From: Agrobacterium tumefaciens
GTDB taxonomy: Bacteria; Pseudomonadota; Alphaproteobacteria; Rhizobiales; Rhizobiaceae
NCBI GenBank assembly: GCA_017744915.1
Contig: JAGIAH010000006.1
Coordinates: 62,001-126,000, forward strand
DNA length: 64,000 nt
Reading direction: 5' to 3'
Within the stretch, counting starts at the first letter, position 1. The number at the start of each line of letters is the position of its first letter. Shown in pieces: positions 1 to 64,000 of the stretch. The notes under the pieces were generated by a model. That model saw only the letters and a list, made by a program, of their open reading frames with translations, was not told the origin of the DNA and did no database searches. The position numbers and the translations under genes were made by a program.

Positions 1-660
1 GGGCGTGCCGATTTCCGCCATCACGCCCTGGTGGAAGAAGGCCACACGGTTCGACACATCGCGGGCGAAGGCCATTTCATGGGTGACGCAGATCATCGTC
101 ATGCCCTCATCGGCCAGCATCTTCAGCGTATCGAGCACTTCGCCGACCAGCATCGGATCAAGTGCGGAGGTCACTTCATCGAACAGCATATATTCCGGCG
201 ACATGGCAAGCGCGCGGGCAATCGCCATGCGCTGCTGCTGACCGCCCGACATGCGGTTCGGATAGACCTTCAGCTTTTCGGCAAGACCGACATGGGTCAG
301 TTGCTTCACCGCGATCTCCTCGGCCTTCTCCTTGGAGATGCCGAGCACCTTGCGCGGCGCCAGCATGACGTTTTCGAGCACCGTCAGATGCGGAAAGGCG
401 TTCCATTGCTGGAAGACGATGCCAACCTTGCGACGCAGCTTGTTGAGGTCGGTCGACTTGGCATGCACTTCCGTGCCGTCGATGACGATCTTGCCACTGT
501 CGATCGGCTCCAGACCGTTGATGCAGGTGAGCAGCGTCGACTTGCCGGAACCGGAACCGCCGATGATGGTAACCACCTCGCCCTTGTTGACGGTGAGGTT
601 GATCCCTTTCAGAACCTCCAGCGGGCCGAAGGATTTGCGGACGTTTTCGATCTCAATCAT
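1..660 (-). CDS. Amino-acid ABC transporter ATP-binding protein (partial, C-terminus off the window)
   Basis: This is the ATPase of a polar amino-acid importer of the GlnQ/HisP type. It starts [11 protein letters not shown] at 660 and runs off the left edge, so about 220 residues are visible of a usual 240-260. Visible motifs are Walker A GGSGSGKS near residue 35, the signature MSGGQQQR, Walker B YMLFDE followed by TSALDP, and the switch histidine in CVTHEM. Its start overlaps the end of the upstream permease by 8 bases, so it is the last visible gene of a binding protein, permease, permease, ATPase operon read leftwards. The family is clear. The substrate can only be inferred from neighbouring genes, which suggest a proline-type amino acid. 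Confidence 0.93.
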
Positions 661-1306
661 TGGGGGACCACCGTCTTTCGAGATACCCGCCGAAACGGGC
701 GATGGGGAAGCTGATAAGGAAGTAGATGGCGCCGCAGATCATCAGGATGGTCAGCGGTTCCTGCAGGCGGGTGACGAGGATCTGCGAGGCGCGCAGAAGC
801 TCGATGAGGCCGAGCCACAGAACGAGCGCGGAATCCTTCATCACACCCAGCGTCAGGCCGATCCACGAGGGCAGCGACACGCGGGTGGCAAGCGGCAGAA
901 CGATGTAGCGCATGTCCTGCGACCAGGTCATGCCGAGCGACCGGCAGGCGCGGCGGGTGTTGGAAGGCACCGCTTCAATGCCGCCACGCACGATCTCGGT
1001 GCAATAGGCCGCCGTATAAAGCGACAGAACCACGCAGGAGGTGGTGAACGGCGGCCAGCCGAGCTTGGCGATCGACTGGAAGGCATTACCGAGCACCAGC
1101 TGGATGAGCAGCGGCACGGAACGAAAAATGTCCAGAACGAAGGTCAGCGGCAGCGACCAGTATGGGCCGAACTGGAAACGGATGATCCCGAAGATGATCC
1201 CCATGATGGTGCCTGCCGTGACGGCAACGGCGGTGACGGCAAGCGTCATGCCGGCACCCTTGGCCAGGAAGGCGAGATCACTCCAGGTGAGAGCGGTTTC
1301 AAACAT
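653..1306 (-). CDS. Polar amino-acid ABC transporter permease (HisM/GlnP family)
   Basis: This 217-residue inner-membrane protein has the size and hydrophobic pattern of HisMQ-type permeases. The EAA loop that docks on the ATPase is visible as [18 protein letters not shown], about residues 111-128. It overlaps the ATPase start by 8 bases and follows the other permease by 12 bases, which fits translational coupling. The two permeases should pair as a heterodimer. Nothing in the sequence fixes the substrate. Confidence 0.9.
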
Positions 1307-1318
1307 GGCTCACCTCTC

Positions 1319-1984
1319 TCAGTAACGGAACAGGCGCGCGGCCAGCAATCGGGCGGCGAGCGTGACGATCTTGGCGATCACGTAATAGATGACCGCGGCG
1401 AGCGCGAAGAATTCGAAGGTTCGGAACGAGCGCGCATTGAGCGCCTGCGTGACCCCGGCGAGATCCGTATTCATGCCGACCGTGACACCGAGCGAGGTCA
1501 TCAGGATCGCCCAGACCATCTGGTTGGTGGCCGGCAAAAAGGCGACGCGCAGCATCTGCGGCAGGATGATCAGCCGGAAGGTCTGCATCGAGGTCATGCC
1601 GAGCGAACGGCCCGACCGCGTCTGCGTATCCGGTATCGCTTTCAGCGCGCCACGGAAATTCTCCGCGAGATAACCGGCATTGTTGAACGCGATACCGACC
1701 AGAAGCGCGGTATAGGGGCTGAGATGAATGCCGAAATTGCCGAGCCCGAAATGGGCCATGTAAATCTGGAACAGCGCCGGCGTGTTGCGGGCGATCTCTA
1801 CCCAGACGGAGGCGAAAGCGCCAAGAATGCGGTTACCGGAAAGCCGGAACAGCGTCAGCACGATGGCGCAGGAAAGGCCGATCACCATCGACAGAATGGC
1901 GATCTGCAGCGTCACCACCGCACCGTCCAGAAGCTGCGGCAAAGCCTTCAGCGCCTGATTCCAGTGGAATGTATAGTTGAACAT
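1319..1984 (-). CDS. Polar amino-acid ABC transporter permease (HisQ/GlnP family)
   Basis: This is the second permease, 221 residues from MFNYTFHW. An in-frame start 42 bases upstream exists, but the extra residues are not typical of the family. The start at 1984 has a purine-rich ribosome-binding site (GGCGGGA) and leads straight into the usual N-terminus. The EAA motif is GALKAIPDTQTRSGRSLGM, about residues 104-122. It lies between the binding-protein gene and the second permease and should form the membrane channel with the latter. A strong hairpin at 2013-2041 separates it from the binding-protein gene. Confidence 0.88.
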   Translation of the reverse strand: MFNYTFHWNQALKALPQLLDGAVVTLQIAILSMVIGLSCAIVLTLFRLSGNRILGAFASVWVEIARNTPALFQIYMAHFGLGNFGIHLSPYTALLVGIAFNNAGYLAENFRGALKAIPDTQTRSGRSLGMTSMQTFRLIILPQMLRVAFLPATNQMVWAILMTSLGVTVGMNTDLAGVTQALNARSFRTFEFFALAAVIYYVIAKIVTLAARLLAARLFRY

Positions 1985-2012
1985 TAAGCGTCCCGCCTTT
2001 TCAGAAACGATC

Positions 2013-2041
2013 AACGGCGCGGTCATTTTGACCGCGCCGTT
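2013..2041 (-). terminator. Intercistronic hairpin after the binding-protein gene
   Basis: A perfect 12-bp stem (AACGGCGCGGTC at 2013-2024 against its complement at 2030-2041) has a 5-base loop. It lies between the binding-protein stop at 2057 and the permease start at 1984. There is no long T-run, so it is more likely a partial terminator or an mRNA-stabilising hairpin. Such structures are common after binding-protein genes, which need more product than the permeases. Confidence 0.6.
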
Positions 2042-2056
2042 TACGAAAAGTCCTGA

Positions 2057-2863
2057 TCAGCGATAAACGCCGTTGACGGTGAGCGAGGGAACCTCGCCGC
2101 CAACCCACTTCTTGTAGAGTTCGGCGTAACGGCCGGTGCGAACCTGCTGGTTGATGAAGAGGTTCAGGTAGTTGATGAAGCCGTATTCGTCGCGGTTGGT
2201 GAAGAGCGCGACATAATCGATGTCGTAGGGCGCCTTGCCGACCACCGAGATACCGGCGAACTTGCCGCCCTTGACGTTGGACTGCGCAACCGTGGAGGTG
2301 GAAACGGTGGCATCGATCTGGCCCTGGCTCAAGGCGAGGAACACGTCAGCCTGCGTCTGGTACGGGCGGAATTCGCCCACGCCCCATTCCTTGACCGACT
2401 TCTCGAGCGCTATGGCTTCGAAGGTGCCGGCGGTCGCACCAACCGTCTTGCCCTTCATATCCTCGAAGGACTTGATGCCCGACTTGTCGTTGGCGGTAAC
2501 GGCCATTTCGAAGGCGAAATAAGGCACGGTCATGCCGACGGTCTTGGCGCGTTCCAGCGTATCGGAGGTCGAGGCAACGCCGACATCAACGCGACCGGAC
2601 ATCAGCGCCGGAATACGCTCGGGGAACGGCGTTTCGACGATTTCAGCCGTGACGCCGAGCGCCTTGGCGAGATCGTTGCAATAGTCGACGTCGAAGCCGA
2701 TCGGGTTGTTGGCGTCGTCACGCGCACCCATGGGCGGGAAGTCGAGCACGACGGCGCAACGCAGCGTACCGGACGAAATGATGTCGTCAAGCTTGTCGGC
2801 CTTGGCCGGGGTGATAGCGGAAGTGGCGGCCAAGAGGCCGGCGAAAATGACCGATTTTTTCAT
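2057..2863 (-). CDS. Amino-acid ABC transporter periplasmic substrate-binding protein
   Basis: This is a 268-residue family 3 extracellular solute-binding protein. A signal peptide covers about residues 1-22 (hydrophobic core VIFAGLLAATSAI, cleavage near AKA-DK). The mature N-terminus carries the family phrases GTLRCAVVLDFPPMG and GFDVDYCNDLAKALGV. The start at 2863 has a GGGAG ribosome-binding site. It is the first gene of the leftward transporter operon and faces the reductase gene across a 447-base regulatory gap holding matching operator-like sites. By context the ligand may be a proline or hydroxyproline derivative, but no ligand can be read from the sequence. Confidence 0.92.
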   Translation of the reverse strand: MKKSVIFAGLLAATSAITPAKADKLDDIISSGTLRCAVVLDFPPMGARDDANNPIGFDVDYCNDLAKALGVTAEIVETPFPERIPALMSGRVDVGVASTSDTLERAKTVGMTVPYFAFEMAVTANDKSGIKSFEDMKGKTVGATAGTFEAIALEKSVKEWGVGEFRPYQTQADVFLALSQGQIDATVSTSTVAQSNVKGGKFAGISVVGKAPYDIDYVALFTNRDEYGFINYLNLFINQQVRTGRYAELYKKWVGGEVPSLTVNGVYR

Positions 2864-2943
2864 TCTTGATTTGCTCCCAGAATTGGTCTGCCCTTGAAGG
2901 CGAGGCCACTATTTCCCCATGACAGCGATAAATCAATATAAAA

Positions 2944-2961
2944 ATACAAGGAGTATACAAA
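2944..2961 (-). promoter_or_regulatory. Operator-like site upstream of the ABC transporter operon
   Basis: Read on the minus strand this is TTTGTATAC-TC-CTTGTAT, about 90 bases before the binding-protein start. It matches the site at 3259-3277 in front of the divergent reductase (TTTGTATAC-TT-TATGTAT) and fits the TNGT-NN-ACNA pattern of FadR-type GntR operators. The likely binder is the GntR protein at 5665-6363. This is an inference from repeated sequence. Confidence 0.5.
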
Positions 2962-3048
2962 AAGAATTTTTTGCGTGTGCGAAGAGATGAAGGTCGATGG
3001 ACCAGTTTCGCAGCGGGTGCGAGGAGCCGACAGGCCATGCGGAAACAT

Positions 3049-3166
3049 CCCTCACTTCTGTGCTTGTTACAGGAACCTGGCCAGCCCAAGTCTTTGGGCT
3101 GAAAGGATTGTCTCAACAGGCAAACGCGTGTTGGCTGGCTTCCTGTGACAAGCACAGGAATGAGGG
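3049..3166. repeat. Rhizobial intergenic palindromic element
   Basis: Imperfect inverted arms run from CCCTCACTTCTGTGCTTGT at 3049 to its near complement ending GAGGG at 3166. The core of each arm is CTGTGCTTGTYACAGGAA. An inner hairpin AGCCCAA-GTC-TTTGGGCT lies at 3083-3100. The arrangement resembles the mosaic palindromes found between rhizobial genes. It fills much of the 2864-3310 gap, which otherwise holds only promoter and operator sequence. Confidence 0.65.
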
Positions 3167-3258
3167 TTCGTCTTGGGCATCACGAGTTTGTGGCAGGCGA
3201 TTTTTGATTTCAGCTTTCCGGGCGGCGCCTCGAAAAGACCCGTTGCAATAGTACCGCC

Positions 3259-3277
3259 TTTGTATACTTTATGTATT
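3259..3277 (+). promoter_or_regulatory. Operator-like site upstream of the LDH2-family reductase
   Basis: TTTGTATAC-TT-TATGTATT lies 34-52 bases before the reductase start and is nearly the same as the minus-strand site at 2944-2961. Two GTAT-containing half sites sit about 11 bp apart. One regulator probably controls both divergent units. Confidence 0.5.
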
Positions 3278-3310
3278 CAAAATGTGCGAGCCCGACATCG
3301 GAGGATTATG

Positions 3311-4348
3311 ATGAGCGACACCACCACCTTGACCATTGACGGACTTTTGCAGCGGGTGGAGGCGATTTTCCGCCGGGCGGGGCTGAATGACGTGCAGTCG
3401 GGAGCGCTGGCACGCGTCATCATCGCCGGCGAGCGGGACGCCTGCAAATCGCATGGCATTTATCGCATCGAAGGGGCGCTTCGCACCGTCAAGGCCGGCA
3501 AGGTGAAGCCCGACGCCATACCGGAAGTGGCCGAAGACGACGGCACGGCCATCGTGAAGGTCAACGCCAGGGGCGGTTTCGCCAACCCCGCCTTCGAGCT
3601 TGGCCTGCCGGTTCTGGCGGAGCGCGCAAAACGCCTGGGCGTCGCCGCACTCGTCATCAATGACTGCACCCATTTTTCGGCTCTCTGGCCCGAGGTCGAG
3701 GGACTGACCTCGAACGGACTGGCCGGGCTGGTGATGTGCCCAAGCTATTCCACCGTCGCACCGACCGGTGGAACCAAGCCGCTGCTCGGCACAAACCCCT
3801 TCGCCTTCGGCTGGCCGCGCAAGGGCACCTCGCCCTATGTCTTTGATTTCGCGACATCCGTTGCCGCCCGTGGCGAGATAGAACTGCACCGGCGCGCGGG
3901 AAAATCCTTGCCGGAAGGCTGGGCCGTGGATGCCGAGGGCAACCCGACCACAGACCCGGAAGCAGCCCTTGCCGGCGCCATGCTTCCCTTTGGCGGCCAT
4001 AAGGGTTCGGCCATCGGCACCATGATCGAGCTTCTCGCCGGCATCATGATCGGCGATCTCACCAGCCCCGAAGTGCTGGACTATCTCGGCACCACCACAC
4101 TTGCGCCCTTCCATGGTGAGTTGATCGTCGCATTCTCTCCCGAAGCCTTCGCCAAGGGGCGTCCGGGCGATCCCTTCCAGCGCGCGGAAGTGCTGTTCGA
4201 CGCCATCATCGGCCAGGGCGCCCGCCTGCCTTCCGGCCGCCGCTTTGCGGCGCGTGCCAAATCCGAAAGCGAAGGCATTACGCTCACCGCCGCCGAAATG
4301 GCCGGGCTCGACCGGCTGCTGGAGAAGGGGCTGGACGCGGTCTCCTGA
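3311..4348 (+). CDS. Malate/L-lactate dehydrogenase 2-family oxidoreductase, probable delta1-pyrroline/piperideine-2-carboxylate reductase
   Basis: This 345-residue protein belongs to the NAD(P)-dependent LDH2/YlbC/DpkA family. Typical phrases are GERDACKSHGIYR near residues 40-52, a GGFANPAFE stretch, GTNPFAFGWP, and MLPFGGHKGSAIG. The open frame extends 46 codons upstream, but GGAGG at 3300-3304 supports ATG 3308 or 3311. I chose 3311 for its 6-base spacing. Characterised rhizobial members reduce cyclic imino acids (delta1-pyrroline-2-carboxylate) to L-proline in hydroxyproline or D-amino-acid breakdown. The neighbouring amino-acid transporter and DapA-family enzyme support that role. Malate or ureidoglycolate dehydrogenase activity remains possible from sequence alone. 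Confidence 0.75.
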   Translation: MSDTTTLTIDGLLQRVEAIFRRAGLNDVQSGALARVIIAGERDACKSHGIYRIEGALRTVKAGKVKPDAIPEVAEDDGTAIVKVNARGGFANPAFELGLPVLAERAKRLGVAALVINDCTHFSALWPEVEGLTSNGLAGLVMCPSYSTVAPTGGTKPLLGTNPFAFGWPRKGTSPYVFDFATSVAARGEIELHRRAGKSLPEGWAVDAEGNPTTDPEAALAGAMLPFGGHKGSAIGTMIELLAGIMIGDLTSPEVLDYLGTTTLAPFHGELIVAFSPEAFAKGRPGDPFQRAEVLFDAIIGQGARLPSGRRFAARAKSESEGITLTAAEMAGLDRLLEKGLDAVS

Positions 4349-4427
4349 CTGCTTTGGGGAGCGATATACAAGAGGCCCGAGGGCGCTGGTCTAAGTGATG
4401 GCGAAGTCCGCAAACCTCTCCCTCGCC

Positions 4428-4510
4428 ATGCTCGGGTCTGTCTCGAGCATCTGCAACCGATTGATTTGACAAGACGTTGGCAGATCCTCGGGACAAGCCC
4501 GAGGATGACG
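4428..4510. repeat. Two-hairpin intergenic repeat, copy 1
   Basis: Two strong palindromes lie side by side: ATGCTCGGG-N5-CTCGAGCAT at 4428-4450 and ATCCTCGGG-N5-CCCGAGGAT at 4484-4506, followed by GACG. The same pair recurs at 15143-15230. It resembles rhizobium-specific intergenic mosaic elements (RIME). It sits between the convergent ends of the reductase and the DapA-family gene. Confidence 0.75.
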
Positions 4511-4545
4511 TCGAAGCCGAGGAACGCTCTAACCTGATATGCAAA

Positions 4546-4569
4546 AAAGGCCCGCGATTGCGGGCCTTT
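4546..4569 (-). terminator. Rho-independent terminator, probably bidirectional
   Basis: The stem AAAGGCCCGC / GCGGGCCTTT has a GATT loop, with A-tract on the left and T-tract on the right. On the minus strand it lies 21 bases past the stop of the DapA-family gene. Confidence 0.85.
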
Positions 4570-4589
4570 GTTTTTACTTCAGCAATTAA

Positions 4590-5555
4590 TCAGGCAGCTT
4601 TGCAGGACTGCACCGCGCCCGGAAGCTTGCTCCAATCCGCATACCAGCTGTTGAACAGCTTGAACTGCGCTTCGACATAACCGCGCTGGCTGTCGCTCAG
4701 CACATCGGTTTCGTTGAAGTGCAGCGTGTATTCCTTGTCGCCCTTCAGCACCATCATGTGCTTGAAATAGAGAACCAGATCCGGGCCTTCATCGAAGGAG
4801 GAGAGAACGGCAAGCGCCTGCTCCAGCTCCAGCGCGCGTGTGCGGGCATCCGCGTCACCCTTGGCGGCGGCCTGCGACAGCTTGCAGAGATGAATGACTT
4901 CCTTCGGCAGCACGTTGCCGATGCCGGTGATGGCGCCGGTTGCACCGCAGTTGACGAAACCGTGGAAGACGGCGGTATCGACGCCGATCATCAGGGTCAC
5001 TTCGTCATCACGGCTGGTGATGTTTTCAGCGGCATAACGCATATCGGCCGGGCCGCCGAATTCCTTGAAGCCGACGAGGTTCTTGTGCTCGGCACGCAGC
5101 GCGAAGAAGAGATCGGCGCGGGTGGCGAAACCGTAATAGGGGCTGTTGTAGATGACAGCCGGGATTTCCGGCGCAGCCGAAAGAATGGCCTTGAAGTGGG
5201 CCTTCTGGGCGGTGATGACCGAACCACGCGACAGGACGCGCGGAATGACCATCAGGCCCTTGGCGCCAACCTTCTGTGCATGGGCAGCGTGCGCAACGGC
5301 TGAGGCCGTGTTGACCGCGCCGGTGCCGACGATGACCGGCACGCCGGCCTTCACCAGGCGCTCCACGCCTTCCATGCGCTGCTCGTCCGTCAGGAGCGGC
5401 CAGTCGCCCATGGAACCGCAATAAACGACGGCGGACATGCCATCGGCGATCAGTTCCTTGCCCTTGCGGACAAGCGCATCGAAATCAGGGGTGCGGTCTT
5501 CCTTGCACGGGGTCATCAATGCGGGGATCACGCCGGAAAAAATGCTGGCCGTCAT
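4590..5555 (-). CDS. DapA (DHDPS/NAL)-family lyase or deaminase, possibly 1-pyrroline-4-hydroxy-2-carboxylate deaminase
   Basis: This 321-residue class I aldolase-like protein has the Schiff-base lysine K164 in GFKEFGG and the catalytic tyrosine Y136 in IYNSPYYG, matching Tyr133 and Lys161 of E. coli DapA. The DapA substrate loop GTTGE is replaced by GSMGDWPLL, so it is not the lysine-biosynthesis enzyme. Close relatives in rhizobial hydroxyproline clusters deaminate 4-hydroxy-pyrroline-2-carboxylate to 2-oxoglutarate semialdehyde, and the neighbouring reductase, transporter and GntR gene fit. The start at 5555 follows a purine-rich AGGAGC. A candidate operator lies about 90 bases upstream. 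Other keto-acid aldolase or dehydratase activities cannot be excluded. Confidence 0.72.
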   Translation of the reverse strand: MTASIFSGVIPALMTPCKEDRTPDFDALVRKGKELIADGMSAVVYCGSMGDWPLLTDEQRMEGVERLVKAGVPVIVGTGAVNTASAVAHAAHAQKVGAKGLMVIPRVLSRGSVITAQKAHFKAILSAAPEIPAVIYNSPYYGFATRADLFFALRAEHKNLVGFKEFGGPADMRYAAENITSRDDEVTLMIGVDTAVFHGFVNCGATGAITGIGNVLPKEVIHLCKLSQAAAKGDADARTRALELEQALAVLSSFDEGPDLVLYFKHMMVLKGDKEYTLHFNETDVLSDSQRGYVEAQFKLFNSWYADWSKLPGAVQSCKAA

Positions 5556-5642
5556 TATTAGCTCCTAAGGCACATGGTTCTCAGGAATGGACGCAGCAAT
5601 GCGCCACCCTTTCGACAAGGACATTACTATCTTGTATTTTAT

Positions 5643-5652
5643 TTGTCGACAA
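5643..5652. promoter_or_regulatory. Palindromic GntR-type operator before the DapA-family gene
   Basis: The perfect palindrome TTGTCGACAA is followed by a further partial copy (TCGACAAG, 5657-5664). It lies between the GntR stop and the DapA-family start. The same core, TTGTCGACAT, precedes the GntR gene at 6377-6386. Confidence 0.55.
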
Positions 5653-5664
5653 GAAATCGACAAG

Positions 5665-6363
5665 CTACAGACTTATTTCCAGACGCTCGTTTCGCACCAG
5701 CAATTTCTGCACCTGCCGCACGATCTGTTCGGCATGTTCGCGCGCCAGTTTTTCCGAAAGGGCGATATCGCGCGCGGCAATCGCCGCGATCATTTCCTCA
5801 TGATCATCGATGAAGCGCTTGGGCAGACGATCATCATAGGACTGGTAATAGAGCCTGAGGATACGCCGCCCCTCGTCCAGCAGGCGCTTGAACAGGCTGG
5901 TGAAATAGGGGTTGCGCCCGGCCTCGGCGATCGCAAGATGAAGGGCGGCGTTGGTGGAGATCATCGCCAGTGCATTCTGCTCTTCCACCGCGACGGCGAA
6001 TTCCGCATTATGCGCCCGAATGCCGGCCAGATCTTCCGGACGGTGATATTGCGCGGCAAGTTGCGTGGTAACCCGGTACATCAGCACCAGCGCATCGAAA
6101 TAGGTGTGCATGTTGAGGAAATCGATATTCGACACCATGGTCGAGCGGTTCGGCAGCGTATCGATCAGCCCCTCGCCCGAAAGCCTGACCAGCGCCTCAC
6201 GGATCGGAGTGCGCGACATCTTGAACCGTTCGGCAAGCTGCACCTCATCGATGGGGCTGCCCGGTGGCAGCACCAGATCGAGAATCTCGTCGCGCAGCAG
6301 ATCATAGACCATCTTCACGCCGGAGCCGCGCTTGCGCTCGGCAGAAGCAATTATATCCGTCAT
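5665..6363 (-). CDS. GntR-family transcriptional regulator, FadR/FCD subfamily
   Basis: This is a 232-residue regulator. The N-terminal winged helix (about residues 15-85) carries LRDEILDLVLPPGSPI and the recognition region MSRTPIREALVRLSGEGLI. The C-terminal FCD ligand domain includes HLAIAEAGRNPYF and FIDDHEEMIAAIAARD, whose histidine and acidic residues usually bind a metal. The chosen start MTDIIASAE at 6363 has a GAGGGA site. A longer frame to 6417 would place the putative operator inside the coding region. It probably represses the DapA-family gene, itself and the transporter/reductase pair, with a catabolic intermediate as inducer. Confidence 0.87.
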   Translation of the reverse strand: MTDIIASAERKRGSGVKMVYDLLRDEILDLVLPPGSPIDEVQLAERFKMSRTPIREALVRLSGEGLIDTLPNRSTMVSNIDFLNMHTYFDALVLMYRVTTQLAAQYHRPEDLAGIRAHNAEFAVAVEEQNALAMISTNAALHLAIAEAGRNPYFTSLFKRLLDEGRRILRLYYQSYDDRLPKRFIDDHEEMIAAIAARDIALSEKLAREHAEQIVRQVQKLLVRNERLEISL

Positions 6364-6376
6364 CACCAAATCCCTC

Positions 6377-6386
6377 TTGTCGACAT
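6377..6386. promoter_or_regulatory. GntR-type operator before the regulator's own gene
   Basis: TTGTCGACAT lies 14-23 bases upstream of the regulator start. Read on the minus strand the extended form is CTTTATGTCGACAAGAG. The same core occurs at 5643-5652, which suggests autoregulation. Confidence 0.5.
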
Positions 6387-6473
6387 AAAGAGTACTATTA
6401 TATTTTTTCGTTATCAACGACGCGTTGCGACGCGCCTTCCCCGAATGGCGGAATAATTGTTCAAAAACAACAG

Positions 6474-6506
6474 AAAGCCGTCGCAGAAATTACCCGCGAC
6501 GGCTTT
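6474..6506 (-). terminator. Terminator hairpin downstream of the ftsZ homologue
   Basis: A perfect 11-bp stem (AAAGCCGTCGC / GCGACGGCTTT) has an 11-base loop. On the minus strand an interrupted T-run follows. It lies about 100 bases beyond the FtsZ stop and before the GntR start. Confidence 0.75.
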
Positions 6507-6609
6507 TGATCGTTCGGTTTGTGGCGTGAGCGCTGTTTATAACGCAGCGCCGCTCAAGGAGGCGCGATTCATCCGGAGAACGGAGAGCACGCCGCGCCTC
6601 AAGCAGACA

Positions 6610-7572
6610 TCAGTTGCGCAGACCGGTGGCCACGACGGAAATCTTGAAGGCACCGTCGAGCGTCGGATCAAAGGAAGCGCCCATCACGACGTCGGTTTCT
6701 TCGCTCACCGCTTCGCGCACCAGCGTCATCGCCTCGTCGATTTCATAAAGCGTCAGGTCATTGCCGCCTGAGATGGAGACGAGCGCGCCGCGCGCCTCCT
6801 TCAGCGAGGGTTCGCCGAGCAGCGGGTTGGCGATGGCTGCGGCCGCCGCTTCCGAAGCGCGTTTTTCGCCCTTGGCCTGCGCCGTGCCCATCAGCGCGCG
6901 TCCGCCGTTCTTCATGACATAACGCACATCGGCAAAATCGAGATTAACGAGGCCTTCACGCAGGATGAGATCGGTGATGCAACGCACGCCAAGCGACAGA
7001 ACCTTGTCGGCCGTCTTCAGCGCGTTTTCGAAGGTGGTGCCGGCGTCCGCAATGCGCAGCAGGTTCTGGTTGGGAATGACGATGACGGTATCGGCGGTGT
7101 TCAGCAGGTTGGCGAAGCCATATTCGGCCGCCCGCATGCGCCGTGCACCTTCGAAGCTGAAGGGAAGCGTGACGACGCCGACGGTGAGGATGTTCTTCGC
7201 GCGGCAGGCCTCGGCAATGACGGGAGCCGCACCCGTGCCGGTGCCGCCGCCCATGCCGGCGGTGATGAAGCACATGTCGTAACCGCTTAAGTGATCCATG
7301 ATCTCGTCGAGGGAATCGATCGCCGCCTGACGGCCAACCTCGGGATCGGCGCCCGCACCAAGACCGCCGGTCAGCTCGGAACTCAGTTGCACGAGCCGCG
7401 GCGCATTGGTTTTCTTCAGCGCCTGCGCATCCGTATTGGCGGCAATGAAATCCACCCCGCCAATGCCCTCGGCAATCATGTTGTTGATCGCATTGCCGCC
7501 ACCGCCACCAACGCCGACGACGGCGATATTGGGCGTGTTGCGGGCGATGGTGGCGCGCGGAGACTGGGTCAT
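6610..7572 (-). CDS. ftsZ: Truncated FtsZ paralogue (GTPase domain only)
   Basis: This 320-residue tubulin-like GTPase has the complete FtsZ core: a glycine-rich nucleotide loop (VGVGGGGGNA, residues 18-27), the tubulin signature GGGTGTG at 108-114, and the T7 synergy loop NLDFADV beginning at N210 with D212. It ends at about residue 320, just after the GTPase fold (FKISVVATGL). It therefore lacks the long linker and the conserved C-terminal peptide that binds FtsA and other membrane partners. Agrobacteria are known to carry such a shortened second FtsZ besides the essential one. It could co-polymerise but should not tether itself to the membrane. It is a single gene with its own terminator. 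Confidence 0.93.
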   Translation of the reverse strand: MTQSPRATIARNTPNIAVVGVGGGGGNAINNMIAEGIGGVDFIAANTDAQALKKTNAPRLVQLSSELTGGLGAGADPEVGRQAAIDSLDEIMDHLSGYDMCFITAGMGGGTGTGAAPVIAEACRAKNILTVGVVTLPFSFEGARRMRAAEYGFANLLNTADTVIVIPNQNLLRIADAGTTFENALKTADKVLSLGVRCITDLILREGLVNLDFADVRYVMKNGGRALMGTAQAKGEKRASEAAAAAIANPLLGEPSLKEARGALVSISGGNDLTLYEIDEAMTLVREAVSEETDVVMGASFDPTLDGAFKISVVATGLRN

Positions 7573-7882
7573 CGTCTTGTTCTCTTTCTAAACTCATAGG
7601 GTCCCGCGCCGTTTTTGACCGCGGCACGCGAATGATCGGCGGCGTTGCAGCACGTCCTTCCTGGCGCACGAAGGAGGCTTTAACGCGTTGAATTTCCATG
7701 AAGCCTTATCGACCGATTGCGGCCAAAAGACTTGTGCTCCAGCGGCGAAAGATGCGCTACGGCAACGTTCTCCCACCCTTTCCCCGGATGAAAACCAAAC
7801 CGAATCAACTGCTTCGCTAGTGAATGGTGATAGCCGAAAAGGCGCACCGTTTACACTCCATTCACTATGTTTATCTCAGTTT

Positions 7883-7908
7883 GGAACGAGTTGCCCCGAC
7901 AGGGGTTT
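7883..7908 (+). promoter_or_regulatory. Candidate general-stress (EcfG/RpoE2-type) promoter
   Basis: GGAAC at 7883-7887 is followed after 18 bases by TT within GGTTT (7904-7908). This matches the GGAAC-N18/19-TT consensus of alphaproteobacterial EcfG sigma factors. It is about 45 bases upstream of the receiver gene start. The rest of the 7573-7950 gap shows no gene. Confidence 0.45.
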
Positions 7909-7950
7909 GCCTGCCGACAGTGCAGCAGTGCACGAAATGGAGACAGGCAC

Positions 7951-8394
7951 ATGTTGGCAGACGTTTTGCAAAGCGAACCCGGTTTCCGCACGGAACAGCC
8001 GCGCGTGCTGATCGTGGAAGACGAGTTCCTCATCGCCATGGATATCGAGGATTCCATTTTGCAGGCGGAAGAAGAGGCCGATGTCATCGGTATCGCCAAC
8101 CGGCTGGATGAGGCCGTGGCACTCGGCAGCCGTGCCGACATCGCCTTCGTCGACGTCAATCTTGCCGACGGTCAGACCGGCCCGGAGATCGGAAGGCGGC
8201 TTTCGGAAGATCATGGCGTCGTGGTGATCTTCATGACGGCGAACCCTGAAGTCGTCCTCAATCTCGGCATCGGCGCCGGCGTCATCGCCAAGCCCGTGCC
8301 GCAGGATGCAGTCGAACAATGCCTGTCCTACGCGCTTGCCAAACGCGCCGGCACCCATGCCGTAACACCCATCGGCATGATGGCTTTCGACTGA
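7951..8394 (+). CDS. Single-domain response regulator (receiver only)
   Basis: This 147-residue protein is one CheY-like receiver domain with no output domain. The acidic pair lies in IVEDE (E23, D24), the phospho-acceptor is D68 in AFVDVN, the switch threonine is T96, and the conserved lysine is K114 in AKPV. The start at 7951 has a GGAG site. The frame is open 28 codons further, but that stretch covers the candidate promoter. No histidine kinase is adjacent. The EcfG-like promoter hints at the general stress response, where receiver-only proteins are common, but the partner is unknown. Confidence 0.85.
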   Translation: MLADVLQSEPGFRTEQPRVLIVEDEFLIAMDIEDSILQAEEEADVIGIANRLDEAVALGSRADIAFVDVNLADGQTGPEIGRRLSEDHGVVVIFMTANPEVVLNLGIGAGVIAKPVPQDAVEQCLSYALAKRAGTHAVTPIGMMAFD

Positions 8395-8432
8395 AAGATT
8401 TTCTGAAAACGAAAGAAACACCCGAAAACAAA

Positions 8433-8466
8433 AAAGCCCGCCGCGGGAGGAGGTGCGGCAGGCTTT
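8433..8466 (-). ncRNA. Cuckoo-type small RNA hairpin 1 (also terminator)
   Basis: A stem of 11 pairs with one mismatch (8433-8444 against 8455-8466) presents CCTCCTCCC in its loop on the minus strand (8445-8453). It is followed on that strand by a T-rich tract (8422-8435), so it also ends transcription. CCUCCUCCC is the anti-Shine-Dalgarno-like motif that defines cuckoo RNAs (CcsR in Rhodobacter). This is the most distal of four such hairpins downstream of a DUF1127 gene. Confidence 0.82.
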
Positions 8467-8478
8467 CTGAAAAGATGA

Positions 8479-8508
8479 ACAGCGATATGGGAGGAGGAAA
8501 ACCGCTGT
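8479..8508 (-). ncRNA. Cuckoo-type small RNA hairpin 2
   Basis: The stem ACAGCG (8479-8484) / CGCTGT (8503-8508) exposes CCTCCTCCC (minus strand, 8489-8497) in an 18-base loop. The loop motif is identical to its three neighbours while the stem sequence differs. It is probably processed from a common transcript. Confidence 0.8.
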
Positions 8509-8513
8509 CCCCG

Positions 8514-8547
8514 GGGCAATCCTTTGGGAGGAGGAGTAGGATCGCCC
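8514..8547 (-). ncRNA. Cuckoo-type small RNA hairpin 3
   Basis: A stem of 9 pairs with one mismatch (8514-8523 against 8538-8547) has the CCTCCTCCC motif (minus strand, 8526-8534) in the loop. Pairs are conserved although the stem sequence differs from hairpins 1, 2 and 4, as expected if structure is under selection. Confidence 0.8.
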
Positions 8548-8559
8548 GCATTACCAAAA

Positions 8560-8581
8560 GGATGTGGGAGGAGGTACATCC
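8560..8581 (-). ncRNA. Cuckoo-type small RNA hairpin 4
   Basis: The stem GGATGT / ACATCC (8560-8565, 8576-8581) exposes CCTCCTCCC (minus strand, 8566-8574). It is the first of the four in the direction of transcription. The 8586-8824 stretch upstream of it shows no gene, only GC-rich hairpin-forming sequence, and may hold a promoter or the processed 3' UTR of the DUF1127 transcript. Confidence 0.78.
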
Positions 8582-8824
8582 GTTTCGATGATTTGAAGAT
8601 AGCATTTTTCTGCGCGTTTCACAGGCACAAGGTTGCAGCGCAGATATGCGTTCATTGCATGGCGATCTCCGCGATGGAAAATCCGGGCGAATATTCGCGG
8701 GAGCCCGGGTGTTCCCGGCACCGGGAGACGGCCAAATCTTTGCCCGCGACACGGCAAGGCTCCGCATGCAGTGAATGGCATCGTCGCACCGGCGAACGGC
8801 GGAACGGAAAGCTCCAAAAACAAA

Positions 8825-8845
8825 AACGCCCGCGAAGCGGGCGTT
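8825..8845 (-). terminator. Rho-independent terminator after the DUF1127 gene
   Basis: The perfect stem AACGCCCGC / GCGGGCGTT has a 3-base loop, followed on the minus strand by a run rich in T (8814-8826). It is 31 bases past the DUF1127 stop. Read-through would lead into the four cuckoo hairpins. Confidence 0.85.
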
Positions 8846-8876
8846 GAAGCATTCACAAGTGGCGATATCGCCTTGA

Positions 8877-9023
8877 TTACTTGCCGATGGCGGCGCGGGC
8901 AACGCTGGTGATCTGGCTGCGATCGATACCGAGATCGTGCAGTTCACGGGTGCTCATGCGGCCCAGTTCGTTGATGGTCTGACGATATTTGCGCCAATTG
9001 TTGAAGCTGCGTGCTACGTTCAT
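8877..9023 (-). CDS. DUF1127 small basic protein
   Basis: This 48-residue protein, MNVARSFNNWRKYRQTINEL at the N-terminus then GRMSTRELHDLGIDRSQI, carries the DUF1127 signature (RxLxxMSxRELxDIGIxRxxI type). A GAAAGGG ribosome-binding site precedes the start. Such proteins are arginine-rich and bind RNA. In Rhodobacter the member CcaF1 is encoded just upstream of the CcsR cuckoo RNAs and affects their maturation. In Agrobacterium, DUF1127 proteins have been tied to RNA turnover and phosphate-related phenotypes. The same gene plus cuckoo arrangement is seen here. The precise targets are unknown. Confidence 0.88.
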   Translation of the reverse strand: MNVARSFNNWRKYRQTINELGRMSTRELHDLGIDRSQITSVARAAIGK

Positions 9024-9241
9024 GACATGACCCTTTCTGAGGTTTAGGTGACGTCAGTAACGTTTTCGTTCCGGCGTCCTTTGATGCCCTCTATATGCGC
9101 TTTCTCATGCTCAATGAACAGGCAGAATAAGGCAATCCACCCATGCGCTGGATGCAAGGGTTCCCATTCACCTCTTCCCGGAAAATGACGGGTGGCTGAA
9201 AATTCAGCCACATGGCGGACGATCTGAGCGCCCCTCGCCTT

Positions 9242-9844
9242 TTAGAACTTGTAGCGGACGCCGAAGACGTTGGCGTTTGTCGCGCCCTTCATATTGCCCA
9301 ATGTTTTGCCACCGCCGGAACGGTGGTGAAGGCGCCAGAAGAATTCCGTCGAGGAATCCTCGCTGAAGGAGACGTTGATCTCAGGCCCGAGGTAAAACAG
9401 GATGTTGGCGTTGCCGCCGTCCTTGATTTCCTGCTCGCGCTCGCGGCCCGGCTGTGCATCGGTCACCAGGCTGAGGCCAGCGGTAAAGCTCGGCGTGATG
9501 AACAGCCGCTCGCCGAGCCTGATCTGTTCATAACGCGCCACCGGGCCGGCCCATACTTCACCGGTGAAACCCTTGCCAAATCTGGCAGCGACGCCGATTT
9601 CGCCACCCAGTTTCACATTGCCGATGCGGTAGGGGTAAAACTGATAACCACCGCCCAGAATGGCGTTCCGTTCATATTCCACCGGAAAGAGGGCCGCGCT
9701 TTTCAGCATGTCCTCTTTGGTCAGCACGCCGCCGAAACCGAATATCGCTTCACTCGTCCGCGACGTCATATCTTCCGATGCGAGAGACGGTGTTGCCGCC
9801 AGTGCGATCATGGCCGTAAGCGACAGACGTGCTGCGATAGTCAT
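9242..9844 (-). CDS. Outer-membrane beta-barrel protein, possibly PagL-like
   Basis: This is a 200-residue exported protein. The signal peptide covers about residues 1-23 (TIAARLSLTAMIALAATPSLA-SE). The rest alternates polar and hydrophobic residues as in a small barrel and ends in phenylalanine (GVRYKF), typical of outer-membrane insertion. An internal FFWRLHHRSGGG resembles the catalytic H-x-S of PagL lipid A deacylases. The rest of the PagL active site (following Asn and the distal Glu) is not evident, so activity is doubtful. The start at 9844 has an AGGAG site and replaces a longer frame. It is apparently monocistronic. Confidence 0.65.
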   Translation of the reverse strand: MTIAARLSLTAMIALAATPSLASEDMTSRTSEAIFGFGGVLTKEDMLKSAALFPVEYERNAILGGGYQFYPYRIGNVKLGGEIGVAARFGKGFTGEVWAGPVARYEQIRLGERLFITPSFTAGLSLVTDAQPGREREQEIKDGGNANILFYLGPEINVSFSEDSSTEFFWRLHHRSGGGKTLGNMKGATNANVFGVRYKF

Positions 9845-9978
9845 TGTACTACTCCTGAACAAAGCCCTCTTTTACCCAGCCGTCTCATAGGCATATTCCC
9901 GGAAGGCGAACATACCGTTACCGTACACAATTAATTCAACTCGTTCGAAAATGACGGCAAACGGGTTTTTTCCGCGGT

Positions 9979-11097
9979 TCAGCGCAGGAACCGCCGGAAG
10001 CGACGAAGCGCAAAAATGAAGAGCGCCGAGCCGATGGCGAGCAGGGCCAGCAATTGCGGCCACACCACATCCAGTCCCGCGCCCCTGAAAAGCACCGATT
10101 GCGCCAGAATGACGAAATGGGTGTTGGGCGCCAGAAGCATGATGTACTGGATCGCATCCGGCATGCTTTCGCGCGGCGTCATGGCGCCGGAGAGCACCTG
10201 CAATGGCAGCAGGAACAGGATCAGCAACATACCGAATTGCGGCATCGAGCCGGCCACCGTCGCCAGAAAAATGCCCATCGACGTCATGGCGAACAATTGC
10301 AGGGTGGTGCCGAGCAGGAAGAGCAGGAGCGAACCCTCGATCGGAATGGCCAGCAGCCCCCTGACGACGACGAACAGGGAAAAGGCCGAGGCCACCAGCA
10401 CGACGAGCCCCATGGACCAGACCTTGCTGAGCATGATTTCCAGCGGTGTCACCGGCATGACCAGCAGATGCTCGACCGTGCCATGCTCGCGCTCGCGAAT
10501 GAGCGCGGCACCCGTCAGCACGATCGACAGCATGGTGATGGCGGTGATGATGTTGTTGATCGAGCCGAACCAGGATTTGTCCAGCTCCGGATTGAAACGC
10601 GAGCGCAGGGTCAGGTCCACCGGCACCGAGGTCGCGCCGCGATAGCGGTTGATATATTCCTGGATTTCGCTCGTCACGATGGTCTGCACATAACCGCCGC
10701 CGCTGAAGGCCTGGCTCATGCGGGTCGCGTCGATATTGAGCTGAATGGCGGGCTGCTGTCCGGCCATCAGCCGGCGCTGGAAATCCGGGGGAATGTTGAG
10801 CGCGAACGTATCAAGGCCGGCATCCATGCGCTTGTCCATCTCGGCAATGGAAATCTGCTTCGGCGGCGCAAAATAGGGCGGGTAAAAAGCCGTGCTGATG
10901 CGGCTGGAAAGCGGCGACTGATCCTCGTCGACAATGGCGATGGCGGCATTGTTGAGCGTTTCCGGCAGAGCGCTGGAGCCAGTGTAGATCTGCAGCGTGA
11001 AGGCGTAGACGATGAGGACCAGCAACATGCCGTCGCGCGCAAGCCCGCGCAGTTCCTTGATGCCGAGCTGGAAGATGTTGGACGAAAACAACCTCAT
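9979..11097 (-). CDS. ABC-2 type exporter permease (YhhJ/YbhR-like)
   Basis: This 372-residue membrane protein has one N-terminal membrane segment (residues 23-40), a large periplasmic domain to about 170, and five C-terminal segments, the ABC-2 export permease layout. Phrases such as [26 protein letters not shown] mark the coupling helix of drug-export permeases. It overlaps the fused ATPase-permease gene by 4 bases (ATGA) and is the last gene of a three-gene operon. With that protein it would form the export channel. The substrate is unknown. Confidence 0.88.
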
Positions 11098-13886
11098 GAT
11101 GCCTGCTTCCTCAAAAGTGCGGCACCGGCGATGAGGAGCAGCGGAACGGCGATGAGAAGCGGCAGGAAGGAGCCGGAAAGCCCGGCGAAATCCAGCCCCT
11201 TGGAAAAGGTCCCGCGGGAAATCGTCATGAAATAGGTGGCGGGATAGATGTTTCCGATAACGGCCCCCGCGCCCTGCAACGACGAGACGGGATCGATCAT
11301 GCCCGAATATTGCGTCGCCGGAATGAGCGTCAGCAAGGCGGTGCCGAAGATCGCCGCGATCTGGCTCTTCATGAAGGATGACATCACGAGACCGATCGAG
11401 GTGGCGATGATGACAAAGAGCAGCGCTCCCGTTGCGTAAGCAAGATAGCTGCCGGTGAACGGCACCCGGAAGATGAAGATCGCGAATGCCGTCAACAGCA
11501 GGAAATTGAGCATGCCGAGGGCGACATAAGGAAGCTGCTTGCCAATCAGGAACTCCAGCCGCGTGGTCGGCGTCACGTAGAGATTGACGATGGAGCCGAG
11601 TTCCTTTTCCCGGACGACGCTGAGTGCCGCCAGCATCGCCGGAATGAGCATCAGCAACAGCGGAATGACCGCCGGCACCATCGCGACAAGGCTTTTGACA
11701 TCGGGATTGTAACGATAGCGCGTCTCGATGCTGAAGCTGCTCTGCGTCGCGGCGCTGCCGTAAATCTCAGCCGCCTTGCGCGCCAGCCATGTCTGGTGCA
11801 TGCCCTGCACGTAACCGCGCACGGTCTCGGCCCGCTGCGGCATGGCACCATCGATCCAGGCGCCCACCTCCACCGTCTTGCCGCGCAGCACATCGCGACC
11901 GAAACCGGGGGGAATTTCAATGGCGAGGCTCAGTTCGCCATCGCGCATGCGCCGGTCCATATCGGTATAATCGCGGATCGGTTCTTTCTCGATAAAATAA
12001 CGGGAACCGGTTATGTCGAGCACATAATCGCGACTGATGGTGGAATCGTCACGATCCAGCACCGCGAAGGTCAGATCCTCGACATCGAGATTGATGCCGT
12101 ATCCGATCACGAACATCAGGATGACACTGCCAAGCACCGCCAGCGTGCCGCGAATGGGATCACGCTGCAACTCCAGCGCCTCGCGGCGCGTATAGCTGAA
12201 CATGCGCCGGACATCGAAGAACCGTTTGCGGGCGGGCGCGGCGTGCTGTGCCGCCGGCACGTTTGCTGTTGCGGCAGGCGCTTCCGCCGGCCCTGATTTC
12301 GTCACGCCGGATGCATCTTCGAGATAGGCAACAAAGGCCTCCTCCAGCGTTGCGGCATTCCGGCTCCTGGTGATCGCATCCGGCGTATCGCTGATCAGCA
12401 CCTTGCCGGCATGCATCAGCGAAATCCGGTCGCAGCGCTCCGCCTCATTCATGAAATGGGTGGAGATGAAGATGGTGACATTGTCGTTGCGGGAGAGATC
12501 GGCGAGAATCTGCCAGAATCCATCGCGCGCCACCGGATCGACACCGGAGGTCGGTTCGTCAAGGATGAGAATATCCGGCGAATGGATCATCGCCACCGCC
12601 AGCGACAGTCTTTGCCGGATGCCGAGCGGCAGGTCGTCCGGCAGCGTCTCCATGACCGCGCCAAGATCGAAACGCTCCGCCATCTCGGCGATCCGCGGCT
12701 GGATTTTTTCTTCCGGCAGCTTGAACAGCCGCGCGTGAAGATCAAGGTTCTGTCGCACCGTCAGCTCGGAATAGAGCGAGAAAGCCTGACTCATGTAACC
12801 GACCCGGTGGCGGATGGCCATGTCGCTCGCATCCACCTTGTGGCCGAAGAGCTTCGCCTCGCCTTCGCTGGCGGCCAGAAGCCCGGTCAGCATCTTCATG
12901 GTGGTGGATTTTCCGCAGCCGTTCGAGCCGAGAAAGCCGAAAATCTCGCCACGCGGAATCTTGAAACTGACATTGTCGACGGCGGTGAAATCGCCGAAGC
13001 GCATGCTGAGATGCGACGCTTCGATGGCATAGTCGCTCTCACCGGTCACCTTGCGCGGCGCGATATGCACCTCCCGGTAGCCCTTGCGCTTTTCTTCCGG
13101 CAGAAGAGCGATGAAGGCTGCATCGAGATTGGCTGCCGAGGTGCGCTCCAGCAGTTCGGCGGGCGAGCCGGTGGCAAGGATTTTTCCGCCATCCATGGCG
13201 ACCAGCCAGTCGAAACCGGCGGCCTCTTCCATATAGGCCGTCGCGACGATGACGCTCATGCCGGGGCGACCGGCGCGGATGGAATCGATCAGCTCCCAGA
13301 ATTGCCGGCGCGACAGCGGGTCCACACCGGTCGTCGGCTCATCGAGAATGAGCAGGTCCGGATCGTGAATCAGCGCACAGCAGAGCCCAAGCTTCTGCTT
13401 CATGCCGCCGGAAAGTTTCATGGCCGGGCGGTCGGCGAAAGGTTCGAGACCTGTGCTCTTCAGCAATTCGGCGATACGCGCCCGCCGCTCTCTGCCGCCC
13501 TGCCCGAACAGCCTGCCGAAAAAGTCGATATTCTCGAAGACGGACAAGGTGGGATAAAGGTTCTTGCCAAGCCCCTGCGGCATGTAGGCGATGCGCGGGC
13601 ATGTATCCTCACGGTGGCGCGCATCGGACATATCGCCGCCGAGAACTTCCACCCTGCCCTTCTGGATGGCGCGGGCGCCGGAGATCAGCGACAGCAGGCT
13701 GGATTTGCCGACGCCATCCGGGCCGATAAGCCCGATCATTCGCCCCGAGGGAATATCAACCGATATGTCGGCCAAAGCCACCGTGCTGCCAAATGACAGC
13801 CGCACGTCGGCCAGGCGCGCGACCGGCGCGTTCTGATCGTTTCCGGTGCTCGTCGCAGAAGGCGTGACCATGTCGGCCACCGTCAC
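11094..13886 (-). CDS. Fused ABC exporter: two ATPase domains plus ABC-2 permease (RbbA/YhiH-like)
   Basis: This 930-residue protein contains ATPase domain 1 (Walker A GPDGVGKS at 55-62, signature LSGGMKQKL, Walker [14 protein letters not shown]). ATPase domain 2 has Walker A GSNGCGKS near 330, a degenerate signature [14 protein letters not shown], and [15 protein letters not shown]-terminal ABC-2 membrane domain runs from about 570 to 930. The architecture matches E. coli RbbA/YhiH. Genes for the adaptor and a second permease overlap it by 4 bases on either side, so the operon encodes a complete inner-membrane and periplasmic exporter. RbbA itself was reported to act on ribosomes, but the operon context favours export. 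Confidence 0.9.
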
Positions 13887-14947
13887 TTCACGAGATTACG
13901 GTCGAGATTTTCCGGCCAGACGGCCTCGGGATCAAGCCGAACATAGGCCATGCCCGGCAGACCGGTTTTGACATATTGAATATATTTCTGCAGCAGTTCC
14001 TGCGGGATCTGCGCCCGCACCCGGAAGGTGAGCTTCTGGCGCTCTTCCTCGGTTTCGACCGTCTTGGGCGTAAACTGCGCGACATCCGCCACGAAGGAGA
14101 CCTTGGCCGGAATGGTATATTGCGGCGCGGCATCCAGTATCAGGCGAACATCGGACCCCATGGATGTGCGGCCGGCCTCGGCCGTCGGCAGGAAGAACGT
14201 CATGTAGACATCGCCGAGATCAACGAGGTTCAGAACCCGTCCGCCGGCAGAGAGCACCTCTCCGGGCTGGGCGATGCGATATTGCACCCGGCCATCGCGC
14301 GGCGATTTCAGCGTCGCATCGGCAATATCCGTTTCGATGCTTTCGATATCGGCCTGCGCGGCATCGACCGCCGCTTCGGCATCGACGATCTGCACCCGGG
14401 CGGCATTGATTGCGGCATCCGAGGCGGCGAGCGAGGCTTCGGCGGAAGCGAGCGTCGCGCGGGCCGATTGTTCGGCCGCTTCGCTGTCATCGACAATCTG
14501 CTGCGATACGACATTGCCGGTCAGCAGCTGTTTCGAGCGCGTATAGGTCTTGGAGGCGGAATCAAGCTGGGCCTTGCGCTGCTCCACCACTGCGAGAGCG
14601 GATGTTTTCTCTGCCTCCCGCTGGGCAACGAGACTGTTGGCGGTATCGATCGCTATTTTCGCGCGGCGAAGCTGTGCCTGCGCCTGACGCCTCTTGGCTT
14701 CCAGCTGGGCGGTGTCCATCTGCGCAAGCACCTGCCCGGCCTTCACGAAATCGCCTTCGCGCACCATGATGTCCTGAAGACGGCCAGCGGTCTTCGTAGA
14801 AATATCGATCTCGACCGCCTCGATCCGGCCGTTGCTGGCCGCGAAACCGGCGGGCAACCCCTCTGCCGTGAACTTCGACCAGACGAAATAAGCGGCAATG
14901 GCAAGCACCAAAACCACCAGACCAATGAGCAAGCCTTTTCTGGACAT
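13883..14947 (-). CDS. HlyD-family membrane-fusion (adaptor) protein of the ABC exporter
   Basis: This 354-residue protein has one N-terminal membrane anchor (residues 6-23), a lipoyl/biotinyl half starting [20 protein letters not shown], a long alanine/glutamine-rich coiled-coil hairpin (about 85-205), and a second lipoyl half [19 protein letters not shown]. This is the YhiI/YbhG type of periplasmic adaptor. It is the first gene of the operon, preceded by a GGGGAAGA site and by an inverted repeat at 14972-14995 that could be an operator. It should link the inner-membrane ABC pump to an outer-membrane TolC-type channel not present in this window. Confidence 0.9.
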
Positions 14948-14971
14948 CCGTCTTCCCCATGAACCCTTCGA

Positions 14972-14995
14972 GTTTCAACCGTAATACGATGAAAC
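14972..14995. promoter_or_regulatory. Inverted repeat upstream of the exporter operon
   Basis: GTTTCA-N12-TGAAAC lies 25-48 bases before the adaptor start, where a dimeric repressor could block the promoter. No regulator gene is adjacent. This is a weak call based only on symmetry and position. Confidence 0.3.
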
Positions 14996-15142
14996 CGAAG
15001 AAGCCAGCCACCTTTACGTTCATAATTCGCACCTGATATTTCCCCTGTCCAAGGGAGAAAGACCGGTTGCCGTGGCTGTTTAGGTGAGGGTGCGGTTTGC
15101 GGCTTTGACACACGTCAATTGGACGAAGAACTAAAACCCTTT

Positions 15143-15230
15143 CGTCATGCTCGGGCCTGTCCCGAGCATCTGCCAGCCGTCAGTTTTTTGCAATGTGATT
15201 GGATCCTCGGGACGAGCCCGAGGATGACGT
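15143..15230. repeat. Two-hairpin intergenic repeat, copy 2
   Basis: The palindromes ATGCTCGGG-N5-CCCGAGCAT (15147-15169) and ATCCTCGGG-N5-CCCGAGGAT (15203-15225) are bounded by CGTCATG and GATGACG. It is the same element as at 4428-4510, with a different spacer between the hairpins. It fills the gap between the adaptor start and the MelA stop. The rest of 14948-15311 shows no gene. Confidence 0.78.
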
Positions 15231-15311
15231 TAAATCTATAACGGAAGGCCAACCGGCGAACGCCACACGGGTGCCGTGCGCCAGCCTGCCATCAACGCAG
15301 CCCCTGCGTTC

Positions 15312-16685
15312 TTACACCGCCCGCGCCCGCTTCACCTCGGCTTGTGTCCACTCCGGCAACCAGTCGCGATGGGCCACGAGAAGGTCGTCCACCAGCGACC
15401 ATATCTGGTCGAGATCCAGTTCCGCCGCCGTGTGAGGGTCCATCATCGCCGCGTGGAAGATGTGGTCGCGGTTTTCGGTGATCAGCGCCCGCACCGTCAG
15501 CTCCTGAACATTGATGTTGGTGCGCATCAGGGCGGTGAGCTGCGGCGGCAATTCGCCGATGAAGGTGGGCTGCACGCCATTATGGTCGACAAGGCACGGC
15601 ACTTCCGCCGCGCAATCGGATGGCAGCGAGGTGATGCAGCCATTGTTGCGCTGGTTGCCGTAGATGACGGAGGGTTCGCCGGTCCAGACCGAATTGATGA
15701 TGGAAGAGGCATATTCCTTGGATGGCTTGACCTCGATCTTGTCAGCGGAACGATAGGCAGCCGCCTGTCCCTTCCAGCGCTCGATCTGTTCAATGCAGCG
15801 CTTGGGATATTCATCAAGCGGAATGCCGAATTTCTCGATCAGGTCTTCGCGGCCTTCCTTGATGAAATAGGGCGTATATTCGGCGAAATGCTCCGAGCTT
15901 TCGGTGACGAAATAACCGAGCCGCGTCAGCATCTCGTAGCGAACCTTGTTGGGGCAGCGCGGGTTCCAGCCAGGTTTTGGCGCACGGCCTTCGCGGTAGC
16001 CGCGCACGAGATCGGGATAAAGATTCCTGTAGCTGCCGTCGGGCTGGCGGTGTTCGAACTCCAGGAAAAACGCCATATGGTTGATGCCCGCCGAACGATA
16101 GCGGATTTCCTCGTAGGGAATATCGAGATCGTGGGCGAGTTCCATCGCCGTGCCCTGCACGGAATGGCAAAGGCCCACCTGCCGGATCGTCGGGAATTTC
16201 TCGGCAATGGCCCAGGTGTTGATCGCCATGGGGTTCACATATTGCAACATGATGGCGTTGGGGCAGACGGCCAGCATGTCCTCGCAGATCTTCCACAGGT
16301 GCGGAACGGTGCGAAGACCGCGCATGATGCCGCCGACGCCGAGCGTGTCGGCGATGGTCTGGCGCAGGCCATATTTGCGCGGCACCTCGAAATCGGTGAC
16401 CGTGCAAGGCTCGTAACCGCCGATCTGGAAGGCGACGACGACGAAATCGGCACCGGCAAGGGCCTTCTTCTGGTCGGTATAGGTCTCGGCCTTCGCCTTA
16501 GCCCCCAATGTCGAAATCAGCTTGTTGACGACGATGGCGCTTTCTTCCAGCCTTTCGCGGTTGATGTCCATCAGCGCGATGGTGGCACCGGACAGGGCCG
16601 GACGCTGCAGCACGTCGCCGATGATGTTCTTCATGAAAACAGTGGAGCCTGCGCCGATAAATGTGATCTTGGGATCTCTTGCCAT
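15312..16685 (-). CDS. melA: Alpha-galactosidase, GH4 family (melibiase)
   Basis: This 457-residue enzyme hydrolyses alpha-galactosides such as melibiose in the cytoplasm, using NAD+ and a divalent metal. It matches E. coli MelA closely over its length as I recall it. Visible features are the NAD-binding ITFIGAGSTVF at the N-terminus, VVAFQIGGYEPC, the metal cysteine-histidine pair C173-H174 in GLCHSVQGT, H203 in GINHMAFF, and TESSEHFAEYTP. The start MARDPKITF at 16685 follows GGAGG. It is the last gene of the six-gene operon read leftwards from 24336. A second, divergent GH4 enzyme heads the operon. Confidence 0.95.
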   Translation of the reverse strand: MARDPKITFIGAGSTVFMKNIIGDVLQRPALSGATIALMDINRERLEESAIVVNKLISTLGAKAKAETYTDQKKALAGADFVVVAFQIGGYEPCTVTDFEVPRKYGLRQTIADTLGVGGIMRGLRTVPHLWKICEDMLAVCPNAIMLQYVNPMAINTWAIAEKFPTIRQVGLCHSVQGTAMELAHDLDIPYEEIRYRSAGINHMAFFLEFEHRQPDGSYRNLYPDLVRGYREGRAPKPGWNPRCPNKVRYEMLTRLGYFVTESSEHFAEYTPYFIKEGREDLIEKFGIPLDEYPKRCIEQIERWKGQAAAYRSADKIEVKPSKEYASSIINSVWTGEPSVIYGNQRNNGCITSLPSDCAAEVPCLVDHNGVQPTFIGELPPQLTALMRTNINVQELTVRALITENRDHIFHAAMMDPHTAAELDLDQIWSLVDDLLVAHRDWLPEWTQAEVKRARAV

Positions 16686-16707
16686 GTCTACCTCCGGTAT
16701 TGGGAAT

Positions 16708-18375
16708 TCAAGCGATTTCGAAGGCGGCTCGTACAAGCCGCTGAGTATATTCTGTTTTCGGGTTGGTCAGCACGTCCTCGACGGGCCCTTCCTCGACGAT
16801 CCTGCCGCCTTGCATGACGATGACGCGGTGGCAGAGCGCGCGGACCACCTTCAGGTCGTGCGAGATGAACAGGTAGCTCAGGCCGCGCTCATCCTGCAGC
16901 TTGCGCAGGAGATCAATGATCTGTGCCTGTACGGAAAGATCGAGCGCCGAGGTTGGCTCATCGAGCAGGATAAACTCCGGCTCCAGCGCCACGGCGCGCG
17001 CAATGGCGATGCGCTGGCGCTGGCCGCCTGAGAATTCGTGCGGGAACCGCGAGAGGATATTGCCGGGCATGCCCGCCGCCTCCAGCGCATCACGCACCCG
17101 GTCCAGCCTTTCGGCTTTTGTTTTGCCAAGCCCGTTGATGATGAGGCCTTCCTCGATGATCTGGCCGATGGTCATGCGCGGGTTGAGCGACGCGAAGGGG
17201 TCCTGAAAGACGATCTGCATGCGCGAACGCAAGGGCCGCATTTCGGCGCGGGAGCGGCCATCGACCCTCTCGCCATCAAAGATCACCTCGCCACCCACCG
17301 GCTCGTTCAGCCGCAACAGCGATTGGCCGAATGTCGTCTTTCCGGAACCGGATTCACCGACGAGCCCCAGCGTCTCGTGCCGCCTCAGAGTGAGGCCGAG
17401 GCTGTCGACAGCGATCAGCTCTTTCAGTTCCGGTTTGAACAGCCCGCCGTAACGCATCATGAAGGAAACGCGCACGCCGCTTGCCGTCAGCAGCACGCCA
17501 CAATCTTCCGGCAGCGGCTTTGCCGTGCCATGGGGTTCGGAGCCCAGCAGCCTTTTCGTATAGGGGTGCTGCGGCGCTTCGAAGAGCTTTTCCGTGGTGT
17601 TGTGCTCACGCATCTCACCATGCTGCATGACATAGACGTAATCGGAAAACTGCTTCACGATCGTCAGATCATGGGTAATGAGAACCACGGCCATGCCGCG
17701 TTTCTTCTGCAGGTCGCGGATGAGATTGAGGATTTGCGCCTGCACCGTCACATCGAGCGCGGTGGTGGGCTCGTCAGCAATCAGCACGTCCGGATCGTTG
17801 GAGAGCGCCATGGCGATCATGACGCGTTGGCGCTGGCCGCCGGAAAGCTGATGCGGGTATTGCTTCAGCCGCGCTTCCGGTTCCGGTATCTGCACCTGCC
17901 GCAGAAGATCGAGCGCCCTCGCCTCGGCCTCTTTCCGGCTGAGTTTCGAATGAACGCGGATAGCCTCGACGATCTGGCTGCCGATCGTATAGATCGGGTT
18001 CAGCGAACTCATCGGCTCCTGAAAGATCATCGAGATGCGGTTGCCACGCAGCGCCCTGCGCTGGCGGCTCGAAAACTTCAATATGTCATCGCCGTTAAAC
18101 CGCACGGTCGCGGATTTCGAGACGGAAGCCCGCTTCGTCAGAAGACCCATCACGGTGCGGGCCGTGACCGATTTTCCCGAACCGGATTCGCCGACGATAG
18201 CAATCGTCTCGCCACGATAGAGCTGGAAGGAAATATCCTTCACCGCCTCCACCGTGCCGTGTTCCACCTTGAAGGTCACGGCAATGTTGCGGGCATCGAT
18301 GATGGCGTTATCCTGACGGTCATCGGCATCGAAGCGGATGGCGGGGGCGTAGGCGTTGTTCTGGGCAGCTACCAT
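16708..18375 (-). CDS. agpD: Opp/Dpp-type ABC transporter, fused double ATP-binding protein
   Basis: This 555-residue protein fuses OppD-like and OppF-like ATPases. The first half has GESGSGKSVTART, LSGGQRQRVMIAMAL and LIADEPTTALDVTVQAQIL. The second has GESGSGKTTFGQSLL, FSGGQRQRIAIARAV and LLDEPTSALDLSVQAQII. It powers the alpha-galactoside importer encoded upstream. The start at 18375 has a GAGGAG site and the gene follows the permease by 12 bases. The symbol follows the agp nomenclature of Sinorhizobium meliloti by position and family. Agp transport of melibiose, raffinose and galactose-type sugars is known there. Confidence 0.88.
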   Translation of the reverse strand: MVAAQNNAYAPAIRFDADDRQDNAIIDARNIAVTFKVEHGTVEAVKDISFQLYRGETIAIVGESGSGKSVTARTVMGLLTKRASVSKSATVRFNGDDILKFSSRQRRALRGNRISMIFQEPMSSLNPIYTIGSQIVEAIRVHSKLSRKEAEARALDLLRQVQIPEPEARLKQYPHQLSGGQRQRVMIAMALSNDPDVLIADEPTTALDVTVQAQILNLIRDLQKKRGMAVVLITHDLTIVKQFSDYVYVMQHGEMREHNTTEKLFEAPQHPYTKRLLGSEPHGTAKPLPEDCGVLLTASGVRVSFMMRYGGLFKPELKELIAVDSLGLTLRRHETLGLVGESGSGKTTFGQSLLRLNEPVGGEVIFDGERVDGRSRAEMRPLRSRMQIVFQDPFASLNPRMTIGQIIEEGLIINGLGKTKAERLDRVRDALEAAGMPGNILSRFPHEFSGGQRQRIAIARAVALEPEFILLDEPTSALDLSVQAQIIDLLRKLQDERGLSYLFISHDLKVVRALCHRVIVMQGGRIVEEGPVEDVLTNPKTEYTQRLVRAAFEIA

Positions 18376-18387
18376 TTTACGCTCCTC

Positions 18388-19524
18388 TCAATAGGGATCG
18401 ACGGCATCGCGCAGGCCATCGCCCAGCGCGTTGAAGGCGAAAACGGTGACCAGCACAAAACCGACCGGTGCGAGAATCCATGGATAGGAACCGATGACGG
18501 AATAGGTCGCGGTATCCTGCAGCATCAGCCCCCAGGAGATAAGCGGCGGCTTCACCGCAAAGCCGAGGAAACCGAGGAAGGATTCGAGCAGCACGACGCT
18601 TGGAATATGCAGGGTGACGGCAACGATCACATGGCTCATCACATTCGGCAGAATATGCTGGAAGATGATGCGCCGGTCGGTGGCGCCGACGGCAATGGCC
18701 GCCCGCACATAGTCAATACGCGCCAGTGCCAGCGTCTTGCCGCGCACCTCGCGCGACATCTGCGCCCAGCCGAGCGCCGACATGACACCCACGACGAAGA
18801 CGAGGAACACAGTGGTTGGCGCGGTGACCGGGATGAGAGACGTTAGCGCGAGATAGAGCGGCAATTGCGGGAAAGCCAGAACCACTTCCACGAAACGCTG
18901 CACCCATGCATCCAGCGGCCCGCCGAAATAACCTGATATCAAGCCTACACTGGTGCCGATGACGGTAACGATGGCGACGACGCTGAGCGCGATGGCAAGC
19001 GAGATGCGCGAGCCATAGATGGCGCGCGACAGTACGTCGCGTCCGAATTTATCGGTGCCGAGAAAATGCACCGGCTGGCCATCCGTCGAACCGAAGAAAT
19101 GCCGGCTCATCGGAATGAGACCCAGAAGCCTGAATTCCGCGCCTTTGACGAAGAAGCCGAGATAGACGGGATTGTCGTAATCCGGCCCGACGATGGGCTG
19201 GAAGGTGACCGGATCAAGCTCGTCCGTCTCCGCAATGGCATAGACGCGGGGGGCGAGGCTGATATTGCCATCCTTGTCGCTGAACCGAACCACCTGCGGC
19301 GGCGAAAAGCTGCCATGGGTTTCAAGCGGGTTCATCGGCGCGAAGAAATCCGCGAAAATGGCAACCAGGATCAGCAGGATCACCAGCACCAGCCCGACCA
19401 TGCCGGTAAACGAGCGTCTGAGACGCCGCCAGACGAGTGCGAGATAAGTCTCGTTGCCATGGGCGGAGCGGTCGGGTTTTGCGGTGGCGGCGGTTTCGGT
19501 CTTCATCTCGTCAAACGCCATCAT
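18388..19524 (-). CDS. agpC: Opp/Dpp-type ABC transporter permease (OppC-like)
   Basis: This 378-residue inner-membrane permease has an N-terminal extension, a first membrane segment (LVLVILLILVAIFADFF), a periplasmic insert (about 75-175), then the FGTDKFGRDVLSR-type OppC motif (here LGTDKFGRDVLSRAIYG) and further segments. The start MMAFDE at 19524 lies 2 bases past the upstream stop, with GGGAGG 7 bases before it. A longer start at 19560 would overlap that gene by 35 bases. It pairs with the OppB-like permease. The long periplasmic insert is unusual compared with dipeptide permeases and fits the enlarged Agp system. Confidence 0.86.
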   Translation of the reverse strand: MMAFDEMKTETAATAKPDRSAHGNETYLALVWRRLRRSFTGMVGLVLVILLILVAIFADFFAPMNPLETHGSFSPPQVVRFSDKDGNISLAPRVYAIAETDELDPVTFQPIVGPDYDNPVYLGFFVKGAEFRLLGLIPMSRHFFGSTDGQPVHFLGTDKFGRDVLSRAIYGSRISLAIALSVVAIVTVIGTSVGLISGYFGGPLDAWVQRFVEVVLAFPQLPLYLALTSLIPVTAPTTVFLVFVVGVMSALGWAQMSREVRGKTLALARIDYVRAAIAVGATDRRIIFQHILPNVMSHVIVAVTLHIPSVVLLESFLGFLGFAVKPPLISWGLMLQDTATYSVIGSYPWILAPVGFVLVTVFAFNALGDGLRDAVDPY

Positions 19525-19525
19525 C

Positions 19526-20533
19526 TCAGGCCCTCCCGAATTCGCGAACGCGTGGGTCAAGCATGGCGAGCAGCATGTCGGCGATGATGTTGCCGACGAT
19601 CAGCGTTGCGGCCAGCACCATCATGAAGGTCGCGGTGACGTAGACATCCCCCACCGTCATGGAGCCGACAATGGCCGGGCCGACGGTCGGCAGCGCGAAG
19701 ATGATGGCCGTCTCGATTTCGCCGCTCAGCATGTAGGGCAGCACGACGCCCTGATACATGACCAGCGGGTGCACGGCATTCGGCACGGCATGGCGCATGA
19801 TGACGGCACCTTCCGAAAGCCCCTTGGCGCGGGCCGTCTCGACATATTGCGCGTTCAGCGTATCGAGCAGATTGCCGCGCATCACCCGCATATTATAGGC
19901 CAGCCCACCGAAGACGGCGATGGCGACCACCGGCCAGACATGGCTGACGAGATCGACGAATTTGCCCCACGACCACGGCGCACCGCCATATTGCGGCGAG
20001 AAGAAGCTACCGATCTCCGACACGTCAAAATGAAACACCATGAGATAAACGAGGATCAGCGCCATCAGGAAACGCGGGATCGTCATGCCGAGGAAGGCGA
20101 TGGTGGAGAGCAGGTTATCCACCCAGGAATATTGCCGTGTCGCCGCCCATATGCCGAAGGCAATGCCGAGGACGGACGCAAAGATGTGGCAGACCAGCGC
20201 CAGCGCAATGGTGCGCGGCAGGCGTTCGCCAACCACATCGGCGACCGGCTTGTTGTAATAGAAGCTGTAGCCGAAATCCCCGCGGGTGATGATGCCGCCG
20301 ATCCAGTTGAAATATTGCACCACAAGCGGCTTATCGAGGCCGTGTTCGATACGGTAGGCCTGCGCCTGCGCTTCCGCCTGTTCGAAGGACGCCCCGCCCT
20401 GGTTCATCAGCTGTGAACGGATGTAGTCGGCATAATCACCGGGCGGCGCCTGGATGATGGCGAAGGTCACCACGCTCAGGATCAAAAGCACCGGAATGGC
20501 GGATGCTACGCGTATCGTCAGAAATCTCAGCAT
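19526..20533 (-). CDS. agpB: Opp/Dpp-type ABC transporter permease (OppB-like)
   Basis: This 335-residue permease opens LRFLTIRVASAIPVLLILSVVTFAII, the standard OppB first membrane segment, followed by a periplasmic loop and a C-terminal five-segment domain with the coupling loop YVETARAKGLSEGAVIMRHAVPN. It lies downstream of the binding-protein gene after a 144-base gap holding hairpins, and is translationally linked to the next permease. It is the membrane half of the alpha-galactoside importer. Confidence 0.87.
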   Translation of the reverse strand: MLRFLTIRVASAIPVLLILSVVTFAIIQAPPGDYADYIRSQLMNQGGASFEQAEAQAQAYRIEHGLDKPLVVQYFNWIGGIITRGDFGYSFYYNKPVADVVGERLPRTIALALVCHIFASVLGIAFGIWAATRQYSWVDNLLSTIAFLGMTIPRFLMALILVYLMVFHFDVSEIGSFFSPQYGGAPWSWGKFVDLVSHVWPVVAIAVFGGLAYNMRVMRGNLLDTLNAQYVETARAKGLSEGAVIMRHAVPNAVHPLVMYQGVVLPYMLSGEIETAIIFALPTVGPAIVGSMTVGDVYVTATFMMVLAATLIVGNIIADMLLAMLDPRVREFGRA

Positions 20534-20636
20534 CGAACGGTCTTCCTCGGTTTGGATGGGCCGTGTGTCTCCGGCCGCGCTTCACGCGCGACCGGTACCG
20601 GGTGTGCTCCGGGAGGAGTTCTTCAAAGTCTTCGCA

Positions 20637-20652
20637 TTTTCCGGACGGAAAA
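20637..20652. other. Palindrome in the agpA-agpB intercistronic gap
   Basis: TTTTCCG-GA-CGGAAAA lies 26 bases past the agpA stop in a 144-base gap. It may stabilise or partly terminate the abundant binding-protein message. The rest of the gap is GC-rich with further short dyads and no gene. Confidence 0.4.
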
Positions 20653-20677
20653 CCGCTACGCACTTTTACTGGAATGC

Positions 20678-22765
20678 CTAGTTGATCGGCCCGCCCTCAC
20701 CCGGCTTGCCGGGCAGCTGCTCAGGGAAAAGTTCGTATTTGCCCTGCTTGTCGGCCGCCACCCACAGGCGTTCGCGGATGATGGAATCTTCAGCCCAGTT
20801 GAACATGAAGATCGGCGTACCCTGCGGCACGTTGGAGAACCGCTTGTTGACGATGAGCGCGCCCGGATATTCGGTGAGGCCGATCGTATAGAGGTTCTGC
20901 GTATAGACCTTCTGATATTGCTTCATCAGTTCCGCCCGCTCGGCATTGTCCTGCGAGGAGATGAACTTCCGCACCAGATCGGCCATCTCCTTCTCGAACG
21001 GCATCAGATCCAGCTCCTTGCCTTCGGGCGAGCGATGGTTCCAGCTGGTGCGCGGGCCGACAGGAGCAAGCTGCTCGGTATTCTGCACCACGGAGGAAAG
21101 CTCGGTGGAGTTGCGCCGCACCAGCCAGTCGAACTGCCCGCCATAATGGGCGGCATCACGCTGGTTGGAATCGAGGCTGTTGATGACGACGCGCAGGCCA
21201 AGTTTCGCCATCTGGCCCACGAGACCTTCCGCAAGGCTCTTGTCCGTCGCGTAACCGTTATTGACGAGAAGGGTAATCTCGACATTGCGGCCGCCTAACG
21301 TCTCCTTGGGGAAGTTCAGGAAACCATCGCCATCGGTGTCCTTCAGGCCGATCGAGGCGAGTGCCGCCTTGGCGCCCTCGAGGTTGAAGGGGTAGTACAC
21401 CGTGGAGGCGCGATCATAAAAGCTGGTGCCTGATGAAATACCGCCCGGATAGATCGCCGTGAAAGGTCCCTTCACCAGCGAGTCACCGATCGCCTTGCGA
21501 TCGAGAGCAGAGGTGACGGCCTGACGGAACACCTCGTTGCGGTTCAGCTCACGGATTGCCTGTCCGCGCTCGTCCGGATTGCCCCAGCCATTGGCGGAGA
21601 AATTCATCTGCAGATTATAACCGATGAGGCGCGGCCCGAAGGCAAGGCGGGCGGGTGCATTCGGATCAGCAGCGCGTTTCAGCGAGGCAACGAAGTTCTC
21701 CGGCTGTTCGAGGTTGGAGAAATCACCCGATCCCGCCACGGCCTGCACATCGCGGTCCGCCCAGGTGGAGAGCTTGTAGTGGACTTCGTTCAAGTAGGGC
21801 AGCTGCTGGCCCTTTTCATCCACCTTCCAGTAATAGGGGTTACGACGCAGAACAATGAGATCGTCGGGCCGGTAGGACACCGGCACCCATGCGCCCATGA
21901 CCGGCATGTTCATATATTCCGGCGGGAAAGCGTTCTTGAACTGGTTATAGGTGTTCTTGGAATATTTCGGATGCTGCGGCTTCAAGATATGCGACGGCCC
22001 GGGGCAGAAGCTCGGATAGGCCATGGTGTAGAGATATTGCTTGGGAAAAGCGGCCTTGAAGGTCCATTCGACGGTATAATCATCGACCTTTTTAAGCGTC
22101 GTTCCTTCACCGAAAGCCTCAGGCGACGCACCGCCGCCGAGCGGCGACACATTGGGATCGACGACCGCATCTTCCCAATAGAACATCACGTCATCGGCGT
22201 TAAAGGCTTCGCCGTCCGACCACTTGGCGCCCTTGACCAGATGCATCGTCAGCTTGTGGCCATCTTCAGACCATTCCCAGCTTTTGGCCAGATTGGGCAG
22301 CGGTTCGGTGTCCTTGGCATCCACCTGGAAGAGCGGCGCGGTGCGCGTCAGGCATTCGGAAAGGGCGATATCGATGCCGCCCCAACCCTGGCTCTGGCCG
22401 GCAATGTAATTCCAGCCCTCCGGCCGGCCGCCGACCACATGGCGCATGGTGTCACCGTAAACGCCGGCGCCATCTGGCATGTTGGCCGCCTTGTAGACCA
22501 GAGGTTCTTCCGGCAGGCGCTCCTTCAGCGGCGGCAATTTGCCGGTCTTTTCAAACTTCTCGCTGACCCAGTCGGGTTCGCTATAGCTCGGCAGCGCCTT
22601 GAATTCGAGGATCGAGTCGCGCGCGACATAATTGATCTTGCCTTCGGCCGGAAATTGCGGCGGCTCGGGCGGCGTGGTGGTCTCGAAGGCATTCGCATTG
22701 AGTGCGATCATCGAAACACCAAGTCCCAGTGCCGAGATGATACCGATCCTGCGTTGAAGTAACAT
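20678..22765 (-). CDS. agpA: Alpha-galactoside ABC transporter periplasmic binding protein (SBP family 5)
   Basis: This 695-residue binding protein is much longer than DppA or OppA (about 535) and matches the AgpA subgroup. The signal peptide MLLQRRIGIISALGLGVSMI...NANA-FE covers residues 1-25. The SBP_bac_5 core has SWEWSEDGHKLTMHLVKGAKWSDGE (positions about 190-215) and YNLQMNFSANGW. Start 22765 is chosen because GGAGG lies 8 bases upstream, while an ATG 6 bases earlier would be too close. It binds melibiose or raffinose-type sugars in S. meliloti by published genetics. Here that function is inferred from the flanking GH4 genes. Confidence 0.88.
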   Translation of the reverse strand: MLLQRRIGIISALGLGVSMIALNANAFETTTPPEPPQFPAEGKINYVARDSILEFKALPSYSEPDWVSEKFEKTGKLPPLKERLPEEPLVYKAANMPDGAGVYGDTMRHVVGGRPEGWNYIAGQSQGWGGIDIALSECLTRTAPLFQVDAKDTEPLPNLAKSWEWSEDGHKLTMHLVKGAKWSDGEAFNADDVMFYWEDAVVDPNVSPLGGGASPEAFGEGTTLKKVDDYTVEWTFKAAFPKQYLYTMAYPSFCPGPSHILKPQHPKYSKNTYNQFKNAFPPEYMNMPVMGAWVPVSYRPDDLIVLRRNPYYWKVDEKGQQLPYLNEVHYKLSTWADRDVQAVAGSGDFSNLEQPENFVASLKRAADPNAPARLAFGPRLIGYNLQMNFSANGWGNPDERGQAIRELNRNEVFRQAVTSALDRKAIGDSLVKGPFTAIYPGGISSGTSFYDRASTVYYPFNLEGAKAALASIGLKDTDGDGFLNFPKETLGGRNVEITLLVNNGYATDKSLAEGLVGQMAKLGLRVVINSLDSNQRDAAHYGGQFDWLVRRNSTELSSVVQNTEQLAPVGPRTSWNHRSPEGKELDLMPFEKEMADLVRKFISSQDNAERAELMKQYQKVYTQNLYTIGLTEYPGALIVNKRFSNVPQGTPIFMFNWAEDSIIRERLWVAADKQGKYELFPEQLPGKPGEGGPIN

Positions 22766-22869
22766 CGTCATTCCTCCCAAATGGCAGCTCTTCGAGCGCC
22801 CACCCTCTGTGATCGTTGCGACTGGGCGGCGAACTCCCTTTCGCCGCCGGCCTGTTCCCATGCTTTTCC

Positions 22870-24336
22870 TCAAACAGCCTTTTTCAGCGCCGATTTTTCG
22901 GCCCGCAATTCCTCGATGGAACGCACGTTGCGGCGCGCAGCCCCCGCCCAGTCACGGGTCTTGACGCTGGATTTGGCAAGCCGCTCCTTCGCCGCCGGCA
23001 CGGCATCGGCATATTGCGGCAGCCAGCGCGCCTGCGCGACGACCATCTCGTCCACCATCTGCCAGACCTCCTCCGGCGTGGCGACGGCACCGACCAGCGG
23101 GTCATGCAGCACGGCAAGCTTCAAGAGATCGATATCGCCGCTCACCGCCGCATGCACAGACATGCGCTGGACATTTATAGAGGCCATGCAGGTGGCAGCG
23201 CAGGCTTCCGGCAGCGTGATGCCGGACACCATGTTGATGCCGAAACGGTCGACGAAGCCGGGCGACTCGATAATGGCATCAGCGGGCAGATTGCTGATGA
23301 CGCCGTTGTTCTTGACGTTGAAATGGCCGCGATAGACACGTCCCGTCTCCAGCGCCTCGAGAATATGGCTCGCATGTTCGTTGGAGCGCTTCGCCGGATC
23401 GATCGGCTTGGCGGCCGAGGCGAGAAACTGCGGAAATTCGGTTTCGAACCAGTTGCGCGTTTCGGTGGAGTGGCGCAGATACCCGCCGGTTTCACCGTGG
23501 ATCCAGTCGGACATGTCGATCCAGCGGGCGATTTCCTCCGGCCGCTTGCGGTACCACGGCAGATATTCCGAGAGATGGCCGTTGCTTTCGGTCGAATAAA
23601 CACCGAAACGCTTCAGCACGTCGATGCGCAACTTCTCCTGCTGTGAGAAGACCGGATGCGCCTCGAATGCGGCAATCAACTCGTCCTTTTCGATCTTGCG
23701 GCCGTTGAGCCTCAGATCGATGAACCATGTCTGGTGGTTGATGCCGGAGCAGATGTAATCCAGTTCGGACACGCTTTTCGCGCCAAGAATTTCGGCGATC
23801 TGTTCCGCACCGTGCTGCACGCCGTGGCAGAGACCAACAGTATCGACCTTGCCATATTCAATGGCCGCCCAGGTATTCATGGCCATGGGGTTGGCATAGT
23901 TCAGAAACTTCGCGCCCGGTGCCGCGACTTCGCGGATATCCTTGCAGAAATCCAGAATGACGGGAATGTTGCGCTGGCCATAGAGGATGCCGCCGGCGCA
24001 GATCGTATCGCCCACGCACTGGTCGATGCCATATTTCAGCGGAATACGGATATCATCGGCATAGGCTTCGAGCCCGCCGACCCGCACGCAGCTGATGATA
24101 TATTTAGCGCCCTCTAGCGCCCGGCGGCGGTCGGTGTCGGCCGTCACCTTCACCGGGAAACCATTGGCCTCGACGATCTTTTCAAGGATCGCCTTGATCA
24201 TATCGAGATTGTGCTGGCTGATATCCGTCAGCGCGACTTCAATGTCGCGAAACTCCGGCACGCACAGGAGATCGGTGAACAGTTTTTTCGTGAAACCGAC
24301 GCTGCCTGCGCCAATAATAGCGATTTTGAAACTCAT
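22870..24336 (-). CDS. GH4 family glycosidase (alpha-galactosidase/alpha-glucosidase type)
   Basis: This is a 488-residue NAD- and metal-dependent GH4 enzyme. The N-terminal dinucleotide motif is AIIGAGSVGF. The metal site is C170-H171 in GLCHGVQHG, with H201 in GINHQTWF and the NYANPMAMNTWA loop. The CHGV motif differs from the CHSV of MelA and is shared by AglA-type and other GH4 glycosidases, so the substrate may be a different alpha-glycoside. The frame is open 36 codons further upstream, but MSFKIAII has a GAGGTGG site and is the true family start. It heads the operon and is divergent from the AraC regulator. Confidence 0.9.
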   Translation of the reverse strand: MSFKIAIIGAGSVGFTKKLFTDLLCVPEFRDIEVALTDISQHNLDMIKAILEKIVEANGFPVKVTADTDRRRALEGAKYIISCVRVGGLEAYADDIRIPLKYGIDQCVGDTICAGGILYGQRNIPVILDFCKDIREVAAPGAKFLNYANPMAMNTWAAIEYGKVDTVGLCHGVQHGAEQIAEILGAKSVSELDYICSGINHQTWFIDLRLNGRKIEKDELIAAFEAHPVFSQQEKLRIDVLKRFGVYSTESNGHLSEYLPWYRKRPEEIARWIDMSDWIHGETGGYLRHSTETRNWFETEFPQFLASAAKPIDPAKRSNEHASHILEALETGRVYRGHFNVKNNGVISNLPADAIIESPGFVDRFGINMVSGITLPEACAATCMASINVQRMSVHAAVSGDIDLLKLAVLHDPLVGAVATPEEVWQMVDEMVVAQARWLPQYADAVPAAKERLAKSSVKTRDWAGAARRNVRSIEELRAEKSALKKAV

Positions 24337-24533
24337 AACGCCACCTCTGTTGCAAATCGAACGGGTGAAACGGGCCGAAGGATCATGAAATGGCGCTGCA
24401 GAAAAATACCCGTAAGAATCCCGGAAATCCGGCATTCCTCCCAATTTTTCAGCAACAATATCCCGCTGGCTGTCTCCTCGGATCGGGATTATGCGTATAA
24501 AGACGAAGAGAACCAGAGAAGGATTATGCTTTC

Positions 24534-25427
24534 ATGGGTAATTTTGTGCTGCGGGATTTGATCGATCAGGGACCCGGCATGCGAACCGTCTCGCTGCCGC
24601 GCGGCCGCCAGACGCTGCACACCATGCCGACCAGCAGCGGTTATGAAATCCGCCGAGGCGGTAATTATGACTGGGATGGGCGCAAACGCGGCCAGACGCC
24701 CTTCACCGTCCTGCAATATTGCATCGCCGGACAGGGCAACCTGCGTTACGAAAACCGCCATTATGTTGTGAAGCCGGGTGAAACCCTGCTGCTGCTGATC
24801 CCGCATAATCACCGCTATTGGCTGGAAGACGGCAAGGAATGGGAGTTCTTCTGGATTTCCATGAATGGCGAGGAGGCCTTGCGCATTCACCGCAACATCC
24901 TCGCCGTCACCGGCCCGATCCTCAAGCTCCAGTCCGAAACCGTCGATCACCTTGCCGAATGCTGCTCGCGCCTGGTCAATGGCGCGGAAACGCCGGGCGC
25001 CGCCTCCGCCGTTGCCTATGAGGCGGCGATGACGCTTTATGACGATGTCTTCGGCTCGCACCCCTCTTTCGGCGGTGAATATCGCACCCTGCAGCAGGTG
25101 CTGAGCTATATAGACAGCCATCTCGGTGAGCGGCTTTCGGTGAGCGACCTCGCGGCGGTGGCGGGCCTCAGCCGGGCACATTTTTCCCGCATCTTCACGG
25201 CAAGCGAAGGCCTGCCGCCGGCGGAATTCGTTTTGCAACGACGCCTGCGGCGGGCGGCCAAGCTTTTGACGACGGCCGCGAATATCCCCATCAAGGAGGT
25301 GTCTGTGCTGTGCGGTTTCGAGGATCCGAACTATTTCTCCAAGGTCTTCCGTCGCCTTTACGGCATCAATCCAAGCGAATTCCGCACCACCGGCATGTAT
25401 GCGAGCGTGCGGCAGAATGGAACGTGA
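24534..25427 (+). CDS. agpT: AraC-family regulator of the alpha-galactoside operon
   Basis: This 297-residue regulator has an N-terminal cupin sugar-sensing domain (about 35-110, including LQYCIAGQGNLRY and VVKPGETLLLLIPH) and a C-terminal double helix-turn-helix (about 190-290, SVSDLAAVAGLSRAHFSRIF and IKEVSVLCGFEDPNYFSKVF). It is divergent from the GH4-agp operon across 197 bases, the usual place for a dedicated activator. Its position equals AgpT of S. meliloti, needed for melibiose-inducible expression. A direct-repeat AraC box is not obvious by eye. Confidence 0.85.
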   Translation: MGNFVLRDLIDQGPGMRTVSLPRGRQTLHTMPTSSGYEIRRGGNYDWDGRKRGQTPFTVLQYCIAGQGNLRYENRHYVVKPGETLLLLIPHNHRYWLEDGKEWEFFWISMNGEEALRIHRNILAVTGPILKLQSETVDHLAECCSRLVNGAETPGAASAVAYEAAMTLYDDVFGSHPSFGGEYRTLQQVLSYIDSHLGERLSVSDLAAVAGLSRAHFSRIFTASEGLPPAEFVLQRRLRRAAKLLTTAANIPIKEVSVLCGFEDPNYFSKVFRRLYGINPSEFRTTGMYASVRQNGT

Positions 25428-25443
25428 AGGCGCAACTTGGTTT
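25419..25443 (+). promoter_or_regulatory. Weak candidate EcfG-type promoter
   Basis: GGAAC at 25419-25423 is followed after 18 bases by TT in GGTTTT (25439-25444). It overlaps the end of the AraC gene and precedes the small membrane protein start by about 24 bases. A single match like this can arise by chance. Confidence 0.3.
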
Positions 25444-25466
25444 TGCCACGTTTCAGGCGATTAAGA

Positions 25467-25976
25467 ATGGATACAACCTCTTTTGGAGCGCAACCCTTTT
25501 GGAGACCGGCCGAGGTGAACAGTAAAATCCGGACGATCCTCGTCTTTCCGCTGCGGGCAATCATCGTTTTCGCGCTGATCCTCGACGGCATTTTCCGTCC
25601 GCTCTATCGGCCGGTGATAAAGGCCATATCCGGCCTGACATTCATCAAGCGGCTGGAAAACCGGATCGCGCGATTGCCGCGCCTTGCCATCCTTCTCTGT
25701 CTTGCGGTGCCCTTCGCGATTGCCGAACCGATGAAGATCGTCGGTCTTGTTCTGATTGCCCATGGCGCGGTCAAGACGGGTCTTGCCCTGACGATCCTTG
25801 CCCATCTCGCAACCTTTCTGATCGTCGAACGCATTTATCACGCGGGACAGGAAAAGCTGCTCACCTATGCCTGGCTCGCATGGATCATGCGCTATGTGCG
25901 TTTCGCACGTTCATTTTACGATCGCTTCAAACTTGCGGCACTGAACTGGGTCAGGCTCCGGGTTCTCGCGCAATAG
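25467..25976 (+). CDS. Conserved membrane protein of unknown function
   Basis: This 169-residue protein has three or four likely membrane segments (about residues 25-45, 75-95 and 97-125) separated by basic loops such as RLENRIARLPRL and the C-terminal RYVRFARSFYDRFKLAALNWVRLR. No known domain is recognised. The start MDTTSFGA is preferred over one 30 bases upstream, though neither has a strong ribosome-binding site. It stands alone between the AraC gene and the convergent DMT transporter, with a weak stress-promoter match upstream. Confidence 0.6.
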   Translation: MDTTSFGAQPFWRPAEVNSKIRTILVFPLRAIIVFALILDGIFRPLYRPVIKAISGLTFIKRLENRIARLPRLAILLCLAVPFAIAEPMKIVGLVLIAHGAVKTGLALTILAHLATFLIVERIYHAGQEKLLTYAWLAWIMRYVRFARSFYDRFKLAALNWVRLRVLAQ

Positions 25977-25991
25977 AGGCAGGGTGCCCCG

Positions 25992-26903
25992 TCACCATTT
26001 GCGGCGCAGCCTCTTCAGAAGATATTCCGCAAGGACAGTTGATTGCAACGAAACGAGAATAATGACGATACCGAGCACCACACGGGCTTCCGGCACCTCG
26101 TCAAACAGGAAATATCCGACAGCAGTCACGAACAGGATCGATAGATAGCCAACGGGTGCAAGGACACTGGCATCGGCAATGCGATAGGCCCGCAGGAAGC
26201 AATATTGTCCCATCTGCGCCAGCAATCCGATACCGAGCAGCGGAACCCAGTCGAATGACGCAACCGGTTTCCATGTCCAGATCGCCGGAACGGCGGTGAT
26301 GACGGCGAGGCCAACCGTGTAGAACACCATCATGACCGTGGTATTTTCCTGACGCAGCGCCCGGGTCTGGATCACCGCAAGCGCCCCGAACACCACCGAT
26401 ACCAGAACAACAATCACGCCCGCGCCAAACTCCGTGCCGCCCGGCCCGATGACGATCAGAACGCCGACAAATGCAAGACAGGCCCCCGTCCAGCGAAAAC
26501 GGCTCACGTTTTCGCCAAGAAAGGCGACGGCCATCGCCATCGTCACCAATGGCCGGGAAAAACCGACGGCGTTGACGGTCGCAAGCGGCAAGAGGGTGAT
26601 GGCGATGAAATTGCTGGTGAGTGCAATGGCGTTGCAGCAGATGCGGAAAATGTTGCGCCAGGGATATTTGACACGCACCATTTCTCCCCTGTGCCGCCAG
26701 ATGAGCGGCAGGATGAACATCAGACCGATCATCGCCCTGATAAAGACCAGCTGGAAGGCGGGATAGGTGACGCCCTGCGCCTTGACGAGCGCGGTCATTC
26801 CACCAGCAACAAGGGTCATGTCCAGCAACAGCCAGCCAATGCCCGCGCGTGTATCCGTTTCGCGCGGGTTTTCCTGTTCTTGGCTTTGGGTGTCGCCATT
26901 CAC
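25992..26903 (-). CDS. DMT-superfamily (EamA) transporter
   Basis: This 303-residue inner-membrane protein has ten hydrophobic segments arranged as two EamA repeats (about 20-150 and 160-295). The first repeat carries FIRAMIGLMFILP and VNAVGFSRPLVTMAMAVAFLGE, and the second LAPVGYLSILFVTAVGYFLFDE. It starts within the PIG-L stop (4-base ATGA overlap), so it is co-transcribed with the deacetylase and the ROK repressor. Its role could be export of a breakdown product or uptake of a metabolite. EamA substrates cannot be read from sequence. Confidence 0.88.
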   Translation of the reverse strand: MNGDTQSQEQENPRETDTRAGIGWLLLDMTLVAGGMTALVKAQGVTYPAFQLVFIRAMIGLMFILPLIWRHRGEMVRVKYPWRNIFRICCNAIALTSNFIAITLLPLATVNAVGFSRPLVTMAMAVAFLGENVSRFRWTGACLAFVGVLIVIGPGGTEFGAGVIVVLVSVVFGALAVIQTRALRQENTTVMMVFYTVGLAVITAVPAIWTWKPVASFDWVPLLGIGLLAQMGQYCFLRAYRIADASVLAPVGYLSILFVTAVGYFLFDEVPEARVVLGIVIILVSLQSTVLAEYLLKRLRRKW

Positions 26904-29302
26904 GCCGGCTGCACAAGATTGGCCATAAGGCGGAAGGCCCCCGGCACAAGCTTGTCCATCTGGTGATGCAGCACGAGGCTTGTATGGGTGTGCCGGCCTT
27001 TGCCGATGGCACCGGAGACCAGCGCGCCCTTGAGCGGCTGTTCATCGACATCATGCATGGCGAGCAACGGCTCGTAGACATCATCCCAGCGCGAGGCAAA
27101 ATAAAGCCCACGCTCCTTGTCCCAGCCCGCCCAGTCGGCGGCATCGATCCTGTTGGGGCCGGCAAGCAATGGATGGTCAGGCACCAGCACTGTCACCTCC
27201 GCCTGCGGGTCGGTCACGCGCCAGCGCAAGGAAGGCTTGCCGATCTCAAGCCGCCTTACAGGTGTCGTCTCCGGGTTCCATCCATCGGTCGGCCGGTGAT
27301 AGAGCGTGACGAGATGGCCGCCATCTTCGACGAAACGATGCAGTCTTTCCGTCGCGGCGGCCAGATCCTTGCGGATGCCGAAAGCAAAGATACCGATAAC
27401 GATCGTCGTGAAGGACGACAGGTCGCCGCCAAGCGCCTGGGCATCGAGTTCGGTGACATCGAGGCCCATGCGCGAAAGCCAAAGACCCACCCTGTCGGCG
27501 CCACCACCGACATAACCGACACGCACGCCATCGGGCAGCTTGAGGTCCAGCGACAGGATTTTCAAAGCGGAAGGCGCCAGAAACCTTGCCCTGCCGATAT
27601 GCGGATAAGCGATGGGCGTGATCTGAAAGGCCGGTTGCGAACCGACAAGCGCTTCAATCTGGGCAAGGCCCGCCTGGGCCTCACCGGTACGTTCGGCAAT
27701 CCAGTCGCCGCCGTTCTTGCGCAGGTTCCAGCCGCCCGTATTCCTGAACGAGAGCGGCGCATCGGCACCCTTTATATGCGCCTGAAAGACATGTGTACCC
27801 TGCCCCTGCCCAAGCGGCACCAGAAGGGCATCGGGCGCTATCGTCAGCGACTGCGCGGGGGTTACGAAAAACGCCTCCTCCAGATCGAAGGCGGCCGAGA
27901 CCTTTCTGCCTTCAACCTTTGCGGAAAGCAGCACGGAAGCATGGCCATTGCCGCCCGAGGCTTTCCAATCGGGCTGGTAAAGCCCCGAAACAGCAGCATC
28001 CGGATCGGCGGCAAGCGAAAAGACCAGCATCTCGCCACGCGATTGAATGGATGATGAAACACCCGATGGAAGGACGGGCGTGACCTCGACATCAAATTCT
28101 GATGCCCTGCCCGTAAGCCCCACGGAAAGAGCCGATGTCCCACCCGGAACGATCTCCGCCGGCTCGGCATAGGCCCGCTCGAAAACGTCGAACGCCGTCA
28201 GGATAGCGGCGTCGACCTGCGCGCGCTTGCGCGCGATCCGATGCCCGTGCAGCTCCCTGAAATCCGTGGTTGCAGCCTCTTCGACCGACTGCAAAAGAGC
28301 CGCCGCCGCAAGAAGTGACGCCGTTATCCGCTGCTTATCGGGGAATGCCGCTATTGCTTCGGTTATTGCCTGTTCGGCCTTGACCAGCACCTTTGCCAAT
28401 TCGGCATCCAGCCCCGGAAAAGCCGCAAGGTCGGACAGTGAAGACGGCAGCCTGTCGAGGATCGAGCTTTCCTCGCCACCGACGGCATCGGAGAGTTCGA
28501 GATGCAGCGGCCAGACCTCCTGCGCCCGCTTCGGCCAATGTCCCATTCCCTGCGAGGCGTGATAATAACGCGACCATTCGCCGATGCGGTCATATTGCGC
28601 ACCGGTGGCCTGCTCCCTGCCCGGAACATTGATCGTCAGCGTCGTTTCCGGCGGCGGCACTTCGTCATCATAGGTGTCGCCACCGCCTGACCATGCGGGA
28701 AGATAGTACTTCGCCACCTTCCACGGTTTCAGCCCCTCGGCGAAATGTTCGGGATAGGCGGTGGGGTCGGCGGCCAGCGCGATGGCGCTCTTTGCCGCAC
28801 GCGTCATGGCGCGATGATGCCCGTGTTGTCCCGGCACGTCGAGAAATGTCGGAATGACGATATCGGGCCGCTCCTTGCGGTAGGCGCGCACCAACCGCTC
28901 GACGATACGCTGCTGCCCCCAGCGGTTAAAGGTCTGGTCGCCATCCTTGGAAAAACCGAAGTCGTGAATGATATCCGCCGGACCGTGACCGAGCCAGCTT
29001 ATATCCGCATCGATGACGCGGGCGGCCTCCTCCAGCTCCCGCGACCGGATGACGCCGAGCGCGCCGAGTCGCTCCGGCCCCAGTGCATTCTGCCCGCCTT
29101 CACCACGCGTCGAGCAGGCGATGATGATCCGCATGCCGAGTTCCATGCGGAAATAGGCGAGAAGTCCGTTCTGCTCGTCGTCCGGGTGTGCGCCGGTATG
29201 CATGACGGTGACGGTGGATTTTAGCGCGCTCAGTTTGCGGTGCAGGCGCAAAAGCCACGGATCGGCCATCTGCCGTTCGATACGCTCCCGGGGGTTAAGC
29301 AT
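26900..29302 (-). CDS. Large PIG-L (LmbE) family deacetylase with C-terminal glutamine-amidotransferase-like domain
   Basis: This is an 800-residue protein. The N-terminal PIG-L domain (about 25-260) has the zinc motif HPDDE at 39-43 and the distal GHHRAM near residue 170, as in deacetylases of N-acetylglucosaminyl compounds. A middle beta-rich region follows. The C-terminal part (about 590-795) has SSFTTIVIGIFAFG and FVEDGGHLVTLYHR, resembling the class I amidotransferase-like domain of carbohydrate-active proteins. No signal peptide is seen, so it acts in the cytoplasm. The start at 29302 follows GGAGGAG. It lies between the ROK gene and the DMT gene, divergent from a sugar transporter, which suggests removal of acetyl groups from an imported amino-sugar conjugate. 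Confidence 0.82.
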   Translation of the reverse strand: MLNPRERIERQMADPWLLRLHRKLSALKSTVTVMHTGAHPDDEQNGLLAYFRMELGMRIIIACSTRGEGGQNALGPERLGALGVIRSRELEEAARVIDADISWLGHGPADIIHDFGFSKDGDQTFNRWGQQRIVERLVRAYRKERPDIVIPTFLDVPGQHGHHRAMTRAAKSAIALAADPTAYPEHFAEGLKPWKVAKYYLPAWSGGGDTYDDEVPPPETTLTINVPGREQATGAQYDRIGEWSRYYHASQGMGHWPKRAQEVWPLHLELSDAVGGEESSILDRLPSSLSDLAAFPGLDAELAKVLVKAEQAITEAIAAFPDKQRITASLLAAAALLQSVEEAATTDFRELHGHRIARKRAQVDAAILTAFDVFERAYAEPAEIVPGGTSALSVGLTGRASEFDVEVTPVLPSGVSSSIQSRGEMLVFSLAADPDAAVSGLYQPDWKASGGNGHASVLLSAKVEGRKVSAAFDLEEAFFVTPAQSLTIAPDALLVPLGQGQGTHVFQAHIKGADAPLSFRNTGGWNLRKNGGDWIAERTGEAQAGLAQIEALVGSQPAFQITPIAYPHIGRARFLAPSALKILSLDLKLPDGVRVGYVGGGADRVGLWLSRMGLDVTELDAQALGGDLSSFTTIVIGIFAFGIRKDLAAATERLHRFVEDGGHLVTLYHRPTDGWNPETTPVRRLEIGKPSLRWRVTDPQAEVTVLVPDHPLLAGPNRIDAADWAGWDKERGLYFASRWDDVYEPLLAMHDVDEQPLKGALVSGAIGKGRHTHTSLVLHHQMDKLVPGAFRLMANLVQPA

Positions 29303-29320
29303 GGCGGTCTCCTCCAATAT

Positions 29321-30547
29321 TCAGCCGGGTGCCTGCGCTGCGGCTCCCATGGATGTCTCGAGTTTTGGCGTGACGATGTCGAACAACGGCAAGGCGGCAG
29401 CACCGAGGGCAGCGGTCAGTTGCCCGGACTTGCCGTGGATGACACGCGGAAGTTCCCGCTGTCGCCGGCTCGCGACCGAGGTGGGCAAAGGCCCCATCCG
29501 CGCAATGATTTCACTGATGATGATCTCAGGCAGCGCGCCGCCGAGAATGACCGTCTGCGGGTCGAGAATGTTCTCGAGCATCGCAACCATGGGCGCCAGA
29601 TGGGCGGCGGCCTCGTCGATCCATTCCATCACCACCGGGTTGCCCTCCCTGAACAGGGCTTCCAGATCGTCAAGCTCGGTATCCACGACACCGGCGCAGA
29701 CAAGTTTTTCCTTCAGCACGTAGACCGAGGCATAAGCTTCCAGGCACCCACTCTGTCCGCAGGAGGGGCAAAGCCTTCCCTTTGGCGAAACGGTCACATG
29801 GCCGATTTCGCCGGCATTTCCGAATGCGCCGCGATAGGGCGATCCGTCCTGAATGATGCCGAGGCCGATACCGACGCCGAAATAGATCATGCAGAAATTC
29901 GGGATGGCCAGCCCCGCGCCGAACAGCCGTTCCCCGACCGCAGCGGCCGTCGCATCGTTTTCCACCACGACCTGCTGGCCGCAGGCTTCCCCCAGCATCT
30001 GCCGGGCATCGATGCCATCCCAACCGGAAAGCGTCGTCGGTCCGACGGAGGTCATGCCGTCAATCTCAAAGGGGCCGGGCATGACGACCCCGGTGCCGAG
30101 CAGCCTGCAGCCGAGATTTTTCGCAACAGCGGCATGCTCGGCGGCAAAGGTCTTGAATATGGCCTCAGGCGTCGTGTCCTTTAGCGGGGTAACACGATGG
30201 GTACGCAACACGCCGGCAAGATCGAGCCCGACTGTGACCATATGGTCGGCGGCGATTTCCACGCCGATCGTCGCCCCTCCATCCGGGTTGACGGCGAACT
30301 GGATCGGCGGCTGCCCCCTGCCCGTGCGGCGGCGGCCGAGTTCCTTCAGCAATTCCTCGCCCATCAACTCGTCAACGATATTGGCAACCGCCTGCGGCGT
30401 TAGATGCGTGATCTTGGCGATCTGGGCTCGGCCGAGCGACCCGTGCCGCCGGACGATATCGAGGACGACTCGCCTGTTGTGTTCGCGGCTGCGCTCAGGA
30501 TTTTTTCCGATTGCTACGGGATAAGCGTCCACCGTGTGCACCGTCAT
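29321..30547 (-). CDS. ROK-family transcriptional repressor
   Basis: This is a 409-residue NagC/Mlc-type regulator. The N-terminal winged helix (about 20-80) contains LGRAQIAKITHLTPQAVANIV. The ROK domain has the zinc motif CPSCGQSGCLEAYAS and the sugar/nucleotide phrase GTGVVMPGPFEIDG. The chosen start MTVHTVDAYPV has GGGAAG upstream and a longer frame to 30604 is not needed. It is divergent from the sugar ABC operon and upstream of the PIG-L gene, so it probably represses both. A palindrome at 30610-30625 in the shared promoter is a candidate operator. The inducer is likely a sugar or sugar phosphate. Confidence 0.88.
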   Translation of the reverse strand: MTVHTVDAYPVAIGKNPERSREHNRRVVLDIVRRHGSLGRAQIAKITHLTPQAVANIVDELMGEELLKELGRRRTGRGQPPIQFAVNPDGGATIGVEIAADHMVTVGLDLAGVLRTHRVTPLKDTTPEAIFKTFAAEHAAVAKNLGCRLLGTGVVMPGPFEIDGMTSVGPTTLSGWDGIDARQMLGEACGQQVVVENDATAAAVGERLFGAGLAIPNFCMIYFGVGIGLGIIQDGSPYRGAFGNAGEIGHVTVSPKGRLCPSCGQSGCLEAYASVYVLKEKLVCAGVVDTELDDLEALFREGNPVVMEWIDEAAAHLAPMVAMLENILDPQTVILGGALPEIIISEIIARMGPLPTSVASRRQRELPRVIHGKSGQLTAALGAAALPLFDIVTPKLETSMGAAAQAPG

Positions 30548-30609
30548 CTCTTCAACTTCCCGTCTCTTGGAAAATTCATAGCGTCGAATGGACGATAAGC
30601 GCAATATAT

Positions 30610-30625
30610 TAATTCAAGTAAATTA
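30610..30625. promoter_or_regulatory. AT-rich palindrome, candidate ROK operator
   Basis: TAATT-CAAGTA-AATTA lies in the 254-base gap between the ROK and binding-protein starts. NagC/Mlc operators are AT-rich dyads of this kind. A TTGACA hexamer (30631-30636) follows immediately, so binding could cover a rightward promoter. Confidence 0.45.
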
Positions 30626-30801
30626 TCTTATTGACAAATGCGCGCCTTCAGAGAACCGTAGAGAGCGACCGGGGGTCAGGCTTGTTTGGGGCGGAAGAGG
30701 AAACTCCGTTGCCGGCAAATCGATGAGCGCGCGCGAAAGCGCGGATAAAGGGAACGATCACTCCGCATCCGGAAGACCGGACGGAGGAAATGGAGGCTTA
30801 C

Positions 30802-32055
30802 ATGCGCAGGGCAACTCTGTTCGCCGGCTTGGTCGCCGGTTTCAGCACATTTGCATTCAACGCCGCGCAGGCGGTTGAAATCGAATATTGGCAATATGTC
30901 TTCGACACACGCGTGAAGGCCATGGATGAGCTGATCGCGGAATTCCAGAAGGCCAATCCTGACATCACCGTCAAGCAGGTGACCTTTCCTTACGCCGATT
31001 ACCAGACACGCGTCATCGCCGCCAATCTTTCTGGCAAGGGCCCTGACGTGATGCAGCTGTTCTACGGCTGGCTGGACAAGTTCGCAGCCGGGGGCATCTT
31101 GCAGCCGCTGCCCGCCGACGCATTCCCGCATGACAAGATCGAAAGCGAATTTTTCCCGATCGTCAGCGCCATGAAACGCGGCGACGACTATTACGGCCTG
31201 CCGACGGCGGTTCGTTCGCTGGCGCTTTTCTACAACAAGAAGCTCTTCACCGAAGCCGGCCTTGACGCCGCCAACCCGCCGAAGACGCTCGATGAATTCG
31301 TGGCAGCCGCGGAAAAGATCGCCAAGCACGACGCCGCCGGAAACCTCACCGTTGCCGGTTCCACGCTCGACATGGGCGGTCAGGATCACCAGTGGTGGCG
31401 TGAGGTGCTCATCCGCCAGTATGGCGGCGAGCCCTATACCGACAATGACCAGAAAGTGACCTATAATAGCGAGCCGGGTATCCAGGCCCTGAAATTCTAT
31501 ACCAGCCTGCAGCTTGAAAAGAAGATCGGCCAGGTGGGCTTCATGGATGAGGGCCAGGCCGCCTTCCGTGCCGGCAAGGCCGGCATGACCATCGACGGCA
31601 CCTTCCGGCTCGGTTCGTTCCGCACCATCAAGGATTTCGAGTGGGGCGTGACCGAGCTTCCCACCAACGACAAGAATATCCGCTCCAACTATGCGAGCTA
31701 TTTCGCCAACGGCATCAGCGCCAAGACGACCGGTGAAGAGCTTGAGGCGTCCAAGAAGTTCCTCGCCTATATCTCCTCGCCGGAAGCCATGGCGATCTGG
31801 CTGAAGACGGTGGGTGAACTGCCGGCACGGCGCTCCGCGGCGCTGACCGAAGCAAACCTGAAGGACCCGATCTACGCGCCGTTCCTGAAGGGTCTGGAAT
31901 ATGCCCATACGACGCTGTTCATGGATGAAGCCGCCCAGCGGCAGAACGCCATCGACATGACCAACCGGGTGCTTCTCGAAGGTCAGTCCGTCGAAGATTC
32001 CATCAAGCAGGCAGCCGAAGCCGAGCAGGAAATCATCGACGCGGCGAAACCCTGA
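30802..32055 (+). CDS. Sugar ABC transporter periplasmic binding protein (CUT1, SBP family 1)
   Basis: This 417-residue MalE-like protein has a signal peptide at residues 1-24 (RRATLFAGLVAGFSTFAFNAAQA-VE), the opening IEYWQYVFDTRVKAMDELIAEFQKANP, and the family phrases VMQLFYGWLDKF and GLPTAVRSLALFYNKKLF. ATG 30802 is preferred because GGAGG lies 5 bases upstream, while the ATG at 30790 has only 2 bases. It is the first gene of a six-gene operon (binding protein, two permeases, lyase, ATPase, kinase). The ligand is unknown. The divergent PIG-L deacetylase points to an acetylated amino-sugar compound. Confidence 0.92.
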   Translation: MRRATLFAGLVAGFSTFAFNAAQAVEIEYWQYVFDTRVKAMDELIAEFQKANPDITVKQVTFPYADYQTRVIAANLSGKGPDVMQLFYGWLDKFAAGGILQPLPADAFPHDKIESEFFPIVSAMKRGDDYYGLPTAVRSLALFYNKKLFTEAGLDAANPPKTLDEFVAAAEKIAKHDAAGNLTVAGSTLDMGGQDHQWWREVLIRQYGGEPYTDNDQKVTYNSEPGIQALKFYTSLQLEKKIGQVGFMDEGQAAFRAGKAGMTIDGTFRLGSFRTIKDFEWGVTELPTNDKNIRSNYASYFANGISAKTTGEELEASKKFLAYISSPEAMAIWLKTVGELPARRSAALTEANLKDPIYAPFLKGLEYAHTTLFMDEAAQRQNAIDMTNRVLLEGQSVEDSIKQAAEAEQEIIDAAKP

Positions 32056-32072
32056 AAACCGCAGGCCAGACC

Positions 32073-33014
32073 ATGACAGCGATAGATCAACAGGGGGCGG
32101 CATCCGGCCGCCCCGGCGGCTCCTTTGGAGATCGCCTTTCCATGCGCACGAAACGGCTTTTGTGGATCTGGAGCTTTCTGGCGATCCCGATCCTGTTTTA
32201 CAGCGTCATCCGTTTTTATCCGACACTGCAGGCTTTCTATCTGTCCTTCACCAACTGGGACCTGCTCAGGCCAGCAAAGTTCATCGGCATCGCCAATTAC
32301 GCGAAGCTGTTCAAGGACCCGCAATTCTGGAAGGTGTTCAAGAACACCTTCGCCTATCTGATCGTCGGCACGCCGATCAGCCTCGTGCTCGCCTTCGTCA
32401 TCGCCTTTTATCTCGACCGAGTGCGCATTCTGCACGGTTTCATCCGCGCGCTTTATTTCCTGCCCTATCTGACGACGGCCGCCGCCATGGCCTGGGTCTG
32501 GCGCTGGTTCTATCAGCCGCCGCCCATCGGCATCATCAACGACGTGCTCGGCATGATCGGCATTCCCCAGCAACCATTTATTCGCTCTACCGATCAGGCG
32601 CTTTATTCCGTCATGGTAACCGCCATCTGGGCGGGCCTCGGTTTCCAGATCATCATCTTCATGGCCGGCCTGCGCGCCATTCCGACGACATTTTACGAAG
32701 CCGCCCGCATCGACGGGCTCGGCGAATGGGCGATCCTGCGCAAGATCACCCTGCCGCTTCTGAAACCCACCACCGTTTTCCTCGTGGTGTTTTCCTCGAT
32801 CGGCTTCCTGCGCATTTTTGACCAGGTCTATAACATGACCACCAATGATCCGGGCGGACCGCTCGGTTCCACCAAACCGCTGGTGCTGATGATCTACCAG
32901 ACCGCGTTCAACTCCTATGCGATGGGCTATGCCGCAGCGCAGACGGTCGTCCTGTTCACCATTCTTCTCGTCGTATCGCTGATCCAGCTCTGGGTCCTGA
33001 GGGAAAAGAAATGA
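32073..33014 (+). CDS. Sugar ABC transporter permease (MalF/UgpA-like)
   Basis: This 313-residue permease has six membrane segments and the MalF-type EAA loop YEAARIDGLGEWAILRKITLP, about residues 210-230. The N-terminus up to the first segment (about residue 27) is glycine/arginine-rich. It starts 17 bases after the binding-protein stop and overlaps the next permease by 4 bases. It forms the CUT1 channel with that protein. Confidence 0.92.
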   Translation: MTAIDQQGAASGRPGGSFGDRLSMRTKRLLWIWSFLAIPILFYSVIRFYPTLQAFYLSFTNWDLLRPAKFIGIANYAKLFKDPQFWKVFKNTFAYLIVGTPISLVLAFVIAFYLDRVRILHGFIRALYFLPYLTTAAAMAWVWRWFYQPPPIGIINDVLGMIGIPQQPFIRSTDQALYSVMVTAIWAGLGFQIIIFMAGLRAIPTTFYEAARIDGLGEWAILRKITLPLLKPTTVFLVVFSSIGFLRIFDQVYNMTTNDPGGPLGSTKPLVLMIYQTAFNSYAMGYAAAQTVVLFTILLVVSLIQLWVLREKK

Positions 33015-33853
33015 GCGAAGCGTCGCCACTCTCCCACGCCCGCATCCGCCCCGGCCGCATTCTCGCCTGGACGCTGCTGTTCATCGGCGGCCTGATCATG
33101 GTTTCGCCGCTGCTCTTCATGTTCGCGACCTCGTTCAAGACGGCGGATCAGGTCTATGATCTCAGGCTCATTCCGGCAGCGCCGACGCTTGCAAACTACA
33201 TCACCGTCATGGCCGACGGCCGTTTCCTGCGCTGGTTCTTCAACTCGATGCTGGTTGCGGTCATCGTTACGGTGTCCAACTGCTTCTTCGACAGTCTGGT
33301 CGGGTACACACTGGCGAAGTTCGAGTTCCGCGGCCGTTATTTCATCTTCCTCGCCATCCTGTCGACGCTGATGATACCGACCGAAATGCTGGTCATTCCC
33401 TGGTATCTGATGTCCAGCCAGCTCGGATGGCTCGACAGCTACTGGGGTATCATGTTCCCCGGCATGATGACGGCCTTCGGCACCTTCCTGATGAAGCAGT
33501 TCTTCGAGACGGTTCCGAACGATTTCATCGAGGCTGCGCGCGTTGATGGGCTGAATGAATTCCAGATCTGGTGGAAAGTCGCCCTGCCGCTCGTCACGCC
33601 GGCGCTCTCCGCACTCGCGATCTTCACCTTCCTCGGCAACTGGACAGCCTTTTTCTGGCCGCTGATCGTCACGACAAGCAAGGAACTTTACACCCTGCCG
33701 GTCGGTCTTTCGAGCTTTGCCGTGGAACAGCAGATCCAGTGGGAAATGATCATGACGGGCGCAGCCATTGCGACCATCCCTACCCTCATCGTCTTCATCG
33801 TCCTGCAACGCTACATCGTGCGCGGTGTGATGCTGGCGGGCCTGAAAGGATAA
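33011..33853 (+). CDS. Sugar ABC transporter permease (MalG/UgpE-like)
   Basis: This 280-residue permease has six membrane segments, starting ILAWTLLFIGGLIMVSPLLFMFATSFK, with the MalG-type EAA loop IEAARVDGLNEFQIWWKVALP near residues 175-195. It overlaps the preceding permease by ATGA. The lyase gene follows after 4 bases, showing tight coupling between transport and metabolism in this operon. Confidence 0.92.
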   Translation: MSEASPLSHARIRPGRILAWTLLFIGGLIMVSPLLFMFATSFKTADQVYDLRLIPAAPTLANYITVMADGRFLRWFFNSMLVAVIVTVSNCFFDSLVGYTLAKFEFRGRYFIFLAILSTLMIPTEMLVIPWYLMSSQLGWLDSYWGIMFPGMMTAFGTFLMKQFFETVPNDFIEAARVDGLNEFQIWWKVALPLVTPALSALAIFTFLGNWTAFFWPLIVTTSKELYTLPVGLSSFAVEQQIQWEMIMTGAAIATIPTLIVFIVLQRYIVRGVMLAGLKG

Positions 33854-33857
33854 TATC

Positions 33858-35372
33858 ATGGCCGATATCAACCCGCGCCAGTCGGATACCAGCAAGTTTC
33901 CCGACGCTGTCTACAAGGAAACCGTGCTGCGCCCGCTTTTCGACGGCGCCAAGAACCACCATGTCGACGGCTTCCGCCGCATAGACCGCGCTCATCTGGT
34001 CATGCTGCGCGAAACCGGCATTCTCGATGCCGAAACAGCGGCGAAGATCGCCGGCGCGCTTGAGGATATCGACAGGACCATCGAGCCATCTGAGCTCGTC
34101 TATACCGGCGAAGTCGAGGATTTCTTCTTCCTGATCGAGAAGGAACTGAAAGCCCGCATCGGCGTCGATGTCGCCGGCCGCCTGCACACGGCCCGTTCGC
34201 GTAACGATATCGATCACACGCTGTTCAAGATCGGCCTGAGGGACAAGATCGACACGCTCACCGCCAAGGCGCGTGTTCTGCTGAAAGCGCTGATCGATGC
34301 CGCCGAGCGTAATCAATCCACGCTGATCGTGGCCTATACGCATGGGCAGCCAGCCCAGCCCACCACCTTCGGCCACTATCTCTCCGCCGCCATCGAAGTG
34401 TTGATCAGGGATATCGACCGCTTCGCGGAGGCACGCCGCATCGTCGATCTTTCACCGATGGGCGCTGCCGCTATCACGACCTCGGGCTTTCCCATCGATC
34501 GGGCGCGGGTTGCCGAATTGCTGGGCTTTGCCGCGCCGCTGCGCAATTCCTATTCCTGCATCGCCGCCGTCGATTATACGACGGCAACCTATGGCGCGAT
34601 CGAGTTGATGTTCCTGCATCTCGGCAGGCTCATTCAGGATTTCCAGTTCTGGACGAGTTTTGAGGTCGGCCAGATCTATGTGCCGAATTCGCTGGTGCAG
34701 ATTTCTTCGATCATGCCGCAGAAGCGCAACCCGGTGCCGATCGAGCATCTGCGCCACCTCGCCAGCCAGACATTCGGCCGGGCGCGGACCGTGCTGGATG
34801 TGATGCACAATACGCCCTTCACCGACATGAATGACAGTGAGGGCGAGACGCAGGGCATGGGTTACGAGGCCTTCACTTCTGCCGGCCGGGTTCTCGATCT
34901 CCTCGCCAGCCTCGTTGGCCAGATCAGCATCGATCCTGAGCGGGTCGACCAGAATATTCGCCGGTCCTGCATCACCATCACGGAACTGGCGGATTCACTT
35001 GTCCGCATCGAAGACCTGTCGTTCCGCCAGGCGCATGAGATTGCCGCGACCGTCGCCAAAAGCGTCGTCGCGCTGAAGGGCGATCTGCCGAATGACGGTT
35101 ACCAGCCGTTCCTTAGGGCTTTCAGCGAGCTGACAGGACGCGAGACCGGCATCGACGAGGAAAAGTTCAGGCAGATCGTCTCGCCGGAGCACTTCGTCGC
35201 CGTGCGCGCCCGCTTCGGCGGCCCGGCACCCGAACCCATGCGGGAAGCGATTGCGGCCTATCGCGACAGGCTCGGTGCTTTTGCAGCGGAAGCACAGCGA
35301 TCCGCCGATCACGAAGCAGCAAAGGCCGCCGAACTGGCAGAGAAATTCACCGCCCTGACGGGAGCGCGATAA
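33858..35372 (+). CDS. Argininosuccinate lyase-family enzyme in a sugar-transport operon
   Basis: This is a 504-residue fumarase/aspartase-superfamily lyase. Superfamily elements are HTARSRND at 110-117, the catalytic-region YTHGQPAQPTT (H162), and the flexible signature loop SSIMPQKRNP from 283. In true argininosuccinate lyases the first element continues with Q-V-A-T-D, but here it reads I-D-H-T-L, and the protein is longer than the usual 460-470. Its place between sugar permease and ATPase genes makes arginine synthesis unlikely as its main role. The superfamily cleaves C-N or C-O bonds releasing fumarate. A likely substrate is an N-succinyl or aspartyl-type adduct carried by the imported compound. 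That is an inference. Confidence 0.8.
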   Translation: MADINPRQSDTSKFPDAVYKETVLRPLFDGAKNHHVDGFRRIDRAHLVMLRETGILDAETAAKIAGALEDIDRTIEPSELVYTGEVEDFFFLIEKELKARIGVDVAGRLHTARSRNDIDHTLFKIGLRDKIDTLTAKARVLLKALIDAAERNQSTLIVAYTHGQPAQPTTFGHYLSAAIEVLIRDIDRFAEARRIVDLSPMGAAAITTSGFPIDRARVAELLGFAAPLRNSYSCIAAVDYTTATYGAIELMFLHLGRLIQDFQFWTSFEVGQIYVPNSLVQISSIMPQKRNPVPIEHLRHLASQTFGRARTVLDVMHNTPFTDMNDSEGETQGMGYEAFTSAGRVLDLLASLVGQISIDPERVDQNIRRSCITITELADSLVRIEDLSFRQAHEIAATVAKSVVALKGDLPNDGYQPFLRAFSELTGRETGIDEEKFRQIVSPEHFVAVRARFGGPAPEPMREAIAAYRDRLGAFAAEAQRSADHEAAKAAELAEKFTALTGAR

Positions 35373-36412
35373 TGGCGACAATCGAACTCAATCAACTCGT
35401 GAAGCGCTACGGCAAGGTGGAAGCGGTCAAGGGCATCGACCTTGCCATTGAAGACGGTGAATTTGTCGTTTTTGTCGGCCCGTCCGGCTGTGGAAAATCC
35501 ACCACACTGCGCATGATCGCGGGGCTGGAAGAGATTTCCGACGGCACGCTGAAGATCGCCGGAAACGTCGTCAACGAGAAAGAACCGAAACAGCGTAACA
35601 TCGCCATGGTCTTCCAGAACTATGCGATCTACCCGCATATGACGGTTCGCCAGAATATTGGCTTCGGGCTCTATACCGCAAAGCTCGACAAGACGGAAAA
35701 GAACCGGCGCATCGAAGAGGCCGGCCGGGTGCTGGGGCTTGAAGCCCTGCTCGATCGCCGCCCCGCCGCCCTGTCGGGCGGCCAGCGGCAGCGCGTCGCC
35801 ATCGGTCGCGCCATGGTACGTGATCCCGCAGCCTTTCTTTTCGACGAGCCGCTCTCCAATCTCGATGCGCAACTGAGATCGCAAATGCGCATCGAAATCA
35901 AGCGTTTGCACCAGCGTCTTAAGACGACTACCGTTTACGTCACCCATGATCAGGTGGAAGCCATGACCATGGCGGACCGGATCGTGGTGATGAAGGATGG
36001 TCATATCCTGCAGGTCGGCACGCCGACGGAACTCTACGAAACGCCTGTCGATGTCTTCACCGCCCGCTTTATCGGCAGCCCCTCCATGAACCTGCTGCGG
36101 GGTTCAAGAACAACCAACAGCGTTGCCCCCTCCGCCACGGGCGATCTTCTGATCGGTGTTCGCCCGCATGACCTGCTGGTTGGAGAAAGCGAAGCTCCGC
36201 AGGGAACCTTTATGCTCGAGGGGACCGTAACCGCTGTCGAGCCGCTCGGCCCGGAAACGCTGGTCCATCTGGATACCGACACGACCTCGGTGATCGCCAC
36301 GGCGAGAGGAAAATCCATTCCCGCTGTCGGCAGCCGGTTGCAATGCCGGGCGGAGACAGGCGCGCTTTATCTTTTCGATGCGAAAACGGAAAAGCTTCTG
36401 GGCCGCGCATGA
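35372..36412 (+). CDS. Sugar ABC transporter ATP-binding protein (MalK/UgpC/MsmK-like)
   Basis: This 346-residue ATPase has Walker A GPSGCGKST near residue 38, signature LSGGQRQRVAIGRAM, Walker B AFLFDEPLSNLD, and the switch histidine in VYVTHDQVEAMT. A C-terminal TOBE regulatory domain (about 240-345, with IGVRPHDLLV) is present. The start overlaps the lyase stop by one base (TAATG), and the end overlaps the kinase gene. It completes the CUT1 importer. The MsmK-type ATPase usually serves its own operon. Confidence 0.94.
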   Translation: MATIELNQLVKRYGKVEAVKGIDLAIEDGEFVVFVGPSGCGKSTTLRMIAGLEEISDGTLKIAGNVVNEKEPKQRNIAMVFQNYAIYPHMTVRQNIGFGLYTAKLDKTEKNRRIEEAGRVLGLEALLDRRPAALSGGQRQRVAIGRAMVRDPAAFLFDEPLSNLDAQLRSQMRIEIKRLHQRLKTTTVYVTHDQVEAMTMADRIVVMKDGHILQVGTPTELYETPVDVFTARFIGSPSMNLLRGSRTTNSVAPSATGDLLIGVRPHDLLVGESEAPQGTFMLEGTVTAVEPLGPETLVHLDTDTTSVIATARGKSIPAVGSRLQCRAETGALYLFDAKTEKLLGRA

Positions 36413-37302
36413 TGACAACAGAAAAATCAGCCGTCATCAGCATCGGCCGGATCTATTGCGACCTCATTTTCACCGGGCTCGATGAATTGCCCGTGCTCGG
36501 ACGGGAATTGTTTGCCCGCGACATGGAAATAGCGGCCGGCGGCGGAGCCTTCATTGCCGCCGCACATTTCGCCCATATAGGCCGCCCCGTTGCACTGCTG
36601 GCAAGGCTCGGCACCGATACGTTTTCGCGCGATATCGGTGAGAAAATGGCACAAAGTGGCGTAGACCTGCAATTTCTGGAACATGCAACAGATGCCGGGC
36701 CGCAAGTCACCGTGGCGACAGTGGTCGGTCAGGACCGGGCATTTCTGACGCGCCGCGCCGGTGCCGCCCGGCCTTCGACGCTGGATGCGGCCTTAGCATG
36801 GGACAAGGCAGGACATCTGCACATCGCCGAATTCGCTACTCTGCATGAGATGCCCGATCTCGTCGCGCGTGCCAAGGCAAACGGATTGTCCGTTTCTCTT
36901 GATCCTAGTTGGGACGCGTCGCTGATCTACGACAAGGGGCTGCTCGAAGCCTGTGCAGGTGTCGACGTGTTTTTGCCCAATCTTGAAGAGGCCGAAGCGA
37001 TCACTGGTCATTCTGAACCGGAAGCGGCCATCAGGGCATTGGCGCAGGCTTTTCCGATCGTCGCCCTCAAAGGCGGCGCACAAGGTGCATGGGTGTCTTC
37101 CGTCGCCGGGCTTCACCATGAGGCAGCTCAGAAGGTCCCGGTGGTCGACACAACCGGCGCGGGCGATGCGTTCAATGCCGGCTTCATCGATGCCTGGCTG
37201 CGGCGAGAGAAAGAAAAACTGTGCCTTGAGGCCGGTATTGCAGCGGGAAGCCTTGCCGTGCAGGCGGCAGGCGGAGCACCGAGGGTGACCGCCGCCGCGT
37301 GA
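36409..37302 (+). CDS. PfkB-family (ribokinase-like) sugar kinase
   Basis: This 297-residue kinase has the N-terminal glycine-rich substrate motif AAGGGAFIAAAHFAHIG and the C-terminal anion-hole signature DTTGAGDAFNAGF with the catalytic aspartate. It should phosphorylate a sugar or nucleoside released from the imported compound, trapping it for catabolism. The ATG at 36409 overlaps the ATPase stop by 4 bases. A second ATG 3 bases later is equally possible. It is the last gene of the operon and converges on the choline sulfatase gene 15 bases away with no visible terminator. Confidence 0.88.
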   Translation: MMTTEKSAVISIGRIYCDLIFTGLDELPVLGRELFARDMEIAAGGGAFIAAAHFAHIGRPVALLARLGTDTFSRDIGEKMAQSGVDLQFLEHATDAGPQVTVATVVGQDRAFLTRRAGAARPSTLDAALAWDKAGHLHIAEFATLHEMPDLVARAKANGLSVSLDPSWDASLIYDKGLLEACAGVDVFLPNLEEAEAITGHSEPEAAIRALAQAFPIVALKGGAQGAWVSSVAGLHHEAAQKVPVVDTTGAGDAFNAGFIDAWLRREKEKLCLEAGIAAGSLAVQAAGGAPRVTAAA

Positions 37303-37317
37303 GGTTCCCTGCCCGCA

Positions 37318-38832
37318 TCATTCCCCGCGCGGAAAACGCTGGTTTTCCTCCAGCACGTTAAGGTCCATATGGTTGCGCATATAGCGTTCCGACGCTTTCT
37401 GCAGCGGCTGGTAGTCCCACGGATAATAAGCGCCGTTACGCAGCGCCTTGTAGACCACCCAGCGCCGCGCCTGGCTTTCACGCACGGCGGCATCGAAGAC
37501 GGGGAGCTGCCAGCGCCGGCCTATCTCGGCGGAAAGCGATGAAAGCACATCGCTGAAAGCGGGATCGCCGGCAAGGTTGATGCGCTCTTCCGGATCAGCC
37601 TCGAGATCGTGGAGCAGCGGCGGATCGGCTTCGCAGACCGACAGCTTGTAGCGGCCATCGCGAATGGCGACGAGCGGAGCGATCGAGCCTTCGGCGGCAT
37701 ATTCCATCGGCACTGGACCACGCTCACCAGTGCCTGCGGCCAGAGCTGCCAGATCCTCACCGTCCGTCCAGCGTTTGAGCGAGGTGATATCGAGACCTGC
37801 CAGACCGCAGAGCGTCGGCGTGACATCCAGCGTCGAGACCGGGGCATTGATCAGGGCCGGCTGCCAGCCGGGTGCGGCTATCATCAGCGGCACACGGGCC
37901 GAGCCCTCGAAAAAGCACATCTTGAACCACAGCCCGCGCTCGCCGAGCATATCGCCATGGTCGGACAGGAAGAGGATAATGGTGTCCTCCTCCATCCGCG
38001 TCGCCTTCAGCACGTCGAGGATTTCGCCGATCTTCTCGTCGATGTAGGAGATATTGGCGAAATAACCGCGGCGCGCCCGGCGTATCTGCTCGCCTGTGAT
38101 CTCAAACGCCTCATGATCGCAGGCCTCCAGCAGCCGCTTCGAATGCGGATCCTGCTGATCGAAGGGGATTGCCTCCGTCTGCGGATCGAGCGCCGGGCAA
38201 TCCTCATAGAGATCCCAGAATTTGCGCCGCGCCACATAGGGGTCGTGCGGGTGGGTGAAGCTGACCGTCAGGCACCACGGCCGTTCGTCGAGACGGCGCG
38301 ACAGGTCGTAAAGCTTGCGGGTGGCGTGATAGGCCACCTCGTCGTCATATTCCATCTGGTTGGTGATTTCGGCGACGCCCGCGCCGGTGACCGAACCGAG
38401 ATTGTGATACCACCAGTCGATACGCTCGCCGGGCTTGGTATAGTCCGGCGTCCAGCCGAAATCCGCCGGATAGATATCCGTCGTCAGGCGCTCCTCGAAG
38501 CCATGCAACTGGTCCGGCCCAACGAAATGCATCTTTCCCGAAAGGCCGGTGTAATAACCCGCCGCCCGCAGATGATGGGCATAGGTCGGGATATCGGAGG
38601 CGAATTCGGCAGCATTGTCATAAACCCGCGTGCGGCTGGGCAATTGCCCGGACATGAAGGAGGCCCGGGCCGGCGCGCAGAGCGGGCTTGCCGTATAGGT
38701 GTTGGCGAAGCGGACAGACCGCTCCGCCAGGGCCTTCAGATGCGGCGCATGGAGAAAATCGGCCGGGCCATCGGGAAAAAACGTCCCGTTGAACTGGTCG
38801 GCCATCAGGATCAGGATATTGGGACGCGGCAT
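37318..38832 (-). CDS. betC: Choline sulfatase
   Basis: This 504-residue type I sulfatase hydrolyses choline-O-sulfate to choline and sulfate in the cytoplasm, feeding glycine betaine synthesis. The active-site cysteine, converted to formylglycine, is C52 in SPLCAPARASF. The metal aspartate is D12 in LMADQFNG, and SDHGDMLGERG holds further metal ligands. The C-terminal tail RRWVVYKALRNGAYYPWDYQ is typical of BetC rather than other sulfatases. It lies 14 bases after choX and opposite the LysR regulator, the known bet/cho layout. No signal peptide is present, as expected. Confidence 0.94.
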   Translation of the reverse strand: MPRPNILILMADQFNGTFFPDGPADFLHAPHLKALAERSVRFANTYTASPLCAPARASFMSGQLPSRTRVYDNAAEFASDIPTYAHHLRAAGYYTGLSGKMHFVGPDQLHGFEERLTTDIYPADFGWTPDYTKPGERIDWWYHNLGSVTGAGVAEITNQMEYDDEVAYHATRKLYDLSRRLDERPWCLTVSFTHPHDPYVARRKFWDLYEDCPALDPQTEAIPFDQQDPHSKRLLEACDHEAFEITGEQIRRARRGYFANISYIDEKIGEILDVLKATRMEEDTIILFLSDHGDMLGERGLWFKMCFFEGSARVPLMIAAPGWQPALINAPVSTLDVTPTLCGLAGLDITSLKRWTDGEDLAALAAGTGERGPVPMEYAAEGSIAPLVAIRDGRYKLSVCEADPPLLHDLEADPEERINLAGDPAFSDVLSSLSAEIGRRWQLPVFDAAVRESQARRWVVYKALRNGAYYPWDYQPLQKASERYMRNHMDLNVLEENQRFPRGE

Positions 38833-38846
38833 TTCCAGTTTCCGGT

Positions 38847-39800
38847 TTAGAGGCCAAGCTTGCCCTTGACGGCATCCGCACCCGGCTTGCCGTCCAGCGT
38901 GGTGACACCCTGCAGCCAGCCGTCCAGCGCTTTCGGATTGGCCTTCAGCCAGACCGCAGCTGCCGCCTTGGAATCCTCGCCGCCAAGAATGGAGCCCATC
39001 AGGCTATTTTCCATGCCGATATCGAATTTCAGGTTCTTGAACAGCGTCGCCGCATTCGGGCATTGCTGCGGCCAGCCGGTGCGGGCAAGCGTATAGACCT
39101 CCGCGCCGCCGAAATTCGGACCGAAATAGGCGTCACCGCCGGAGAGATAGGCGATATCGATCTTCTCATTCATCGGATGCGGCGCCCAGGCAAGGAAAAC
39201 CACTGCCTTCTTGTCCCTGCCCGCGCGCTCAACCTGCGCCAGCATGGCCTGCTCGCCGGATTCGACGAGCTGCCAGCCCTTCAGGCCGAAATCATTGGCG
39301 TCGATGATCTTCTGGATATTCTGGTTGGCCGGCGCGCCCGGCTCGATGCCGTAAATCTTGCTTTCGAATTCGCCCGCATGTTTGGCGAGATCGGCAAAAT
39401 CCTTGACGCCCTTTTCCGCCATATAGGCCGGCACCGCCAGCGTGAACTTGGCACCTTCAAGGTTCTTTATCATCACCTCGGCGGCTTTCGCAGCATTCAA
39501 ATCGTCGACGAAGGATTTCTGCGCCGGCATCCAGTTGCCGAGGAAGACGTCGATCTCACCGTTTTTCATGGCCTGATAGCCGATCGGCACCGACAACGTC
39601 TTGACGTCGGCTTCATAACCCAGCGCATCCAGAAGCACGGCGGCGACGCCATTCGTCGCGGTGATGTCGGTCCAGCCGGGATCACTGAGGCGGATCGTCT
39701 TGCAGGCCGCGTCGTCGGCCGCATGAAGTGGGGTGGAGAAGGTCGCCACGGACAGAAACAGACCGGCGGCAATGCGGAAGAAACGAGAATTGGTTTTCAT
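38847..39800 (-). CDS. choX: Choline ABC transporter periplasmic binding protein
   Basis: This is a 317-residue protein of the glycine betaine/choline-binding family (OpuAC type). The signal peptide covers about residues 1-27 (FRIAAGLFLSVATFSTPLHA-AD). Aromatic and acidic ligand-box phrases are SDPGWTDITATNG, FLGNWMPAQ and LAWAPHPMNEKID. The start at 39800 with GGGGAG is chosen over a frame extending 46 codons upstream into the regulator. The genes for its permease and ATPase (choW, choV) are not beside it, so the binding protein must use a transporter encoded elsewhere or by another locus. Confidence 0.92.
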   Translation of the reverse strand: MKTNSRFFRIAAGLFLSVATFSTPLHAADDAACKTIRLSDPGWTDITATNGVAAVLLDALGYEADVKTLSVPIGYQAMKNGEIDVFLGNWMPAQKSFVDDLNAAKAAEVMIKNLEGAKFTLAVPAYMAEKGVKDFADLAKHAGEFESKIYGIEPGAPANQNIQKIIDANDFGLKGWQLVESGEQAMLAQVERAGRDKKAVVFLAWAPHPMNEKIDIAYLSGGDAYFGPNFGGAEVYTLARTGWPQQCPNAATLFKNLKFDIGMENSLMGSILGGEDSKAAAAVWLKANPKALDGWLQGVTTLDGKPGADAVKGKLGL

Positions 39801-39894
39801 TGCGGCTCCCCTTTTATTAGTTGTGTTTATTGAACACCACATTGTTTTTGGCTGTGAAGCGGGTATTTTTCGATAGTTGATATAAGGATTCTTA

Positions 39895-40791
39895 ATGTCA
39901 GACCGGCCGCTCGATCTCGGATGGATGCGCATTTTCACCGAAATTGCCCGCCGCGGCAGCCTGACGGCGGCGGCGGGATCGCTGCGGCTGACACAGCCCG
40001 CCGTCAGCTATCAGATCCGCAGGCTGGAGGATGAGCTGGGCGTGGCTCTCATCCGCCGCAAACACCGTGGCATTGAGCTGACGGCCGAGGGGCAAAAGCT
40101 GTTCGATATCGTCTCGCGCAATGTCGACGCCATCGATCTCCTCGTCCACCAGCTGCGCCACACGGCAGAACGGCAGACAATCCGCCTGCATACGGACTAC
40201 GCCTTCTCGTCTCTCTGGCTCATCCCGCGCATGCATGGTTTTCGGGCGCTGAACCCCGATATCAACATCCAGATCGTCGCCACGCAGGACCCGCTCGGAC
40301 AGGGCAAACATGACAGCGACGTGATGATCATTTTCGGCACGCGGCAGGAGGCGGGTGACGGGGCGGTGCTGCTGCTTTCGGAAAAAGTCACGCCCGTCTG
40401 TGCCCCGGCGCTTTTGGCAGAGGCAACGGCCCCCTCGGGCGTTGCGGATTTTTCACGGCGGAAGCTCATCCATCTCGAAAACACCTCACAGGCGCACTGG
40501 TTCGACTGGCCCGCCTATTTCCGGCATTTCGGCGTGTTGAGGGGCGCCGAACATGATGGCGGCGATATCAGCTTCAACAATTACACCATGGTGGTTCAGG
40601 CAACGATCGGCGAACAGGGTTTCGCGCTCGGCTGGGCCGGGCTGGTCGATCCGTTGCTCGAGGCGGGGGTGCTGGTGACCGCAGGCCCAAGCCTTGATGC
40701 GCCGGGCCGCGGCTACTGGCTGATACGGCCGAAAAGCAGCGATAGTGCGGTAAAAAAACTCACCAGCTGGCTGATCGACGAGCGGCGATGA
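39895..40791 (+). CDS. LysR-family regulator of choline sulfate use
   Basis: This is a 298-residue LysR-type regulator. The N-terminal helix-turn-helix (about residues 10-65) reads MRIFTEIARRGSLTAAAGSL and LTQPAVSYQIRRLEDELGVALI. A LysR substrate domain follows. It is divergent from choX-betC across 94 bases, the position of the putative choline-sulfate-utilisation transcription factor family. It likely activates choX-betC in response to choline or choline sulfate. The AAGGA site 7 bases before the start supports 39895. Confidence 0.88.
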   Translation: MSDRPLDLGWMRIFTEIARRGSLTAAAGSLRLTQPAVSYQIRRLEDELGVALIRRKHRGIELTAEGQKLFDIVSRNVDAIDLLVHQLRHTAERQTIRLHTDYAFSSLWLIPRMHGFRALNPDINIQIVATQDPLGQGKHDSDVMIIFGTRQEAGDGAVLLLSEKVTPVCAPALLAEATAPSGVADFSRRKLIHLENTSQAHWFDWPAYFRHFGVLRGAEHDGGDISFNNYTMVVQATIGEQGFALGWAGLVDPLLEAGVLVTAGPSLDAPGRGYWLIRPKSSDSAVKKLTSWLIDERR

Positions 40792-40821
40792 TGCCGCCCG
40801 CCGGCCAGCACTTCTTCCAGT

Positions 40822-42273
40822 TCAGATCGGATAATGCAGCGGACCATCCTGCAGCGTGACCCAGCGCAGTTCGGTGAATTCCGCAATACCCGCCGTACCA
40901 CCGAAGCGGCCGTAACCAGAGGCCTTGACGCCGCCGAAAGGCATCTGCGCCTCGTCATGAACGGTGGGGCCGTTAATGTGGCAAATGCCGCTTTCAATGC
41001 GCGCGGCGACGGACAGCGCCCGCGCCTGATCCCGGCCGAAAATCGCAGCGGAAAGGCCGAATTCGGTTTCATTGGCGATGCTCACCGCCTCATCGATGCT
41101 GCCCGCCCGGATGATAGAGACGACCGGGCCGAAGCTTTCCTCTGAATAAAGCCGCATGGCCGGCGTGACCCCATCGACGGCGATTGCATCCAGCATGGTG
41201 CCGTTGCCGCCGCCGCCTGCCACAAGCCGCGCGCCCTTGGAGACGGCGTCATCCACCAGCGCGCGAATGCGCGAACTTGCCTCGGCGCTGACCAGCGAGC
41301 CGAGCGGGGTTTTTCCTTCGCGCGGATCGCCGGCCTTCAGGCTTGCCGCTTTTCCGGCGAAAGCGTCCACGAAGGTATCGGCGACGCTGTCGAGCACGAT
41401 GATGCGTTCCGTCGACATGCAGATCTGACCCTGGTTCATGTAAGCACCGAAGGCCGCCGCCGAGACGGCCGCATCGATGTCGGCATCGTCAAGCACGATG
41501 AAGGGCGCCTTGCCGCCCAATTCCAGCAAGGCGGGTTTCAGGTAGCGACCCGCCGTTTCGGCAATCACCCGGCCGACGCGGGTGGAGCCGGTGAAATTCA
41601 CCCTTCGGACCGCCGGATGGGCGATCAACGTTTCGACGATTTTCGCCGCATCTTCCGGCGCATTGGAAACCGCATTCAGCACGCCCTTCGGCAGGCCAGC
41701 GGAAGCGACCGCTTCGATGATCAGCGCATGGGTGCGTGGGCAGAGTTCTGATGTCTTCATCACCACCGTATTGCCGCAGGCAAGCGGCGTCGCGATGGAG
41801 CGCACACCGAGAATGACCGGCGCGTTCCATGGCGCGATGGAGAGCACGACGCCGGCTGGCTGACGAACCGCCATTGCCATGGTGCCCGGCCGGTTGGAGG
41901 GGATGATCTCGCCCTTGATCTGGGTCGTCAGGCTCGCCGCCTCGACCAGCATGTCGCTGGCAAGCTTCACATTGAAGCCGGCCCAGGCGTCCGTCGCGCC
42001 GATCTCTTCCTTCATCGCCTGCGTGATATCCGGCCCGGCGGCGAGAAGCGCCTGCGCCGCCGCAAGGAGCAGCCGGCGGCGTTCGCCGGGCGGCGTTGCC
42101 GACCAGACCGGAAAGGCGGCGGCTGCGGCATCGGCCGCACGCGTCGCATCCTCCGGCGTCGCCGCCGCCGCGTCGGTCGCCACCTCACCGGTGATGGGAT
42201 TATGGCGTTCGAAGCGCTTGCCGCCTGTAGCCGGGCAATGGTCGCCGCCGATAAAAAGATTGACAGTCTGCAT
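40822..42273 (-). CDS. NAD(P)-dependent aldehyde dehydrogenase (vanillin/salicylaldehyde dehydrogenase-like)
   Basis: This 483-residue enzyme has the family motifs IAPWNAPVILGVRSIATPLACGN, FTGSTRVG (cofactor), LELGGKAPF with the general-base glutamate, and the catalytic cysteine in NQGQICMSTER. NGPTVHDEAQMPFGG near the end is typical of aromatic aldehyde dehydrogenases (vanillin, benzaldehyde, salicylaldehyde). The frame is open far upstream to 42987, but ATG 42273 has GGAGGAG and begins the domain. The divergent AraC gene is its likely regulator. The substrate, probably a plant-derived aromatic aldehyde, is inferred. Confidence 0.9.
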   Translation of the reverse strand: MQTVNLFIGGDHCPATGGKRFERHNPITGEVATDAAAATPEDATRAADAAAAAFPVWSATPPGERRRLLLAAAQALLAAGPDITQAMKEEIGATDAWAGFNVKLASDMLVEAASLTTQIKGEIIPSNRPGTMAMAVRQPAGVVLSIAPWNAPVILGVRSIATPLACGNTVVMKTSELCPRTHALIIEAVASAGLPKGVLNAVSNAPEDAAKIVETLIAHPAVRRVNFTGSTRVGRVIAETAGRYLKPALLELGGKAPFIVLDDADIDAAVSAAAFGAYMNQGQICMSTERIIVLDSVADTFVDAFAGKAASLKAGDPREGKTPLGSLVSAEASSRIRALVDDAVSKGARLVAGGGGNGTMLDAIAVDGVTPAMRLYSEESFGPVVSIIRAGSIDEAVSIANETEFGLSAAIFGRDQARALSVAARIESGICHINGPTVHDEAQMPFGGVKASGYGRFGGTAGIAEFTELRWVTLQDGPLHYPI

Positions 42274-42396
42274 ATGTCTCCTCCTGTCGGGCGACCTTCT
42301 CCTCAAGGTCTTCCGCCCGTTATGACCGAAGTTTAGCAACGACAGCCCCTGATAAAATGCACTAGTATGGCTGCTTATTGTACTTTTGAGGGTTGA

Positions 42397-43266
42397 ATGG
42401 CGTTTCAAAATCACAATGCCGGCAACGGCCAGGCCACGCTGGCGCGGATGTTGAATTCCTCGCTGCGGGTAAGCGAGGTCAAACTGACGGCGGGTAATGC
42501 CCATCTCATCCTTCTTGCCGCCGGCCATGCGCAAATCATTCGGGAAGGCGAAACCATTGCCTTGCCCGCACCGGGATTGGCTTGGCTGCCCGCGGGCCTT
42601 ACCGGGCGCCTGCGACTGGAGGCGGGAGGCCGCGCCTCGCTGCTTTCCGCCTCGGAAATCGGCCTTGCGCATGCAATGCCGGCAGGGACAAGCGCAATCA
42701 CCCTTCGCAATGGCCTGCAACGGGTTCTGACTGAGACACTTGCGGAGAGGGATCATGCGGAGCTGGCAGGTTATCTGGAAACCATCGCCACTGAAAACCT
42801 CAGACCAACAGCGGCCACGGAAACGATCATCACCAATCTTCTTTCCGTCGCGCTGATCCGCATATGCCAGCATGCTACAGCGGAAATCGGCGCGGTTTCC
42901 CTGCCGTCGAGCATGACGGAACGTTTTGTTCTGCTGGTCGCGCAATATAAACGCAACCATTGGAGCGTCGATGACTATGCCCACCACCTTGGTATCAGCC
43001 GCGACCGGCTGGGCTCGATCATCAAAAACGCGACAGGCCTTTCACCGCAGGCCTACATTCATCGCGAACTGCTCGCGGAAGCGCGCGATCTTCTTCTGAA
43101 CTCTTCCCTGCAAGTTGCTGAAATCGCGTTTCGTTTGGGGTTTCAGGATCCGGGTTATTTCAACCGCTTTTTCACCCGCAAGGAGGGCAGATCTCCCGGC
43201 CGGTTCCGCAGGGAAGCGATGCGGGCACAAGATATTCCTCCCCATTCCTATGCCGCTTGGCCGTGA
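42397..43266 (+). CDS. AraC-family transcriptional regulator
   Basis: This 289-residue protein has a divergent N-terminal effector domain (cupin-like, about 25-90, with GHAQIIREGETIALPAPGLAWLP) and a C-terminal AraC DNA-binding domain (about 180-275, WSVDDYAHHLGISRDRLGSII and VAEIAFRLGFQDPGYFNRFF). It is divergent from the aldehyde dehydrogenase over 123 bases and probably activates it. A GAGGG site precedes the start. The effector is unknown. Confidence 0.87.
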   Translation: MAFQNHNAGNGQATLARMLNSSLRVSEVKLTAGNAHLILLAAGHAQIIREGETIALPAPGLAWLPAGLTGRLRLEAGGRASLLSASEIGLAHAMPAGTSAITLRNGLQRVLTETLAERDHAELAGYLETIATENLRPTAATETIITNLLSVALIRICQHATAEIGAVSLPSSMTERFVLLVAQYKRNHWSVDDYAHHLGISRDRLGSIIKNATGLSPQAYIHRELLAEARDLLLNSSLQVAEIAFRLGFQDPGYFNRFFTRKEGRSPGRFRREAMRAQDIPPHSYAAWP

Positions 43267-43295
43267 ATTTCCGCCAATAGCGTAACGCCCTGTCT

Positions 43296-43320
43296 GGAAC
43301 CCACCCCTTCGTCATCCGTT
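43296..43320 (+). promoter_or_regulatory. EcfG (RpoE2)-type general stress promoter
   Basis: GGAAC at 43296-43300, 16 bases, then CGTT at 43317-43320, an exact match to the consensus. It lies 36 bases before the start of the small hydrophilic protein, with room for a normal leader. Confidence 0.7.
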
Positions 43321-43355
43321 GTGTCATGGACGAACCAGAACCAAGGGAGACAGTG

Positions 43356-43532
43356 ATGAGCGAGAAAAAGGAAACGGGCAACTTCGCCGACAAGAAACGC
43401 GAAGAGCAGGGCCGTGGCGTGATTGTTGCCGGCCCCGATGCCCATGAAAATGAGAAGAACGGAAAGACGCCTTCGGGAAAAAACGAAAAATCGTCACCTG
43501 AACGGCAGGTTCCGCCCTCGGGCCATCGCTGA
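43356..43532 (+). CDS. Small hydrophilic stress-associated protein
   Basis: This 58-residue protein starts MSEKKETGNF, with GGGAGA 7 bases upstream. It is rich in lysine, glutamate, glycine and proline (for example NEKNGKTPSGKNEKSSPER), has no hydrophobic stretch, and is probably disordered. An exact general-stress promoter precedes it and a strong terminator follows, so it is a genuine single-gene unit although short. No family is recognised with certainty. Its composition resembles small desiccation or hydrophilin-type proteins. An in-frame ATG at 43326 is too close to the promoter to be used. Confidence 0.72.
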   Translation: MSEKKETGNFADKKREEQGRGVIVAGPDAHENEKNGKTPSGKNEKSSPERQVPPSGHR

Positions 43533-43576
43533 CCGATGAATATGGCGTGCCGTTGATCTCGACGGCGAGAAATAAA

Positions 43577-43606
43577 AACACCTCCCCGATCGCTCGGGGA
43601 GGTGTT
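43577..43606. terminator. Bidirectional Rho-independent terminator
   Basis: A 13-bp stem (AACACCTCCCCGA against its complement, 4-base loop) is flanked by A-rich sequence on the left and GTTTTTT on the right. It serves the small stress gene (plus strand) and katG (minus strand). Confidence 0.92.
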
Positions 43607-43632
43607 GTTTTTTCGGCGAACAGGCTTTCCGC

Positions 43633-45828
<2,196 letters not shown>

Positions 45829-45971
45829 TTAAACGAAATAATCAATTCGACATGTGCAGCATGCTGGAATTCTAGCCCGCGACGGACCCTGGGAAAACCC
45901 CGCAACGACGCTTCTGATCTTTCACAGCTACAGCCTCTTTCTGTCATGAAGATGACTAACAGCCGGGTTCC

Positions 45972-45988
45972 ATAATTTCCAATTGTAT
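45972..45988. promoter_or_regulatory. Possible OxyR binding site in the oxyR-katG gap
   Basis: ATA-ATTTCCAATTG-TAT is a T-N11-A type dyad of the LysR family, 29-45 bases before oxyR in the 212-base divergent region. Such a site commonly controls both genes. This is positional inference from an approximate match. Confidence 0.35.
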
Positions 45989-46016
45989 ATTCTAAAGGCT
46001 GCGATATGCTGAGCTT

Positions 46017-46925
46017 ATGATTGCCCTCTCCATGAAACATCTCCGTTATTTCGATGCGCTGGCCAAGATCGGCCATTTCGGGCGCGCGGCGGAGGCCTGC
46101 GCCATCTCCCAGCCTGCACTATCCTTGCAGATCCGCGAACTGGAGGAACTGATCGGCGCGCCGCTCGTTGAACGGGGCAGCCGCCAGATCCGGCTGACGG
46201 CACTTGGCGAAGAATTCGCCGAGCGCACCCGCGCGATCCTGCGGTCGGTGGACGAATTGCAGGATCTGGCGCGCGCGGGGCATGGCCCGCTCAGCGGCCG
46301 CCTGCGCATCGGCGTCATTCCCACCGTCGCGCCCTATCTTTTGCCGCAGGTAATCAAGACGCTGACCCGGCACTATCCCGGACTGGAGGCACGCCCGCGC
46401 GAGGCGGTAACGCAGAAGCTCATCGAAGACCTTCTGGAAGCCCGGCTCGACATGGCGATCGTTGCGCTGCCCGTCTCGGAACCCGCTCTGGAAGAAGTTC
46501 CGCTGTTTTCGGAGGAATTCATTCTGGTGCGGCCGATGGAGGATGCCGGCATGCCGGTTCCGAGTGCCGACAAGCTGGGTGAAATGCGCCTGCTGCTGCT
46601 GGAGGAAGGCCATTGTTTCCGCAACCAGGCACTCTCTTTTTGCAGCACCACGAATGCGCCGCCGCGCGTGCTGATGGAGGGCAGTTCGCTTTCCACGCTG
46701 GTGCAGATGGTCGGCGCGGGTATCGGCGTCACGCTCATTCCGCAGATGGCGGTCGATATGGAAACGCGGCAATCCACCGTCTCGGTGTTCCGTCTGGCGG
46801 AACCGCGCCCGTCCCGCACCATCGGCATGGTCTGGCGCAAGAGCAATCCGCTTTCGGCGCAGTTCGCCCATATTTCCGAGATCGTCCGCGAATGCGGCCT
46901 TCAGAAACTCGGTCTCGCATCATGA
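46017..46925 (+). CDS. oxyR: Hydrogen-peroxide sensor and LysR-type activator
   Basis: This is a 302-residue LysR-family regulator. The helix-turn-helix lies in the first 65 residues (LRYFDALAKIGHFGRAAEAC, then ISQPALSLQIRELEELIGAPL). The two redox cysteines are C200 in EEGHCFRNQ and C209 in ALSFCSTTN, 9 apart and almost exactly at E. coli C199 and C208, so disulphide sensing should be intact. The first ATG is used. MKHLRYF five codons later is equally plausible. It is divergent from katG across 212 bases. Confidence 0.96.
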   Translation: MIALSMKHLRYFDALAKIGHFGRAAEACAISQPALSLQIRELEELIGAPLVERGSRQIRLTALGEEFAERTRAILRSVDELQDLARAGHGPLSGRLRIGVIPTVAPYLLPQVIKTLTRHYPGLEARPREAVTQKLIEDLLEARLDMAIVALPVSEPALEEVPLFSEEFILVRPMEDAGMPVPSADKLGEMRLLLLEEGHCFRNQALSFCSTTNAPPRVLMEGSSLSTLVQMVGAGIGVTLIPQMAVDMETRQSTVSVFRLAEPRPSRTIGMVWRKSNPLSAQFAHISEIVRECGLQKLGLAS

Positions 46926-46985
46926 TGGCTCGGCCGGATGATCGCGCACATCGCAATGCGCGCGACCAGAGATGTGGCGGCTGAC

Positions 46986-47885
46986 TTATCGCGATGCCGC
47001 CCCTGCGTGTCTGTCGGTCCATTCCGGTGGTGCGCCGAACTTGTCGGCCACCATGCCCTTCAAGCCGCGTGACCGGCCATAGGCGTCACATTCGACATAT
47101 TTCGGTTTTCCGCCCAGAGCGGACCGAATGCGATGGCCGGAGGGAATGGAGAGGTTCAGCCCGTCGGAAACCTTGCCCGTCACCAGAATGCGCGCGAAAT
47201 AATTGGAGAAATCAGCCGCAAGTCCATAAGCATCGCCGATTTCCGATACACGGGGGTCGCTGGTGATGGAATTCGCGCCCTTGGACCAGATGGCTGCCGC
47301 ACGCTGGACACCGGTGTTATCCACCGCTTCCGCCTCGACGGCCAGACCGCCGAGCCCGAAGGGCAGACGCGGCACACTGACCGGCAGGACAAAACTGCTG
47401 CCGAGCGACACCGCCGTCGATACCCCCGCCATGGTCTTGTCGGTCGGCACCAGATCGGTGATGACGGTGCGCACCGTCATGTCCGCCGGCTGGCCAAGCG
47501 CGGCGATGCGGTACTTGTCGCTGAGCGCCACGCAGATGGCACGATCAAGCGCGTTCGAGACAAGCGCGCGGTCCTTTTCCGATGTGACGCGCGACGAGGC
47601 GGCGAAGGAAAATGTGGTCGGCACGATGGCAACGGTTTTAACCGCCGCCAAGCCATAGGCGTCCACGAAGCTCCGCGATTTGGTGAACTTGCCCTTGGCG
47701 GGGCTCAGTTGCGCATAGGAGGTCAGCGTGCCGCCCTCCTTGAGCGGCACGGAGGTGCAGCCGGACATGATGATGGCGAAGGGCAAGGTCGCAAAGGCGA
47801 TGCCGCGGCTCCGGGCCGCCTTATCGCCGGAAGCCCGGGCAAACAGATTCCACTGCTGTTTCACTGCATATACTCCGGTTGGCAT
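46986..47885 (-). CDS. DUF3313-like lipoprotein
   Basis: This 299-residue exported lipoprotein has an N-terminal basic stretch, hydrophobic core FATLPFAIIM, and lipobox IMSGC with the lipidated cysteine near residue 43. The following sequence (TSYAQLSPAKGKF, then AVKTVAIVPTTFSF, and RAICVALSDKYRI) fits the DUF3313 family of unknown function. The start at 47885 with GGGGG is chosen, since the longer frame to 47957 adds unlikely residues. The gene lies downstream of, and in line with, the sensor kinase, 84 bases away, with a half-copy of the putative regulator-binding repeat (TTGCGGCA, 47922-47929) upstream. Confidence 0.7.
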   Translation of the reverse strand: MPTGVYAVKQQWNLFARASGDKAARSRGIAFATLPFAIIMSGCTSVPLKEGGTLTSYAQLSPAKGKFTKSRSFVDAYGLAAVKTVAIVPTTFSFAASSRVTSEKDRALVSNALDRAICVALSDKYRIAALGQPADMTVRTVITDLVPTDKTMAGVSTAVSLGSSFVLPVSVPRLPFGLGGLAVEAEAVDNTGVQRAAAIWSKGANSITSDPRVSEIGDAYGLAADFSNYFARILVTGKVSDGLNLSIPSGHRIRSALGGKPKYVECDAYGRSRGLKGMVADKFGAPPEWTDRHAGAASR

Positions 47886-47968
47886 GGTTGAACCCCCGCC
47901 CACACGGTACGACGGCGAAAATTGCGGCAACATTACAATTACGCCTTGGTATGACATTCAGGACGGGC

Positions 47969-49303
47969 TCAAAAACGCAACCGGAAGGTGCTTCCGAAGG
48001 CGCTGCTGTCCAGGAAGATTCGCCCGTCGTGATTGGCGACGATCTGCTTGACGAGGCTGAGCCCAAGCCCTGCCCCGGTGCTGCGCGGCGTGATGCGGTA
48101 AAAAGGCTCGAAAATCCGCTCCTGCTGGTCTTCGGCTATTCCCCGTCCCTCGTCGGAAATCGCGATTTCGCCGTTGACGAGAACCGAAACATGGATCGTC
48201 CCACTGTTTCCACCGTGATCGATGGCATTGCGCACGATATTGCTGATGGCGCGTGGCAGGGTGAACGGGTTGCCCTGCACCTCGTATCGCGCGCTCTGCG
48301 TCTCGAAGGAGATGTCATAGCCCGCCGAGAGCGCAAGCGGCGCAAGATCGGCGACGACGGTGCGTGCCATCTCGACAAGGTCCACCGTCTCGCGCCGGTC
48401 GTTCACCTGATCGTTGCGTTCGAAGGCCAGAAGCTGTTCGGTGGTTTCCCCAAGCCGCGCGACATCCTCCATCAGGCGCTGCTGTTCCGGCCCGGGCAAA
48501 CCCTCGATCCGGGTCTGCATGATGGCAATCGGCGTTCGCAACTCATGCGCCGCATCGATGAGAAAACGCTGCCGCGCCCGAAACTGCTCCTCCAGCCGTT
48601 CGAGAATGCTGTTGAAGGCAAGGATCAGGGGAACGACCTCGCGCGGCACATCGTCGACGGGAAGCCTCGCGCCCGGCCGGCGCGGATCGATCTCGGGCGC
48701 CTTTTTGACGACGGAACTGAGGCCGGAGAGCGCCTGGCGCACGATGCGCGGAACCGAGAAGAACACGGCAGGCAAAATGACGGCCAGCAGGGGAACGTAA
48801 ATCTTGTAGGTTCCGGCGAGAAGCGTCAGAAACTGCCCGCTGACATGCGTGGCTCCGCCGAACATGACCCTTACGGGACCGAGGTTCGTCTCCATGCTTT
48901 CAACCAGGGCGACCTCGACGATACCCTTTCCGCCGCGAATATCGGCATCCGTCATCAGATGCAGATACTGCGACAGTTCCTCATAAACGGCAGGTACGGC
49001 GCCATAGGTCGCCACCTGCCCGTCCAGCGTGGAAGCCACAAACCAGAGCGTTGAATTCTCCGCCTTGAGAGCCCGCAATGCCGGGCCTTCGGCAATGACC
49101 AATCCTTTTTGCGGATCGAGCGAAAACGTCCCGTCTAGTGTCGCCGACAGGTCGTCCCAGAGCGCAATGTTGGGCGAAAGCATCGTCACGCCATAAAAGC
49201 AGAGACCGATGATGACCACAGCGATCATGGCGGAGACGACGACGCTGAGCTGCCAGCTTAATTTCCACCACAATGACGGATTGGACTTGTCCTGCGCTGT
49301 CAT
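47969..49303 (-). CDS. Two-component sensor histidine kinase
   Basis: This is a 444-residue membrane kinase. The first membrane segment is about 18-42 (VVVSAMIAVVIIGLCFYGVTM), followed by a periplasmic sensor of about 120 residues and a second segment near 166-188. A HAMP-like linker leads to the dimerisation box with H253 in DAAHELRTPIA. The ATP-binding boxes are NIVRNAIDHGG (N), DEGRGIAEDQQERIFEPF (G1/F) and GAGLGLSLVK (G2). It overlaps its response regulator gene by ATGA. It sits divergently next to an RND pump and likely controls it. The stimulus is unknown. Confidence 0.93.
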   Translation of the reverse strand: MTAQDKSNPSLWWKLSWQLSVVVSAMIAVVIIGLCFYGVTMLSPNIALWDDLSATLDGTFSLDPQKGLVIAEGPALRALKAENSTLWFVASTLDGQVATYGAVPAVYEELSQYLHLMTDADIRGGKGIVEVALVESMETNLGPVRVMFGGATHVSGQFLTLLAGTYKIYVPLLAVILPAVFFSVPRIVRQALSGLSSVVKKAPEIDPRRPGARLPVDDVPREVVPLILAFNSILERLEEQFRARQRFLIDAAHELRTPIAIMQTRIEGLPGPEQQRLMEDVARLGETTEQLLAFERNDQVNDRRETVDLVEMARTVVADLAPLALSAGYDISFETQSARYEVQGNPFTLPRAISNIVRNAIDHGGNSGTIHVSVLVNGEIAISDEGRGIAEDQQERIFEPFYRITPRSTGAGLGLSLVKQIVANHDGRIFLDSSAFGSTFRLRF

Positions 49304-49974
49304 GTCTCTTCCTTCAGCAGATAACCGATGCCGCGAATATTGTGCACGCCGACCCCGGCCGATGCATCGAGCAGGCGTTTTCGCAGCCGCGATATATGCG
49401 CATCGAGCGCATTGGACTGGATTTCCTCTTCGTAATTATAAACCGCCGCCTCAAGCGTGGAGCGCAATACGGATTTACCCTTCCGTTTCGCCAGCGTAAC
49501 GAGAACCAGAAGCTCGCGTCTCGGCAGGTCGAAGGGAACCGAATTGATCGTGACGCTCAGATGAAGCGGGTCGATGACGATGCGGCCGGCGGTGATCTCG
49601 GCCGGTGCGAGGTTTGCCGGCCGTCTTAAAACCGCGCGCACCCTTGCCAGCAGCTCTCCGATGAGGAACGGCTTGCCGAGATAGTCGTCGGCGCCGCCAT
49701 CCAGCCCGGCGATCCGCTCTTCCGGCTCATTCATGGCCGTCAGCAGAATGATCGGCGTATCGACGCCGGCGCGGCGCAACTGCGGAATGAAGGCAAGGCC
49801 CTCCCCGTCCGGCAGGCGACGGTCGAGCAGGATGGCGTCATAGACATGCTGGCGCGTCAGTTCCATGGCGTCGCCGAGCCACATTGTATGGTCGATGACA
49901 ATGCCCTGCCTGCCAAGCGTTGCCGTCAGCGCATCCGCCATTTCCTTTTCGTCTTCGATCAACAGAAGTCTCAT
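49300..49974 (-). CDS. OmpR/PhoB-family response regulator
   Basis: This is a 224-residue regulator. The receiver domain has the acidic pair in LIEDE, phospho-acceptor D51 in LLDRRLPDGEG and K101 in LGKPFL. The C-terminal winged helix (about 125-222) has LPRRELLVLVTLAKRKGKSV and the recognition region NALDAHISRLRKRL. It heads the leftward kinase operon and is divergent from the RND pump genes. A tandem TTGCGGCA repeat in the shared promoter (50015-50033), with 11-bp period, is the expected shape of its binding site. Confidence 0.94.
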   Translation of the reverse strand: MRLLLIEDEKEMADALTATLGRQGIVIDHTMWLGDAMELTRQHVYDAILLDRRLPDGEGLAFIPQLRRAGVDTPIILLTAMNEPEERIAGLDGGADDYLGKPFLIGELLARVRAVLRRPANLAPAEITAGRIVIDPLHLSVTINSVPFDLPRRELLVLVTLAKRKGKSVLRSTLEAAVYNYEEEIQSNALDAHISRLRKRLLDASAGVGVHNIRGIGYLLKEET

Positions 49975-50014
49975 GCGTCACCGTCCCTTCGCCTTCCCTT
50001 GTCTGCCAGAAAGG

Positions 50015-50033
50015 TTGCGGCAGTATTGCGGCA
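50015..50033. promoter_or_regulatory. Tandem 11-bp repeat, likely response-regulator binding site
   Basis: TTGCGGCA-GTA-TTGCGGCA lies between the divergent regulator and pump operons. Two half sites 11 bp apart are typical for OmpR/PhoB-type regulators binding head to tail. Confidence 0.6.
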
Positions 50034-50154
50034 AGGCGGCCGAGGCAGGGTAATGCTGCTGCAATTATAGGTGCTTATCCCTAAGCCATCAGCCTGCAGG
50101 ACAGGCAACATGACCCAGCGGTCACAGGATGAGTTTTGCCTGGAGGATTACGGT

Positions 50155-51303
50155 ATGTGGATGAAGAGAACGATCAAGGCGGGGATGGCGCTTGCGGGTT
50201 GCGCCCTCGTTGTCACCGCTCTCGATCCGGCGCGCGGAAACGTCGATGCGAATGAGCGTATCAAGGATATCGTGGCGACGACCGCGATGAGCCCGGCCGG
50301 CATTCCTTTCGAACTGACGTCGGCGGAAATAGCGAAGATCGGCGCGCGCCCGATGGCGGAGCGGCTCAGCATCAGCGGTGAGCTTCAGCCGGTCAGCCGC
50401 GTCGTGATCCGCGCCCGTGAGGCCGGCAAGATTCTCGAAATGAATGTCCGCGACGGACAGGCGGTGCGGGCGGGCGACGTGCTTGTGCGTTTCGAAACCG
50501 ACGATTTGCAATCGACACTGCTTTTACGGCAGAGCGACCGGGATGCGGCCGAGGCGGAGCTGACGCTGGCGATGCAGGCCCTGACCCGAACCGAACAGCT
50601 GGCTGCAAAAAACATCGCCTCGGCCGAACAGCTCGACAAGGCGAAAAGCGACGTCGTGGTGAAAACGGCAAGGGTTCAAAGTCTTTCAGCACAGGTGGAC
50701 ATCGCCCGGATCGCCCTTCACAACGCCGAAATTCGTGCGCCATTTAGCGGCACCGTTACCCGGCGACTGGCGGAGGCGGGCGCGCGTATCGGCGCGGATG
50801 GCGAGCTGCTCACGCTGGTAGATACCAGCGTGCTGGAAGCGAAGGTTCTTGTCGCCACCCGCGATATTCCACGCGTCGCACGCGGCCAGACGGCGGAACT
50901 GGAGATCGACGGCCTCGCCGGCCAGATCGTCAAAGGCACGGTCGAGCGCGTCAGCCCGGTTGCCGAGGATGGCACACGCGTCGTTGCCGTCTATCTCAGG
51001 CTTGCCAATCGTGACGGGCAATTGTGGGGCGGAATGTTCGCCGGCGGATCGATCCTGCTGCGTGAAAAAAACGATGCGCTTGTCGTTCCCGCCATCGCGC
51101 TGCGCAAGGACGAGACCGGTTACCACGTCCTCAAGGTACAGGACGGCCACCTGCGCCGTCAGACGGTTGCCGTGGGGTCACGCTGGAACGGCGACAGCCT
51201 GGTCGAGATCGGCGCGGGCCTTGCGGGTGGCGAGACGATCCTGACGGCGCCGCTTCCCGAATTGCGGCCCGATATGGCCGTCACCATCGACAAGGCAGGT
51301 TGA
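50155..51303 (+). CDS. RND efflux periplasmic adaptor (membrane-fusion) protein
   Basis: This is a 382-residue HlyD/AcrA-type adaptor. The N-terminal signal or anchor is MKRTIKAGMALAGCALVVTA. The lipoyl halves are RVVIRAREAGKILEMNVRDGQAV and EIRAPFSGTVTRRLAEAGARI, with a coiled-coil hairpin between them (about 120-190, TEQLAAKNIASAEQLDKAKSD), then a beta-barrel domain. ATG 50155 with GGAGG 8 bases upstream is chosen. The open frame begins 84 bases earlier. It lies one base before the pump gene and is divergent from the two-component system. Confidence 0.9.
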   Translation: MWMKRTIKAGMALAGCALVVTALDPARGNVDANERIKDIVATTAMSPAGIPFELTSAEIAKIGARPMAERLSISGELQPVSRVVIRAREAGKILEMNVRDGQAVRAGDVLVRFETDDLQSTLLLRQSDRDAAEAELTLAMQALTRTEQLAAKNIASAEQLDKAKSDVVVKTARVQSLSAQVDIARIALHNAEIRAPFSGTVTRRLAEAGARIGADGELLTLVDTSVLEAKVLVATRDIPRVARGQTAELEIDGLAGQIVKGTVERVSPVAEDGTRVVAVYLRLANRDGQLWGGMFAGGSILLREKNDALVVPAIALRKDETGYHVLKVQDGHLRRQTVAVGSRWNGDSLVEIGAGLAGGETILTAPLPELRPDMAVTIDKAG

Positions 51304-51304
51304 G

Positions 51305-54300
51305 ATGTTTTTGACCCGCATATCCGTTGCCCATCCCGTCTTCGCCACCATGATGATGGTGGCGCTTCTGGTCATGGGCGCCTTTTCATTGCAGCGGCTG
51401 GGACTGGACCAATATCCCAATGTCGACGTTCCCGTCGTGGTGGTCGTCACCGCCTATCCCGGCGCAACGCCGGAGACGGTGGAAACCGAAGTGACGCGCC
51501 CGGTCGAAGATGCGCTGAACGCCATCGGCGGCCTCGATGAGGTGACATCCACCTCTTACGAAGGGCGCTCGGTCGTCGTCGCGAAATTCAAGCTCGAAGT
51601 CCAGAGTTCGGCCGCCGCACAGGAGGTGCGCGACAAGATCGCCACCATCGAGGCGAATTTCCCGGAGGACGCCAAAAAGCCGGTCATCTCGCGGTTCGAC
51701 CCCGCCGCCGAGCCGGTTCTGTCGCTGGCGATCAGTTCCACATCGCTCGATGTGCCCGCACTCACCACCCTTGCCGACCAGAGAGTGGTGCGGCAGTTGA
51801 CGACCGTTGCCGGCGTCGGGCAGGCAACGCTGGTGGGCGGTCGCAAACGGCAGATCGACGTCACAATCGACGAGACACGCATGCGCGCGCTCGGGATCGG
51901 TATCAACGAGGTGGTGAACGCGCTGCGGACCGGAAACGGCAACAGCCCGGCCGGCAGCGTCGTCGATCCCGTCTCCGAACGCACCATTCAGGTGCAGGGG
52001 CGCATTGAGGAACCGCAGGCATTGCTGGATATGGTCGTGGCAAGGCGTGGCGGCGTGGCCATCCCGCTTCGCGACGTCGCCAGGCTTTCGCAAGGGGCTG
52101 CCGATGCCGAAAACCGCGCCCTCTATAATGGCCAGACGGCGCTGGCGATCGACATCGTCAAGGTGCAGGACGCCAATACGGTTCAGGTGGTGAGCGACGT
52201 GCGAAAGCGCCTCGATGCGCTCAACGTCGAACTTGCCGCGCAGAACGTGCAAGTGCGCATCGTCACGGATACATCGGTCCCCATCCGGGAATCCGTCACA
52301 CAGGTCCAGACCACGCTGATCGAAGGTGCGGCGCTTGCCGTCGCCATCGTCTTCCTGTTCCTCAATTCCTGGCGTAGCACCGTCATCACCGGGTTGACGC
52401 TGCCGATCGCGATCATCGGTACGCTCACCGTGATCGATTTCCTCGGCTTCACCCTCAACACGCTCAGCCTGCTGGCCCTGACGCTGTCCATCGGCATTCT
52501 GGTGGATGACGCCATCGTGGTGCGCGAAAACATCACCCGCCATCTTCACATGGGCAAATCCCATCTGCGCGCCGCCCTCGAGGGCACCAACGAAATCGGG
52601 CTTGCGGTGATCGCGACGACGGCGACGATCGTGGCCGTGTTCCTGCCGGTTGCCTTCATGGACGGTATCGTTGGCCGATTTTTCTACCAGTTCGGCGTCA
52701 CCGTTTCCGCTGCCGTGCTGATCTCGCTTTTCGTCGCTTTCACGCTCGATCCTATGCTGTCGAGCATCTGGTATGATCCGGATGCGCAGGCCGATGCGAA
52801 GCGTGGCCCGATTGGCCGGCTGATCGCCCGTTTCGACCGTGGCTTCGAATGGATGGCCGGGCAATACCGGCGTGCGATCGGCTGGACCTTGCGCCACCGG
52901 TTCATCACCCTGCTTGCCACGGCCGGGATTTTTATCGGCAGCCTGTTCATGGTGCCGCTGGTGGGCACGGAATTCGTTCCGAATGCCGATGAGGGCCGCT
53001 TCCAGATCAATGTCACCGCGCCGGTCGGTTCTTCGCTCGATTATACGACAGCGAAGCTCAGGCAGGTCGAGAAGGCGCTCAGGGAATTTCCGGAGGTCGA
53101 GACGCTGTATTCCACCGTCAATACAGGCGGTGCGGCCGGCAAACATCGCGCCGCCATTCTCGTGGGGCTGGTGCCGCTTTCGGCACGCACGCAGACCCCG
53201 CTTTCCCTTGCTGAACCGGTCCGCAAACGCCTGTCGGCAATTCCCGGTATCGAGATCAACATCCTGCAGAACGGTCTTGGCGGCGGCGAAAGTCCGGTGC
53301 AGCTCAGCATCCTCGGTGACGACCGGGCCGTCCTCGAAAAAATCGCCGCCGGTCTTGTGGAGGATATGAAAAAAATTCCGGGCCTGGTGGATGTGACCTC
53401 CAGCGCCAAGGATGTGACCTCCATCCTGTCCGTCCGACTGAAGCCCGCCGCGGCAAGCGATCTCGGCATTGCCAGGGCCGATCTAGCTGCCGCCCTGTCT
53501 CCCCTCATCGGCGGCGAGGATGTTTCCAAATGGACCGATGCGAATGGCAACAGCTATGACATCGTCATTCGCCTGCCCGTCGAGCGTCGCTCCGATGCGG
53601 CAAGGCTGGGTGACCTGATGATCGCGACCGGCCGCACGGGACCGACCGGTGCGCCGCAGATGGTGCGTCTGGATCAGGTCGCCGATATCGCCACCGTGCC
53701 GGCGCCGGCCGAAATCCGCCGTATCGACAATCGCCGCGAAATACTGGTATCGGCCAATATCGCCGGCCGCACGCTTGGCGACGTGACGGAGACCCTGCAA
53801 AGCCTGACCGCCGGCCGCGATCTGCCGGAGGGTTACCGCATCCGCTTCGGCGGTGAGGCCGAAACCATGCAGGAGACCATCGGCCACATGGTCACGGCGC
53901 TCAGCATGGCCGTCATCTTCATCTATATCGTGCTCGCCTCGCAATTCGGCAGCTTCCTGCAGCCGCTCGCCATCATGGTGTCGCTGCCGCTGTCGCTCGT
54001 CGGTGTTCTCATCGGCCTCATGGTGGCTGGTAGCACCATCAACATGTTCTCGCTGATCGGCTTCATCATGCTGATGGGCCTCGTCACCAAAAACGGCATA
54101 TTGCTGGTCGATTTCGCCAATCGCGAACGACGGCGGGGGCTCTCCCTCAACGAAGCGCTGGCAAATGCCGGCGTCATCCGCTTCCGCCCGATCATCATGA
54201 CGACGCTTGCGATGATCTTCGGCATGATCCCGCTCGGCCTCGCCGTGGCCGGGGGTGGAGCGCAGCGCGCGCCGATGGCGCATGCGGTGGTTGGCGGCCT

Positions 54301-54445
54301 CATCAGTTCCACGCTGCTGACCCTGATCGTGGTGCCTGCGATCTTGTCCTGTATCGACAGCATCACGCGGCGTTTCGCCCACCTGCTGCCAAAGGCGCCG
54401 GATGCGGCGAGCGACGCGGACCCTGCGCATCACCCGGCCCAGTGA
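51305..54445 (+). CDS. RND efflux pump, HAE1 family (AcrB/MdtB-like)
   Basis: This 1046-residue inner-membrane pump has twelve membrane segments and two large periplasmic loops. The opening [20 protein letters not shown] is standard. The proton-relay aspartates are in [17 protein letters not shown] (segment 4), and [19 protein letters not shown] marks segment 2. The C-terminal half repeats the layout ([15 protein letters not shown]). With the adaptor it forms a drug or metabolite exporter. No outer-membrane channel gene is adjacent, so a TolC-like protein elsewhere must be shared. Confidence 0.94.
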
Positions 54446-54454
54446 CTTAATGCC

Positions 54455-54474
54455 CGGCGGCGCGGGAGCCGCCG
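54455..54474 (+). terminator. GC-rich hairpin after the RND pump
   Basis: The stem CGGCGGC / GCCGCCG has a 6-base loop and lies 10 bases past the pump stop, between convergent genes. There is no T-run, so termination is only likely, not certain. Confidence 0.4.
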
Positions 54475-54488
54475 CTACTGACACGCCG

Positions 54489-55064
54489 CTAGTTGCCCTC
54501 CTTCGTCCGGCCTTTCTTTTTGCCTTTGGGCTTGAAATCAACCAGCAGCGATTTCAGCTCGATATCGCGAACGCGCCTTGCCGCCTCGTCAGGGCGCACC
54601 CATTCCAGGAGGCGTTCGCCGCTTTCCTTGAAAAGCGCATCGGCCTCCGTCACCTCGATCTGGAACACGTCGACCATGCAGGGCACGACATCGCCATCAT
54701 CGAGCATCTTGAGATAGGTATAGCGACCGATGGCGTCCTTTCTCACCCGGCCGCGCACGCCCGCCTCTTCCCATGCCTCGATGGCCGCCGCCTGATGCGG
54801 CTTCTTGCGTTTCATCGGCCAGCCGCGCGGAATGATCCAGCGTCCGCTAGTCCGGGAGGTCACAAGGAGGATTTCGACATCCCCGCCATTGCCGGCATAA
54901 CGGAAGCAAAGCGCGGCATATTGCTGCCGAAAAGCACCGGTGAAGAGCTTTTCTGGAACAGCAGCCAGCTGCTGAAGCAATGTGAGTGGACGGGCCGGGC
55001 GGGTCTTCCGGCGTTTCTTGGCGGGTTTCATATCCGTTGATAGTGCCGATTTTCCGGGTTGCAT
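54489..55064 (-). CDS. Nudix hydrolase (diphosphoinositol/diadenosine-polyphosphate type)
   Basis: This 191-residue protein has a basic N-terminus (KPAKKRRKTRPARP) and a Nudix fold from about residue 35. The Nudix box is GWPMKRKKPHQAAAIEAWEEAGV: the E-x2-EE-x-G part that binds metal is intact, but the usual first glutamate is lysine. The start MQPGKSALS at 55064 is the first usable one, and a second ATG lies 33 bases on. The lysine-rich C-terminus (KPKGKKKGRTKEG) is notable. It is divergent from orfA-pit, sharing a PHO box, so it may hydrolyse a phosphate-rich nucleotide or inositol compound under phosphate control. Confidence 0.82.
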   Translation of the reverse strand: MQPGKSALSTDMKPAKKRRKTRPARPLTLLQQLAAVPEKLFTGAFRQQYAALCFRYAGNGGDVEILLVTSRTSGRWIIPRGWPMKRKKPHQAAAIEAWEEAGVRGRVRKDAIGRYTYLKMLDDGDVVPCMVDVFQIEVTEADALFKESGERLLEWVRPDEAARRVRDIELKSLLVDFKPKGKKKGRTKEGN

Positions 55065-55083
55065 CAATGCCCCGCGTACATTT

Positions 55084-55100
55084 ATGACAGTTTTATGACA
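55084..55100 (-). promoter_or_regulatory. PHO box (PhoB binding site)
   Basis: On the minus strand two TGTCAT repeats lie 11 bp apart (TGTCAT-AAAAC-TGTCAT), the classical PhoB tandem. It lies in the 80-base gap between the Nudix gene and orfA-pit. In Sinorhizobium PhoB represses orfA-pit under phosphate starvation. Confidence 0.82.
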
Positions 55101-55144
55101 ATCACCCCCCACAACTAATAAAGCGCCATTGAGGGCCAATTCGC

Positions 55145-55789
55145 ATGATGAGTATTTTTCGCAAGCTGATGCCGCGCGAGGACCGTTTCTTCGACATGTT
55201 CAGCAAACATTCCGAAACGGTCATCAAGGCGGCTGAAGCGCTTGACCATCTTTTGAGCGGCGTCGACGTCGAGAAGAACTGCGACCTCATCGTTGCGCTG
55301 GAACACCAGGCGGACGATATTACCCGCGACGTTCTGCTTGCGGTCAGGCGCAGCTTCATCACCCCCTTCGACCGGGGCGACATCAAGGACCTCATCCAGT
55401 CCATGGATGACGCCATCGACATGATGCACAAGACGGTCAAGACCATCCGGCTTTTCGAACAGAGCGAGTTCGACCCGCTGATGAAAGAGATGGGCCACGA
55501 AATCGTCCGCGCGGCCGGCCTCATCGCGGAGGCCATCCCGCTTCTCAACAAGGTCGGCACGAATGCGCATCGCCTGTCATCCATCGCCGAAGAGGTGACC
55601 CGTGTTGAAGGCCGCTCGGACGAACTTCACGACCTGGGTCTCAAGGACCTCTTCCGCCGCCATGGCGCGAGCGGCAATGCCATGGCCTATATGATCGGCA
55701 GCGAGATCTATGGCGAACTCGAAAAGGTCGTGGACCGCTTCGAGGATGTGGCCAATGAGATCAGCGGCATCGTGATCGAGAACGTCTGA
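55145..55789 (+). CDS. PhoU-like DUF47 protein (OrfA), partner of the Pit transporter
   Basis: This 214-residue all-alpha cytoplasmic protein belongs to the DUF47/PhoU-divergent family. The metal-cluster motifs appear as ALEHQADDITRDVLLAV and VEGRSDELHDLGLKDLF. It is fused in transcription to pit: its TGA shares a base with the pit ATG. OrfA proteins are thought to regulate or assist the low-affinity Pit transporter. ATG 55145 follows GAGGG, and a second ATG 3 bases on is possible. Confidence 0.93.
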   Translation: MMSIFRKLMPREDRFFDMFSKHSETVIKAAEALDHLLSGVDVEKNCDLIVALEHQADDITRDVLLAVRRSFITPFDRGDIKDLIQSMDDAIDMMHKTVKTIRLFEQSEFDPLMKEMGHEIVRAAGLIAEAIPLLNKVGTNAHRLSSIAEEVTRVEGRSDELHDLGLKDLFRRHGASGNAMAYMIGSEIYGELEKVVDRFEDVANEISGIVIENV

Positions 55790-56793
55790 TGGATGTCGCA
55801 CTTGCCCTGCCGCTGCTTGTCGGCCTCATTGCCATCGCGCTGTTCTTCGATTTCCTGAACGGCCTGCACGACGCCGCAAACTCCATCGCCACCATCGTTT
55901 CCACCCGTGTGCTGCGGCCGCAATATGCGGTCGCCTGGGCGGCATTCTTCAATTTCATCGCCTTCCTGTTCTTCGGGCTGCATGTGGCGGAAACACTCGG
56001 CACCGGCATCATCGATCCGGCCATCGTGTCACCGCAGGTCATCTTCGCGGCGCTGATCGGCGCGATCGTCTGGAACATCGTCACCTGGATTTTCGGCATT
56101 CCCTCCAGCTCGTCGCACGCGCTGATCGGTGGTCTCGTCGGTGCGGGCTTTGCGAAGGTGGGCTTTAATTCCATCGTCTGGTCCGGCCTGCTCAAGACCG
56201 TGGGCGCCATCTTCATGTCGCCGGCCATCGGCTTTTTCCTGGCGCTGCTTCTGGTCCTTGCCGTGTCGTGGCTGTTCGTTCGGCAGACGCCTTTTGCGGT
56301 CGATCGCACCTTCCGCGTCATGCAGTTCATTTCCGCCTCGCTGTATTCGCTCGGCCACGGCGGCAATGACGCGCAGAAGACCATGGGCATCATCGCCGTG
56401 CTGCTGTTCAGCCAGGGGCATCTCGGCGAAAGCTTCTACGTGCCCTTCTGGGTGGTGATTTCCTGCCAGTCGGCCATGGCGCTCGGCACGCTGTTCGGCG
56501 GCTGGCGTATCGTGCACACGATGGGATCGAAAATCACCCGGCTCAATCCGATGCAGGGTTTTTGCGCTGAAACCGGCGGCGCGCTGACCCTGTTTGGCGC
56601 CACCTGGCTCGGCATTCCCGTGTCCACCACCCACACGATCACCGGCGCCATCGTCGGTGTGGGTGCGGCCCGCCGCGTCTCGGCGGTGCGCTGGGGCCTT
56701 GCCGGCAATATCGTCATCGCCTGGATCGTGACCATGCCGGCCGCGGCACTCATCTCCGCCGCGGTTTATGGGCTGACGTCGCTGTTCGGCTGA
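55789..56793 (+). CDS. pit: Low-affinity inorganic phosphate transporter
   Basis: This 334-residue PiT-family membrane protein cotransports phosphate with protons or metal. Both inverted family signatures are visible: GLHDAANSIATIVSTR near residue 24-40, and GHGGNDAQKTMGIIAVLL about residue 190-207. The ETGGALTLFGATWLGIPVSTTH stretch lies in the second half. It is downstream of orfA and the PHO box, the orfA-pit arrangement known from Sinorhizobium, where it is the main transporter when phosphate is plentiful. Confidence 0.95.
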   Translation: MDVALALPLLVGLIAIALFFDFLNGLHDAANSIATIVSTRVLRPQYAVAWAAFFNFIAFLFFGLHVAETLGTGIIDPAIVSPQVIFAALIGAIVWNIVTWIFGIPSSSSHALIGGLVGAGFAKVGFNSIVWSGLLKTVGAIFMSPAIGFFLALLLVLAVSWLFVRQTPFAVDRTFRVMQFISASLYSLGHGGNDAQKTMGIIAVLLFSQGHLGESFYVPFWVVISCQSAMALGTLFGGWRIVHTMGSKITRLNPMQGFCAETGGALTLFGATWLGIPVSTTHTITGAIVGVGAARRVSAVRWGLAGNIVIAWIVTMPAAALISAAVYGLTSLFG

Positions 56794-56813
56794 TAGCTAC
56801 CGATTGCCACTCT

Positions 56814-56850
56814 CCCGGAACAAAAGCCGCCCCGTGGCTGTTGTTCCGGG
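56814..56850. terminator. Long hairpin between pit and ku
   Basis: A stem of 15 pairs with one mismatch (CCCGGAACAA... against ...TTGTTCCGGG) and a 7-base loop lies 20 bases past the pit stop and 27 bases before ku. No T-run follows. It may end pit transcription or be part of the ku leader. Confidence 0.5.
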
Positions 56851-56876
56851 GAACCAATGGCGAAACGGACAGCAAA

Positions 56877-57668
56877 ATGGCACGGCAGGTTTTCTGGAAG
56901 GGTTATCTGAAGCTGTCACTGGTGACGGCCTCCGTTTCGCTGACGCCCGCGACCACCGAGGGCAACAAATACACCTTCCACATCCTCAACCGCAAAACCG
57001 GCAACCGCGTCGAAAGCCGGTACGTTGACAGCGTCACCCACAGGCCGGTCGCCGCGAAAAACCAGGTGAAGGGTTTTCCCCGCGGCGAGGACGATTATGT
57101 GCTGCTGGAGGATGACGAGATCGATGCTGTGGCGCTGGAAAGCACCCGCACTATCGACATCAAGACCTTCGTTCCCAAGGGTTCGATCGACTGGATCTGG
57201 TACGACCGTCCGCATTTCCTGCGCCCGGAAGACAAGATCGGCACTGAAGCCTTCAGCGTCATTCGCGAAGCCATGAGGGCGAACGATGTTTTCGGCATTG
57301 CGCGGCTGGTGATCTACCGCCGGGAACGGGCAGTTTTGCTCGAACCGTCCGGCAAGGGCATCATCCTGTGGACGCTGCATTATGGCGAAGAGGTGCGTGA
57401 GAGCATCGATGCGCTGGAGCCGAAAATGAAGATTGACGCGCCGCTGTTGGAAGCCATGGAAAAACGCATCGGCAAACAGGTGACGGAATGGAAGCCGGCT
57501 TTGGTGCAGGACCCCATTCAGAAGAAGATCAAGTCCCTGCTCAAGTCCAAGGGAGAGGAAGTCTCCTCCTCCAAAAAACAAACCGGCGCAAAGGCGCGCA
57601 CGGGTGGCAATGTCATCAACATCATGGACGCCCTGAAAAAAAGCCTTGCGAGCGAAAAAAGACGCTAG
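56877..57668 (+). CDS. ku: Ku protein, non-homologous end joining (first copy)
   Basis: This 263-residue bacterial Ku binds DNA double-strand ends and recruits LigD. The core opens QVFWKGYLKLSLVTASVSLTPAT, with KYTFHILNRKTGNRVESRYVD and VKGFPRGEDDYVLLEDDE. The C-terminal tail is lysine-rich (KKIKSLLKSKGEEVSSSKKQ) as in single-domain bacterial Ku proteins. ATG 56877 is chosen since the upstream in-frame ATG at 56841 falls inside a hairpin. It is convergent with ligD, with inverted GACCGCGA arms (57692-57699, 57728-57735) between them. A second ku lies beyond ligD. Confidence 0.93.
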   Translation: MARQVFWKGYLKLSLVTASVSLTPATTEGNKYTFHILNRKTGNRVESRYVDSVTHRPVAAKNQVKGFPRGEDDYVLLEDDEIDAVALESTRTIDIKTFVPKGSIDWIWYDRPHFLRPEDKIGTEAFSVIREAMRANDVFGIARLVIYRRERAVLLEPSGKGIILWTLHYGEEVRESIDALEPKMKIDAPLLEAMEKRIGKQVTEWKPALVQDPIQKKIKSLLKSKGEEVSSSKKQTGAKARTGGNVINIMDALKKSLASEKRR

Positions 57669-57736
57669 AGTGCTTTTGCTTTGCCGGCGGAGACCGCGAC
57701 CAGTTTTCGTGAAAATGCATGAGAGGATCGCGGTCC

Positions 57737-60229
57737 TCAGTTCGCCTTTTTCGGCAGCGGTTCGGCCGCGGCAAAAAAGCCATCCCAGGGGTCTTTCTTC
57801 AGGGCGGAAAGGCGCGCACCGATATTGCTGACGGTGAAGTGGGCCGGGCCGATTTCGGCCGTAAGCTCCGACCATTCCAGCGGCGCGGAAATGGCCGCAC
57901 CCGGACGGGCGCGCGTCGAATAGGCCGCAACCGCCGTATTGCCTCGGCCATTGCGCAGATAATCGATGAAGATGCGGCCCTGCCGTTTCGCCTTGGTGGC
58001 GACGGATAGATATTTTTCCGGCTCCGCCTTCGCCATATCCGCCGCCATGGCTTTGGCGAAGGCGTTGACGGCAGCCCAGCCCGCCTGCGGTTTCAGCGGC
58101 GCGACAACATGCAGCCCCTTGCCACCGGATGTCTTGACGAAAGCGGCAAGGCCGGCCGTCTCGAAACGCCGTTTCAGTTCGCGCGCCGCCTCGATCACCG
58201 CTTCCCAGGCCACGTCGTCACCGGGGTCGATATCCATGGTGATCATGTCCGGCTTCTCCCAGTTGGCGGTGGTTACGCCCCATGGGTGAATTTCAAGCAC
58301 GGCGGATTGCACGAGCGCCATCATGCCATCGAAATCGGTGATGCGGATCAGCGGTTCGCCGCCCTTGTCCTTGGGATCCTTGATCTGCTCGATCGCCTTG
58401 TTGATGCCGCGCCAGGCATGTTTCTGGAAAAACCGTTGCCCTTCTATGCCCTCCGGGCAGCGCAGCAGCGCCAGCGGCCGGTTGACGACGAAGGGCGCCA
58501 TGTGCCGCCAGACCTGCGCATAATAGTCGGCAAGCCCCTCCTTGGTGACGCCATCATCCGGCCAGTAGAGCCGGTCCGGATGAGTGAATTTGATCTTCGA
58601 TAACGGCGCATTGGTATCCGACACGGCCTTCTCCTCCCGTTCAATGTCTCCTGCCGGCTTGTCTTCGCGCAGGCCCCGGAAGGATGCGTGGCGCAGATTG
58701 CCATCTCCCGACCAGGCGCGAAACTCTACTTCCGCCACCAGTTCCGGCTTCACGAAATGAAGATCGCGGCGGGCAAGCGCGGTCAGCCTGTTGCCGAAGG
58801 GGCTTTCCCTGCGTTCCAGTGGCGTCAGGCGGCCGAGCAGCATCTCCGCCGCCTCCCCCGTAAAACCGGTGCCGACGCGGCCAACATGGCGCAGCCTGTC
58901 ATTTTCATGGACACCGAGCGCGAGCGAGCCGATGGCATGATCCGACGTCGAGGAGAGCGTATAACCGCCAATGACGAATTCCTGCCGCATCGAGCATTTG
59001 GACTTTACCCATTCGCCCTTGCGGCCGGACACATATTTGCTGCCCTTGACCTTGGAAATCACCCCTTCGAGGCTGAGCCGGCAGGCATGGTCAAGCACAA
59101 GTGCACCGCTTTCCTCGAAATGCTGGCTATAACGGAGATGGGGATCGCCCGCCGGCAGCAGTTTTTCCAGCAGCGCCTTTCGTTCGCTCAGCGCAGCACC
59201 GCGCAGGTCGCTGCCATCCAGATAAAGGAGGTCGAAGGCGTAAAAGACAAAACGGTCGCTGCGTCCTTCGCTCAGATCCTGCTGCAGGGCAGAGAAATCG
59301 GAGGCGCCGCTGTCGCGTTCGACGACGATTTCGCCATCGATCAGCACCGTTTCCACCGGCAGCGCCCGGAGCACCGCCGTCACGGCACCGCCGAATTTCT
59401 CCGTCCAGTCCAGCCCGCTGCGGGTCAGGAGCTGAAGTTTTCCCTGATCGACACGCGCCTGCAAACGGTAACCGTCAAATTTGATTTCATGCAGCCAGCG
59501 TGAGCCCTCCGGCGGTTTCGGCTTCAGCATCGCAAGCGCCGGCGGCACGAAGGGCGGCATGGCCTGTTTGCGCGCGCCTTTGGGCAGCGCATGCGCCTGT
59601 TTTTGGCCGGAGACCGAAGCGGCGGCCTTTTTCGAGACCGGCTTGGAATTCCACGTATCTTTTGGTTTGGCCGCGACCTCCTCGACGCTGCGCCCGGTCT
59701 TTACCGATTCCGGCCGTTCCTCGAGAATATCCGCACCGCCACTGTGTCTCGCCTCTTCATCGTCACCCTTGATCAGCAGCCAGTTCTCCCGGCTTTCCCC
59801 AGGTTTTCCATGCATGCGCACCAGATGCCAGCGGCCTTTGAGCTTTTTGCCTTCCAGTTCGAACTCCAGATGGCCCTTGCGATAACCCTTGCGCGCATCA
59901 CCGATCGGCTGCCAGGTGCCACGATCCCAGACGATGACAGTGCCGCCGCCATATTGTCCCTTGGGGATAACGCCTTCGAAATCGCCGTAACTCAGCGGAT
60001 GATCCTCCACATGCACGGCAAGACGCTTGTCCTCCGGATCGAGGCTCGGGCCGCGCGTCACCGCCCAGCTTTTCAGTACGCCGTCCATTTCCAGACGGAA
60101 ATCATAATGCAGGCGGCGGGCATCGTGTTTCTGGATCACGAAGCTCGATCCCGATTTTTCAGCCTTTGTGCCTTCAGGCTCCGGCGTCTTGTCGAAACGG
60201 CGCTTGGCATTATAGGTCTGCAATCCCAT
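57737..60229 (-). CDS. ligD: Multifunctional NHEJ DNA ligase LigD
   Basis: This 830-residue ATP-dependent ligase has three domains in the order phosphoesterase, ligase, polymerase. The phosphoesterase (about 10-160) has FVIQKHDARRLHYDFRLEMD. The ligase (about 230-530) has the adenylated lysine K250 in HEIKFDGYR. The primase-like polymerase (about 545-830) has the metal motif MDIDPGDD and TSGGKGLHVVAPL. A lysine/serine-rich linker covers about 185-225. It begins 3 bases after the second ku, forming a ku-ligD operon. This is the order seen in Agrobacterium and Pseudomonas LigD, unlike Mycobacterium, where the polymerase comes first. Confidence 0.96.
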   Translation of the reverse strand: MGLQTYNAKRRFDKTPEPEGTKAEKSGSSFVIQKHDARRLHYDFRLEMDGVLKSWAVTRGPSLDPEDKRLAVHVEDHPLSYGDFEGVIPKGQYGGGTVIVWDRGTWQPIGDARKGYRKGHLEFELEGKKLKGRWHLVRMHGKPGESRENWLLIKGDDEEARHSGGADILEERPESVKTGRSVEEVAAKPKDTWNSKPVSKKAAASVSGQKQAHALPKGARKQAMPPFVPPALAMLKPKPPEGSRWLHEIKFDGYRLQARVDQGKLQLLTRSGLDWTEKFGGAVTAVLRALPVETVLIDGEIVVERDSGASDFSALQQDLSEGRSDRFVFYAFDLLYLDGSDLRGAALSERKALLEKLLPAGDPHLRYSQHFEESGALVLDHACRLSLEGVISKVKGSKYVSGRKGEWVKSKCSMRQEFVIGGYTLSSTSDHAIGSLALGVHENDRLRHVGRVGTGFTGEAAEMLLGRLTPLERRESPFGNRLTALARRDLHFVKPELVAEVEFRAWSGDGNLRHASFRGLREDKPAGDIEREEKAVSDTNAPLSKIKFTHPDRLYWPDDGVTKEGLADYYAQVWRHMAPFVVNRPLALLRCPEGIEGQRFFQKHAWRGINKAIEQIKDPKDKGGEPLIRITDFDGMMALVQSAVLEIHPWGVTTANWEKPDMITMDIDPGDDVAWEAVIEAARELKRRFETAGLAAFVKTSGGKGLHVVAPLKPQAGWAAVNAFAKAMAADMAKAEPEKYLSVATKAKRQGRIFIDYLRNGRGNTAVAAYSTRARPGAAISAPLEWSELTAEIGPAHFTVSNIGARLSALKKDPWDGFFAAAEPLPKKAN

Positions 60230-60232
60230 CGA

Positions 60233-61072
60233 TCAGCTCGCTTTCCGTGAGGCCTTGCGGCCGCCCGCCGTGGCCTTTTTTCCGCTGCCGGCGCCGGCGC
60301 CGGCTCCGGCACTGCGGCGCAGGGCCTCCTTGAGATCGATAATATTGTCTTCCCTGCGCGGCTGCGGCCTGACGATTTCCCGGCCCTCGATCTTGGCCTT
60401 CACCAGTTCCGCCAGCGCATCGTTATAGCGGTCGCTATAATCCGCCGGATCGAATGTGCCGGCGCGCTTTTCGATGATGTGGCCGGCAAGCTCCAGCATC
60501 TCATCATCGAACTCGATGTCCGGGATCGACTTGAAGACGGTGGTTTGCGAACGAACCTCGTAACTGAAATTGAGCGCCGTCGCGACAAGCGCCCTGCCGC
60601 TGGGGCGGATCAACAAAACGCGGTTACGGCGAAAAAGCACTGCCTCGCCGAGTGCGGCGACATTCTCGTCCTGCATGGCCCTCGCCAGAAGCGTCAACGC
60701 CTCCTCGCCTCCCTCTCCGGTCGGTGCAAGATAATAGGATCTGTCAAAATAAAGCTTGTCGATCCCGTCCATCGGCAGAAAGTGCCTGATGCGGATGACC
60801 TTGTCGCTTTCCGGCATCAGCTTCGCGATCTCGTCTCCCTCGATGACGAGGTAATCGCCATTATCGAGTTCATATCCCTTGACCTGATCCTCGCGAAGAA
60901 CCGCTTCACCCGTATCGCTATCGACATATTGCCGCTCGACACGGTGGCCGGTCTTGCGGTTGACGATATTGAACGAGATTTTTTCCGCCGAACTCAACGC
61001 GGAGTAAAGGCCGATTTCACAGTTGAAATCGGCAAACGCCAGATGGCCTTTCCAGCTTGCTCTCCGGTTCAT
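60233..61072 (-). CDS. ku: Ku protein, non-homologous end joining (second copy)
   Basis: This is a 279-residue Ku core protein. It has ASWKGHLAFADFNCEIGLYSA, ISFNIVNRKTGHRVERQYVD and VKGYELDNGDYLVIEGDEI. The C-terminal tail (GAGAGAGSGKKATAGGRKAS) is alanine/glycine-rich with lysines, quite different from the first Ku. It is directly upstream of ligD and so probably the main partner. A GAGGGA site lies upstream of the start. Rhizobia often have several ku genes expressed under different conditions, and two Ku proteins may form heterodimers. Confidence 0.94.
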   Translation of the reverse strand: MNRRASWKGHLAFADFNCEIGLYSALSSAEKISFNIVNRKTGHRVERQYVDSDTGEAVLREDQVKGYELDNGDYLVIEGDEIAKLMPESDKVIRIRHFLPMDGIDKLYFDRSYYLAPTGEGGEEALTLLARAMQDENVAALGEAVLFRRNRVLLIRPSGRALVATALNFSYEVRSQTTVFKSIPDIEFDDEMLELAGHIIEKRAGTFDPADYSDRYNDALAELVKAKIEGREIVRPQPRREDNIIDLKEALRRSAGAGAGAGSGKKATAGGRKASRKAS

Positions 61073-61294
61073 GTCCGTCGTCCCTCGCCGTCGCTGCGGG
61101 CCGGCATTTTTCCACTATGGATGTGCATCCGTGGCGCATTCCATGACAGGGCATCATACCGCCCGGTCATCTTTGCCGATCTGGCGAAACCGCATGGACA
61201 CACCACACGCAAGCCTAACGATCTGCCTGCGCTCTCGTTCCATCAAACATGGGAAAGGAGGGAGCAACGGCGCTGCACGCCGTCGCATCCTTCA

Positions 61295-63634
61295 TCAGGC
61301 GGAATGGGTCTTCCGCTTGATGTTACTTGCGGCCGGGGCCGGCGCCACATCCGGTTTGCCGAAGAGATAACCCTGCGCCTGCGCGCAGCCCTCATCGACC
61401 ACCATGCGATATTGCGCATCCGTTTCGATCCCCTCCGCCGTCACCGGCAGGTCGAGGCTGCGACCAAGACCGATCACCGCACGGACGATGGCGCGAGCAT
61501 TGTCATCCTCGCTCATGGCGGCGATGAAGCTGCGGTCGATCTTGATCTTGTCGAAGGGGAAGCTCTGCAGGTTGCTGAGCGAGGAATAACCCGTGCCGAA
61601 ATCATCCATGACGATGGCAACGCCGAGCGCTTTCAGCTGGTTGAGGATGATCAATGTCGCCTTGCGGTCCTTGAGGAGTGCTGCTTCGGTAATCTCCAGC
61701 TCCAGCCGGTTCGGCGAAAGCCCGGTCTGCATCAGGACCGTGCAGACGACGTGACCGAGATTGGCGAGAGAAAACTGCAAGGGCGAAACATTTACCGCGA
61801 TCTTCAGATGTGGTGCCCATGTGCTTGCCTGGCGGCAGGCCTCACGCAACACCCATTCGCCGAGCGAAATGATGATCCCGCTTTCTTCGGCAATCGGAAT
61901 GAAGATATCCGGCGATACCACACCCCTTGTCGGGTGCTGCCAGCGCACCAGCGCCTCGTAACCGACGACCTGACCACATTCGACGGACAGGACCGGCTGA
62001 TAATTCAACAGCAATTCGTTACGGTTTATGGCAAGCCGCAGATCCGTCTCAAGCTGGCGGCGCTCGCGGGCCTCCTGATCCATCAGCGGATCGTAAAAGG
62101 CCAATATGCCGCGTCCGCCCATTTTGGCGCGGTAAAGCGCAAGATCGGCGGCATGCATGATGCTTTCATGATCCTGCCCGTCACGCGGGAAGACGGCGAT
62201 GCCGATACTGACGCCAACGGCGGTCGGATCGTCCGCGGCATTCATTTTCAGCCCGAACATCGCCAGGATCGTCTCGGCAAGCAGGCGCGCCTCGTCCGCC
62301 TTCGTATGCCGGGCGGTCAGGATGACGAATTCGTCGCCGCCGAGGCGGGCGACCACATCGCCAGCCCTTGCACATTCATCGAGAATGGCGGCGACTTTTT
62401 TCAGCACGCGGTCGCCCTCGGCATGGCCGAATATGTCATTGACCGCCTTGAACCGGTCGAGATCAAGCGCCAATAGCGCGAACTCATCCTCCTCGCTGCA
62501 ATGCTCGATCTGCTGGTGAAGCCGTGTCTGGAACATCGTGCGGTTGGAGAGGCCCGTCAGGACGTCATGGCGGGCGAGATATTCGATTTCACGCTGCGCT
62601 TCGCGCTTTTCCGTCAGGTCACGAATGGCCATCACCTCGCAGGGCCGGCCGCGATATTCGATCGTGCGCACGCCGAGTTCGAATACCTGCGCCTGCCCGG
62701 CGCGCTCGCGGATCGCCTCCACCGGCGCATGGCGCGGCAGATAGGCGGGCTGCCCGTCGATGGCCTTGAAGAGATCATCGGGGTTCTGCCCGATCAGCGA
62801 TGCCTCGTCGCGGCCGAGAAGGCCGGCAAAACGCGTGTTCAGCTCCACGATCCGCCCGTCGCGAACAACGGCGAGACCATCCAGCGTCGCATCCACGAGG
62901 CCCTTGAGATCGACAAGATAACGATCGACCAGCGCAGCCGCGGCGGTGCTGGACAGGATCAGGAAGGTGACGCCGGAAATGGCGACGATCATGATCAGCC
63001 TGGCGACATTGTCAGGATCAGGTCCGGAGATGGACGGATCCGGCGACAGCACCGTTGCCGACATGGTGGTGAAATGCAGCGCGCAGATACCGAAGATCGC
63101 CGCGCCGGCCGGAGCGGCAATGCGCCTCCAGGAACCAAGACGATGGAAGAGAAAAAAAGCGGCAAGAAAAGCCACCCAGGCAACGGCAAAACCGCCAAGA
63201 ACCGGCCCCCAGCGATAGCTGATCGTGGCGGCGACATCCATGCCCGCCATGCCGACGAAATGCATGACGGCAACCGACAGGGTGACCAGCGTTCCGACGA
63301 TGACCGCACTATAGCGTGCCTGCGAACGGGCCGTGAGCGCCAGCCAGAAACCGAAAACGGCGAGAACCGCCGAAAGAGCCGTGAAGGAGAAATCATAGCC
63401 GATCGGAACCGCGCCCTTATAGGCCAGCATGGCGACGAAATGGGTGGCCCAAACGCTTAGTCCTGCGGCGAAGGCGGCAACCAGCACCCAATAGGGCTTG
63501 CGGCCCGCCGGACTTTCCTCCGCACGCAACAGAAGGTGAAAAAAAGCAAACATGCCGAGCAGGCAGATAACAGCCGCAAGAAGAACGACCACCCGGTCGT
63601 GCTGTATGGCAACGCATTCCAAAACCGTGAACAT
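61295..63634 (-). CDS. MHYT-PAS-GGDEF-EAL cyclic-di-GMP signalling protein
   Basis: This is a 779-residue membrane protein. The MHYT sensor has seven membrane segments (residues 1-230) with the triplets THFVAM, MHFVGM and LHFTTM, thought to bind copper and sense oxygen, CO or NO. A PAS-like domain covers about 245-340. GGDEF (about 345-510) has an intact RLGGDEF motif. EAL (about 520-770) has an intact YEALVRW and the DDFGTGYSSL loop. Both diguanylate cyclase and phosphodiesterase activities are therefore possible. It is apparently a single gene between the second ku and the gene at the right edge. Confidence 0.94.
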   Translation of the reverse strand: MFTVLECVAIQHDRVVVLLAAVICLLGMFAFFHLLLRAEESPAGRKPYWVLVAAFAAGLSVWATHFVAMLAYKGAVPIGYDFSFTALSAVLAVFGFWLALTARSQARYSAVIVGTLVTLSVAVMHFVGMAGMDVAATISYRWGPVLGGFAVAWVAFLAAFFLFHRLGSWRRIAAPAGAAIFGICALHFTTMSATVLSPDPSISGPDPDNVARLIMIVAISGVTFLILSSTAAAALVDRYLVDLKGLVDATLDGLAVVRDGRIVELNTRFAGLLGRDEASLIGQNPDDLFKAIDGQPAYLPRHAPVEAIRERAGQAQVFELGVRTIEYRGRPCEVMAIRDLTEKREAQREIEYLARHDVLTGLSNRTMFQTRLHQQIEHCSEEDEFALLALDLDRFKAVNDIFGHAEGDRVLKKVAAILDECARAGDVVARLGGDEFVILTARHTKADEARLLAETILAMFGLKMNAADDPTAVGVSIGIAVFPRDGQDHESIMHAADLALYRAKMGGRGILAFYDPLMDQEARERRQLETDLRLAINRNELLLNYQPVLSVECGQVVGYEALVRWQHPTRGVVSPDIFIPIAEESGIIISLGEWVLREACRQASTWAPHLKIAVNVSPLQFSLANLGHVVCTVLMQTGLSPNRLELEITEAALLKDRKATLIILNQLKALGVAIVMDDFGTGYSSLSNLQSFPFDKIKIDRSFIAAMSEDDNARAIVRAVIGLGRSLDLPVTAEGIETDAQYRMVVDEGCAQAQGYLFGKPDVAPAPAASNIKRKTHSA

Positions 63635-63754
63635 GATGCACTCTCCCAGCCTCTGAAGAACCGCTCACGGTGGCACTATGGGAGTGGTTTATTTATAAAT
63701 CTCTAATGCAACTATTGATAATTGTATCAATCTTTTTTCACGCGCACAAAAGAC

Positions 63755-63802
63755 TTCGGGCCAGCGTGCCAAGCTGTAACACTTTCGGCAAACCGGCCCG
63801 AA
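63755..63802 (-). terminator. Possible terminator of the gene at the right edge
   Basis: The arms TTCGGGCC (63755-63762) and GGCCCGAA (63795-63802) enclose 32 bases. On the minus strand a short T-run follows. It lies 21 bases past the stop of the rightmost gene. The long loop makes it weak. Confidence 0.4.
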
Positions 63803-63822
63803 AAAATGATCGACCGAGGCTA

Positions 63823-64000
63823 TTACTTCCAGCTTCGATAATCTGCCGCGGTGCATCCGAAAGGTGCCGGACCATCGGCGAAACGTTCCTGCAGATGGGC
63901 ACAACCCCACTCATTGAGTGCTGCCGGCAGCATGTTGTTGATGTCCATGCCGGGCGAGTTGAATTGCGACGGAGCACTGGTGACATACCACAGCCAGTAA
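63823..64000 (-). CDS. Partial gene of unknown function (C-terminal 58 residues)
   Basis: The frame runs in from the right edge and ends at 63823. The visible tail starts YWLWYVTSAPSQFNSPG, then NMLPAALNEWGCAHLQERF, and closes with GCTAADYRSWK. Two cysteines and many aromatic residues suggest an exported or surface-related domain, but no family is recognised. A following terminator-like hairpin supports a real gene end. Confidence 0.55.
   Translation of the reverse strand, partial: YWLWYVTSAPSQFNSPGMDINNMLPAALNEWGCAHLQERFADGPAPFGCTAADYRSWK

Follow-up and report, generated by a model that had tools for sequence, protein, structure and literature searches.

NfeR1 (Smr14C2), the founder of the ar14 family, is a small RNA of 123 nt with three hairpins, which combines CCUCCUCCC loops with variable stems (PMC10746234, PMC7143759). 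It represses mRNAs through these loops independently of Hfq (PMC10746234, PMC8844928), and its three motifs are used redundantly against transporter mRNAs (PMC8844928, PMC7143759). The NfeR1 promoter is of the sigma-70 type with a LysR box near -65; in S. meliloti, LsrB binds and activates NfeR1 via TGCA-N6-GCAT at -72 to -60 (PMC10746234), and an NtrC site has also been described (PMC10746234, PMC7143759). The LsrB/VtlR consensus is GCAT-N3-TG-N3-T (PMC8844928, PMC7486931). VtlR targets in A. tumefaciens include abcR1 and the DUF1127-type gene atu1667, whose promoter VtlR binds (PMC7486931); binding of the regulator, or a need for it in expression, has been shown in relatives for NfeR1, AbcR1 and atu1667 (PMC10746234, PMC8844928, PMC7486931). 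Four-hairpin forms of cuckoo RNAs were already described in 2011 as RFMSmelA099 of the Rhizobiales, a family built from S. meliloti, and DUF1127 has no match in the main text of that paper (PMC3927594). A DUF1127 gene precedes four CcsR units in the CcaF1-CcsR1-4 (CIN1) locus of Rhodobacter sphaeroides, where an RpoHI/RpoHII promoter drives a single transcript that is cut by RNase E, and where the operon has its terminator at the 3' end (PMC10253847).

Here, we describe a four-hairpin array downstream of a DUF1127 gene in a 64 kb stretch of Agrobacterium tumefaciens DNA (the window). In our reading, to which we give a probability of about 0.85, the array is an LsrB-activated, separately transcribed and trans-acting small RNA of about 162 nt with four anti-Shine-Dalgarno loops, and the DUF1127 gene is a unit of its own; for the window locus, we infer LsrB binding, the targets and the redundancy of the loops. 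The family, the four-hairpin form and an ortholog detected by Northern blot are already known, and the fresh part is that the array appears to be switched on through a redox-type regulator site of its own, not as a piece of the DUF1127 transcript.

The four-hairpin array

The features of the locus, all on the minus strand, are as follows, with their basis in brackets.

8428..8589, minus strand: four-hairpin anti-Shine-Dalgarno small RNA of the ar14/NfeR1/cuckoo type, about 162 nt (RF02344 match, fold, ends transferred from the C58 ncRNA C2_1831446F)
8553..8589, minus strand: hairpin 1 (5'), loop motif 8566-8574, outside the ar14 match (fold, motif scan, sub-threshold CcsR1 match)
8514..8547, minus strand: hairpin 2, loop motif 8526-8534 (fold, motif scan, arm swapping)
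8477..8510, minus strand: hairpin 3, loop motif 8489-8497 (fold, motif scan, covariation)
8431..8468, minus strand: hairpin 4, loop motif 8445-8453, also the intrinsic terminator of the array with 14 pairs and a T run (fold, motif scan, covariation)
8597..8602, minus strand: -10 element CTATCT, -13 to -8 from the inferred start at 8589 (sequence, C58 start, conserved in the genus)
8637..8659, minus strand: predicted LsrB/VtlR-type site TGC-N7-GCAT-N3-TG-N3-T before the array, -70 to -48 (pattern match, genus conservation)
8825..8845, minus strand: intrinsic terminator of the DUF1127 gene, between gene and array, 9 pairs and a T tail (terminator scan)
8877..9023, minus strand: gene for a short DUF1127 protein, 48 aa (PF06568, 60.2 bits)
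9134..9156, minus strand: predicted LsrB/VtlR-type site before the DUF1127 gene (pattern match, genus conservation)

Across the whole window, CCTCCTCCC occurs four times and on the minus strand only, at the loop positions given above; the starts are 44, 37 and 40 bases apart and all four copies lie within 130 bases. Shuffling predicts 0.53 copies per whole window, and four copies were reached by none of 100 shuffles. The minus strand folds into four hairpins with one motif per loop (-64.1 kcal/mol, z -4.9, equalled by 0 of 200 shuffles), of which hairpin 4 doubles as the 3' terminator. In a comparison of arm pairings within the window, three of the four 5' arms have their best partner in their own hairpin, and that of hairpin 3 has two nearly equal partners, the 3' arm of hairpin 2 (-15.4) and its own (-15.2). 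Motif scan and fold thus agree on the four minus-strand hairpins with a common CCUCCUCCC loop (8589-8431) that had been noticed in a preliminary description of this DNA. That description had also proposed that the stems differ yet covary through compensatory pairs, had let the case for an RNA hang on their conservation in relatives, and had taken the minus strand as the RNA strand, all of which the comparison of related arrays bears out. For this comparison, 56 arrays were found among 60 loci, and 54 were aligned after L014 and L022 had been dropped as near copies. In these 54 Rhizobiaceae four-hairpin arrays, standard pairs make up 98.6% of the cells, against 37-52% in slid controls, and two-sided changes occur at 17 of 32 pairs, against a shuffled mean of 8.5; these pairs do not include hairpin 2, which was misaligned and was examined by arm swapping only. 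Swapping its arms between arrays weakens the mean pairing from -18.1 to -11.6 kcal/mol, and the native mean is reached by 9% of the swaps for hairpin 2 and by 13, 15 and 21% for hairpins 1, 3 and 4. Hairpin 4 is nearly invariant and so contributes little covariation. The stems of the aligned arrays contain 134 G-U cells but only 3 A-C cells, an excess which argues that the minus strand is the selected RNA.

A covariance-model search supports the cuckoo/ar14 assignment of the preliminary description: RF02344 (ar14/NfeR1) matches 8429-8553 over its complete length (model 1-123) with 96.5 bits, above the gathering cut-off of 58.8. The CCUCCUCCC loops and covarying hypervariable stems of ar14 are all present, although the array has one hairpin beyond the three of NfeR1 and about 162 instead of 123 nt; in its four hairpins with a common anti-Shine-Dalgarno loop it is like RFMSmelA099. 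The array is therefore one small RNA of the known ar14/NfeR1/cuckoo family, in the four-hairpin form. Matches to ar7, ctRNA_p42d, anti-hemB and Atu_C9 and a second match to CcsR1 were discarded, as all lie far under their Rfam gathering scores. In the bacterial family, ar14 scores above the cut-off in 108 of 121 genomes. The window's genome has three such loci, the window array included; the other two carry three motifs each, and by text pattern no DUF1127 gene was found in the stretch surrounding them. Three tandem ar14 matches within a few hundred bases were seen in each of four other places (G091:C6 262030-262774, G110:C59, G141:C1 and G077:C10).

Within the genus, the gene-plus-array stretch is matched at least partly in all 39 genomes, the window's own included, and loci were available from 30 of them, in which DUF1127 genes were called by a loose text pattern. 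In these loci, which are related rather than independent samples, four motifs stand beside the DUF1127 gene in 25 of 30, three in two and two in one, and by the same pattern none was found on the DUF1127 strand in the remaining two. The four-copy array, which had been singled out for a targeted look, is thus not unusual in the genus, and four-hairpin members had been named in 2011 (PMC3927594).

As the preliminary description had claimed, the loops are of the anti-Shine-Dalgarno kind, their complement being GGGAGGAGG. Genome-wide, GGGAGGAG lies 3-11 bases before an ATG 47 times (some sites counted twice, with two ATGs), against 2 in a reversed control. Of the 47 matches, 30 had loci, which comprise 26 distinct reading frames; the Pfam scan took in the 19 frames that reach 74 residues and gave no family for two of them. 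Six of the 19 are transporter parts, namely five solute-binding proteins and one ABC ATPase; this is a raw share with no background rate, from which enrichment is not claimed. By analogy with NfeR1, our best guess is that the loops would act redundantly on transporter mRNAs.

The RNA in strain C58 and the two predicted promoters

An ncRNA of matching size is known from A. tumefaciens C58, where C2_1831446F was validated as an intergenic ncRNA of the linear chromosome (1831446-1831607, 162 nt, about 160 nt on a Northern blot; PMC3738593). Its RPKM values were 689 (YEP log), 272 (YEP stationary), 3458 (AB) and 3970 (induction) without TEX, and 10541, 2865, 25085 and 25357, respectively, with TEX (PMC3738593). 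The ar14 match at 1831482-1831606 of G007:C2, which is the ortholog of the window array, coincides with this RNA. The coordinate frame agrees as well: for a TPP riboswitch with a listed position of 312778-312932, the match on G007:C2 is at 312774-312876. The matching coordinates strongly indicate that genome G007 is C58. C2_1831446F is like the window array in its length, in its position beside the ortholog of the DUF1127 gene and in its strand relative to that gene; the window array is an ar14 match, whereas the main text of PMC3738593 mentions neither ar14 nor CCUCCUCCC. When the C58 start is transferred, it falls at window position 8589, so that the array transcript most likely runs from 8589 to 8428. 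A literature search for the tag C2_1831446F returned only PMC3738593. Among the publication listings and text passages covered, no link of C2_1831446F to ar14, cuckoo or LsrB was found. Control of the array RNA by LsrB may already have been described by Eisfeld in 2021, in a paper that by its title concerns LsrB and numerous sRNAs of A. tumefaciens.

The putative array promoter was recognised solely by its conservation and by the published start of the ortholog: its -35 element is weak, and a sigma-70 consensus scan of 8380-9250 returned no promoter (0, against 0.7 expected). Like that of NfeR1, it carries a LysR box at the expected place, with GCAT at -60 and TGC-N7-GCA at -70 to -58. The LsrB consensus precedes 26 of 28 genus arrays, at -74/-75 from the first motif in 25 and elsewhere in one, and was not found before the other two; the density in the same genus loci predicts 0.04 occurrences per 120-nt window. 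Of the 30 genus loci, 23 also have it before the DUF1127 gene, where it stands at -121 to -124 relative to the ATG, and of the seven promoters without it six have only TGC-N7-GCA and one has neither.

In the 4.9 Mb of the window's genome, the full pattern has 14 matches, against 4 in a reversed control. Four of the 14 precede the array, the adjoining DUF1127 gene, a second short DUF1127 gene and a suhB/AbcR-type sRNA, to which a LysR gene is adjacent; the suhB family (RF00519) has been equated with AbcR1 (PMC3738593). Apart from the DUF1127 gene in the window, two short genes of this kind stand in tandem at G000:C21 425183-425945 (L168); the first, with an LsrB-type site at 425037-425059, may correspond to atu1667.

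The upstream unit agrees with the preliminary description, which had listed a 48-residue DUF1127 gene followed by a terminator. A terminator scan of 8380-9250 gave three sites, against a shuffled mean of 1.2, and two of the three are the DUF1127 terminator hairpin (8845-8825). Of the 28 gaps between gene and array in the genus, 26 contain a terminator, and those of L029 and L033 lack one. In L009 and L010, a palindromic repeat (TCATCCTCGGGCTTGACCCGAGGATCC and its complement) stands between the DUF1127 terminator and the array, with the terminator and the array promoter intact. A gene for an FtsZ of only 320 residues also lies near the sRNA locus, at 6610-7572 of the window (TIGR00065, 375 bits, match to residue 319), which we take to be FtsZ1 of Agrobacterium.

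The upstream unit may already have been detected under another name. A VtlR-dependent RNA of about 300 nt, VrsA/L4, and a site bound by VtlR have been placed in the interval that separates the 3' ends of atu4669 and atu4670, with the RNA antisense to atu4670 (PMC7486931). Locus L008, which is C58-like, has a frame of 200 residues with its end at 1310, followed by the LsrB site at about 1395-1417. An opposite frame of 80 residues, which overlaps the DUF1127 gene, has its end at 1569, and a transcript from the LsrB-site promoter to the terminator would measure about 270 nt. From this layout and length, VrsA/L4 is probably the mRNA of the 48-residue DUF1127 protein; its described place fits the DUF1127 transcript, i.e. 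the upstream unit rather than the array.

Alternative explanations

The preliminary description had likened the locus to CcaF1-CcsR1-4. The gene order of this analogy stands, as a DUF1127 gene lies directly upstream of four hairpins on the same strand, and DUF1127 frequently adjoins CcsR-like RNAs in alphaproteobacteria (PMC10253847). What is not supported is the operon implied by it, in which the array would be the 3' part of the DUF1127 transcript, reached by read-through of the terminator and converted by RNase E and the DUF1127 protein into several short RNAs. In CIN1, gene and array share one transcript, whereas here a strong terminator, a variable spacer and a conserved promoter directly before the array lie between them. 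CcsR1 does match hairpins 1-2, but at 35.2, below its gathering score of 65.3. Moreover, the ortholog in C58 is a single species of about 160 nt, one band near full length whose signal is higher after TEX (PMC3738593), which speaks against maturation linked to RNase E and DUF1127. Owing to the terminator, the separate promoter and the single ortholog RNA, we rejected co-transcription of the Rhodobacter type as the main reading and regard it as very unlikely. The notion that the GGGAGGAGG copies are mere DNA repeats or a plus-strand feature, with no RNA at all, has a negligible probability: identical loops with differing stems would also be seen in a dispersed repeat, but the two-sided stem changes and the strand-specific G-U pairs, on which we rejected it, are those of an RNA, and for the ortholog it is refuted by the Northern blot (PMC3738593).

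Control of the array promoter by another LysR-type protein or by an alternative sigma factor, instead of LsrB, is unlikely but deserves some weight. Other LysR proteins are present in such genomes, and the site is at the same time a generic T-N11-A box. The LsrB consensus was found in only 9 of 29 ar14 loci from the family search, so that an LsrB site is not a general feature of ar14. Against this stand the rarity of the full site, 4 of whose 14 matches precede the array, two DUF1127 genes and the suhB/AbcR-type sRNA; the identification of abcR1 and atu1667 as VtlR targets in A. tumefaciens (PMC7486931); and a spacing between site and start that matches the -72 to -60 of NfeR1 (PMC10746234). 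We prefer LsrB (VtlR) as the activator.

In the preferred reading, an LsrB-activated RNA separate from the DUF1127 mRNA, transcription of the minus strand of the array would start at 8589, from a sigma-70-type promoter of its own that LsrB (VtlR), a regulator of the LysR type, activates at the predicted site, and would stop at hairpin 4. Each loop would present its nine-base anti-Shine-Dalgarno sequence unpaired, and the loops would redundantly block translation of mRNAs with a GGGAGGAG-like ribosome-binding site, those of transporters among them. The DUF1127 gene would be a separate unit; since it has its own terminator and its own LsrB site, gene and RNA would share a regulator, not a transcript. 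Sequence, structure, covariation, strand, terminator and conserved LsrB-type sites were seen directly at the locus. The RNA itself was established by others in C58, as were LsrB activation and target repression for NfeR1.

Gene and array in other alphaproteobacteria

A survey of named genomes for arrays of at least four motifs yielded at least 118 stretches, which form a non-random sample: among the matches listed, 40 belong to Rhizobiales, 71 to Rhodobacterales and 7 to other orders. Orders were taken from the record titles (one Rhodobacterales record, titled Maritalea, was placed there by default), DUF1127 genes were called by profile search, and two of the records, L047 and L127, come from genomes that also supplied the genus loci L018 and L026. 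Among the matches listed, a DUF1127 gene lies at most 900 nt upstream in 22 of 40 Rhizobiales, 60 of 71 Rhodobacterales and 3 of 7 others, and the gap between gene and array holds a terminator in 11 of 22, 0 of 60 and 1 of 3 of these, respectively. The LsrB consensus precedes the array in 28 of 40 Rhizobiales, 0 of 71 Rhodobacterales and 0 of 7 others among the same matches, and the looser TGC-N7-GC(A/G) in 18, 11 and 1. Most Rhodobacterales gaps among the matches listed span 13-32 nt, which leaves no room for a terminator, and 14 of 60 are at least 54 nt long. Pattern matches under Lachnospiraceae, Deltaproteobacteria and Paludibacteraceae titles (L091, L099 and L148) are probably due to chance or repeat-rich sequence. 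Five Rhodobacterales loci (L130, L139, L078, L103 and L111) have 12 to 17 motifs in a row, with a repeated spacing of 41-40-29 in L139.

Within the Rhizobiales, the eight listed records from outside the Rhizobiaceae (Brucella rhizosphaerae, three Mesorhizobium, Pseudaminobacter, Aurantimonas, Fulvimarina and Pleomorphomonas) have gaps of 19-70 nt with no terminator and no LsrB consensus. The Rhizobiaceae-type set of 32 arrays, 29 assigned by genus name and 3 from Rhizobiales without a genus, has the LsrB consensus in 28 of 32 among the matches listed. DUF1127 lies at 161-322 nt in 14 of these 32, with a terminator in 11 of the 14; it was not found upstream in the other 18 of the matches listed, 4 of which have less than 900 nt of upstream sequence. 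An array that often appears alone in Rhizobiaceae would fit its independence from the gene, and would weaken the idea of one fixed split locus.

The survey pattern, taken without a tree, suggests that the DUF1127-array operon was split on the Rhizobiaceae branch. We consider the chances about even that an ancestral DUF1127-cuckoo operon was cut there in such a way that a terminator closed the gene, a new LsrB promoter arose before the array, the common redox-sensing regulator was kept and an intact four-loop RNA was freed from maturation by the DUF1127 protein; the corollary would be that VrsA/L4 is the DUF1127 mRNA. An Agrobacterium RNA that had been validated without a family is now tied to the anti-Shine-Dalgarno family, with a predicted regulator, and the contrast with the Rhodobacterales offers a testable case of how a small RNA can part from its host gene's transcript and still keep the same regulator.
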